Shown: positions 1 through 40,520 of the stretch, one piece after another
How positions within the stretch are numbered: the first letter of the stretch is position 1
Layout of the letters: every line of letters begins with the position of its first letter
Source: Psychroflexus curvus
GTDB lineage: Bacteria; Bacteroidota; Bacteroidia; Flavobacteriales; Flavobacteriaceae
NCBI RefSeq assembly: GCF_020164585.1
Contig: NZ_JAIQZF010000011.1
Span: 1-40,520 of the forward strand
DNA length: 40,520 bases
Direction of reading: 5' to 3'
The notes under the pieces: model-generated
Database searches by the model: none
What the model was told of the DNA's origin: nothing
Seen by the model: only the letters and a program-made list of their open reading frames with translations
Made by a program: the position numbers and the translations under genes

Positions 1-586
1 TATGATTGGACAAAAAAAAGACGAGACCGTAGCCCCGTCGCAGGATAGTCAGATAACTTCCTAAAGAATAAAAATATGAAAAAAACTTAAGATTGCTTGT
101 GTTTTTACACAGTATCTTGAGGGAAGAAAGAGATGGGTGTTATGCTCAGAGATTACACCCTTTTCTCTATGTTCTTTTCTCCTTTCTCCTTCTAACCAGA
201 GTGACGCGATGCAATCGCGCACCAAACTTGATGAGTCTGTGAGTTTATGAGTTCTTGAGGAAGAAAATTCCTCCTAAGCTATCGCGAGCGTCTCCTTCGT
301 GAAAAGTGAGGCCTACTAGTTAACCAGTATACCAGCCCGCCTGACTGACGCTAGTCGGGCAGGTTGACCAGTCTACCGGTTTACAGATGAGTTAAATAAT
401 TCAAAATTAGTAGAGGTCCCTCTCTATTCTCTTTTTTCTATGTTCTTTTCTCTCCCTTCTACTATCTAACATCTAATATCTAAGAAAAGAAAGATTCCCT
501 GCCCTTGCCGTCAGGCAGGCTCGTCGAAGCAGAAAAAGCTTCTCTGTCGGAATGACACTCCCCGCCCAAGGCGTGTTAGAAGGCCT
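1..586. repeat. Gene-free region with dispersed repeats
   Basis: I see no gene here. The stretch is built from repeat families that recur across the window. A block at about 166-303 (ttctatgttcttttctcc, then a GCGATGCAATCGC palindrome at 206-218, then a run of gtgagt/atgagt words ending in cttgaggaag) recurs at 3197-3335 and, with a different palindrome, at 3520-3643. A REP-like palindrome lies at 336-363, flanked by 'accagtata/gaccagtctacc' words. A block at 490-560 (cgtcgaagc … cttctct … cgg-atgaca) resembles the ends of the 480-bp repeats at 30.6, 35.7 and 38.2 kb. The region is downstream of the minus-strand protease. Confidence 0.75.
336..363. repeat. REP-like imperfect palindrome, copy 1
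   Basis: Arms CCCGCCTGACT and AGTCGGGCAGG pair over 11 positions with one mismatch and one G·T wobble around a 6-base loop. The same element is at 7656-7683 (inverted), 34031-34058, 37485-37512 and 37521-37548, nearly always between 'accag'/'gacc' words. It could act as a terminator or as a REP-type repeat; nothing here decides. Confidence 0.7.
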
Positions 587-2926
587 CTATTTACCTGTAT
601 CCAAAGCTTCTTCCAGGGCCTGAACCATATAGCTGTAATGCGCTTTCAATTCGTTTTCTGTAGAACTGATTCTCGTTTTAAAGTGAGACAAAAGGTCCTT
701 TTGAAGGGCCAGGCTGTGTCCTTTGAGTTCTAAAGCCAGATCTTCATCACCTTTCATTTGTATAAGCTGATGCAGCATGTGTTTCTGCAGCTCACGCTCC
801 ACCTGATCTGGAGAGGTTCTTGAATAGATGATATCCTCTGCCAGTATCTCCAAAAGTTCCTGAGGAGACAGTCCGTTTCCAGGTAAGGTAGAACTGGTGT
901 CCCACATCCTGTTAAGACGCTTAGCATCGGTGAGACGCTTGAGGACTCTTTTGTTGATGCTAATCAGACTTTCGAGTTTTCCAGATTCGGCAAATTTGGA
1001 GACGAGGGCTTCGTCCACCAACCAGTATTGCGGCGTCCAGATGTTGTCGTTTATAAAATCCAAAGCCTCTTTTTGTTTGGATTTACCTGTGGCTTTGTAA
1101 GGAATGCCCTGCTGACCTTTATGTAACAAAGTTTCATGGACACCGCCCACATTGGAGACGACGTGATAAATATAGCGTCTGTACACACCAAGCATTTCTC
1201 CGTAAAGCTCTTCTAAATCATCAAAATTCTGACCCTGAGGCGTGGTCCAGGAGTTGAGGTTTTTGGCGACAATTTTTAAATTGCTTAAGCCATAGGTGCT
1301 TGCTTTGATAGCGTTATCCCCAATGTCTTCGGTCTGAGCGTCGGGATCGTTTCCTCGGCCGCCAAACATATATAGCGGATCGGTACTTTTCTTATCTACA
1401 AAATTTCTTAAAATCTTCTGTTCCTGTTCTGCTGAGCTGTTGGGGAAATAGCGATACCCCCACTCGATGGCATAATCATCGTAAGGCCCCAACTGTCTGA
1501 CAAATCGGATATTTTTATCGCCGGGCTGTGCGATGTAATTGTAACGCGCATAATCCATAATGGTAGCGGCAATCCCCATTTTTTGGGTGAAGCTTCCAGA
1601 CCTGAGCGAATCTACAGGATAGGCAGAACTGGCTTTCATGTTATGAGGCAAGCCCAGGGCGTGACCTACTTCGTGAGAAATCACACGGCGCATCATCTCT
1701 CCGATTTCTTCTTCCGGGGTGTCCAGAGTTCTGGCCTTTGGATTGGCAGCCCCGGTTTCCAGTAAATAGCGGTTACGATACGACCTTAAGTGATTGTGGT
1801 ACCAGATGATATCCGATTCTATAATCTCACCCGTTCGTGGGTCAGATACACTAGGTCCAACGGCGTTTCTGGTGGTGGAAGCCACGTACCTCACGGTAGA
1901 AAAACGCACGTCTTCGGGACTAAAATCAGGATTCTCTTGTTCAGTAGGAGCCATTTTAGCGACTACCGCATTTTTGAAACCTGCTTTTTTGAAGGCAGAA
2001 TTCCAGTCTTCAATCCCCTGGATAAAATATTTTCTCCATTTTTTGGGAGTCGCAGGGTCCAGGTAATACACGATAGGTTTTTTTGGCTCGGTGAGTTGGC
2101 CTCTGGCGTACGCCTTTTCGTCTTTGGGTTCCAGTCTCCAGCGGCGGATGAGTCTGACTTCATCCGACTTTAAAGCGTCGGAGCTGTAGTCGTATTTTCG
2201 TATACCAAACCAGCCTACACGCGAGTCTTCGTAGCGCACCTGCATTTTATCTTCCGGCAGAGCGATGATGGAATGGTTGATTTGAAAGGTAAAGGTATTG
2301 GTCGAATTGCCACGTGGTGGTTTATCGGTAGGGAAGGTAAGCGTGTGCGTGATTTCGGTGTTTTGAGGAAAGCTTTTCACCGAATTGATACGGCTGCGCT
2401 TGTCATCTGCTTTTCCGATTTTATATTCTGATTTTAATCCGTCCGGGATAATGTTGAACGAGGGTGAATCGGCATTGAAAAACGAGGAGACTTCAATAAC
2501 GATAGCATCTCCTTCTTCAGATTTGATGGGGAAAGACGCCAAAATCGGGTTGAGGTTGTTTTGAGCGACACTCAGGCTGATGGGATCTTCTTCATCGGCG
2601 ACATTGGTGGTTAAGACCTGCACCAGATCGATAGACTTGCCCACTTTCACAAAGTGAATCATCTGCTCAGACGTCTTTGACCCGGCGTTTCTGTAGGCCG
2701 AATAGTTAGCCGGCAACTGCTTTAGGCGAGTCACCATGAGCAGGTCTTTTTCAAGCACGTCTTCAGGGAATTCGAAGTAGAGTTTATCGTCCTCGAAATA
2801 GGAAGTGATAAGCCCTTCGTCTTTGGGCATGCTTTGTAAAATAGAATCTAAATCTTTGGAGGTTTTGTCCTGAGCCATTCCTAGTTGAAGACTCAAGGCG
2901 AAAACTAATAGTAAGATGTATTTCAT
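587..2926 (-). CDS. Secreted zinc-dependent metalloprotease (DUF5117/DUF4953 type)
   Basis: This 779-residue protein starts with a clear signal peptide (MKYILLLVFALSLQLGMAQ). The zinc-binding motif HEVGHALGLPH is at about residues 418-428, matching HExxHxxGxxH of metzincin-like peptidases: the three His bind zinc and the Glu is the general base. The overall plan (DUF5118/DUF5117-like N-terminal half, then the zinc site and a helical C-terminal part) and length fit the Bacteroidota family annotated as zinc-dependent metalloprotease with DUF5117. It is probably exported to the periplasm or cell surface; the substrate is unknown. I chose the ATG at 2926 because it gives a normal signal peptide; an in-frame GTG at 2935 would add three residues. 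It stands alone and is divergent from the polysaccharide locus, separated from it by 1.2 kb of repeats. Confidence 0.9.
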   Translation of the reverse strand: MKYILLLVFALSLQLGMAQDKTSKDLDSILQSMPKDEGLITSYFEDDKLYFEFPEDVLEKDLLMVTRLKQLPANYSAYRNAGSKTSEQMIHFVKVGKSIDLVQVLTTNVADEEDPISLSVAQNNLNPILASFPIKSEEGDAIVIEVSSFFNADSPSFNIIPDGLKSEYKIGKADDKRSRINSVKSFPQNTEITHTLTFPTDKPPRGNSTNTFTFQINHSIIALPEDKMQVRYEDSRVGWFGIRKYDYSSDALKSDEVRLIRRWRLEPKDEKAYARGQLTEPKKPIVYYLDPATPKKWRKYFIQGIEDWNSAFKKAGFKNAVVAKMAPTEQENPDFSPEDVRFSTVRYVASTTRNAVGPSVSDPRTGEIIESDIIWYHNHLRSYRNRYLLETGAANPKARTLDTPEEEIGEMMRRVISHEVGHALGLPHNMKASSAYPVDSLRSGSFTQKMGIAATIMDYARYNYIAQPGDKNIRFVRQLGPYDDYAIEWGYRYFPNSSAEQEQKILRNFVDKKSTDPLYMFGGRGNDPDAQTEDIGDNAIKASTYGLSNLKIVAKNLNSWTTPQGQNFDDLEELYGEMLGVYRRYIYHVVSNVGGVHETLLHKGQQGIPYKATGKSKQKEALDFINDNIWTPQYWLVDEALVSKFAESGKLESLISINKRVLKRLTDAKRLNRMWDTSSTLPGNGLSPQELLEILAEDIIYSRTSPDQVERELQKHMLHQLIQMKGDEDLALELKGHSLALQKDLLSHFKTRISSTENELKAHYSYMVQALEEALDTGK

Positions 2927-2935
2927 GATGTTCAC

Positions 2936-3815
2936 GTTTAATTAGTAGTGGGACTAAATATAAGGGTGAAAGTTTAATGTAGGGGTTAGGGGGGAGGGAT
3001 TAGGTGGTAGGAAGGAGCTTGGATTTTTCATCGCGGTGTATCGAAGCCGCAGTAGGGGTGAGTTTGTGAGTTGGTGAGTCTGTGAGTTTTTGAGTTCTTG
3101 AGGAAGATTGTTTTTAGTTCATCGTATAGTGGTATAATGGTGCAATGGAGTAATAGGGAAAACAATTCATAATTATCAGAAGACCCCCCTCTTTGTTCTA
3201 TGTTCTTTTCTCCTTTCTCCTTTTAGCCAGGGTGACGCGATGCAATCGCGCACCAAACTTGATGAGTCTGTGAGTCTATGAGTTCTTGAGGAAGAAAATT
3301 CCTCCTAAGCTATCGCGAGCGTCTCGCTCGTGAAGAATTAAGCCTTAGGTAGTAGGAATTAGAAGGTAGGTTTTAGGAAGTATAAAGTAGTAGTTAGTCT
3401 GTGAGTCTATGAGTTCTTGAGAAAGATTGTTTATAGTTTTTAGTTGGTCGTATAGTGGCATAATCGTATAATCGAGTAATCGAAAAACAATTAAAAATTA
3501 ATAGAAGCCCCCCTCTTTGTTCTATGTTCTTTTCTCCTTTCTCCTTCAAGCCAGGGTGACGCGATACTCCCGAAGTTTCGGGAGCGCACCAAACTTGATG
3601 AGTCTGTGAGTTTATGAGTCTATGAATTCTTGAGGAAGATTGTTTATAGTTTTTAGTTGGTCGTATAGTGGAGTAATCGGAAAAAAAATTATCAATTAAT
3701 AGAAGACCCTCTTTTCTCTATTCTCTTTTCTCTATGTTCTTTTCTCTCCCTTCTACTATCTAACATCTAACTTTTAATATCTAGATAAAAAACTTTCTTC
3801 AAAATACTTCCCATT
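2936..3815. repeat. Gene-free region of dispersed repeats
   Basis: I see no gene. The region holds repeated copies of a module: 'tatgttcttttctcc' pyrimidine words, ccagggtgacgcgat, a short palindrome, cgcaccaaacttgatg, then gtgagt/atgagt words and cttgaggaag (3197-3335 and 3520-3643, also 166-303). Words such as 'gtataatggtgcaatgg/gtataatcgagtaatcg' occur at about 3120-3160 and 3435-3480, and 'tctaacatctaac' words at about 3755-3785. In the third module the palindrome GCGATGCAATCGC is replaced by CTCCCGAAGTTTCGGGAG (3567-3584) while the sequences on both sides stay the same. Confidence 0.75.
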
Positions 3816-3818
3816 TTC

Positions 3819-3851
3819 TTTGGTTTTCTTTAAGAATCTACCCTATTTTTG
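3819..3851 (+). promoter_or_regulatory. Promoter for the polysaccharide locus
   Basis: TTTG at 3819-3822, then 21 bases, then TATTTTTG at 3844-3851, which matches the Bacteroidota consensus TTTG…TAnnTTTG. Transcription would start near 3858, leaving a leader of about 300 bases before the first gene at 4163. Inferred from sequence only. Confidence 0.55.
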
Positions 3852-3857
3852 CTCAAC

Positions 3858-4162
3858 CAAAATCTATTAACGACTACACGTGAACCGCTTATCCTACATC
3901 ATTCTTCATAAGGCCTTACTTTCAAGGCAAAAACGAATCCAGGACTAGGTATTTACGTAAATTTGGGCGTATAGATGTGCGCTACGGTGACCTGAAAATG
4001 GGGCTCACTGTGGCGAAGCCGTGTCAGAGCCTCAAAAAATTAAGCTGTATCATTTTATTTTTTTTATAAGTTCGCTTATCACTAATTTTACCTCACTATG
4101 CAGGTTGTTTTATAAATGAATCACACCTCTGAAATTTAATATCAAACACACCAACTAAAAAA
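3858..4162 (+). promoter_or_regulatory. Long 5' leader with bulged hairpin
   Basis: This stretch has no open frame of note and, unlike the region before it, none of the dispersed repeat words. GGGGCTC at 4000-4006 pairs with GAGCCTC at 4027-4033, and inside them GGC-GAA-GCC (4012-4020) forms a small inner stem extended by wobble pairs. The hairpin is followed by an A run and then a T-rich run (about 4051-4066). This could be an attenuator or a binding site for a NusG-like antiterminator, as known for other Bacteroidota capsule operons. No known RNA family was recognised. Confidence 0.4.
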
Positions 4163-6508
4163 ATGAAACACATTGTAATCGTATTTCTCGTTGTTATCGC
4201 CTGTAGCTCAAGTCTATTCGGTCAGGAATTTCTACAGAAAGGAGATTTAAGCCAGGTGAAAGCGTCTCAGTTTTCAGAGCAGGAATTAAGGCAAATCAAC
4301 CAGGAACTGGAGGCTAATCAAATGTCTTTCCAGGAAGCCCAGCTGGTAGCCGAAGGAAAAGGAATGCCAAAAGCTGAAATCGCTAAGCTAAAGGCGAGGT
4401 TGGAAAGTCTGCCAAAGCAATCGGAGTCCGAGGAGCTTAAGGGCGAAAACGAAAAAGCTTACGAAAAACGTCAGGACTCTTTAAAAACCTATGAAGGCTA
4501 TGAGGAATCAGATGCTTTAACAAAAGACCTGGACAGTTTAGATAAAAAAAACAGGGTCTTTGGTTCAGAATTATTTACCACCAAGAATTTAAGCTTCGAG
4601 CCCAATCAAAATCAAACCACGCCTGCCAATTATATATTGGGCCCTAAAGATCAGCTGGAAATCGTTTTATCCGGAGAGCAGCAGTTCACGTTCTCAGGAC
4701 GGGTTTCTACTAATGGTAAACTGATCATTCCCAACGTGGGGGTGGTATTCGTGAGCGGTCTCCAATTTGAAGCTGCCGTAAGCCGAATTAAACTGGAAAT
4801 GCAAAAAATATTCTCATCGCTTAGAACTGGCGATAGCAGGTTATCTGTGACTGTATCCAATTACAGAAGCATATTTGTGACTATCATAGGGGCTAAGCAG
4901 CCTGGAAATTATAAGGTAAGCTCTATGAGTACGGTATTTAATGCCTTGCATATCGCAGGAGGTCCAAATGCTTTAGGAAGTTACAGAGCTATAGAACTCA
5001 TTAGGGATAATGAAGTGATAAGAACCATAGATTTATACGATTTCCTCACCAAAGGCGACCAAAGCGATAATTTAGCCTTACAGGATAATGACATTATAAG
5101 AATCCCAACCTTTAAGGGGCGCATTGATTTAAAAGGTGAATTCAAAAATCCGGGCATATACGAAATCTTACCCGGGGAGGATCTGGATCAAATTATCAAC
5201 TATGCATCAGGTTTTACAGAAGATGCCTACCTCAACAGAATTTTGGTAAGACAGAAAACCGATAACGAGTTGAGGATAGAAGATTTAAACAGTAAAAACT
5301 ACAAAAACTACCTGCCTTTGGCAGGGGATGAGGTTATCGTAGCCGGAATCCTGAACCGATACGAAAACAGAGTCCAGATTAAGGGGGCGGTTTACAGACC
5401 TGGAGACTATAGCCTGAAAGAAGAGGAGGTTTTAAAGGTGAGTGACCTGATTGAAAAGGCCGATGGCGTAAAGGAAAATGTATTCTTACCTAAAGCTTCG
5501 TTGATTCGTCAAAAAGAGGATTTAACGACAGAGTACATCGATATAGATTTGCAGGCTGTTCTGAGTGGGCAGGAGTCCTCTGATATCCAGCTTCAGAGGG
5601 AAGATATTCTGGTTGTGTTTTATGATGAAACCCTCTTAGAATCCTTTACCAATACCATAGAGGGAGAGGTCAGGGAGCCTGGAATTTATCCTTACTCAGA
5701 AGATAAAACTTTATATGATCTTTTGCTGGAAGCGGGCTACTTTACAGAAAAAGCATCTCAAAAAGTCATTGTGTACAGGCGAATTATCAGCGACGATTAC
5801 ATACCGGCAGATCAGGAAAAGCTGATTAACTTTCAGCTGGAGATAGACCCTCAAAACCCTGAGAGGGCGGCCAGCTTTATGCTGATGCCACAGGACCACG
5901 TCATCGTAAGGAAAATAATTTCCTACGAAGTCCCTTCTATGGTGACTTTAGAAGGAGAGGTGCTTTACCCTGGGCAATATGCCCTGATTAAAGAAAATGA
6001 AAAGCTTACCGATTTTATCAAACGCAGCGGAGGTTTTACCGATCTGGCATTCCTTAAATCGGTTAGAATACTGCGAAATGACAAAATAATCCCTATCGAC
6101 TGGTCTGAAATAGAAAAATCTAAGGGGGCTGCAGATATCTTTACTTTAGAGCCTGGTGATACTGTTCAGGTGCCTAAAAGAAGCCAGACGGTGGTGGTAG
6201 AAGGCAATGTAATGCTGGAAACAGAAGTGATTTACAAGAAAAACAGAAGCCTTAGGTATTATCTCAAAAATGCAGGAGGAGTAGATGACCGAGGGATGAA
6301 ACGCAAGACGTTTATTGTTTATCCCAACGGCTCGGCTGCAAATACCAAGAGTTTTCTGGGCATAAAATCCTATCCTAAGGTTCAGCCAGGCAGTAGAATT
6401 GTAGTGCCGGCCAAGCCGGAACGAGAGGGATTAGATGTGACCCAGATTATAGGGCTTGCGTCTACCTTAGCCTCACTGGCAGCCATCATTTTTGGCATTA
6501 CCCGATAG
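4163..6508 (+). CDS. Polysaccharide export protein, SLBB domain (Wza-like)
   Basis: Outer-membrane-side exporter of the polysaccharide, 781 residues, about twice as long as E. coli Wza. The N-terminus is an export signal; the run VIAC around residue 14 fits a lipobox, so it may be a lipoprotein like Wza, though cleavage later (after SLFG) is also possible. Residues about 35-130 are charged and probably helical. The polysaccharide export (Poly_export) domain begins at YILGPKDQLEI (about 157) and is followed by several SLBB-type beta-grasp repeats, recognisable by recurring 'G.v..PG.y' units at about 245, 330, 400, 500 and 595. The C-terminus is a hydrophobic segment (about 760-780). It is the first gene of the locus and is followed after 49 bases by the Wzz-like partner. 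Confidence 0.93.
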   Translation: MKHIVIVFLVVIACSSSLFGQEFLQKGDLSQVKASQFSEQELRQINQELEANQMSFQEAQLVAEGKGMPKAEIAKLKARLESLPKQSESEELKGENEKAYEKRQDSLKTYEGYEESDALTKDLDSLDKKNRVFGSELFTTKNLSFEPNQNQTTPANYILGPKDQLEIVLSGEQQFTFSGRVSTNGKLIIPNVGVVFVSGLQFEAAVSRIKLEMQKIFSSLRTGDSRLSVTVSNYRSIFVTIIGAKQPGNYKVSSMSTVFNALHIAGGPNALGSYRAIELIRDNEVIRTIDLYDFLTKGDQSDNLALQDNDIIRIPTFKGRIDLKGEFKNPGIYEILPGEDLDQIINYASGFTEDAYLNRILVRQKTDNELRIEDLNSKNYKNYLPLAGDEVIVAGILNRYENRVQIKGAVYRPGDYSLKEEEVLKVSDLIEKADGVKENVFLPKASLIRQKEDLTTEYIDIDLQAVLSGQESSDIQLQREDILVVFYDETLLESFTNTIEGEVREPGIYPYSEDKTLYDLLLEAGYFTEKASQKVIVYRRIISDDYIPADQEKLINFQLEIDPQNPERAASFMLMPQDHVIVRKIISYEVPSMVTLEGEVLYPGQYALIKENEKLTDFIKRSGGFTDLAFLKSVRILRNDKIIPIDWSEIEKSKGAADIFTLEPGDTVQVPKRSQTVVVEGNVMLETEVIYKKNRSLRYYLKNAGGVDDRGMKRKTFIVYPNGSAANTKSFLGIKSYPKVQPGSRIVVPAKPEREGLDVTQIIGLASTLASLAAIIFGITR

Positions 6509-6557
6509 TCCTATTAACTGCTCCTATTCACAATTACTTATTCATAATTAGTTTATT

Positions 6558-7631
6558 ATGCAAAACAAAGAGTTACCTCAGGACGATGACCTCAGTCTTA
6601 AAGAGATAGTTCATACCATACAAGGCTATTACACCTATCTTAAATCCAAGAAAATATACATAACTGTCCTTGTTCTGGTAGGTGCTTTGCTGGGTTTAGC
6701 CTATGCGAGCCTTAAGACTCCAATATACACAGCAAGTTTAAGCTATGCTGTAGAAGAAGGTAAGTCTGGCGGGGGTAACCTCTCTGGTATTGCGAGTTCT
6801 TTTGGTTTGAATATTGGCGGTGGAGGCAACTCCGGGGTGTTTGCAGGAAATAATCTGATGGCACTTTATAAATCCCGTTCAATGGTAGAGCAGACCCTCC
6901 TGGCTCCGGTAGCGGTCAACGACCAAAGCCTGTCCTTAGCAGAATATTATATACAGGATAAAAACTGGCGGGAAGACTGGCAGGAGGAACCAGACCTCAA
7001 CCAAAGCCTAACATTTCCTCCTCAGGCCAATCGTGCGTTATTTTCAAGATCTCAGGATAGTATTCTGGGCTTGATTTACAAACAACTCACCAAAGAGCAT
7101 CTAAGCGTAGAACAAAAAGACAAGGACGTGGCTATAGGCACCATCAGTCTGACCCATCCTGATGAATATTTTGCTCAACAGTTTACCCTTGCCCTTACCG
7201 AAACGGTGACCGATTTTTATGTAGAAACCAAAAGCAAGCGTTCCAAAGAAAACCTGGATATCCTTCAGCATCAGACCGACTCGATAAGAACGGCCTTAAA
7301 CCAAAGCATAAAAGGCGTTGCAGTGGCTAATGACAACACCTTCGGCCTTAATCCAGCTTATAATGTAAAACGGGTGCCCTCTGCAAAAGAACAAGTCGAT
7401 GTGCAGGCCAATACAGCGATTCTGGAAGAACTGGTTAAGCAAACCGAGCTGGCCAGAGTCAGCCTCCGCAAACAAACCCCGCTCATTCAGGTCATAGACC
7501 GCCCTATTTTACCTTTGGAAAAAGAAGAGACAAGCCTGTTAAAATCTATAGTAGTTGGTGGCTTTATCGCCGGGGTTTTAGTCGTTGGTTTTTTTATTGG
7601 GTATAGAGAATATAAAAAGGCGATGGAATGA
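6558..7631 (+). CDS. Wzz/Wzc-like chain-length or co-polymerase protein
   Basis: Inner-membrane protein of 357 residues with the Wzz arrangement: a membrane segment near residues 37-56, a large periplasmic part, and a second membrane segment near 328-348 followed by a short basic tail. The periplasmic part begins with a Gly/Ser-rich stretch (about 70-95) and contains a helical region around 225-310. A proline-rich motif (IDRPILPLEKE) precedes the second membrane helix, as is usual in the family. No Walker motifs or tyrosine-kinase domain are present, so it is the kinase-free form. It probably controls chain length and contacts the SLBB exporter encoded just upstream. The locus is interrupted after this gene by 1.4 kb of repeats. 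Confidence 0.88.
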   Translation: MQNKELPQDDDLSLKEIVHTIQGYYTYLKSKKIYITVLVLVGALLGLAYASLKTPIYTASLSYAVEEGKSGGGNLSGIASSFGLNIGGGGNSGVFAGNNLMALYKSRSMVEQTLLAPVAVNDQSLSLAEYYIQDKNWREDWQEEPDLNQSLTFPPQANRALFSRSQDSILGLIYKQLTKEHLSVEQKDKDVAIGTISLTHPDEYFAQQFTLALTETVTDFYVETKSKRSKENLDILQHQTDSIRTALNQSIKGVAVANDNTFGLNPAYNVKRVPSAKEQVDVQANTAILEELVKQTELARVSLRKQTPLIQVIDRPILPLEKEETSLLKSIVVGGFIAGVLVVGFFIGYREYKKAME

Positions 7632-8080
7632 TTAGTAAACCAGTATACTAGCTGACCTGCCCGACTTGCGTCAGTCAGGCGGGCTGGTAGACCAGTAAGT
7701 TGGTTAGTTGACAGTCTAAAAAAACGAAGACTAAGACAAAGACGTTGACTAAGACTGGAGTTAGTTTTTAGTGAAGAGTGAGCAGTGAAATGTTTGTATG
7801 AAACATAGACGAAGACGAAAACTTTGACTAAGACTGACTTGTGTTTAAGTGAAAGGTAATTTATAGTAGACCAGTAGACCAGTATACCGGTAGACCAGGT
7901 GACAAGTAGAACGGTAGATTATCAAATCGGAAAATAAATACTAAGATTATTTACCCCAACCCTATACCGAAGCCTCGGTAGGAGTGTGGTTTTATGAGGT
8001 TCAAAATTAATCAGGAAACCAGTATACCAGCTAACCAGTATATTATTGAATCAGACAATAAATATTAATATTTTGATTAG
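7632..8080. repeat. Gene-free repeat region after the Wzz-like gene
   Basis: No gene is visible. An inverted copy of the REP-like palindrome is at 7656-7683, right after the stop codon and in a position to end transcription. It is followed by 'gactaagac/gaagac' words (about 7720-7850), 'accagtagacc/gtataccgg' words (7860-7915), and a partial copy (from about 7951) of the repeat that flanks the DUF559 gene, here carrying the palindrome TACCGAAGCCTCGGTA (7965-7980). Confidence 0.7.
7656..7683. repeat. REP-like imperfect palindrome, copy 2 (inverted)
   Basis: Reverse complement of the element at 336-363. It lies 24 bases after the stop of the Wzz-like gene and could serve as a terminator there. 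Confidence 0.65.
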
Positions 8081-8177
8081 TTACCCCAACCCTAAAGGGA
8101 GTTAGATATAGATAGCTTTAAAATCACAGATATATATTAGCCATTCACCCGCCTCAGGCGGGCCGGAGAAAAATGGC
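8081..8177 (+). repeat. DUF559-flanking repeat, upstream copy
   Basis: A repeat of about 97 bases: ttaccccaaccctaaaggga, gatatagatagc, then a nested palindrome in which GCCATT and AATGGC enclose CCCGCC-TCA-GGCGGG. A direct copy follows the gene at 8605-8700, another is at 8711-8807, and degenerate pieces are at about 7951 and 8929. The upstream copy ends 6 bases before the DUF559 start codon. Confidence 0.75.
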
Positions 8178-8183
8178 TTTGTA

Positions 8184-8591
8184 ATGGATTATATGATGAA
8201 AAAATCACCTTATCATCAAGATAGTATGTTTAAAGGTGCTTCTCCTGAAATATTTTTAAAGGCAAAGAAATTAAGACAAAACTTAACTGAAGCTGAAAAA
8301 GTATTGTGGGAGTTACTACGGTCTAAAGAAACTTTAGGGCATAGATTTAGACGACAACATCCTTTCGGGAACTATATCTTAGATTTTTACAATCACGAAT
8401 TAAAGCTTTGTATTGAAATAGATGGGGAATATCATTTTAAAAAAGAGCAAAAGGAAAAAGATGATGATCGAGAAGATTTTTTAAATTTCAATGAAATTAG
8501 CATTATTCGTTATACCAATGATCAAGTTTTAAATGATATACAGAGTGTATTGAAAGATTTAAAGAGAGCTATTAAAAAAATAGAGAACTAG
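8184..8591 (+). CDS. DUF559 (Vsr-like nuclease fold) protein
   Basis: A 135-residue protein of the DUF559 family. Family features visible are the N-terminal LTEAEKVLWELLR, then GHRFRRQHPFGNYILDFY, then KLCIEIDGEYH: the conserved Asp in LDF and Glu/Asp in EIDG correspond to the active-site acids of this Vsr-like, PD-(D/E)XK-related fold. A nuclease role is inferred from the family, not shown. Start codons at 8184, 8193 and 8196 are all possible; 8184 is the longest. The gene is AT-rich, sits inside the polysaccharide locus without a metabolic link to it, and is bracketed by direct copies of a structured repeat (8081-8177 and 8605-8700), which suggests that it arrived with the repeat. Confidence 0.88.
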   Translation: MDYMMKKSPYHQDSMFKGASPEIFLKAKKLRQNLTEAEKVLWELLRSKETLGHRFRRQHPFGNYILDFYNHELKLCIEIDGEYHFKKEQKEKDDDREDFLNFNEISIIRYTNDQVLNDIQSVLKDLKRAIKKIEN

Positions 8592-8604
8592 TTGTAGTTT
8601 TTTA

Positions 8605-8700
8605 TTACCCCAGCCCTAAAGGGAGTAAGATATAGATAGCTTTGAAATTACTTGATATAAATAGCCATTCACCCGCCTCAGGCGGCTTGGTGGAAAATGG
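8605..8700 (+). repeat. DUF559-flanking repeat, downstream copy
   Basis: Direct copy of 8081-8177, starting 14 bases after the DUF559 stop codon. The terminal stem is kept although the bases differ: CCATT…CACC at the left pairs with GGTG…AATGG at the right. Confidence 0.75.
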
Positions 8701-8710
8701 TAGTACTTTT

Positions 8711-8807
8711 AACTCCAACCCTAAAGGGAGTTAAAAATAGATACCTTTAATGTTTTTGTGATGTAAAAAGCAATTCACCCGCCACAAGCAGGCCGGGGTA
8801 AAATGGC
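8711..8807 (+). repeat. DUF559-type repeat, third copy
   Basis: Same order of elements (ccaaccctaaagggag, atag, aattcaccc, ggccgggg, aaaatggc) but more diverged. It is followed up to 9053 by more fragments: an 'aaagggaggg' unit, 'gctgggg', and CTACCGAAGTTTCGGTAG (8941-8958) in the place held by CCCTAAAGGGAG in the other copies. There is no gene from 8592 to 9053. Confidence 0.65.
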
Positions 8808-9053
8808 GGTGTTTTATCTTTTGTTACCTTAAACCTATACCCCTCGCTCTAAAGGGAGGGAGGGAATTTTGAATATAAGGCGAATGCTCCGCCAACCTTT
8901 AGGGCTGGGGAAAGCGGAGAAAACCAAAACCCCTTTATCCCTACCGAAGTTTCGGTAGGAGTAAGATATAGATAGATTTAAAATCAATTACAAATAACCC
9001 GTCACCCAGTATTCTGATCACCTAATTTACTAGCAATCAATCATAAATACAAC

Positions 9054-10178
9054 ATGAAAAAAAATCTCATCATTTTCGGAACAAGACCGGAAGCTATTAA
9101 AATGGCGCCTTTGGTCAAAGCTTTTCAGGAGCGAACGGAAGAGTTTGAAACAAAAGTCTGCGTCACGGCACAACATCGTGAAATGTTGGATCAGGTGTTG
9201 GATTTTTTTGAAATCAAGCCAGACTATGATTTGGACCTGATGAAGCCCAATCAAAACCTATATAACCTCACTGCGACCATTATAACTGAAATGAAGGCCG
9301 TGTTGGAAGATTTTAAGCCTGATTTTGTATATGTACACGGCGATACCACTACAACGATGGCGGCAGGTTTAGCTTCGTTTTATAGCGGAGCTAAGTTATG
9401 CCATGTGGAAGCAGGCTTAAGAACACATAACAAATGGTCTCCTTTTCCCGAAGAAATAAACAGACAGGTGACTGGACGTATAACTGACTATCACTTTTCA
9501 CCTACAGAAACTTCCAAAGCCAATTTACTCAAGGAAAACGTTGATGAAAAAAACATTCTCGTCACCGGAAATACAGTGGTTGATGCGCTCATGATTAGCT
9601 CTGAAAAAGTAAAAAATTACACCTCTGAACACATTGAAACCTTAAAGAAAGATATTGATTTTTCTAAAAAGATTATTCTTATCACTGGTCATAGACGAGA
9701 AAATCACGGGCAGGGCTTTGAGAATATCTGCAAGGCTTTAAAAGAAATCGCCACAAAAAATAAAGATGTAGAGTTAATCTATCCGGTACATCTCAATCCA
9801 AATGTTCAAAAACCGGTTTATGAATATTTGTCGGATATCCCTAATATTCATCTTATCGATCCTATGGCCTATCCGGAATTTGTCTGGTTGATGAACAAAA
9901 GCTACATCATCATCACCGATAGCGGCGGCATTCAGGAAGAAGCCCCAAGTCTAGGCAAACCGGTTATGGTGATGAGAGATACCACGGAAAGACCAGAAGC
10001 TGTTGAAGCAGGGACCGTGATTCTTGTAGGAACGGATACTGATAAAATCATCACTGAAACTCAAAAGTTATTAGAAGATACGTCGCATTACCAAAGCATG
10101 AGCAGATTGCACAATCCTTATGGCGATGGTAAGGCTTGCGATAAGATTATTAATTATATCAAAGCAATTGAGTTATAA
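9054..10178 (+). CDS. wecB: UDP-N-acetylglucosamine 2-epimerase (non-hydrolysing)
   Basis: Cytoplasmic enzyme that interconverts UDP-GlcNAc and UDP-ManNAc, the first of two steps to UDP-ManNAcA. It is full length for the family (374 residues). Motifs in order: GTRPEAIK (9-16), HGDTTTT (95-101, Asp97), HVEAGLRT (117-124, Glu119), FPEEINR (131-137), GNTVVDAL (172-179), TGHRREN (211-217, His213), YPVHLNP (about 243) and TDSGGIQEE (about 285). These correspond to the catalytic Asp, Glu, Glu and His of WecB. The next gene, 35 bases downstream, is the matching dehydrogenase. The start ATG at 9054 gives the standard N-terminus. Confidence 0.96.
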   Translation: MKKNLIIFGTRPEAIKMAPLVKAFQERTEEFETKVCVTAQHREMLDQVLDFFEIKPDYDLDLMKPNQNLYNLTATIITEMKAVLEDFKPDFVYVHGDTTTTMAAGLASFYSGAKLCHVEAGLRTHNKWSPFPEEINRQVTGRITDYHFSPTETSKANLLKENVDEKNILVTGNTVVDALMISSEKVKNYTSEHIETLKKDIDFSKKIILITGHRRENHGQGFENICKALKEIATKNKDVELIYPVHLNPNVQKPVYEYLSDIPNIHLIDPMAYPEFVWLMNKSYIIITDSGGIQEEAPSLGKPVMVMRDTTERPEAVEAGTVILVGTDTDKIITETQKLLEDTSHYQSMSRLHNPYGDGKACDKIINYIKAIEL

Positions 10179-10213
10179 GCAAATATTTTAATATTGTAAA
10201 TAAAAAATCAACC

Positions 10214-11419
10214 ATGAAAGTAACTACCATCGGTCTGGGCTATATCGGACTTCCAACATCAGCGCTAATCGCCCAGAATAAAATTCAGGTATGTGGTGTG
10301 GATGTCAATCCTGAGGTTGTCAAAACCATCAATAAAGGAGAAATCCATATCGTGGAACCTGATTTGGATAAAGCTGTAGCCTCTTCGGTGAAGGATAAGT
10401 TCCTAAAAGCCTATACAGAACCTCAGGAAGCAGAGGTGTATCTTGTTGTCGTACCGACACCTTTTAAAGGAAACCACGAACCAGATATATCTTACGTGGA
10501 AGCAGCAACCAATGGCATCATACCACTTCTTAAAGAAGACGATTTATACATCATAGAGTCTACTTCGCCAGTAGGAACTACAGAAAAAATGGCGAAACTC
10601 ATCTATAGCCAAAGACCGGAGTTGAAAGGAAAATTACATATGGCGTACTGCCCGGAACGGGTACTCCCTGGAAATGTCATGCATGAACTGGTTCATAACG
10701 ATAGAGTGATTGGTGGTGTGGATAAACAAAGCACTCAAAAAGCCATTGATTTTTACAGGCTTTTTGTGAAGGGAGAATTGCATGCCACCAATGCAAGGAC
10801 AGCAGAAATGTGTAAGTTGACTGAAAACTCCAGTCGCGATGTGCAAATTGCCTTTGCAAATGAATTGTCGCTTATATGTGACAAGGCCGATATTGATGTC
10901 TGGGAACTTATCAAATTAGCCAATAAACATCCACGGGTGAATATTCTACAACCGGGTTGTGGTGTAGGCGGGCATTGTATCGCCGTAGATCCCTATTTTA
11001 TCACTTCAGAGTTTCCTATGGAATCACAAATTATCGGGAAAGCCAGAGAAATTAATAATTATAAGAGCTTCTGGTGTGCCGAGCAGGTTAAAAAAGCCAA
11101 ACACGACTTTAAACTCAAGCACGGTAGAACTCCATCCATAGCCTTGATGGGTTTGGCCTTTAAGCCCAACATAGACGACCTTAGAGAATCTCCTGCCAAA
11201 TACATTGCCCAAAAAATCATGCAGGACGCTCATGATGAAGAATACTTTATTGTAGAACCCAATATAAAAGACCATCAGGTGTTTAAAATTACACCTTACC
11301 AGGAAGCGGTTAAAAAAGCAGATATTATAGCCTTTTTAGTGGCCCATAAAGAATTTAATGACGTACAACTTTCAGAGGATAAAGTCATCCTAGATTTTGC
11401 TGGAGTTTTAAATAAATAA
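10214..11419 (+). CDS. wecC: UDP-N-acetyl-D-mannosamine dehydrogenase
   Basis: Oxidises UDP-ManNAc to UDP-ManNAcA with NAD, giving the acidic sugar precursor of the polymer. It has 401 residues. The N-terminal Rossmann motif is GLGYIGLP (7-14). The central helical part has the catalytic lysine region AEMCKLTENS (Lys201). The catalytic cysteine lies in GVGGHCIAVDP (Cys255). The C-terminal UDP-binding part contains GLAFKPNIDDLRESP. The pairing with the epimerase supports ManNAc rather than glucose as substrate. It is the last intact gene before the AT-rich cassette, and a broken rmlB head follows. Confidence 0.95.
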   Translation: MKVTTIGLGYIGLPTSALIAQNKIQVCGVDVNPEVVKTINKGEIHIVEPDLDKAVASSVKDKFLKAYTEPQEAEVYLVVVPTPFKGNHEPDISYVEAATNGIIPLLKEDDLYIIESTSPVGTTEKMAKLIYSQRPELKGKLHMAYCPERVLPGNVMHELVHNDRVIGGVDKQSTQKAIDFYRLFVKGELHATNARTAEMCKLTENSSRDVQIAFANELSLICDKADIDVWELIKLANKHPRVNILQPGCGVGGHCIAVDPYFITSEFPMESQIIGKAREINNYKSFWCAEQVKKAKHDFKLKHGRTPSIALMGLAFKPNIDDLRESPAKYIAQKIMQDAHDEEYFIVEPNIKDHQVFKITPYQEAVKKADIIAFLVAHKEFNDVQLSEDKVILDFAGVLNK

Positions 11420-11463
11420 TTTAGCAATTAATGATTTACAAATAAAAATCAAAGATTGCAATT

Positions 11464-11574
11464 ATGATAAAATCTAAAAACATACTCATCACTGGTGGTG
11501 CAGGATTTATTGATATCTATGTTATTCCTGATTATCAAATCTTTAATTTGAATACTATTGATTTATTCTGGTAA
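11464..11574 (+). pseudogene. Remnant of dTDP-glucose 4,6-dehydratase (rmlB-like)
   Basis: A 36-codon frame begins KNILITGGAGFI, the NAD-binding Rossmann start of RmlB, and then jumps to VIPDYQIFNLNTIDLFW, which resembles the stretch about 20 residues further on (…YPDYQIFNLDALTY…) before a stop codon. The SH-V/L…-region between is missing and the other 90% of the enzyme is absent. It marks a recombination scar between wecC and the AT-rich cassette. Confidence 0.75.
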
Positions 11575-11591
11575 TATCAAAATTTTTAAAA

Positions 11592-12530
11592 ATGAATAAA
11601 TGTCCCGAAATTATAAATAAAGTCTATGATTATGTTATCCCTTTAAGATACTTAGTTCCATGGCTCAGATATCCTATGAGAAATAAAATACTGGATAATG
11701 AGCCTTTTTTTATAATAGGTTCAGGAAGGTCAGGTACAACATTATTGAGAAGAATATTAATTCAAGTAGAGGGTGTACATATTCCACCTGAAACATATGT
11801 TTTGGGAGGTGTAATAAAAATATATCGACAACATGCAGGAATGAGATGGTTTAGTTTAGTTGACCTGATTTTGTCAACTTATGAATATCATCCAGAATTC
11901 TATACATTTAATTTAGGTAGTCTTAGAGAGCTTGCATCAAGACTAAAGAATCTACCATCTGAACAAAGATGTTTAGTTTCGATTATTGATAACATTTACA
12001 GGTTTCATGCTGAAAAAAATGAAATTAAATGTAAAGTTTGGGGAGATAAGACGCCTTTAAATACTTTAAATATAAAAAGAATTGACAGTGTGTTTGAAAA
12101 TTCAAAGTATATTCATTTAATTAGAAATCCCTATGATGTGATTTACTCATATACAAAAAATGAATTACAGGCTGATGTATCATCAGCAGCAAGGCGATGG
12201 AATGAGGCTAATAAGAAAGCTTTAGAGTTCTCGAAAAACAATAAAGAACGAGTATTGAAAGTAAGATATGAGGAACTAGTGTCTCAACCTAAAGATGTAG
12301 TTAAGAAAATTTTCAATTTTCTTAACCTAGATTATAATGATAAATATTTGGATTCAGAAAATCATAAAATTGTTACTATGGGTGATGTTGAAAAGAAAAA
12401 ACATCACTACAATTTAGGAAAAAAAATAACTAGAGGGAGTATAGGGAAAGGATTAAAGAATTTAAGTAAAGAGGAATTGATACTGATAGAGCCACTTATT
12501 TTTAACATAAAAAATAAACTCGGATACTAA
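11592..12530 (+). CDS. Sulfotransferase family protein
   Basis: Predicted PAPS-dependent sulfotransferase of 312 residues. The 5'-phosphosulfate loop is GSGRSGTT (43-50) and the 3'-phosphate region is YIHLIRNPYDVIYSY (173-187, with Arg178 and Ser186). KVWGDKTP (148-155) and VRYEELVSQP (about 233) are also typical of the Sulfotransfer_3 group. In this setting it most likely sulfates a sugar of the polymer or its lipid-linked unit; the acceptor cannot be told. It is the first gene of the AT-rich block and lies 8 bases before the flippase gene. Confidence 0.88.
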   Translation: MNKCPEIINKVYDYVIPLRYLVPWLRYPMRNKILDNEPFFIIGSGRSGTTLLRRILIQVEGVHIPPETYVLGGVIKIYRQHAGMRWFSLVDLILSTYEYHPEFYTFNLGSLRELASRLKNLPSEQRCLVSIIDNIYRFHAEKNEIKCKVWGDKTPLNTLNIKRIDSVFENSKYIHLIRNPYDVIYSYTKNELQADVSSAARRWNEANKKALEFSKNNKERVLKVRYEELVSQPKDVVKKIFNFLNLDYNDKYLDSENHKIVTMGDVEKKKHHYNLGKKITRGSIGKGLKNLSKEELILIEPLIFNIKNKLGY

Positions 12531-12538
12531 ATAGCTCG

Positions 12539-13972
12539 ATGGGTATAAAAAAAAATGCTATTGGAGGTGCGAAATGGACAGGCACTTCAAAACTAGGAGC
12601 TGCATTACTTCAATTTGGGCAAATAGTTATTTTGGGAAGAATACTCTCACCTGAAGATTTTGGATTAATGTCGATGGTGATGGTTGTTATTGGATTTACT
12701 CAAGCATACATGGATATGGGTATTAGTAACGCTATAATAAGTATACAAAATTCTACTAAAAGACAATTATCATCTGTTTACTGGTTAAATATTTTTGCTG
12801 GAGTAATTTTATTCTTAGTTCTAAATTCAGCATCTTCTTTGATTCAAGCTTTCTACAAAGAACCTAGGCTTGAAGATTTAGTTTTTCTTGCTTCATTTGT
12901 GTTTTTAATTACCCCCATAGGCCAACAATTTTATGTTTTGTTGCAAAAAGAATTGCGATTTAAATTATTGGCAATTTTTGAAATTTTATCATATTCGGTA
13001 GGAATTGTTACTTCTATAATATTAGCTCTCAAAGGCTTTGGAGTATACTCCTTAATTTGGGGGCAAATTGTAAGTGTTTCTATACGAACATTATTTACTG
13101 CATACATAGGTTTTAATGAATCCCCTCCTGGGTTTGAATTTAAATATAGTGAGATAAAGGAATATATCAATTTTGGTTTATACCAAATGGGAGAAAAATC
13201 TTTAAACTTTTTTTCAAAAAATGTAGATTACTTATTGATTGGAAGATATTTTGGTGCTGACATATTAGGAGCTTACACTATAGCATTTCAATTAATTATA
13301 ATTCCAGTTCAGAAAATTAATCCAATTCTGACAACAGTCGCGTTTCCTTTATTTTCAAAATATAAAAATAATAATGAAATACTACGTAATGCATATTTTA
13401 CAATAAGCAAATTTTTGACGTTTGTATCCTATCCAGGATTGATGTTTCTTGCTGTCACATCACATTTAATAATTCCTGTACTTTTCGGAGAAGGATGGGA
13501 TTTAACAATTAAGCTGGTTCCTATAATGGTTATTATTGGATTAATAAGATCTTTAGGCAATCCCGCAGGCTCAATTTATTTAGCAAAAGGTAAAGCAGAT
13601 GTCGGCTTTTATTTTAACTTGTTTATTGCTGCTTCGAATTTAATAGCTTTTTGGATTGCTTCCAAGTTTAGTGTTTATCATGTAGCTTGGACCTTTTCAA
13701 TCATGAACATTCTCTATTTTTTAACACATAGATATGTAGTTGATAAAATGTTAAAATCCAATTGGATATGGTATTTAAAACCATTATGGAAAAATATACT
13801 TATATCTCTAGTTAGTTCAATTTTTGTTTTTTTTATCCAAGATTTCTTAGAATTCAAAATGAATATGAAACTTATTTTCTCAATATTAATAATGGGAGTT
13901 TTCTATTTTGGTTTACAATTTATATTCAATAAAAATTATTTAAATGAAATTTATTACAATTATCTGAGATGA
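12539..13972 (+). CDS. Wzx-like polysaccharide flippase (MOP superfamily)
   Basis: Polytopic inner-membrane protein of 477 residues with about 12-14 hydrophobic helices. The start (GAKWTGTSKLGAALLQFGQI, then LGRILSPEDFGLMSM) is the signature of the WzxC/RfbX branch of oligosaccharide flippases. It should move the lipid-linked repeat unit to the periplasmic face for polymerisation. Its stop codon overlaps the start of the next gene (ATGA), so the two are translationally coupled. Confidence 0.92.
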   Translation: MGIKKNAIGGAKWTGTSKLGAALLQFGQIVILGRILSPEDFGLMSMVMVVIGFTQAYMDMGISNAIISIQNSTKRQLSSVYWLNIFAGVILFLVLNSASSLIQAFYKEPRLEDLVFLASFVFLITPIGQQFYVLLQKELRFKLLAIFEILSYSVGIVTSIILALKGFGVYSLIWGQIVSVSIRTLFTAYIGFNESPPGFEFKYSEIKEYINFGLYQMGEKSLNFFSKNVDYLLIGRYFGADILGAYTIAFQLIIIPVQKINPILTTVAFPLFSKYKNNNEILRNAYFTISKFLTFVSYPGLMFLAVTSHLIIPVLFGEGWDLTIKLVPIMVIIGLIRSLGNPAGSIYLAKGKADVGFYFNLFIAASNLIAFWIASKFSVYHVAWTFSIMNILYFLTHRYVVDKMLKSNWIWYLKPLWKNILISLVSSIFVFFIQDFLEFKMNMKLIFSILIMGVFYFGLQFIFNKNYLNEIYYNYLR

Positions 13973-15069
13973 AAGTAAAAGAAGGAAGTAAGTTATTGCT
14001 TTGCACCCATGCTTACCCTCCTGATTCAGGAGGTATCGCAGCCTTTGCAAGAGACATACATTGTATGTTCATAGAAATGAATTGGAGCGTAAGAGTATAT
14101 AAATATAAATACAAACCTATAAAGAACAAATGGGGGCTTTTAAGAAATTACTATAAAAGCATCTTAAACTTTTACAAAACGGTTAATGATGAATCATTTG
14201 ATGTTATAATATCTACAAAAATTCAACCTTATGGTTTAATATCTATATTATTGAATCCATTTATTAATGCTAAAGTCATCATACAGGTTCATGGTACTGA
14301 AATTGAAGGACGTTATAAAAAAGGCTGGCGGAGGAAATTATATCAATTTACATATAATAATGCTGATCAGGTGTGGGCAAATTCAAATAACACCATCTGT
14401 AGATTAGAGAAATTTGGTGTTAAACCAGAAAAAATTAAGTTATTATATCCTTTTTTAACTAACGATATTTTATCTATTAATAGAGAACACTACAAAAACT
14501 CAGCATCTTCAATATTTACGATTTTTACAGCTGGAGCTTTATATCCTAGAAAAGGTATTGATTTGGTTTTAAAAGCATTAAGTAATCTGAAAGAATATGA
14601 ATGGCAATATATAATTGCGGGACAAACTTTAGTAGGTTACGAAGATTACTATGAAGAATTAGCAAAGAATCTAGGTATAGAAGAAAGAGTTAAATTTCTG
14701 GGACAAGTTGAACGAAAGCTGGTATGGGCAAATATGAAGGAAGCAGATATTTTTATTTTAACTAGTAGAGCTTTACCCAACGATATTGAAAGTTTTGGGA
14801 TTGTTTTTATGGAAGCCCTTTATTTTGGAACTCCTTGTATAGGTACTAATACTGGAGGAATACCGGAAGCAATAGGTGAAGGAGGGATTTTGATAGAAAA
14901 TGAAAATATAGATCAGCTAAATAGAGGATTAAAAAAAATGATAAATGATAAAGATTATAGACTAGAAATATCACGAAAAGGACGTACGAGAATCTTGAAT
15001 GATTTTATGATGCATAGTAGAATTCAAGATGTGATAAGATATCTTGACTTATCTCAGAAAGTAAAGTGA
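13969..15069 (+). CDS. Glycosyltransferase family 4 (GT-B fold)
   Basis: A 366-residue retaining glycosyltransferase. The N-terminal half has the GT4 acceptor-side motif HAYPPDSGGIAAFARDI (14-30) and IIQVHGTEIEG (104-114). The donor half has FTAGALYPRKGIDL (186-199, with Arg194 and Lys195) and the E-x7-E motif ESFGIVFME (Glu274, Glu282) followed by GTPCIGTNTGGIPEAI. The sugar donor cannot be predicted. It overlaps the flippase gene by 4 bases and precedes the polymerase by 11. Confidence 0.92.
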   Translation: MKVKEGSKLLLCTHAYPPDSGGIAAFARDIHCMFIEMNWSVRVYKYKYKPIKNKWGLLRNYYKSILNFYKTVNDESFDVIISTKIQPYGLISILLNPFINAKVIIQVHGTEIEGRYKKGWRRKLYQFTYNNADQVWANSNNTICRLEKFGVKPEKIKLLYPFLTNDILSINREHYKNSASSIFTIFTAGALYPRKGIDLVLKALSNLKEYEWQYIIAGQTLVGYEDYYEELAKNLGIEERVKFLGQVERKLVWANMKEADIFILTSRALPNDIESFGIVFMEALYFGTPCIGTNTGGIPEAIGEGGILIENENIDQLNRGLKKMINDKDYRLEISRKGRTRILNDFMMHSRIQDVIRYLDLSQKVK

Positions 15070-15080
15070 TATACTTATAA

Positions 15081-16283
15081 ATGAAACTTTTTAATCTAAT
15101 TTTTTATATTTTATTATTTTTTGGTTTTTTTTTACCAACAAATTCTAATTTTTATATTCCATTACCTGGTTTTTTATTACAATTTAATGAGTTAGCATTT
15201 TTGTTGCTACCTTTTGTAAATACTTTATGCACATCTAAAAAACAAGTCCGATTAAAAGATTTTAAACTAAAAAAGAAAATAGTTTTATTATTATTCATTA
15301 TACTTTTTACAGAAATTATAATTAAAGGTTTGCTGTATAACCAATCTATAGTAGAATCCTTTAAAGCTGTAAGAGTTGGTTTACCTTTATTTTCGTCAGT
15401 GGTATTGCTGGCTCAAGGCGTGCGAGCAGATATTAGGGTGATTTGGAAAGTGTTATTATGGGCCATAATATCATCAGTAATTCTATCTATTATTTCCATT
15501 TTCATAATGCTCCCTATTTATAATGATATAGAAGCTAGTGACAATATAATAGAAGTATTTCGAGGTAGAATTACGAATTCAAATGCAGCTTTTGGTATTA
15601 TTGGACTTTATTTGTTATTTAAAGATAAAGACAAATGGTATAATCAAGGATTATTGGTTAAAACAGCTTCTGTTTTAAGTGTTATATCCTTAATTTTATC
15701 CTTTAACAGAACCTATTTAGCTATCCTAGCTCTCGAATTTTTGTATTTGTCATTTACAACGTTATCATTTAAAAATGTATTCAAATTAATAAGTCTATCT
15801 GTAATTCTTTTTGGAATTGTAATATGGTCATACAATAATATAGAACAGGTTCAAAGACAATTAGATAGAAGAATATTATCAATTATTTTAGGGCAAACAA
15901 ACTTATATGAATCTGCTATTGAAAATTCTCGGACTGTAATTTATGAAGGCATCGTTGAAAGAGTCAATGAAGGGCATTGGATCATAGGTTTGCCTATTGA
16001 TAAACCTATATTTTATTGGCAAAAACCCACTGGTGCTGAGCCTATGATTATAACGGATACATCTTTAGTAAATATTCTTTTGAGGTATGGCATGATTCCT
16101 CTAATCCTATTTTTGTGGATTTTACACTATATGTATCGGGAATCATCATCTGGCATTGTCCCTTTTACATTAATTATATTTTTAATTGCATCGCTAAACA
16201 TTGACTCCTTATTAAGGCATAATTCGATTTTATTTTTAATAATATTGATATTCATAACTCATCATGAAAAAAAAAACAGCTAA
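15081..16283 (+). CDS. Wzy-like O-antigen/exopolysaccharide polymerase
   Basis: A 400-residue, very hydrophobic protein with about ten or more membrane segments and one larger soluble loop (about 260-320), where Wzy proteins carry their periplasmic catalytic loop. SFNRTYLAIL (about 208) resembles the conserved 'S.sR…' segment of O-antigen ligase/polymerase proteins. It is the only polymerase candidate in the locus and lies beside the flippase, as in Wzx/Wzy systems. Sequence conservation in this family is low, so the call rests on topology and context. Its end overlaps the next gene by 20 bases. Confidence 0.82.
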   Translation: MKLFNLIFYILLFFGFFLPTNSNFYIPLPGFLLQFNELAFLLLPFVNTLCTSKKQVRLKDFKLKKKIVLLLFIILFTEIIIKGLLYNQSIVESFKAVRVGLPLFSSVVLLAQGVRADIRVIWKVLLWAIISSVILSIISIFIMLPIYNDIEASDNIIEVFRGRITNSNAAFGIIGLYLLFKDKDKWYNQGLLVKTASVLSVISLILSFNRTYLAILALEFLYLSFTTLSFKNVFKLISLSVILFGIVIWSYNNIEQVQRQLDRRILSIILGQTNLYESAIENSRTVIYEGIVERVNEGHWIIGLPIDKPIFYWQKPTGAEPMIITDTSLVNILLRYGMIPLILFLWILHYMYRESSSGIVPFTLIIFLIASLNIDSLLRHNSILFLIILIFITHHEKKNS

Positions 16284-17403
16284 AAATTTAAAAATAGCTA
16301 TGATAGCCCGTACTAATGGTCTTGAATATGATGACCGTATCAGGAAAGAGTGTATCACTTTATCTAAAATAGCTGATATAAAAATCTTTGTTAATTTTTC
16401 AGATAATAGAGAAGGAAAAGGTGTGACATCTTATGGAATACCGTTCGAATCTATAAAATTAAAATCTCGTGAAAAACTAAAGCAAAAAAATAATTTAATA
16501 TTGAAATCCTTAGAGTTTTACTTGAAAGTAAAGAGTAAACTTAAGCATTACGATATGCAATGGATTCACGGAGAGGAAACAGCTATTTTTGCATTATTTG
16601 CACCTAAGAATAAATTCATATGGGATCAGCATGAATTACCGGAAAGCTTCTATAAGAAACCCTTTAAGTCTCTATTCCATCGCATTGAAAAGAATTGCTC
16701 TTATATGCTTCATGCTAATAGCTATCGAATTGATTATTTGAGAAGGAACGGGGTGATAGAAATTGTTAACAAGCATATCTCTATCAGGAACTACCCAGAC
16801 AACATTTTTTCAGATAAAACTGGTTTAGGCTCAGATGAAAATTTTATGAATTGGCTTAATGATCATGAATACGTTTATTTGCAAGGTATTTCTAAGGAAG
16901 ATAGGCTTCCTTATAACACATTAGAAGCTATTCTTTCTGAAACTGATTTAAAAATTGTAATTGTGGGAGGGCTATATAAACAAGATGAAAAGAAATTATT
17001 AGATAAATATGGTGATATTGGTTTTAAAAATAAAGTCTATAATACAGGAATGGTTAATCAACTTGATATTCCAATATATTTAAAAAATGCTAAATTCAGT
17101 GTTGTATTGTATGATATATCTAATCCTAATAATCGGTATTGTGAACCTAACCGTATGTATCAGGCTCTAAGTTATGGTATTCCTGTCATTGTAGGCTGCA
17201 ATGAACCCATGAAAGATCTTGTCGATTCAAATAATTTTGGAATAGTTTTAGAAGATGATGGAAATAATGTTGAAATATTAAAAAAAGCGATAAGGAGTAT
17301 AAATATTAAGTCAGAGTTGTATAAAGAAATGATAATAAAAAATAAACAAAAAATTAATTGGTGCCAGCAAGAAGATAAAATCCTTGAACTTTTAAATGTA
17401 TAA
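16264..17403 (+). CDS. Glycosyltransferase, GT-B (family 4-like)
   Basis: A 379-residue protein. The start (KIAMIARTNGLEYDDRIRKEC) matches the 'D-x-R-I/V-x-x-E' opening seen in a branch of family 4-like enzymes. FIWDQHELPESF (about 119) occupies the position of the usual 'v.D.Hd…' segment. The C-terminal donor part has YCEPNRMYQALSYGIPVI (about 295-312), where E-P-N-R-x-x-x-A-L replaces the common E-x7-E. Its start codon lies inside the end of the polymerase gene, which suggests translational coupling. Donor and acceptor are unknown. Confidence 0.8.
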   Translation: MKKKTAKNLKIAMIARTNGLEYDDRIRKECITLSKIADIKIFVNFSDNREGKGVTSYGIPFESIKLKSREKLKQKNNLILKSLEFYLKVKSKLKHYDMQWIHGEETAIFALFAPKNKFIWDQHELPESFYKKPFKSLFHRIEKNCSYMLHANSYRIDYLRRNGVIEIVNKHISIRNYPDNIFSDKTGLGSDENFMNWLNDHEYVYLQGISKEDRLPYNTLEAILSETDLKIVIVGGLYKQDEKKLLDKYGDIGFKNKVYNTGMVNQLDIPIYLKNAKFSVVLYDISNPNNRYCEPNRMYQALSYGIPVIVGCNEPMKDLVDSNNFGIVLEDDGNNVEILKKAIRSINIKSELYKEMIIKNKQKINWCQQEDKILELLNV

Positions 17404-17411
17404 ATTGATTA

Positions 17412-18500
17412 ATGAAAATTATTTTTTTATCACCAGTTCAGAAAGACGCCAGAATTGAAAGGCGTATTAATAATATTGTAAATGAATTAAGTGGCGCAGA
17501 ATTCAAATTATTATATTATAGAAGAGATTATTATGGGGAAGGAACTCACAAAGTAGAAAATGAATCTTTAGGAGAAATTAATCATGGTAAATACATTATT
17601 AGATTTTTTAAAATTTTAAAAAACATTCCAAAAATCAGACGTGAAGCGAATACGACGAATGTTTTTTATGTATTTAGTATGGATTTACTTCTGCTACTAA
17701 TTTTGTCTACATTTAATAAAAGAAAATTTAAATTGATATATGAAATTGCTGATTTAGGGGGTCGTACTTCAAGTAATTTACAATCAAAAACCATAAATTT
17801 TATTGAAAACATTCTATTAAAGTATGTTGATATATTAGTTCTTACCTCTAAAGAATATTTGAAACATTTTGAGGCATTAAAAAATCACGACAGGAGTAAA
17901 AATTTCATTCTTGAAAATAAAATCGATCCAAAGAAATACATACAAAACAGCAACGATAAATCATTCAATGAAAATAAAATTGTAATTGGATATTTTGGTC
18001 TCATCAGGTCAAAAAAATCTTTAGATATGTTAATAGAATTAGCAAATCAAAGGGAAAATAAAATCCATGTTTTCATAGCTGGAAAATTTCTAGGAACAGA
18101 AAATTATATAGAAAAAATAAAAGGTTTAAATAATATTGAATATTTTGGCACTTATCAATCTCCTTCGGATTTACCTAACTTATATAGCTCCATAGATCTT
18201 AGCTGGGTAGCTCATAATCATCAAAACTCACAATTTGCTCGCGCTAATAGGTTTTATGAAGCATGTTTTTATAAAAAGCCAATGATTACTCAGGTAGGCA
18301 CTGCTGATGGAAATATAGTTGATGAAAAAAATTTAGGTCTTTCAATTGATATGAATAATATGGAAGATTCAGTTGATCAAATACTAAATATAGACACAAT
18401 ATCTTTCGATAAGTGGAAAAGAAATTTAAAAAACTTGCCCCCTAGTGCTTATTCGTACACAGATGAGCATAATAGACTTATAGGCTTAATTCAAAATTGA
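17412..18500 (+). CDS. Glycosyltransferase, GT-B (family 4-like)
   Basis: A 362-residue protein related in plan to the gene before it. The N-terminus is KIIFLSPVQKDARIERRI, again a start with D-x-R-I-x-R. YEIADLGGR (about 115) matches the 'y.i.D' segment of the linker region. The donor domain begins about residue 193 (VIGYFGLIRSKKSLDML) and ends with FARANRFYEACFYKKPMI (about 276-293), with N-R-F-Y-E-A in place of the E-x7-E motif. Spacing is 8 bases from the previous gene and 1 base to the next. Substrates are not predictable. Confidence 0.78.
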   Translation: MKIIFLSPVQKDARIERRINNIVNELSGAEFKLLYYRRDYYGEGTHKVENESLGEINHGKYIIRFFKILKNIPKIRREANTTNVFYVFSMDLLLLLILSTFNKRKFKLIYEIADLGGRTSSNLQSKTINFIENILLKYVDILVLTSKEYLKHFEALKNHDRSKNFILENKIDPKKYIQNSNDKSFNENKIVIGYFGLIRSKKSLDMLIELANQRENKIHVFIAGKFLGTENYIEKIKGLNNIEYFGTYQSPSDLPNLYSSIDLSWVAHNHQNSQFARANRFYEACFYKKPMITQVGTADGNIVDEKNLGLSIDMNNMEDSVDQILNIDTISFDKWKRNLKNLPPSAYSYTDEHNRLIGLIQN

Positions 18501-18501
18501 T

Positions 18502-19818
18502 ATGAATAAATTATATAGTTCAACACCCATTGTGTTTCAAAACATTTTGGTTAATATATACGCAATCAAACTTAGATTCACCAGATATAACAGAAAATTC
18601 CATAAATATTTAAAACTATATAAAAACGGAAAGGTTGATAATGAAGATTTGTTTTATAATTTTTTAAAAACTGCTGCAAAGTCTCCTTATTGGAATAAAA
18701 AGTTTGAGAAATATGATGTTAATCTTAATAATAATTTATATAAAGAAATAACAAAACTGCCTATTCTTAATAAAAATGAGGTCAAAGAGAGTATTGAAGA
18801 AATCATTAATATTAATAACGTAAGCGATAAAATCATTTACGTAAGTACAGGTGGAACGACAGGTAATCCATTAAATTTCCCCATAACTCTTGATGCAATT
18901 AATAGACAATGGGCTGTTTGGTGGAGATATAGAAATAAAAATGGTATAGAACTCGGGACTTGGTGTGGGTGGTTTGGGGGAAAGGTCATTGTTCCACAAA
19001 GTCAAAAAGAACCGCCTTTTTTTAGGAAAGATTATATTGGTAAGCAAATATTATTTAGTCCCATACATCTTAATTTCAAAAATGCTGAACATTATTATAA
19101 TACAATAAAAAAAGAAAAATTAGCTTGGTTGCATGGCTATTCTTCACAGTTAAACTTATTAGCATCTTACATAATTGAATTAAATCTTTGTCCAATTGAA
19201 TCACTCAAATTGATTACAATTGGAGCTGAGAATCTAACGAACGAACAAAAAATTAAAATTGAAACCGCTTTTAAGGTCCCAGTTAGACAACATTATGGCC
19301 TCGCAGAAGGGGTTGCTAATATTAGCGAGAGGCCTGATGGAAAATTGCGAATTGACGAAGATTTTTCTTATGTGGAATTTATACCTACGGATGATAAAGA
19401 AATCTATAAAATTATTGGTACAAATTTTACTAATCCTGCTTTTCCTTTAATAAGATATGATACTGGTGATTTAGTGAAAATTAAGCATGAGGGCAATGAA
19501 TTTATTGTTCAAGAAATTTTAGGTCGTTCAAAAGATTTTGTCACCTTACCAAATGGCAATAGTTTCGGTCCTATGAATTTGATTTTTAAAAATATTGAAT
19601 ACGTAAGGGAAGCTCAAGTGTATCAGCCAAATACAAAAAAATTAATTTTTAGAGTGGTTAAAATTCCAGGTTATGATGAAAATAATCAAGAAGAGAAGTT
19701 ATTAGAATCCATAAAAGAAAGAATTACAGATTCACAAGTTAGAATCAAAATAGAATACTTTGATAAACTTCCAAGAACTCATTCAGGAAAATTAAAAGCA
19801 GTCATAACAGATATTTAA
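18502..19818 (+). CDS. Phenylacetate-CoA ligase-like (CapK/PaaK) adenylate-forming enzyme
   Basis: A 438-residue member of the ANL superfamily. Visible motifs are the ATP-binding loop STGGTTGNP (about 115), HYGLAEG (about 258), RYDTGD (about 319), LGRSKDF (about 340) and the C-terminal lysine segment RTHSGKLKA (about 428), all intact. CapK-type proteins are common in capsule loci, where they are thought to activate an acyl group for attachment to a sugar; the true substrate here is unknown. It directly abuts the next gene with no intervening base. It is the last of the very AT-rich genes. Confidence 0.87.
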   Translation: MNKLYSSTPIVFQNILVNIYAIKLRFTRYNRKFHKYLKLYKNGKVDNEDLFYNFLKTAAKSPYWNKKFEKYDVNLNNNLYKEITKLPILNKNEVKESIEEIININNVSDKIIYVSTGGTTGNPLNFPITLDAINRQWAVWWRYRNKNGIELGTWCGWFGGKVIVPQSQKEPPFFRKDYIGKQILFSPIHLNFKNAEHYYNTIKKEKLAWLHGYSSQLNLLASYIIELNLCPIESLKLITIGAENLTNEQKIKIETAFKVPVRQHYGLAEGVANISERPDGKLRIDEDFSYVEFIPTDDKEIYKIIGTNFTNPAFPLIRYDTGDLVKIKHEGNEFIVQEILGRSKDFVTLPNGNSFGPMNLIFKNIEYVREAQVYQPNTKKLIFRVVKIPGYDENNQEEKLLESIKERITDSQVRIKIEYFDKLPRTHSGKLKAVITDI

Positions 19819-21936
19819 ATGAAACAAATCATTCAATCCTTTAAAACAGGAGACACCATATTAGAAGAAGTACCGGCACCTAAAGCAAAGTCAGGCCAGG
19901 TATTAATCCAAACCTCCAAAAGCTTAGTCTCACTAGGGACAGAGCGTATGCTGGTAGAGTTTGGTAAATCCAACTTGATTTCTAAAGCTCGCCAACAGCC
20001 TGATAAAGTAAAACAGGTACTCGATAAAATAAAAACAGAAGGTTTATTGCCCACACTGGAAGCGGTATTTAATAAACTAGGCGAGCCATTACCTCTAGGC
20101 TATTGTAATGTAGGTAAGGTTATTGCTGTTGGTGAGGGTGTTTCAGAATTTCAGGTAGGAGATCGGGTAGCTTCCAATGGCCAACACGCTGAGTTTGTTT
20201 CTATACCTAAAAATTTGGTGGCTAAAATCCCAGAAAATGTTAGCGATGAAGAAGCAGCATTCACAGTCATTGGCGCTATTGGCTTACAAGGGATTCGTTT
20301 ATGCCAGCCAACTCTAGGAGAAACCATAGTAGTCACTGGATTAGGTCTTATTGGTTTGATGACAGCGCAATTGCTTAAGGCCAACGGCTGTAAAGTTATT
20401 GGTATTGATTTTGACCAGTCTAAATTAGATTTGGCAGAGCAATTTGGTATAGAAACCATTAATCCTGCTCAGGGAGACGATCCTGTAAAAACAGTAATGA
20501 ATAAAACCAAAGGCATTGGTGCAGACGGTGTCATTATAACGGCCTCTACAAAGTCTAATGAAGTGATCTCGCAAGCAGCTCAAATGAGTCGTAAACGAGG
20601 ACGGATTATTTTGGTTGGGGTTATTGGTTTAGAACTGAGCCGTGCTGAGTTTTATGAGAAGGAATTAACGTTCCAGGTGTCTTGTTCCTACGGTCCTGGA
20701 CGTTACGATGATGTATATGAGCAACAAGGGCAGGATTATCCACTTGCTTTTGTAAGGTGGACAGAGCAACGCAATTTTCAAACTATTTTAGAAGCGATAA
20801 GTGCTGGAAACATTCAGGTAAAACCATTGATTACAGAAGTCATTCCTTTGGAAGACTACCAAAAAATTTATGGTGAGATAGGAGCTTCCAAAGCTATAGC
20901 TTCTATTTTAACCTATAGCAATTCCAATTATTCCAATCAGGTTGTTTTAAAAAGCAATGAAAACAACAGTAAAAATAATGGTTTAGCCATAGTAGGAGCT
21001 GGTAATTTTACTAAAATGACCATGCTACCAAAATTGAGTAAAACCAATGCCAACATCGTTAGCGTTGTAAGTAGTGGTGGTGTTTCAGGAACAGCTTTAG
21101 CCAAAAAATTTAATATTTCTAAAAGCACAACAGATATAAAAACGGTGCTTGAAGACGATACTGTGAATACAGTTTTAATAACTACCAGACACAACTTACA
21201 TGCTCCAATGGTTTTAAAAGCTTTGGAAGCTAATAAAAACGTGTTTGTAGAAAAGCCTCTAGCTCTCAATCCTGAGGAGTTAAATCAAATAATTGAGACT
21301 TACCAGAAAAGTAATTCAGTATTAAGCGTTGGTTTTAACCGACGTTTTTCTCCATTTGCTACAAAAATGAAGGAAGTCTTAGGCAGCTCAGATAGCCCAA
21401 TAAATGTCATTGCAACCATGAATGCTGGTATGATCCCCAGCAATGTATGGGTGCATGATTTAAAAATTGGTGGTGGTAGAATTGTTGGTGAAGCTTGTCA
21501 CTTTATAGACTTAATTTCTTATCTCACAGGAAGTAAAGTCACAGAGGTCTGTATGAATGCTATGGGGGTGAATCCTGAAGAAAACACAGACAATGCAAGT
21601 ATTTTACTAAAATATGAGAATGGCTCAACTGGGGTTATAAATTATTTTTCCAATGGAAGTAAATCCTATAGCAAAGAACGGGTTGAGGTTTATTCTCAAG
21701 AGCGTACACTCACACTTGATAACTGGCGAGTTTTAAAAGGCTATGGCTTTAAAGGGTTTAGTAAATTGAAATCAAAAATGGATAAGGGGCATTCAGCACA
21801 ATTCACCAAATTAGTCCAACAAATTGAAAATAAAGGCGATGCTATCATTCCTTTTGATAGTTTAGTCAACACAACAAATGCAAGTTTTGCGGCGATTGAA
21901 AGCCTTAAGTCCAAAGCTTGGGTAACTTTGTCATAA
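19819..21936 (+). CDS. Bi-domain oxidoreductase: zinc-type dehydrogenase fused to Gfo/Idh/MocA
   Basis: A 705-residue natural fusion. Residues 1 to about 370 form a medium-chain dehydrogenase (VSLGTERMLVEFGKS, then GEGVSEFQVGDRVA, then the NAD loop TGLGLIGLMTAQLL near 170). Residues about 390-705 form a Gfo/Idh/MocA oxidoreductase (AIVGAGNFTKMTML near 391, VFVEKPLAL near 475 with the family's catalytic-region lysine in EKP, then GFNRRFSPF). The fusion is a known type in polysaccharide loci, nearly always next to a heparinase II/III-like gene, as here. Its role is probably to oxidise or epimerise a sugar of the polymer. Base composition is visibly less AT-rich than in the upstream block. Confidence 0.92.
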   Translation: MKQIIQSFKTGDTILEEVPAPKAKSGQVLIQTSKSLVSLGTERMLVEFGKSNLISKARQQPDKVKQVLDKIKTEGLLPTLEAVFNKLGEPLPLGYCNVGKVIAVGEGVSEFQVGDRVASNGQHAEFVSIPKNLVAKIPENVSDEEAAFTVIGAIGLQGIRLCQPTLGETIVVTGLGLIGLMTAQLLKANGCKVIGIDFDQSKLDLAEQFGIETINPAQGDDPVKTVMNKTKGIGADGVIITASTKSNEVISQAAQMSRKRGRIILVGVIGLELSRAEFYEKELTFQVSCSYGPGRYDDVYEQQGQDYPLAFVRWTEQRNFQTILEAISAGNIQVKPLITEVIPLEDYQKIYGEIGASKAIASILTYSNSNYSNQVVLKSNENNSKNNGLAIVGAGNFTKMTMLPKLSKTNANIVSVVSSGGVSGTALAKKFNISKSTTDIKTVLEDDTVNTVLITTRHNLHAPMVLKALEANKNVFVEKPLALNPEELNQIIETYQKSNSVLSVGFNRRFSPFATKMKEVLGSSDSPINVIATMNAGMIPSNVWVHDLKIGGGRIVGEACHFIDLISYLTGSKVTEVCMNAMGVNPEENTDNASILLKYENGSTGVINYFSNGSKSYSKERVEVYSQERTLTLDNWRVLKGYGFKGFSKLKSKMDKGHSAQFTKLVQQIENKGDAIIPFDSLVNTTNASFAAIESLKSKAWVTLS

Positions 21937-21957
21937 ATAATTTTTTAGAAGGAAAAA

Positions 21958-22040
21958 GCCGTAAGCTATAAGCCTTAAGCAATAAGCTATAAGCAATAAG
22001 CTATAAGCAGCCTACCGCCTACAGCCTTAAAACCAACAAA
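21958..22040 (+). repeat. 'aagctataagc' repeat array upstream of a four-helix-bundle gene
   Basis: Degenerate tandem words (aagctataagc, cttaagcaataagc) followed by agcagcctaccgcctacagcc. A direct copy of the right-hand part (aagctataagcagcct … cgcctacagcc) begins inside the last codons of the gene and runs to about 22423. Confidence 0.75.
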
Positions 22041-22388
22041 ATGCGCAACTTCAAAAACTATGATATCTGGAAACTGAGTCATCAACTGACACTAGATATT
22101 TACTCTGTTACTAAAGATTTTCCAAACTCAGAAAAATATCAGATTATTTCTCAAATGCAAAGAGCAGCATATTCAATTCCTTCCAATATCAGCGAAGGAT
22201 GTGGAAGAAAATCAGACAAAGACTTTAACCGTTTCTTACAAATAGCCCTAGGCTCAGCTCACGAACTGGAATATTTTGTCCTTTTATCAAAAGATTTAAA
22301 CTTCATTAATGAAGAAACTTATACAATATTAGATGAAAAAATAAATAATCTAAAAAAACGAATCTACAGTCTAAGTCAAAAGCTATAA
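22041..22388 (+). CDS. Four-helix-bundle protein (23S rRNA intervening-sequence protein family)
   Basis: A 115-residue member of the S23/IVP family (TIGR02436). It opens with NYDIWKLSHQLTLDIY, has FPNSEKYQIISQMQRAAYSIPSNISEGCGR (about 31-60) and GSAHELEYFVLL (about 76-87), the three signature stretches of the family; all four helices are present. The family also includes Avd-like proteins, but no reverse transcriptase is nearby and the gene is not inside an rRNA. The cellular role is unknown. It interrupts the polysaccharide operon between the oxidoreductase and the heparinase-like gene, and its final codons and stop (aag cta taa) are supplied by the flanking repeat. Confidence 0.9.
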   Translation: MRNFKNYDIWKLSHQLTLDIYSVTKDFPNSEKYQIISQMQRAAYSIPSNISEGCGRKSDKDFNRFLQIALGSAHELEYFVLLSKDLNFINEETYTILDEKINNLKKRIYSLSQKL

Positions 22389-22423
22389 GCAGCCTAAAGA
22401 CTATCGCCTACAGCCTAACGCCA
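22379..22423 (+). repeat. Downstream direct repeat of the four-helix-bundle gene
   Basis: aagctataagcagcct followed by aaagactatcgcctacagcc: a near copy of the sequence just before the gene (about 22001-22027), with an 8-base insertion. It overlaps the gene's stop codon. Confidence 0.7.
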
Positions 22424-22429
22424 AAAAAA

Positions 22430-24292
22430 ATGCTAAAAAAACTTAGTCTCTTACTTCCACTTTTACCCAAGCTAGGCTATTGGAATGTGGCTTATATGCT
22501 TTGGTATCGCACTTCTTCAAAATTGGGCTTGCGAAAAGCAAAGTTCCCACTGGGAAATCCAGTAAAAGGGATTTTTTATAAAAGTATTTCTCTAGCATCC
22601 AATTATCCAAAGGAATGGAAGCCGCAATTGAAAGAAAGAGCAGATGCTATCATGCAGGGTCAGTTAGACTATTTCCATCACCATGGCTTTGAGGTGGGGA
22701 ATCCTCCAAATTGGTTTACTAACCCGTTTGAAGCTAGTAAGCTCAATAATCCATATAAACACTGGACAGAGCTTAGTGATTTTGATTTAAACACGGGGGA
22801 TATCAAAATCTTATGGGAGCCATCCCGTTTCGACTGGCTCACTGATTTAGCTCGTGCTTATAAAGTCTTTGGAGATGAAAAGTATTTGATGACGCTTAAT
22901 GTTTGGTTACAAGATTGGAGTCAAAAAAATCCAAAAAACTGTGGGCCAAACTGGAAATGTGGACAAGAAACGGCTATACGAGTGATGAAACTTGTGACTG
23001 CCTCTCAAATTCTAGATCAAGACTTTGAGGCTTCTCAGCCATTGCAACAACTGATTTTTGAGCACCTGGAGCGTATTTCAGGAAACATCAATTATGCGAT
23101 TGCTCAGGACAATAACCATGGGACTTCAGAAACAGCTGGATTATACATAGGAGCAACATTCTTGTTAAAACAAAAGGAACTCCAAGTTTCCTTAAAAAAA
23201 CTTAGCTCCTACAAAAAACGTGGTCGTAAACTATTAATTAATCGGGTTTTAAAATTAATTGCACGACAGGGGACATTTGCACAACAATCGGTCACTTATC
23301 ATCGGGTGGTCGTTGACACCTTTAGTTGGGTAGTGTATGCTATGCAGCGTTATAATGAGCCAAAGTTTTCTAATCGGGTCAACGAGCGACTACTAAAGTT
23401 AGGGCAGTGGCAAATAACCATGACTGCCAATGAAGAAGGAAACACACCAAACTTAGGTTCTAATGATGGTGCTATGTTCGAAAACCTTCATCAGTGCGAT
23501 TATCGAGATTTTCGACCATCAACTCAGCTCTTTTTTGGAGTGCTTTTAAATAAAAGAGTTTACAATAATCAGCATCGCGATGGTTTTGACGAAGCATTAT
23601 GGTGGCGCTATCCCAGTTCTTATTTAAATTTTCCTTTATATAAATCAGATCAACTTAAATTTGGAATATTAGATAAGCAGTTTCTTTACGTTAAAGAGGA
23701 GCAACTGAGTTTATACATGCGTTTACCACAGGATCAGTTTAGACCCAGTTCATCAGACGCTTTTCATATGGACCTGTGGGTTAATGGTAAAAATGTACTA
23801 TGCGACTCTGGAACTTATTCTTATAATTCTGGCAGTGAAACCGATAGATTCAAATCGGTAACAGCACATAATACCGTTCAATTCGGCCATCATGAACAAA
23901 TGCCTAAAATAAGTCGATTCTTATATGGCGGCTGGCTAAAAGCCTCAATTCAAAAGCCATTAGAGAAAAAATCTAGTATCTATAGTTTTTCTGCATCTTA
24001 CAAAGACCATAATCAAAATAAACACATTAGAAGTTTTGAGTTGGATACTAACTTAAGTCAGTTAACAGTAAAGGATACTTTTGAGAAATCCAAAGAAACT
24101 GAAGCTACAGTGTTCTGGCATATCCCTGTCAGTGAAGGGCTTAATTTAAAAGCTGTAGATCAAAATTTAGAAATTTTAACACCGACAATTAGCAAAAGCG
24201 AAGCTTCATTATATTATTTGGAAAAGCATCCTATTCAGAACCTACAATTTTCTTCAACAACCAATCGAATCACTACACAAATTAGTTTTTAA
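22430..24292 (+). CDS. Heparinase II/III family protein
   Basis: A 620-residue predicted polysaccharide lyase or modifying enzyme. The N-terminal alpha-helical toroid (PF16889-like) shows GPNWKCGQETAIRVM (about 182-196), NNHGTSETAGLYIGA (about 224-238) and QQSVTYHRVVVDTFSW (about 284-299), where the His and Tyr residues of family lyases lie. The C-terminal beta-sandwich (PF07940) shows SSDAFHMDLWVNGK (about 438-451) and SVTAHNTVQF (about 478-487). There is no clear signal peptide. Such genes in polymer loci may trim polymer or free a stalled export system; the bond cut is not known. It precedes a WbuB-like glycosyltransferase by 3 bases. Confidence 0.9.
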   Translation: MLKKLSLLLPLLPKLGYWNVAYMLWYRTSSKLGLRKAKFPLGNPVKGIFYKSISLASNYPKEWKPQLKERADAIMQGQLDYFHHHGFEVGNPPNWFTNPFEASKLNNPYKHWTELSDFDLNTGDIKILWEPSRFDWLTDLARAYKVFGDEKYLMTLNVWLQDWSQKNPKNCGPNWKCGQETAIRVMKLVTASQILDQDFEASQPLQQLIFEHLERISGNINYAIAQDNNHGTSETAGLYIGATFLLKQKELQVSLKKLSSYKKRGRKLLINRVLKLIARQGTFAQQSVTYHRVVVDTFSWVVYAMQRYNEPKFSNRVNERLLKLGQWQITMTANEEGNTPNLGSNDGAMFENLHQCDYRDFRPSTQLFFGVLLNKRVYNNQHRDGFDEALWWRYPSSYLNFPLYKSDQLKFGILDKQFLYVKEEQLSLYMRLPQDQFRPSSSDAFHMDLWVNGKNVLCDSGTYSYNSGSETDRFKSVTAHNTVQFGHHEQMPKISRFLYGGWLKASIQKPLEKKSSIYSFSASYKDHNQNKHIRSFELDTNLSQLTVKDTFEKSKETEATVFWHIPVSEGLNLKAVDQNLEILTPTISKSEASLYYLEKHPIQNLQFSSTTNRITTQISF

Positions 24293-24295
24293 AAC

Positions 24296-25564
24296 ATGAA
24301 AATACTTTTAATCCATCAATATTTTTTGGAGAAAAATGACGGAGGCGGTAGTCGATTTAATGAAATGGTGAAGCATTGGTCAGATTTAGGCTATGAGATA
24401 ACTGTGCTTTCTGGCATGGTTCACTATGCAACAGGTAAGAAACCAGAAAAATATAAGGGTAAGTACTTTTATAAGGATCTTAATTTTTACAAAAATGCAG
24501 ATGTTATTCGCTGTCATGTTTCAGATAGCTACAATGTCAATTTTATAGGACGATTATGGGCTTATTTTTCTTTCGTGTTTTCGGGGATATGGGCAGGCAT
24601 GTTCAAAACTCGAAAAGAGTATGATGTCATTTTAGTTACTTCTCCTCCTTTATTTGTGGGGATTATTGCCTATGTTTTATCTAAATTAAAACGTAAACCT
24701 TTTGTATTTGAAATACGCGATTTATGGCCTGAATCTGCTATAGATACTGGTGTTTTAACCAACAAATGGATTATCAAATTCGCCTATTGGTTTGAAGCTT
24801 TTATCTACAAAAGAGCTGAAAAAATAAACGTGCTTACTCCTGCTTTTAGAAAAAAACTGATTGAAGATAAAGATATAGACAAGGATAAAATTTCCTTTAT
24901 TCCTAATGCAGCCGATTTTAGTCTAGCGGAAAGTTTGCTTAGTGATTTTGATGCTCCAGCCTTTAAAACAAGTCTGGGTCTAGAAGATAAGTTTATCATC
25001 ACTTATGTGGGAGCCCATGGTGTAGCCAACCATTTGATTCAATTGGTAGATGCAGCAGAGCATTTAAAAGAAACCCATGTCGTTTTTCAGCTCATTGGCG
25101 ATGGTATGAAAAAGCATGAACTTATGAATGAAGTCAATAAAAGAGATTTACAAGATCAATTTATATTCAGAGACAGTGTTCCGAAATCGGAAGTCTTCAA
25201 ATACATACTATCTTCAGATATGGGCGCTTCAGTTTTGAAAAAAGTAGATACATTTAAAACCATCTATTCCAATAAAACCTTTGATTATATGTCCTGTAAA
25301 AAACCTGTCTTATTATTGATTGACGGAGTTTCTAGAGATCTTGTTGATGAAGCAAGATGTGGCGTATACCTTGAACCCGAAAACACTCTAGAAATAGCTC
25401 AGGGGATTAAAGAAATTTTAAAATACGATCCATCGCAACTCAAACAAATGGGTAAAAACGGCTTCGACCATGCTAAAAAACACTTCGACCGAGTAGTTCT
25501 GGCTATTGGATACATAAAAGTCTTGAAAAAAGCCTTAATGGATACCAATAATCACAAAAATTAA
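24296..25564 (+). CDS. Glycosyltransferase family 4, WbuB-like
   Basis: A 422-residue GT-B enzyme. The opening ILLIHQYFLEKNDGGGSRFNEMVKHW is split across the acceptor loop typical of WbuB-like transferases, with VTSPPLFVGIIAYVLSK (about 117) and FEIRDLWPESAID (about 139) as further signatures. The donor domain has YVGAHGVANHL (about 236) and IYSNKTFDYMSCKKPVLLLIDG (about 322-343), where the family's Glu is replaced by Asp-Tyr. The group commonly moves N-acetyl-fucosamine-type sugars, but donor choice cannot be read here. Confidence 0.9.
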   Translation: MKILLIHQYFLEKNDGGGSRFNEMVKHWSDLGYEITVLSGMVHYATGKKPEKYKGKYFYKDLNFYKNADVIRCHVSDSYNVNFIGRLWAYFSFVFSGIWAGMFKTRKEYDVILVTSPPLFVGIIAYVLSKLKRKPFVFEIRDLWPESAIDTGVLTNKWIIKFAYWFEAFIYKRAEKINVLTPAFRKKLIEDKDIDKDKISFIPNAADFSLAESLLSDFDAPAFKTSLGLEDKFIITYVGAHGVANHLIQLVDAAEHLKETHVVFQLIGDGMKKHELMNEVNKRDLQDQFIFRDSVPKSEVFKYILSSDMGASVLKKVDTFKTIYSNKTFDYMSCKKPVLLLIDGVSRDLVDEARCGVYLEPENTLEIAQGIKEILKYDPSQLKQMGKNGFDHAKKHFDRVVLAIGYIKVLKKALMDTNNHKN

Positions 25565-25608
25565 TTAAAAATTACTATTGTATTTACTAAATAATAAATG
25601 TTTTAATT

Positions 25609-26193
25609 ATGTATAAAGTAATTTTTAAAAGAATTTTTGATTTAGTGGTTTCGTTAATTTTCTTTCTACTTATTTCACCTTTATTAGTATTAGTCATCCT
25701 CCTGATTTTATTATTTGAAAAGGAAACACCATTTTTTTTTCAATATAGGCTAGGTAAACATGGTAAGAAATTTAAATTATATAAGTTTAGAACCATGTTA
25801 AACAAAAAAAGGGATGTTACTCGAGAAATATTGTCAGGCGATAGTGAAGTCACAACCATAGGGAGTTATTTAAGGCGCTATAAGATTGATGAGTTACCAC
25901 AAATAATTAATGTCATCAAAGGTGATATGTCTATTGTTGGGCCAAGACCTTGTATGGTAAACCAGTTAGTTGATTTTAATGAGGACGGTAAACAAAGACT
26001 TAAAGTAAAACCAGGACTCACTGGACTTGCTCAGATAAATGGGAATATCTATTTATCCTGGGAAGAAAGATGGAAATATGACAGAGAGTACGTTGAAAAT
26101 TTGTCCTTCCTTTTAGATTTGAAGATTTTTTTTAAAACTATATTGATAGTTGTATACGGTGAAGATAAATTTATAAACAAACCTAATGTATAG
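25609..26193 (+). CDS. Undecaprenyl-phosphate sugar phosphotransferase (PglC-like)
   Basis: Monotopic phosphoglycosyl transferase of 194 residues that puts the first sugar phosphate on the lipid carrier, so it should start repeat-unit assembly. It has one hydrophobic re-entrant helix (about 10-36), then FQYRLGKHGKKFKLYKFRTM (about 44-63), the catalytic Asp-Glu in IDELPQ (Asp94, Glu95), IVGPRP (109-114) and KPGLTGLAQINGN (about 133-145). It is the short PglC-type core without the WbaP/WcaJ N-terminal membrane domain. Its end overlaps the next gene by 8 bases. A tail of a second such enzyme lies at 27825-28055. Confidence 0.94.
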   Translation: MYKVIFKRIFDLVVSLIFFLLISPLLVLVILLILLFEKETPFFFQYRLGKHGKKFKLYKFRTMLNKKRDVTREILSGDSEVTTIGSYLRRYKIDELPQIINVIKGDMSIVGPRPCMVNQLVDFNEDGKQRLKVKPGLTGLAQINGNIYLSWEERWKYDREYVENLSFLLDLKIFFKTILIVVYGEDKFINKPNV

Positions 26194-27145
26194 AATTATA
26201 GTTATAGGGGCAGTTATCACAGCAAAACACACCCTAAGAAAACTTATCGAGTATGATTTTAATATAGTTGGAGTCTTAGGTCATGAACCATCTTTAAAAG
26301 AAAAAGTATCAGGATGGGTAGACTTAGAAGATTTGTCAAACCAGTATGGTTTAAATTACAAAGGGTTTAAAAGGATTAATGACAGTGAAAATATTCAGTG
26401 GGCAAAAGAAAAAAAAACTGATATTATTTTTGCGGTTGGCTTTTCACAACTGATGTCTGAAGATTGGCTAAATATGCCTAGATTAGGTTGTGTAGGTTTT
26501 CATCCCACTCACTTGCCGAAAGGAAGAGGAAGAGCTCCACTAGCATGGTCAGTCTTGGAACAAGCTAAAGGCACAGCAACTTTTTTCCTTATGGGAAAAG
26601 GAGCTGACGATGGGCCTATTTTCGTTCAGGAAACTTTTGATATCGAAGAAGAGGATGATGCTACATCAGTAGGAAAAAAAATAGAAGAAGCCATAAATAT
26701 TAGCCTGTCTGATTGGTTACCCCAACTTAAAAGAGGAATTTGGGAACCAATTCAGCAAGAGGAAAGTGAAGCGACTTGGTATGGTAAAAGAACTGCTGAA
26801 GACGGAATTATCAATTGGAATAATTCAGCTTATTATATTGATAGATTAATAAAGGCAAGTACTAGCCCTCATCCAGGAGCCTACACTTACTTTAAAGATG
26901 AAAAAATGATTATTTGGAAAAGTTCTTTAGAAAAAAATATTCCAATTAAAGGTGTTGTCGGTCGTGTCCTAATAATAGATGATCTAAAAGGCTATTTGGT
27001 TCAGTGTGGAACTGGTCTTATATGGCTTAAAAATTTAACTCTAGAAAATAATCTTAAGCTTAGAGTAGGGGATAAATTGGGTTACGATATTGAAGATGAA
27101 ATTTTTAAAATTAAAAAACTATTAAAAAACATTTCAAATGAATAA
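26186..27145 (+). CDS. Formyltransferase-like protein (Fmt/ArnA-type fold)
   Basis: A 319-residue protein with the formyltransferase N-terminal fold and a C-terminal domain of the methionyl-tRNA formyltransferase type (about 215-315). The motif GFHPTHLPKGRGRAPLAW (104-121) contains the expected catalytic His106, and GADDGPIFVQE (139-149) the expected Asp141. The Asn two residues before the His, part of the Asn-His-Asp triad of ArnA and Fmt, is Gly104 here. Overlap by 8 bases with both neighbours and the adjoining PIG-L deacetylase suggest that it acylates, perhaps formylates, an amino sugar freed by that enzyme. Not housekeeping Fmt, judged by context and the missing Asn. Confidence 0.82.
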   Translation: MYRIIVIGAVITAKHTLRKLIEYDFNIVGVLGHEPSLKEKVSGWVDLEDLSNQYGLNYKGFKRINDSENIQWAKEKKTDIIFAVGFSQLMSEDWLNMPRLGCVGFHPTHLPKGRGRAPLAWSVLEQAKGTATFFLMGKGADDGPIFVQETFDIEEEDDATSVGKKIEEAINISLSDWLPQLKRGIWEPIQQEESEATWYGKRTAEDGIINWNNSAYYIDRLIKASTSPHPGAYTYFKDEKMIIWKSSLEKNIPIKGVVGRVLIIDDLKGYLVQCGTGLIWLKNLTLENNLKLRVGDKLGYDIEDEIFKIKKLLKNISNE

Positions 27146-27809
27146 AGTTTTAGTTCTGGCGCCACATGCAGACGATGAAGTGCTAGGTTGTGGAGCAACA
27201 ATATCAAAACATATAGAACAAGGTGATGAAGTTAAGATTGTAATTGCGACAAATGCAAGTAAAGGTGCACCTCAATTATTTACGGACTCCGATATAGATT
27301 TCGTTAGGAAAGAGGCGCTACAGGCTCACAACGCTTTAGGAATAAAGGAAACTATATTTATGGAATTTCCAGCACCTTCTCTAAATGCTTTTCCAGAGTA
27401 TAAAATCTCATTAGAGCTCTCAAAAGTGTTCTATAACTTTCGTCCAACACATTTGTATCTTCCTCACCCTGGTGATATTCACCAAGATCATAAAGCAATA
27501 TATAGAGCTGGTTTGGTTGCTGCAAGACCTCAGGGAAAATATAAAATAAATAATATCTATTGCTATGAGACTCTCTCTGAAACTGAATGGACTCCTTACC
27601 AAGAAAGACCTTTCGTACCCAATCATTTTGTCGATGTTAGTGATGTGTTTAAAAACAAGATTGAATCAATGAAGTGTTTTACATCTCAATTGAAAGAATT
27701 CCCTCATTCACGATCATTAGAAGCGCTGGAAGCCTTGGCAAAATATAGGGGTTCCACGATCGGTGTAAGTAGAGCGGAAGCTTTTTGTGTAGAAAGACAA
27801 ATATGTTAA
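27138..27809 (+). CDS. PIG-L family deacetylase
   Basis: A 223-residue zinc-dependent N-deacetylase of the PIG-L/LmbE family. The signature APHADDEVLG (8-17) gives zinc ligands His10 and Asp13 and the catalytic Asp12; the third ligand is in HPGDIHQDH (110-118). The substrate is probably an N-acetylated sugar, either nucleotide- or lipid-linked. It overlaps the formyltransferase-like gene by 8 bases, so the two most likely act in turn on the same amino group. A sugar-transferase remnant follows. Confidence 0.92.
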   Translation: MNKVLVLAPHADDEVLGCGATISKHIEQGDEVKIVIATNASKGAPQLFTDSDIDFVRKEALQAHNALGIKETIFMEFPAPSLNAFPEYKISLELSKVFYNFRPTHLYLPHPGDIHQDHKAIYRAGLVAARPQGKYKINNIYCYETLSETEWTPYQERPFVPNHFVDVSDVFKNKIESMKCFTSQLKEFPHSRSLEALEALAKYRGSTIGVSRAEAFCVERQIC

Positions 27810-27824
27810 AATAAAATTTTTTAA

Positions 27825-28055
27825 AAACGCCACCAGGTTAAACCAGGCATTACCGGCTGGGCACAGGTCAATGGACGAAATGCTATTTCCTGGGAAGATA
27901 AATTTAGATTGGATATTGAGTATGTCAGGAATCAAAGCTTTGCATTAGATATAAAAATCCTATTTTTAACTATAAAAAAAGTCTTTGTTTCAGAAGGTAT
28001 AAATCAGGCTGGGCAGGCTACAGCAGAAAAGTTTAAAGGGAATATAGAATCCTAA
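27825..28055 (+). pseudogene. C-terminal remnant of a second sugar transferase
   Basis: An open frame with no start codon encodes [20 protein letters not shown], then [20 protein letters not shown] and a tail ending NIES. This is the last third of a bacterial sugar transferase and lacks the KFRTM and DELPQ parts. It resembles, but is not identical to, the end of the intact gene at 25609 (KPGLTGLAQINGN). It lies 11 bases before the NeuD/PglD-like gene, the usual neighbour of such transferases in Flavobacteria, so the original gene order is still visible. Confidence 0.85.
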
Positions 28056-28066
28056 AAATAAAAACT

Positions 28067-28714
28067 ATGAAAGATAAAATAGCAATTATAGGAGCCGGAG
28101 GTTTTGGTCGTGAAGTAAAAATGTTGATAGATCAAATTAATGAAAACAAACCTAAGTATGATATTATCGGTTTCTATGATGATGATAAAAACTTGCCAAA
28201 TACTATTAATGGTTTGCCCTATCTAGGTTCAATTGATGATTTGACAAAAAGGGATGATAAAATATCAATAGCATTGGGTATTGGGATTTCTGATGTAAAA
28301 AAAAATATAATTAAACGATTAGAAAATTTTGAATTCAAATATCCTACTCTTATTCACCCGAATGTTTGGCTAGGTAAGGATGATGTTATCATAGGAAAAG
28401 GTTGTGTTATTTGCGCTAACGCAGTTGTCACCTGTAACATTATAATAAGAGATTTTGTGACTTTAAACTTGTCTTGTACAGTAGGTCATGATACTGAAAT
28501 TAAAAGCTTCTCATCTTTTATGCCTTCGGTAAACATTTCAGGAGAAGTAACTATTGAAGAAGGAGTTTATGTAGGCACAGGTGCAAAAATAATTAATCAG
28601 TTACAGATTGGAGAAAATACTATTGTTGGTGCAGGAGCCGTTGTTGCAAAATCCTTACCTGCAAATTGCACCGCTGTAGGGATTCCTGCAAAACCCATCA
28701 AGTTTCATTCTTAA
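28067..28714 (+). CDS. NeuD/PglD-like sugar O/N-acyltransferase
   Basis: A 215-residue protein with a small Rossmann-like N-terminal domain (IAIIGAGGFGREVKMLID, 4-21) and a left-handed beta-helix of hexapeptide repeats (about 95-205: 'VIIGKGCVICANAVVTCNI', 'GVYVGTGAKII', 'NTIVGAGAVVAKSLP'). TVGHDTEI (about 139-146) holds the histidine expected to be catalytic in PglD. It should acetylate or otherwise acylate an amino sugar or hydroxyl of the polymer precursor. It follows a broken sugar transferase and is followed by a broken cupin gene, so it may be left from an older version of the locus. Confidence 0.9.
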   Translation: MKDKIAIIGAGGFGREVKMLIDQINENKPKYDIIGFYDDDKNLPNTINGLPYLGSIDDLTKRDDKISIALGIGISDVKKNIIKRLENFEFKYPTLIHPNVWLGKDDVIIGKGCVICANAVVTCNIIIRDFVTLNLSCTVGHDTEIKSFSSFMPSVNISGEVTIEEGVYVGTGAKIINQLQIGENTIVGAGAVVAKSLPANCTAVGIPAKPIKFHS

Positions 28715-28799
28715 AACTGTTATTTGTCACTTTGCATGCCCGTCTCAAGCTTTGAATGAGTTTTTCGGCGATTGATGAATTTCACTTTTAGCATTATAA

Positions 28800-28961
28800 A
28801 AAGAATATGTCCTTAAAGCAGAGGATCACAACATCTTATTTATTCCTTCCGGCTATGTGTCCGCCATCAAACCGCTAAGCGGCAAGCCTACCCTCCAGGA
28901 TTCCCAAAACGACGATTACAGATTTGATAGTAGTATGTGGTATTATGATTCGTTTATGTAG
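28800..28961 (+). pseudogene. C-terminal remnant of a cupin sugar isomerase/epimerase (FdtA/RmlC-like)
   Basis: A 53-codon open frame without a start encodes EYVLKAEDHNILFIPSGYVS, AIKPL, then NDDYRF and ends WYYDSFM. The 'iP.GY…l' step and the 'DYRF…WYY' ending are typical of the C-terminal end of cupin sugar 3,4-ketoisomerase or epimerase-like proteins of polysaccharide loci. The front of the gene is gone: the 85 bases between the acyltransferase stop and this frame contain stops and no match I can recognise. Family assignment is from memory of such endings and is moderate. Confidence 0.6.
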
Positions 28962-29160
28962 TATCCTCCCCCCAGCCCCCTCCCAAGGAGGGGGAGAAAT
29001 ACCTCCCCCAGCCCCTTCCGCCGTCTTCGTCAAAGTCCATGTCTTTGTCACTTCCCCTAAAACGCCCTGCCGATTACACGAATAATCGTAGCGATTTACC
29101 AACAACCCGTAATAATGAACCCGTAATAACCAAACCCGTAACCCGTAATAATTCCGAGTT
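28962..29160. repeat. Intergenic repeats at the edge of the polysaccharide locus
   Basis: No gene. The content is 'cctccccccagccccctccc/aaggaggggg' units (28965-29025), then 'gtcttcgtcaaagtcc' words, 'cgattacacgaataatcg' words, and 'aacccgtaataacc' words leading into the array before the second four-helix-bundle gene. The same 'cgtcaaagtccatgtctttg' stretch is found near 32590. Confidence 0.7.
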
Positions 29161-29296
29161 AGTCGCTTGCGCTCCATTGCGAGTTAGCGCTACGCTTTAT
29201 TCCGAGTTAGTCGCTGCGCTCTATTGCGAGTTAACCCGCAACCCGCAATAAAAAAACCCGTAATAACCAAACCCGCAATAACCAACCCCAATAATA
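29161..29296 (+). repeat. 'gtcgcttgcgct / aacccgcaataacc' array, upstream copy
   Basis: Words agtcgcttgcgctccattgc, gagttagcgctacgctttat, gtcgctgcgctctattgcg, then aacccgcaacccgcaataa and acccgtaataacc, running up to the start codon. An almost identical array (one unit shorter) begins at the stop codon of the gene at 29683. Confidence 0.75.
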
Positions 29297-29683
29297 ATGA
29301 GTAAAATAAAATCATTTGAGGACTTAAAAGTGTGGCAGGATGCTCGTGAATTGAATAAAAAAATGTTTCAGATTTTGAAGGGTAAAGACGATAAAAATAC
29401 TGGCTTTCTGATCAATCATTTGTTCAAAACAAGCGGTAGCATAATGGATAATATTGCAGAGGGATTTGAGAGAAATGGTAATAAAGAGTTTAAACAATTT
29501 CTTTCAATTTCAAAAGGAAGTGCAGGTGAGCTGAGTTCACAATTATATAGAGCTTTAGATGCAGCAATTATTAATCAAGAAGAATTTAAAGAGCTTACAG
29601 ACATAACAAAATCAATTGGCAATCAACTTGGTTCATTTATGTCGTACTTAAAAACAACAAGTTACAAAGGCGGGAAATTTTAA
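29297..29683 (+). CDS. Four-helix-bundle protein (23S rRNA intervening-sequence protein family), second copy
   Basis: A 128-residue relative of the protein at 22041, in the same S23/IVP family but only distantly similar. It has FEDLKVWQDARELNKKMF (7-24), FKTSGSIMDNIAEGFERNG (about 47-65) and GSAGELSSQLYRAL (about 77-90). Function unknown. It sits alone in repeat sequence and is bracketed by direct copies of a word array that is different from the one around the first copy. Its stop codon touches the downstream array. Confidence 0.88.
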   Translation: MSKIKSFEDLKVWQDARELNKKMFQILKGKDDKNTGFLINHLFKTSGSIMDNIAEGFERNGNKEFKQFLSISKGSAGELSSQLYRALDAAIINQEEFKELTDITKSIGNQLGSFMSYLKTTSYKGGKF

Positions 29684-29769
29684 GTCGCTTGCGCTTTATT
29701 GCGAGTTTGTCGCTGCGCTCTATTCCGAGTTAACCCGCAACCCGCAATAAAAAACCCGTAATAACCAAC
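29683..29769 (+). repeat. 'gtcgcttgcgct / aacccgcaataacc' array, downstream copy
   Basis: agtcgcttgcgctttattgc, gtcgctgcgctctattccg, aacccgcaacccgcaataa, acccgtaataacc: direct copy of 29161-29273. The first base is the last base of the stop codon. Confidence 0.75.
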
Positions 29770-29820
29770 CAGTTTGTTTGAAAGCTTTTAAATGAACTCA
29801 GAGTGCATTAAAATAAATTT

Positions 29821-29851
29821 AAATAAACTAAATAAATGAATTTGTTTATTT
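29821..29851. promoter_or_regulatory. Inverted repeat upstream of the AbiEi fragment
   Basis: AAATAAAC (29821-29828) and GTTTATTT (29844-29851) form a perfect 8-base inverted repeat just before the AbiEi-like frame. A nearby direct repeat (aaatgaact-agagt at about 29791 and 29861) is also seen. AbiEi antitoxins are known to bind inverted repeats in their own promoter, so this may be the old operator. Confidence 0.4.
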
Positions 29852-29870
29852 TAGCATATAAAAATGAACT

Positions 29871-30062
29871 ATGAGTACCGTTAAACCATCCAAAATAAAC
29901 AGGTTGTTAAAATTACAGCCATCCGGAGTTGTGTTAATTAGTAGTTGGCTAGTGGAGCAAGGCTACAGTCCAGAATTACTCAGGAAGTACCGTAATAGTA
30001 ATTGGTTAACAACCATAGGAACTGGAGCAATGATAAGGGAAAATGACCAATTAGTATATTAA
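29871..30062 (+). pseudogene. Truncated AbiEi-type antitoxin (N-terminal fragment)
   Basis: A 63-codon frame: KINRLLKLQPSGVVLISSWL (about 8-27), VEQGYSPELLRKYRNSNWL (about 28-46), IGTGAMIREND. This matches the N-terminal winged-helix part of the type IV antitoxin AbiEi (AbiEi_3_N), which normally continues for about 130-200 further residues. Here the frame stops after DQLVY, exactly where a dispersed repeat (30046-30096) begins. No AbiEii toxin gene follows. A short functional DNA-binding peptide cannot be excluded. Confidence 0.75.
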
Positions 30063-30096
30063 CCAAAACGGTCAACGCTATTTAGGGAAGGTCATT
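30046..30096 (+). repeat. 'aattagtatattaaccaaaacggtc' dispersed repeat, copy 1
   Basis: Shared core: aattag-atattaa-caaaacggtc, then gctatttagggaaggtcatt. Other copies end at about 32466, 34157, 35985, 38451 and 40250. This copy forms the 3' end of the AbiEi fragment. Confidence 0.75.
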
Positions 30097-30158
30097 CCTC
30101 TTTGTTCTATGTTCTTTTCTCCATTTTCTAACATCTGGAATCTAATATCTACTCCCCA

Positions 30159-30635
30159 TTCCATCTCAACTCTACTTCGACTGCGCTCATTACAGGCAAT
30201 TCCATATTAAAACAATTGGAATTAAAGTGAAGAGTAAAGAATCTAGATTTTTTCATTATTAATAGGTAAGAATTTAAAACTGGCCTACTTTTTATGGATG
30301 TAAAAAAACAAGAAAGTAGTGAAGTAAGGGTGAAGGAGCAATGCCTTAGTGAAACGGTTGGCATTGCGTGGAGGAACTGCTTTTGTAGTTTTTAAAGACA
30401 TAAAAATAAGCCTAGTCTCCAAGGCTTTGGGGATTGGTTCTCCCGATAGCTATCGGGATTGGGCGATGCAAATCGAGGCACGAGATTCATGAACACTTAA
30501 AATAATAATAACGAGGGTGAACTAAAAAAGAATGGAAGTTTCAATTAAAATTAAAGGCATTAAATTAATATTATCAAAAAATAAAAAGATCCCTCGTCGA
30601 AGCAAAAAAAAACTTCTCTCTCGGGATGACAGTAG
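30159..30635 (+). repeat. 480-bp repeat core with hairpins, copy 1
   Basis: Shared with 35300-35767 and 37770-38243. In order: ccatctc-actctacttcga, an inverted repeat aattcca…tggaatt, ctggcctac, a 33-codon frame, four hairpins, ggtgaactaaaaaagaatg, and a terminal cgtcgaagc…cttctctctcgggatgacag. Copy 1 differs by base changes that lie in loops or give G·T pairs. It lies upstream of ATPase gene 1. No protein-coding gene lies between 30063 and 30936; other content is 'tctaatatct' words and 'gtcttcgtcaatgac' words. Confidence 0.75.
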
Positions 30636-30835
30636 AAATGGTCATTTCGATACGTTTTGATTATCATCAAAACACCTGGCTTTGCCAAGTAAAAAAGTAA
30701 ATTCCTCCCCCGGCCCCTTCCGCCTCAGGCGGAGAGTTTGTTCGATGGCTTGATGTTTTCGTTTGGTCTTTGTCTTCGTCAATGACTTCGTCAAAGTTAA
30801 CGTCTTCGTCACTGCCAACAGCCAACAACAAATTT

Positions 30836-30896
30836 CTTAAATCTGCACAAAAAAAACCCTTAAAACTGCACAATGAAAATGCTTAAATTTGCACAA
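30836..30896 (+). promoter_or_regulatory. Three 23-bp iterons at the promoter of ATPase gene 1
   Basis: The 15-base core CTTAAANNTGCACAA occurs at 30836, 30859 and 30882, exactly 23 bases apart. Only the two N positions vary. The third copy covers the TTTG (-33) promoter element. The motif is seen nowhere else in the window that I could find. Confidence 0.8.
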
Positions 30897-30918
30897 ATTA
30901 ATTTTTAAATTACTTTTG
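30888..30918 (+). promoter_or_regulatory. Promoter of ATPase gene 1
   Basis: TTTG (30888-30891), 19 bases, TACTTTTG (30911-30918): an ideal Bacteroidota promoter. Transcription should start near 30925, so translation most likely starts at the ATG at 30937. Confidence 0.75.
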
Positions 30919-30936
30919 TATAACAAATTAAATGTC

Positions 30937-32190
30937 ATGGGTTATGTAAAAAGATTGGTTGAAGATGACTTAGTATCAAAGATGTCAGCTTCTGGGGCCT
31001 TATTAATTAAAGGACCTAAATCTTGCGGGAAAACTGAAACGGCAACTCAATATGCGAAAAGTATTCTGAAAATGGATCGAGACCCACAAGTTTCGGTCAT
31101 GATGAGAACCAATCCACAGTTATTATTGGAAGGAGAAACTCCAAGATTGATTGATGAATGGCAAGAGCAACCAGAACTATGGAATTATGTGAGGCATGAA
31201 GTCGATCAACGGAAGACTAAAGGCGTATTTATACTTACAGGGTCTGCCAATCCACCTGAAAATGTGAAGCTTCATAGTGGTGCCGGACGCTTTACCGTCT
31301 TGCAAATGGACACGATGACCTGGCAAGAATTAGGATACTCCACAGGAAATGTAAAAGTCTCGGATTTGCTTAGTGGAACTGTAAATGACTATTATGAACC
31401 AGCTATTTCATTGGAATATATTGTTGACAGAATATGCATAGGGGGGTGGCCTACGCTCATTGATTCTGGGCTAAAAGAGGCTTTGAATATGAACCGGGCT
31501 TATATTGATTTGCTTTGCGAGGTGGACATAAGTCAGGTATCAGGCGTGAAGCGTAATCCTCATAAAGTAAGAAGTTTATTGCGCTCTCTCTCCAGAAATA
31601 TCGCAACTTTAGTCGATAATAAGACCTTAGGAAAAGACGTTCAACTAAATGAAAATAACGAATTATCAAGAAATACACTTTCCGATTACTTGAATGCCTT
31701 GTCCAAATTAATGATTCTCTTTGAGCAACCGGCTTTTAACCCTCATATTCGTTCAGCTGCCTCTTTACGTAAATCCCCCAAAAGACATTTATGCGATCCT
31801 TCTTTAGCAGTTGCTGTTTTGGGTTTGGGAAAAGAATCATTGATGAAAGATCTTAACTATACAGGGTTTCTGTTCGAATCATTAGCCATACACGAATTGA
31901 ATGTATATGCAAAAGCAAATGATGCTACAGTATACCACTACAATGATTCTTATGGCTATGAAGTAGATGCTATCGTGCAGAAACGCAATGGAGATTATGC
32001 AGCATTTGAAATCAAACTAGGTGTAGGTTATATTGATGAAGCAGCAGAAAATCTTAAAAAGTTTGAAGCTAATATTGACTCAGGAAAAATGGAAATTCCA
32101 AAATCATTAAATATCATTACGGGAACAGGCATGAGTTACCGACGTCCCGACGGAATCAATGTTATTTCATTAGTTTCACTTGGGAAATAG
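30937..32190 (+). CDS. AAA ATPase with DUF4143 domain (ATPase 1)
   Basis: A 417-residue protein. The ATP-binding part has Walker A GPKSCGKT (26-33) and the acidic Walker B-type segment LIDEWQE (70-76), followed by FILTGSANPP (sensor 1, about 103-112). The middle part is a winged-helix-type region (LSRNTLSDYLNALSKL, about 248-263). The C-terminal DUF4143/PD-(D/E)XK-like part has YGYEVDAIVQKRNGDYAAFE then IKLG (about 349-373), with Asp and E-x-K in the pattern of an intact nuclease site. A longer frame starts at 30889, but that would overlap the promoter. Function is unknown; predicted nucleic-acid-binding ATPase, cytoplasmic. It is monocistronic and carries three iterons at its promoter. Confidence 0.88.
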   Translation: MGYVKRLVEDDLVSKMSASGALLIKGPKSCGKTETATQYAKSILKMDRDPQVSVMMRTNPQLLLEGETPRLIDEWQEQPELWNYVRHEVDQRKTKGVFILTGSANPPENVKLHSGAGRFTVLQMDTMTWQELGYSTGNVKVSDLLSGTVNDYYEPAISLEYIVDRICIGGWPTLIDSGLKEALNMNRAYIDLLCEVDISQVSGVKRNPHKVRSLLRSLSRNIATLVDNKTLGKDVQLNENNELSRNTLSDYLNALSKLMILFEQPAFNPHIRSAASLRKSPKRHLCDPSLAVAVLGLGKESLMKDLNYTGFLFESLAIHELNVYAKANDATVYHYNDSYGYEVDAIVQKRNGDYAAFEIKLGVGYIDEAAENLKKFEANIDSGKMEIPKSLNIITGTGMSYRRPDGINVISLVSLGK

Positions 32191-32721
32191 CTTGATCGAT
32201 CAGTGATTTATAGTTACAATACATAAAATACCCCACCTTGTTATTGTTTGCGTTTCGTGACACCTGATCGGCCAATGCAAACCCAACTCAGCAGAACTAT
32301 CGAGAACCGTCCCAATCCTGATATAGCCAGGAATTGCAATCGAACAGCAAACCTGAGTTGAGTAGTTATTGAGTCTTTGAGTTTTTGAGTGGTGAGTATA
32401 GAATTATGAAAATAAACAATTAGCATATTAAGCAAAACGGTCAACCTATATCAGGGAATGACATTATACTTACTACTTTTTACTTACTATTTTGTACTTT
32501 TAATATTTACTATTTTACTTCTACTATCGTTTTCGTCACTGCCAAGCCATTCCCCCTTTGGGGGCTAGGGGGAAGCCAACAGCCAGTTTCCAACGTCTTC
32601 GTCAAAGTCCATGTCTTTGTCACTTCCCCTAAAACGCCTCGCCGATTATACCACTATGCGATTACACGATTGCACGAAAAATCACTACAAAACCTTTAAG
32701 TAAATCAAAGTATTTAGGCTT
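32191..32721. repeat. Gene-free repeat region between ATPase 1 and ATPase 2
   Basis: No gene. After about 130 bases of unassigned sequence it holds a copy of the 'aacctgagttgag … aattagcatattaagcaaaacggtc' module (32346-32466), 'ttactatttac/tacttctac' words, the palindromic ccattccccctttgggggc unit (about 32554), 'gtcttcgtcaaagtc' words and 'cgattataccactatgcg' words. Confidence 0.7.
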
Positions 32722-32776
32722 ATAACCATAAAAATTAAATAAATAACCATATTTTTACGCCCATAACCTTAAAAAT
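32722..32776 (+). promoter_or_regulatory. Three iterons directly before ATPase gene 2
   Basis: ATAACCATAAAAAT (32722), ATAACCATATTTTT (32743) and ATAACCTTAAAAAT (32763) lie 21 and 20 bases apart; the last ends at the base before the start codon. TATTTTTA at 32750-32757, within the second copy, is a likely -7 element. Confidence 0.7.
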
Positions 32777-33991
32777 ATGATTTCACGTTCAGGATATATA
32801 GAGGCCATTAAGCCATTTATTGGTAGGCCACAGATTAAAATTATTACTGGCATTAGACGTTCAGGCAAATCCACAGTGTTGCAGTTGCTTAAAAATGAAC
32901 TGTTGACAAGGGGAGTGGAACAAGAGCATATCATTTTTATTAATCTGGAGAGTTTTAGATACGCAGACCTATTGGAAGCATCAAAACTGTATCAATTTAT
33001 AAGTAATCAAATTCAACAAGAAAAAAAATACTACTTACTTTTAGATGAAATCCAGAAAGTAAAAGATTGGGAAAAAGCAGTTAATTCCTTTTTAGTTGAT
33101 TTTGATGTAGACATCTATCTTACAGGTTCTAATTCACATTTACTTTCATCAGAATTAGCCACCTATTTGGCAGGGCGGTACGTTGAAATTCCGATTTTTA
33201 CCTTGTCATTCCAGGAATATTTACACTTTAGAAAGCATTATTTTTCGGAGGCTAAAAATACAGGAAATCAATTTTTAGAGTATCTACGGAAAGGGGGGTT
33301 TCCTGTAATTCATACCTTAGATTATTCGGAGGAATCTGCTTACAAGGTCGTTTACGATATTTACTCATCTGTGATTCTTAGAGATACAGTACAACGCTAT
33401 AAGATAAGAGATGTGGAGCTATTAGAGCGGGTGATTAGATATGCTTTCGACAATATTGGTAACACATTTTCGGGTAAAAATATAGCCGATTACTTCAAAA
33501 GTCAGAAACGCAAAATAGATATCAATACGGTTTATAATTATTTAAACGCCTTGGTGGGAGCCTTTATTTTGCATCGTGTTCCGCGTTATGACGTAAAAGG
33601 AAAAGAAATCCTTAAAACCCAAGAAAAGTTTTACGTCAGTGACATTTCTTTGATTTATGCAACTATGGGAAATCGCGACAGAATGATTGCAGGGATACTA
33701 GAAAACATCGTGTTTTTAGAGCTTAAAAGAAGAGGATTCAAGGTTTATATTGGCAAGTTAGACCATAAAGAAATTGATTTTGTAGCCGAAAAAAATAACC
33801 GTAAAATTTACTTACAAGTTGCTTATAAACTGGAGAGTGAAGACACCGTAGAAAGGGAGTTTGGAAACTTATTGGCTATCAAAGACCACTATCCCAAATA
33901 TGTTGTAACTATGGATGACTTCTGGAAAGATACTATTGAAGGAGTTCAGCATTTATACATCACCGATTTTTTGTTATCGAAAGAGCTATAA
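32777..33991 (+). CDS. AAA ATPase with DUF4143 domain (ATPase 2)
   Basis: A 404-residue protein of the AAA_14 plus DUF4143 class. Walker A is GIRRSGKST (25-33), Walker B LLLDEIQ (87-93, Asp90-Glu91), sensor 1 IYLTGSNSHLLS (about 114-125), and a domain-boundary Arg-rich loop LAGRYVEIPIFTLSFQEYL (about 133-151) that is typical of this family. The winged-helix part includes NTVYNYLNALVGAFILHRV (about 252-270). In the C-terminal nuclease-like part, GKLDHKEIDFVAEKN (about 331-345) keeps the Asp, but the E-x-K position is QVA, so it is probably not an active nuclease. It is not closely similar to ATPases 1, 3 or 4. Confidence 0.9.
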   Translation: MISRSGYIEAIKPFIGRPQIKIITGIRRSGKSTVLQLLKNELLTRGVEQEHIIFINLESFRYADLLEASKLYQFISNQIQQEKKYYLLLDEIQKVKDWEKAVNSFLVDFDVDIYLTGSNSHLLSSELATYLAGRYVEIPIFTLSFQEYLHFRKHYFSEAKNTGNQFLEYLRKGGFPVIHTLDYSEESAYKVVYDIYSSVILRDTVQRYKIRDVELLERVIRYAFDNIGNTFSGKNIADYFKSQKRKIDINTVYNYLNALVGAFILHRVPRYDVKGKEILKTQEKFYVSDISLIYATMGNRDRMIAGILENIVFLELKRRGFKVYIGKLDHKEIDFVAEKNNRKIYLQVAYKLESEDTVEREFGNLLAIKDHYPKYVVTMDDFWKDTIEGVQHLYITDFLLSKEL

Positions 33992-34412
33992 TGATAGAAA
34001 ACTGAGATGTGTGTTTTGCCAGTAGACCAGCCCGCCTGACTGACGCTAGTCGGGCAGGTTGAGTAGTCTTTGAGTGGTGAGTGGTGAGTATTGAATTATG
34101 AAAATAACCAATTAGTATATTAACCAAAACGGTCAACGCTATTTAGGGAAGGTCATTATACTTACTACTTTGTACTTCTAATATTTACTATTTAACTTCT
34201 ACTATCATTTTCGTCACTATCAATCCATTCCCCCTTCGGGGCTAGGGGGCGCTTTATGTTCTTTTCTCCATTTTCTAACATCTAGAATCTAGAATCTAAC
34301 ATCTACCAAAAGATCCCCTTCGGGGGCTAGGGGGCTCCCACCAGTCAAAGATCAAGCGTACTAAGATTTTGGAAAAATAAAATATGTAACTTTGTAACTA
34401 AAGTCATATGAA
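33992..34412. repeat. Gene-free repeat region before the toxin-antitoxin pair
   Basis: Holds a REP-like palindrome at 34031-34058, a copy of the 'aattagtatattaaccaaaacggtc' repeat (34081-34157), 'tacttctaatatttac' words, two ccccttcggggctaggggg units (about 34228 and 34315) and 'taacatctagaatct' words. TAACTTTG at 34387-34394 is a good -7 element for the antitoxin gene. Confidence 0.7.
34031..34058. repeat. REP-like imperfect palindrome, copy 3
   Basis: Same sequence and orientation as 336-363, lying 40 bases after the stop of ATPase 2. Confidence 0.7.
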
Positions 34413-34622
34413 ATGGAAACAATTATCATACAAACAGACCCTAAAAAGTCCAAAGCCATAAAGCAGTTTTTAAAAGCCTTTGGCGTAAGGTTTGAAACCG
34501 AAAAATCGCCATACGACCTCACTTTTGTAAAAAAGATTAAAGAACGTACTCAAAGTGTAGAAGCAGGGAATACCCTAACAGTTGATCCAAATAACTTATG
34601 GGAAAGTTTAGGATTAAAGTAG
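34413..34622 (+). CDS. Antitoxin, DUF2683-like
   Basis: A 69-residue protein: IIIQTDPKKSKAIKQFLKAF (4-23), GVRFETEKSPYD, then a short helical tail. This matches the small DUF2683-type antitoxins that precede YoeB-like toxins in Bacteroidota. The first half would bind DNA or support dimerisation, and the tail the toxin. It overlaps the toxin gene by 25 bases, the usual coupling of a toxin-antitoxin pair. A -7 element TAACTTTG lies 19 bases before the start codon. Confidence 0.8.
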   Translation: METIIIQTDPKKSKAIKQFLKAFGVRFETEKSPYDLTFVKKIKERTQSVEAGNTLTVDPNNLWESLGLK

Positions 34623-34873
34623 AAAAAGCAGCACGATTAGATTTTGATAAGGTGTATAAAACCGGTAACAAAGCCAGTATCAAAAAAATTGAACAAATAA
34701 TTACTGAGCTTTCAGAGCACCCTTATACAGGTACAGGCAACCCTGAACAATTAAAATACAACCTAACTGGCTACTGGAGCCGGCGTATCAATAAAAAAGA
34801 CAGAATAGTGTATCAAGTCATTGAAGAACCCGACCGATTGGTGGTTATCGTATCGGCTTTAGGGCATTATTAA
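34598..34873 (+). CDS. Txe/YoeB family ribosome-dependent mRNA interferase toxin
   Basis: A 91-residue RelE-superfamily toxin. Key YoeB features are HPYTGTGNPEQLKYNLTGYW (41-60), SRRINKKDRIVYQV (61-74) and the C-terminal HY (90-91). The catalytic Glu, Arg and His/Tyr of YoeB correspond to Glu50, Arg63 or Arg69, and His90-Tyr91, all present, so the toxin is probably active. It would cut mRNA at the ribosome A site. It is neutralised by the upstream partner. Confidence 0.92.
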   Translation: MGKFRIKVEKAARLDFDKVYKTGNKASIKKIEQIITELSEHPYTGTGNPEQLKYNLTGYWSRRINKKDRIVYQVIEEPDRLVVIVSALGHY

Positions 34874-35105
34874 ATCGGGGTGCTGGGATAAAGTTTCCTA
34901 AACTCAGTTATCCACTTTGTCAGTTCGAGTGATTTTAAGTGAAACGAAAAATTGTATCGAAAACCAGTTCAACACTTTACCAGTAGACCAGTTCACCAGT
35001 ATACCGGTTGGCCAGTTCTGGTTCTTCTGAAATATCGAATACTAAATAATAAATACTGAATCATGAATAATCTAAATTTTTCTTTTCAAATTCAGTTAAC
35101 CAATT
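34874..35105. repeat. Spacer after the toxin gene
   Basis: No gene. It has about 90 bases of unassigned sequence, then 'accagtagaccagttcaccagtataccgg' type words (34978-35015) and 'atcgaatactaaataataaatactgaat' words (35033-35065), the latter also at about 39957. Confidence 0.6.
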
Positions 35106-35985
35106 GTCTTCGTTATCGTTTCTTCAAGCACTAGCCGATTATACCATTACTCGACTACACGATTACACGAATAAGCGTAGCGATTTACCAACACTAAAAT
35201 TTCAATTGGTGGCTGAGCCTGCCTGCGTTGCCGGCAAAGGCAGGTGTCCGCCTCAGGCGGATGTATCGAAGCCCCATTGTGAGGAGCAAAAGATTATTCC
35301 ATCTCGACTCTACTTCGACTGCGCTCAGTACAGGCAATTCGATGTTAAAACAATTGGAATTAAAGTGAAGAGTATAGAATACAGTCTTCAGCATCATTGT
35401 TTACATATTAAAACTGGCCTATTTTTTATGGATGTAAAAAAACAAGAAGGTAGTGAAGTAAGGATGAAGGAGCAATGCCCTAGTGAAACGGTTGGCATTG
35501 CGTGGAGGAACTGCTTTCGTAGTTTTTAAAGACATAAAAATAAGCCTAGTCCCCAAGGCTTTGGGGATTGGTTCTCCCGATAGCTATCGGGATTGGGCGA
35601 TGCAAACCGACGTAGGAGGTTCATGAACACTTAAAACAATAACAAGGGGGGTGAACTAAAAAAGAATGAAAGTTTTAATTAAAATTAAAGTCATTAAATT
35701 AAGATTATCAAATAATAAAAAGATCCCTCGTCGAAGCAAAAAAACTTCTCTCTCGGGATGACAGTAGCTAACGGCCAAAAGCCAACAGCCAGTTTTCAGC
35801 GTCTTCGTCATCGTTTCTTCAAGCGCCCCGCCGATTATACCACTATTCGATTACACGATTACACGAAAAAGCAGCAAACCTGAGTTGAGTAGTTATTGAG
35901 TCTTTGAGAGGTGAGTATAGAATCATGAAAATAAACAATTAGCATATTAAGCAAAACGGTCGACGCTATTTAGGGAAGGTCATTA
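35106..35985 (+). repeat. Long composite repeat (about 880 bp), copy A
   Basis: Nearly identical to 37579-38451. In order: 'gtcttcg…tcttcaagc' words, 'cgattata…cacgaataagcg' words, gcctgcctgcgttgccggc palindrome, gtccgcctcaggcggat, the 480-bp core (35300-35767), 'gccaaaagccaacagcc', more 'cgattacacg' words, 'aacctgagttgagtag' and the aattagcatattaagcaaaacggtc module. A long frame across it is broken in copy B by a TAG, so I do not call a gene. The rest up to 36170 is 'ttactatttaac' words and a ccattccccctttgggggc unit. Confidence 0.8.
35472..35591 (+). ncRNA. Candidate structured RNA with four hairpins (repeat core)
   Basis: Hairpin 1: GCAATGCC (35472-35479) with GGCATTGC (35494-35501). Hairpin 2: AACTGC-TTTC-GTAGTT (35509-35524) followed by Ts. 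Hairpin 3: TCCCCAA-GGCT-TTGGGGA (35550-35567). Hairpin 4: perfect palindrome CCCGATAGCTATCGGG (35576-35591). Copy at 30.3 kb keeps all four: its changes are in the loop of hairpin 1, the loop of hairpin 2, and a C-to-T in hairpin 3 that leaves a G·T pair. Equivalent copy near 37.95-38.07 kb. A promoter-like TATTTTTT lies upstream. RNA function is inferred only. Confidence 0.35.
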
Positions 35986-36176
35986 TACTTACTACTTTTT
36001 ACTTCTAATATTTACTATTTAACTTCTGCTATCGTTTTCGTCACTGCCAAGCCATTCCCCCTTTGGGGGCTAGGGGGAAGCCAAAAGCCAACGGCTTAAA
36101 GCCCGTTTTCAACGTCATAAAAATCACCTTACCAACTCATAACACATCGCTATCTAAAGATTTATAAACTAAAAAC

Positions 36177-36230
36177 GCACTACAATAGTGCAAAAAATAT
36201 AAAAAAACGCATTATATAAGTGCGTTTTTT
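36177..36230. promoter_or_regulatory. Two palindromes at the promoter of ATPase gene 3
   Basis: GCACTA-CAA-TAGTGC (36177-36191) and AAAAAACGCA (36202-36211) pairing with TGCGTTTTTT (36221-36230). The two share the frame AACGCA-TA…AGTGC, 32 bases apart. The second lies just before TATTTTTA (36232-36239), a likely -7 element, so an operator is more likely than a terminator, although hairpin plus T run would also fit the latter. Confidence 0.6.
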
Positions 36231-36254
36231 GTATTTTTACTGAAAATCAGTCCT

Positions 36255-37424
36255 ATGGAAAGCCTTTTTGAATATGCCAATAAGCTTATAAAAGAAACCG
36301 ATCTTGGGTTTATGAGGTATATGCATACTCAAATCAACTGGGATAATCGGTTGATAGGCTTGCTGGGCGCAAGAGGTGTAGGCAAGACGACACTGGTGCT
36401 TCAACACATTAAAAAAAATCTTCCCCAACAGCAAACCCTGTATGTGACTGCGGAGGATTTTTATTTTTCGAGTCACAGTCTTGTCGATTTAGCAAGTGAA
36501 TTTGTGAAGTATGGCGGTAAGCATCTCATTATAGATGAAATACATAAATACCCGGACTGGTCCAAAGCACTGAAACTCATTTACGATTACCACAAAGATT
36601 TGCAGATTGTGTTTACGGGGTCTTCGGTTCTGGATATCAAAAAAGGAAGTGCCGATTTAAGCAGAAGAGCGGTCATGTACCATATGAAAGGCTTGTCTTT
36701 TAGAGAATACTTGAGTCTTTTTCATCACATTGACCTTCCGACATACACTCTGGATGAGGTGCTTAGCCATAAAGTGGAGGCTCCACAATTACCGCATCCC
36801 TTAGCCTTATTTTCAAAGTATTTAGAGCAAGGCTATTATCCTTTTTCCCTGGAAGCTGATTTTGACATACGACTAAAACAAATCATCAACCAAAGTCTGG
36901 AAGTGGATATTCCTGTGTATGCAGGGATGAATGTAGCTACAGGCAGAAAGTTAAAACAATTACTTGCTATCATTTCGCGTAGTGTCCCTTTTAAACCCAA
37001 TAGGACCAAAATCGCAGAATTCCTGGGGGCCAGTCGGAATAATATATCAGATTATCTGCTTTATATAGAAGAGGCAGGAATGATAGGGCAATTAAGACCC
37101 TCCACTGGTGGAATCAGGGGTTTGGGGAAAGTTGATAAAATTTACTTAGACAATACCAACCTTATTTATAGTTTAACTGAAGGCGAACTAAATACAGGTA
37201 ATTTGAGAGAAACCTTTTTTTTCAATCAGTTAAACCAAAGTCATATTGTAACCTCATCCAAAGACGTTGATTTCAAAATTGGTCATCTACATTTTGAAGT
37301 TGGAGGTAAAAGCAAAGGCAAAAAGCAGCTGAAGGGACTTGATCATGCCTTTTTGGTGAAAGATAATATTGAAACTGGATACCTCAACACTATTCCTCTC
37401 TGGCAGTTTGGTTTGTTGTATTAA
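36255..37424 (+). CDS. AAA ATPase with DUF4143-type C-terminus (ATPase 3)
   Basis: A 389-residue protein. Walker A is GARGVGKTT (38-46), Walker B LIIDEIHKYP (91-100, Asp94-Glu95), sensor 1 IVFTGSSVLD (about 118-127), then ADLSRRAVMYHMKGLSFREY (about 132-151). The central winged-helix part has FLGASRNNISDYLLYIEEAG (about 256-275). The C-terminal part ends VDFKIGHLHFEVGGKSKGKK (about 337-356), the D…E-x-G-G-K pattern of a nuclease-like fold seen in this subgroup. It is a clear paralogue of ATPase 4: the two Walker A motifs align without a gap. The gene lies between two direct 875-bp repeats. Confidence 0.9.
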   Translation: MESLFEYANKLIKETDLGFMRYMHTQINWDNRLIGLLGARGVGKTTLVLQHIKKNLPQQQTLYVTAEDFYFSSHSLVDLASEFVKYGGKHLIIDEIHKYPDWSKALKLIYDYHKDLQIVFTGSSVLDIKKGSADLSRRAVMYHMKGLSFREYLSLFHHIDLPTYTLDEVLSHKVEAPQLPHPLALFSKYLEQGYYPFSLEADFDIRLKQIINQSLEVDIPVYAGMNVATGRKLKQLLAIISRSVPFKPNRTKIAEFLGASRNNISDYLLYIEEAGMIGQLRPSTGGIRGLGKVDKIYLDNTNLIYSLTEGELNTGNLRETFFFNQLNQSHIVTSSKDVDFKIGHLHFEVGGKSKGKKQLKGLDHAFLVKDNIETGYLNTIPLWQFGLLY

Positions 37425-37484
37425 AGAGTGAACAGTGAGGAGTGAATCAGTGAACTGCTGAACATTGGTAGACCTGTTGACCAG

Positions 37485-37548
37485 CCCGCCTGACTGACGC
37501 TAGTCGGGCAGGTTGACCGGCCCGCCTGAATGACACTAGTCGGGCAGG
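37485..37548. repeat. Two REP-like palindromes in tandem (copies 4 and 5)
   Basis: 37485-37512 is identical to the element at 336-363; 37521-37548 is a variant with CCTGAA…TAGTCGG at the tip. They are 8 bases apart and lie 61 bases after the ATPase 3 stop codon. Confidence 0.7.
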
Positions 37549-37578
37549 TTGACTAGTTAACCAGAAGTCTTAGTCAAG

Positions 37579-38451
37579 GTCTTCGTCATCGTTTCTTCAA
37601 GCGCCCCGCCGATTATACCACTATTCGATTATACGATTACACGAATAAGCGTAGCGATTTACCAACACTAAAATTTCAATTGGTGGCTGAGCCTGCCTGC
37701 GTTGCCGGCAAAGGCAGGTGTCCGCCTCAGGCGGATGTATCGAAGCTCCGTTGTTAGGAGCAAAAGATTATTCCATCTCGACTCTACTTCGACTGCGCTC
37801 AGTATAGGCAATTCCATATTAAAACAATTGGAATTAAAGTGAAGAGTATAGAATACAGTCTTCAGCATCATTGTTTACATATTAAAACTGGCCTATTTTT
37901 TATGGATGTAAAAAAACAAGAAGGTAGTGAAGTAAGGATGAAGGAGCAATGCCCTAGTGAAACGGTTGGCATTGCGTGGAGGAACTGCTTTCGTAGTTTT
38001 TAAAGACATAAAAATAAGCCTAGTCCCCAAGGCTTTGGGGATTGGTTCTCCCGATAGCTATCGGGATTGGGCGATGCAAATCGAGGCACGAGATTCATGA
38101 ACACTTAAAACAATAATAACGAGGGTGAACTAAAAAAGAATGAAAGTTTTAATTAAAATTAAAGTCATTAAATTAAGATTATCAAATAATAAAAAGATCC
38201 CTCGTCGAAGCAAAAAAAACTTCTCTCTCGGGATGACAGTAGCTAACGGCCAAAAGCCAACAGCCAGTTTTCAGCGTCTTCGTCATCGTTACATAAAGCG
38301 CCTGCCGATTACACCCTTACACGAAAGAGCGCAGCAAACTTGAGTTGAGTAGTATGTGAGTCTTTGAGTGGTGAGAGTTGAGTATAGAATTATGAAAATA
38401 AACAATTAGCATATTAAGCAAAACGGTCGACGCTATTTAGGGAAGGTCATT
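37579..38451 (+). repeat. Long composite repeat (about 875 bp), copy B
   Basis: Same order and near-identical sequence to 35106-35985, in the same orientation. Differences include a TAG in place of a TGT GAG stretch near 37755 and changed 'cgattacacccttacacg' words near 38310. The 480-bp core is at about 37770-38243. The remaining bases to 38660 are 'tctaatatct' words, a gcctttgccaaggaacgcaggc palindrome region and 'gtcttcgtc' words; no gene. Confidence 0.8.
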
Positions 38452-38671
38452 GTTCTATGTTCTTTTCTCCTTTTTCTAATATCTAACGTCTGATATCTAA
38501 TATCTACGAAAAAAAAGATTCCCTGCCTTTGCCAAGGAACGCAGGCAGGCTCACCACTCACCACTTGTCTTCGTCTTCGTCAATGTCTTTGTCTCTGCCA
38601 ATCCACCTAAGGCGGACTAGGAGGACACTTCACCACTTGTCTTCGTCAAAGTCATAGCCAAAAAACAATAG

Positions 38672-38706
38672 TGCACATCATGATATGCAAAATATAGTTA
38701 TATTTG
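38672..38706 (+). promoter_or_regulatory. Promoter region of ATPase gene 4
   Basis: TATATTTG at 38699-38706 fits the -7 element; the -33 element is poor. A near-perfect 16-base palindrome GCACATCATGATATGC (38673-38688, one mismatch pair) lies just upstream, and TGCA occurs at 38672, 38686 and 38719. A palindrome here parallels the arrangement at ATPase 3. Confidence 0.5.
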
Positions 38707-38724
38707 TATAATACAATATGCATT

Positions 38725-39921
38725 ATGGAGGATTTATTTAGAAGATACCGAAAAAAAATACAACAGGTCAGCACGGATTTTGTTAGAAGTTTTATTCATG
38801 ATGTCAATTGGAACGCTAGATTAATTGGAATTAAAGGTGCAAGAGGCGTAGGAAAAACAACTTTGCTATTACAATATATAAAGTTGAATTGCAGTGAAAA
38901 TCTAGAAACTGCATTGTATGTAAGTTTAGACTCCTTCGGTTTTAAAGATAAAACATTAGTTGACTTAGCAGATGAATTCGTTCGACATGGAGGAAAGTAT
39001 TTGTTTCTGGATGAAGTGCATAAATATCCTAATTGGGCTCAAGAGTTAAAAAATATTTATGACGATCACCTTGAGCTAAAAGTAGTTTTTACAGGTTCAT
39101 CTCTGTTGGAAATATTAAACTCTCGAGCCGATTTGAGTCGTAGAGCTATTATTTACCACATGCAAGGATTATCATTTAGAGAATATCTTGAGCTTGAAAC
39201 AGGAAAAAAAATCGAGCAATATCCCTTGGAAGCTATTTTAAAAGATCATGTAAAAATCGCAGGTTTAATAAATGATAAAATAAAGCCATTTCGTTATTTT
39301 AATAGCTATTTAAAACAAGGTTACTACCCATTTTACAAAGAGGAGCCTGATTTATATGAACAGCGTATAGAAGAAGTCATCAACATGATGCTCGAGGTAG
39401 AACTACCTTTATTGCGCGGTATTGATGTTGGTTTAGTCCCGAAAATAAAACAACTATTAACAATCATTTCAGAGTCTGTCCCTTTTGTGCCTAATATAGC
39501 GGCTTTGAGTCAAAAAATGGATATGCATAGAACTACCTTGTTATCCTATTTACATTATTTGCAAGAAGTAGGCTTAACTATTCATTTGCAAAAAGAGGCT
39601 CACGGGAATACAAAGTTGCAGAAACCAGCTAAGGTTTATTTAGAAAACACTAATTTAATGTTTGTACTTTCTTCTCTAAACATAAATACAGGCAATGTTA
39701 GAGAAACTTTTTTTGCTAATCAATTAAGCCAAAAAAATAAGTTGAGCTATCATGAAAAAACAGATTTTTTAATCAACAATACCTATGCTTTTGAAATTGG
39801 AGGTAAAGACAAGTCTAAAAAGCAAATTAAAGGTTTAAAAAATGCTTTTGTAGTTGCAGATAATATAGAATATGGTTACCAAAATAAAATACCATTATGG
39901 CTTTTTGGGTTTTTATATTAG
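38725..39921 (+). CDS. AAA ATPase with DUF4143-type C-terminus (ATPase 4)
   Basis: A 398-residue paralogue of ATPase 3. Walker A is GARGVGKTT (38-46), Walker B FLDEVHKYP, sensor 1 VVFTGSSLLE, then ADLSRRAIIYHMQGLSFREY as in ATPase 3. The winged-helix part has MDMHRTTLLSYLHYLQEVGL. The end has TDFLINNTYAFEIGGKDKSK, the same D…E-x-G-G-K pattern. I chose the ATG at 38725 because a longer frame from a TTG at 38704 would begin inside the -7 promoter element; the chosen start also aligns with ATPase 3. Codon use is more AT-rich than in ATPase 3. Function unknown. Confidence 0.9.
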   Translation: MEDLFRRYRKKIQQVSTDFVRSFIHDVNWNARLIGIKGARGVGKTTLLLQYIKLNCSENLETALYVSLDSFGFKDKTLVDLADEFVRHGGKYLFLDEVHKYPNWAQELKNIYDDHLELKVVFTGSSLLEILNSRADLSRRAIIYHMQGLSFREYLELETGKKIEQYPLEAILKDHVKIAGLINDKIKPFRYFNSYLKQGYYPFYKEEPDLYEQRIEEVINMMLEVELPLLRGIDVGLVPKIKQLLTIISESVPFVPNIAALSQKMDMHRTTLLSYLHYLQEVGLTIHLQKEAHGNTKLQKPAKVYLENTNLMFVLSSLNINTGNVRETFFANQLSQKNKLSYHEKTDFLINNTYAFEIGGKDKSKKQIKGLKNAFVVADNIEYGYQNKIPLWLFGFLY

Positions 39922-40520
39922 CCACCAGTCGACTAGCTGCCCAGTTCTCACTGGAATTTCGAATACTGAATAATAAATACTGAATACCGAATTATGAACA
40001 ATTTAAATTTGTTAGTTCACATTTTTCTTTTCAAATTCAGTTAACCAGAAGCCAAAGTCTTAGTCTTCGTCATCGTTACATAAAGCGCCTGCCGATTATT
40101 CGAATATTCGATTACACGATTACACGAAAAAGCAGCAAACCTGAGTTGAGTTGTTATTGAGTCTTTGAGTTTTTGAGTGGTGGGTATAAAATTATGAAAA
40201 TAATCAATTAGTATATTAACCAAAACGGTGAACCTTATTTAGGGAAGGTCAGTATACCAGTTAACTAGTAGTTTTAGTCAACGTCAAAGTCTTCGTCACC
40301 GTTACATAAAACACCCCGCCGATTATACGATAGAGCGCATCGATTTATTTATACTTACGTTTCCCCATCTCACCAGGAAAACACCCTTTGCCTTCGGCAT
40401 TTCCCTCGTATGTTTGATTTCATATAAATATAGATTTATAAATTTAAAGAATCAATTATAAAGGGTCTCAATAAGAGTATGGTTCTTCCCTTGATAACAA
40501 TTACGTATATCGCCCTTGAG
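39922..40520. repeat. Gene-free repeat region at the window end
   Basis: No gene seen. 'atttcgaatactgaataataaatactgaat' words (39956-39999), 'gtcttagtcttcgtc' words, 'cgattattcgaatattcgattacacg' words, a copy of the 'aacctgagttgag…aattagtatattaaccaaaacggt' module (40132-40250), and then about 200 bases of unassigned sequence that may lead to a gene outside the window. Confidence 0.65.

Follow-up and report, generated by a model that had tools for sequence, protein, structure and literature searches.

Three exact repeats lie across the promoter of an ATPase gene in Psychroflexus curvus, raising the question of which protein reads them and whether that protein is the product of the gene itself. 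The window (the whole 40,520-nucleotide stretch analysed here, from contig NZ_JAIQZF010000011.1 of assembly GCF_020164585.1) contains the iteron core CTTAAANNTGCACAA as three zero-mismatch matches, found by pattern search at 30836, 30859 and 30882 and thus at a step of exactly 23 bases. TRF delimited an array of period 23 at 30836-30897, and the self-repeat score of the upstream region was reached by none of 200 dinucleotide shuffles. These three are the only exact iteron copies in the whole 3.0-Mb genome, where the three-iteron array has no second copy and a reversed control pattern has no match; with two mismatches allowed, the count (4 versus 2.5 expected) is not above chance, and the iteron signal therefore consists of exactness and spacing. 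The last iteron holds the TTTG of a TTTG-N19-TAnnTTTG pair, which agrees with the Bacteroidota -33/-7 promoter consensus (Table 1), so that the repeats overlap the promoter of the very gene that encodes the candidate regulator. The original prediction had described three exact iterons at 23-bp spacing, the third covering the -33 element, and it was right on both counts; the last copy sits on this element in homologues too.

Table 1. Positions of the iterons, the putative promoter and ATPase gene 1 within the window.
Feature	Position	Strand	Basis
Iteron 1, CTTAAATCTGCACAA	30836..30850	+	Pattern search, TRF
Iteron 2, CTTAAAACTGCACAA	30859..30873	+	23 bases past iteron 1; pattern search, TRF
Iteron 3, CTTAAATTTGCACAA	30882..30896	+	23 bases past iteron 2; holds promoter TTTG
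Putative -33 element, TTTG	30888..30891	+	Within iteron 3; Bacteroidota promoter consensus
Putative -7 element, TACTTTTG (TAnnTTTG)	30911..30918	+	Bacteroidota promoter consensus; same offset in homologues
ATPase gene 1, AAA_14 + DUF4143, 417 aa, PADLOC PDC-S01	30937..32190	+	Pfam, PADLOC, homologue alignment; stop TAG 32188-32190
AAA_14 ATPase domain, residues 21-132	30997..31332	+	Pfam; invariant motif residues
Predicted winged helix, residues 208-285	31558..31791	+	AlphaFold2 model
PD-(D/E)XK-like nuclease motif, E342-x-D344 ... E358-x-K360	31960..32016	+	Invariant residues; strands placed by model

ATPase gene 1 was taken to start at its ATG, which aligns with the starts of homologues, the TTG at 30889 in the ORF list being an in-frame extension. 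Its product scores above the Pfam cut-offs for both AAA_14 (41.5 bits) and DUF4143 (119.6 bits) and matches seven PADLOC models of PDC-S01 (best PDLC04790, E 3.7e-60). Passages of PMC12988326 describe PDC-S01 as an ATPase fused to PD-(D/E)XK (29,494 cases in bacteria and 9,986 in archaea), rank it as the fourth most common defence across prokaryotes and state that validation is pending for most PDCs; these passages mention neither an operator nor repeats. Judging from them and from PMC13356809, PDC-S01 ranks with the commonest defence candidates that still await validation. A literature search outside subscription papers and preprints returned nothing on PDC-S01 control, on repeats accompanying these ATPases or on phage operator decoys of defence genes.

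Both the Walker residues (G31, K32, T33, D73 and E74) and the four nuclease residues (E342, D344, E358 and K360) are invariant in all 24 aligned clade members. The protein had no match at E<=1 among PDB sequences. AlphaFold2 modelled it with a mean pLDDT of 89 and a pTM of 0.90 from an alignment of 21 rows that included virus-borne relatives and the window's paralogues (17 close rows alone gave a pLDDT of only 31). The model places an AAA+ core, a helical linker, a winged helix (modelled recognition helix at residues 245-257, followed by a low-confidence basic loop at 266-281) and a nuclease fold in succession, in line with the winged-helix part and intact-looking nuclease motif expected at the outset. 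Foldseek matched the model best to SSO1545 (E 9.5e-7) and further to Orc1/Cdc6 on origin DNA (2qby, 2v1u), the STAND protein CED-4 and the Can2/Card1 nucleases, all with TM-scores <=0.45 (2qby_A, for instance, at E 1.4e-5 but TM 0.31/0.33). The Orc1/Cdc6- and STAND-like AAA+ fold, combined with the winged helix, makes it reasonable to regard the modelled product as a DNA-binding, self-regulating ATPase. The family is a candidate, and probable, solitary anti-phage ATPase-nuclease.

Scanning 85,000 genomes with six peptides yielded a close set of 21 loci whose proteins are 72-86% identical and whose record titles name Cyclobacteriaceae, Chitinophagaceae, Saprospiraceae, Flavobacteriales, Bacteroidales, Prevotellaceae and one Chloroherpeton bin; as most of these genomes are metagenome bins, the host labels may err. 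Upstream DNA can be read for 19 of these close homologues, and in all 19 the same iteron recurs at 23 bp in two to five copies; the two others are unreadable there (in L012 the contig stops once a single copy has been passed, and L022 consists of N). The consensus from 65 copies is CTtAAATTTGCACAAtaAAA plus three loose bases. From the last core to the ATG there are 40-46 bases in 20 of 21 loci of the type and 22 in L029 (L029 and L028 are shortened by contig ends), and an exact TAnnTTTG stands at the same offset in 15 of 21, with one mismatch in a further locus, being absent from that offset in L011, L012, L013, L019 and L029. A search for the two-iteron pattern alone in 149 genomes of the class recovered just two, the source genome and G664, in which the array directly precedes a 72% homologue. 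The gene itself (E<=1e-30) is absent from all 148 other genomes sampled from the source genome's family, indicating that it spreads horizontally. Operator and gene thus move together as a unit.

We then scored self-repeats in the 200 bp upstream of more distant relatives, at each period from 14 to 40 with a p value from shuffles. The 43 scored members were drawn from the window gene, the close set, thirteen relatives (37-58% identity) that a search of 395 genomes of the phylum had yielded, and ten relatives borne by plasmids or phages (27-44% identity; picked among the best matches of 275 matching records) from Collinsella, Bacteroides, Prosthecochloris, Lentilactobacillus, Actinomyces and gut phage contigs; the phylum relatives and the plasmid and phage relatives have repeats of other sequence. 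The best period was 23 in 41 of the 43, in 40 of them at p<=0.005, the weak case being L237 (p 0.055 with the period free, 0.005 at period 23). L019 and L023 have a stronger nearby repeat of another period, yet are significant at 23 (0/1000). Period 23 was also found in 8/8 virus-borne relatives from 2.9 million viral contigs (p<=0.005; L317 and L321 resemble each other) and in eight of nine full-length second copies (38-59% identity) in 21 host genomes, a count that omits L308 and L309, which are fragments, and L329, a relative of 28-31% identity. In total, 59 of 60 scored clade members have the 23-bp repeat, one of them weakly; the more distant ones (27-60% identity; several phyla, plasmids and phages) combine this pitch with other repeat sequences. 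A homologue lacking iterons, which the original prediction had counted against itself, was met once: no array could be detected for L302, which comes from a bin labelled Porphyromonas and is 58% identical (p 0.11 at 23).

Within AAA_14-DUF4143 ATPases the 23-bp array marks this one clade, whereas another DUF4143 subfamily is without it: none of the 30 top-scoring PF13635 members of that subfamily had a best period of 23 (lowest p 0.075). By eye, many of them have an inverted repeat adjoining the start codon, for example ATACAATTTGC-N11-GCAATTTGTAT among L045-L072. In a 79-row tree the 23-bp group forms one branch with support 100/100, although the program flags long branches. The operator sequence has diversified between subfamilies while its pitch has stayed unchanged. 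The iterons had also been expected to change together with winged-helix residues. We looked for this covariation and did not see it: of nine recognition-helix positions conserved within iteron type, none is type-specific (in a small and related sample), and the type-specific positions (4 of 34 in the winged helix, 11 of 69 in the nuclease) are spread over the protein without winged-helix enrichment.

The same array occurs in viral contigs apart from the ATPase. The two-iteron pattern at spacing 23 was found in 71 viral stretches, compared to three when one spacer base was added (spacing 24). Three groups, of 49, 14 and 3 stretches, and five singletons make up the 71, representing seven unrelated contexts and one chance match (L124, so judged by context and score). 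None of the 71 stretches encodes the ATPase, nor do the 24 whole viral records searched among them encode a DUF4143 protein. In 10/10 representatives the bacterial iteron profile is also matched by bases that the search pattern did not specify (local p 0 to 0.022), which is not so in L124 (p 0.67); one of the three spacing-24 control matches, the low-complexity L146, fits as well. Stop-free frames of at least 100 codons cover 3/3 spacing-24 stretches versus 7/71 spacing-23 stretches, and the phage arrays are placed at the starts of phage genes. Two of the other operator types, TGCCTGTTG and AAACTGCCG, gave 8 and 4 viral stretches at 23 bp, eight of these twelve in stop-free frames of at least 100 codons (L238/L244 and L247/L249 lie outside such frames), and five ATPase queries found no relative in the twelve; the inverted repeat of the other DUF4143 subfamily gave no viral stretch. 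Convincing phage arrays are thus seen for only one of the four operator types tried, that of gene 1. In the INPHARED collection, L095 has no DNA match and its upstream neighbour no protein match, while the methylase of L139 matches 709 unrelated records.

In the largest phage group the array has a hairpin resembling a terminator on one side and, on the other, the start codon of a glycosyltransferase gene. Searching with the glycosyltransferase protein, that is, independently of the array, we kept 80 of 108 relatives: the array is present in 39/39 at 96-100% identity and in 0/41 of a sister lineage at 71-72% identity (of which L206 offers just 29 upstream bases). Variation across the 39 contigs touches only four of the 36 array columns, all of them in spacers, and leaves the other 32 invariant; in the neighbouring phage gene 82 of 106 fourfold-degenerate sites vary, versus 0 of 32 core columns (Fisher p 2e-16). 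As all 39 have the array, the sister lineage lacks it and it does not vary, it was acquired or retained by a single lineage, in which it is under selection. As the conserved region includes the start region of the phage gene itself, conservation alone cannot name the binder.

We consider it rather probable that the iterons serve the ATPase gene as its operator and are bound by the ATPase itself, which would repress its own synthesis, and that the phage copies act as decoys or borrowed operators. Each repeat would take one winged helix, presented on the same face of the DNA every 23 bp (just over two turns), and AAA+ protomers would assemble side by side across the -33 element and so shut off their own promoter. 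A phage array may then draw the ATPase away or place the phage gene under its control; a decoy, a titration trigger and a borrowed operator would all fit the phage arrays, and the gain of the array in one phage lineage together with its preservation argues that it serves the phage. The idea of self-regulation put forward at the outset gains from the finding that the repeats belong to gene 1 and follow a family-wide pattern, and loses from the missing winged-helix covariation. A partial precedent is RptR: according to passages of PMC12255303, this repressor binds a set of three direct repeats within its own promoter, ahead of a defence island. The window locus likewise has three direct repeats in the promoter of the suspected repressor's own gene, but RptR is a small dimeric protein dedicated to repression, and its sites are 9-bp repeats with a 6-bp palindrome, whereas in the window the ATPase-nuclease itself is suspected of being the repressor and the repeats follow each other at 23 bp. 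More tentatively, the clade may carry a private, portable DNA address in a subfamily-specific code that phages counterfeit as a decoy or hijacked operator, in what would be counter-defence by operator mimicry. Since the array provides a readable DNA target for each clade member, binding, repression and titration are directly testable, and the phage copies point to natural opponents of the ATPase. If the decoy reading is true, it adds a DNA-only kind of counter-defence, made of sites alone.

The phage arrays could instead belong to the phages and be bound by a phage-coded protein, their match to the ATPase operator reflecting shared descent or convergence without interaction. The arrays do stand at phage gene starts, and the phage genomes are fragmentary, so that a binder could be encoded elsewhere. 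We nevertheless regard this as unlikely, since the arrays occur in seven unrelated contexts whose ORFs, within the stretches compared, share only a terminase-like protein (two contexts) and weak matches between c2 and c5, the sister phage lineage lives without the array, and both the 23-bp spacing and the non-pattern bases agree with the bacterial operator.

On the bacterial side, arrays are also found apart from the gene. In five places across the 21 host genomes a 23-spaced pair stands away from any intact gene of the type: G562 has gene-less arrays on two contigs, G563 has two on one contig, one of them followed by a truncated gene start, and G566 has three copies ahead of a DUF4143 gene of a different kind; the sixth pair, that of G574, has the look of a chance match. 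The gene-less arrays L310, L311 and L312 have an upstream flank in common with L011, and by eye genes nearby resemble parts of AbiE toxin-antitoxin systems. In L313 (about 4500-5775) the gene behind a type-1 array is a DUF4143 gene of another kind, and two type-1 copies stand just ahead of the different array that L328 has of its own. Arrays stack, as though genes were swapped behind old operators. Such arrays, found apart from the gene in three host genomes, would suit the view that another regulator, belonging to the host or to the same mobile neighbourhood, binds the array and controls the ATPase gene; so would recognition-helix residues that do not follow iteron type, and at some loci a small linked regulator is still conceivable. 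We give this explanation a small chance, because the array type tracks the ATPase across orders and phyla amid different neighbours, no further genomic copies mark a host regulon, and a constant 23-bp pitch with a changing sequence is most simply put down to the ATPase itself.

Iteron plasmids, too, have tandem repeats of some two helical turns next to the gene for a presumed binder, but their Rep proteins are not known to be an AAA+-nuclease family; the array studied here differs further in lying on a chromosomal contig and on a promoter. By this analogy the array would be a replication or mobilisation element and the ATPase an initiator, or a single-gene mobile element whose origin or end the iterons form, as the Orc1/Cdc6-like fold matches, the iterons adjoining the gene, the horizontal spread, the plasmid- and phage-borne members and the solo arrays would allow. 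It is improbable nonetheless: the last repeat keeps a fixed offset to the promoter-like element and the start codon, as an operator would, and in the 21 host genomes the listed 23-spaced pairs include none downstream of the gene. The proposed kinship with iteron-binding initiators is not supported beyond the repeats and a distant likeness of the predicted AAA+ and winged-helix fold (TM <=0.45). Orc1/Cdc6 proteins resemble the predicted gene 1 product in combining AAA+ and winged-helix domains on DNA repeats (2qby, 2v1u), but the fold similarity is low (TM about 0.3), and no origin function is indicated here; Orc1/Cdc6 initiators are not known to have a C-terminal nuclease. An Orc1 relative, Orc1-2, works as a transcription regulator according to the abstract of PMC9738581. 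A relic reading, in which an ATPase gene was inserted and then lost and left only its array in the phages, is very improbable, and is rejected for the large phage lineage, since relics such as L312, which keeps its array ahead of a truncated gene start, do exist in bacteria but decay would be expected of them, and the core columns in that lineage are invariant against a background of varying fourfold sites.

Gene 1 had been described as standing alone, which is true of the gene itself; three further AAA_14-DUF4143 ATPase genes follow on the same strand (32777-33991, 36255-37424 and 38722-39921), and self-repeat scoring found no 23-bp repeat upstream of these genes 2-4. Gene 3 has, by eye, dyads of AACGCACT/AGTGCGTT just upstream. 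Long intergenic modules also appear by eye to recur between the ATPase genes, one near 30400, 35540 and 38010 and another near 32360, 35880, 38350 and 40150, and a YoeB-like toxin gene lies at 34598, so that the region of about 30400-40500 looks like a cassette-like island. Elsewhere in the window, two small genes of similar look are found at 22041-22388 and 29297-29683, the latter of which matches the 23S rRNA intervening-sequence protein family.
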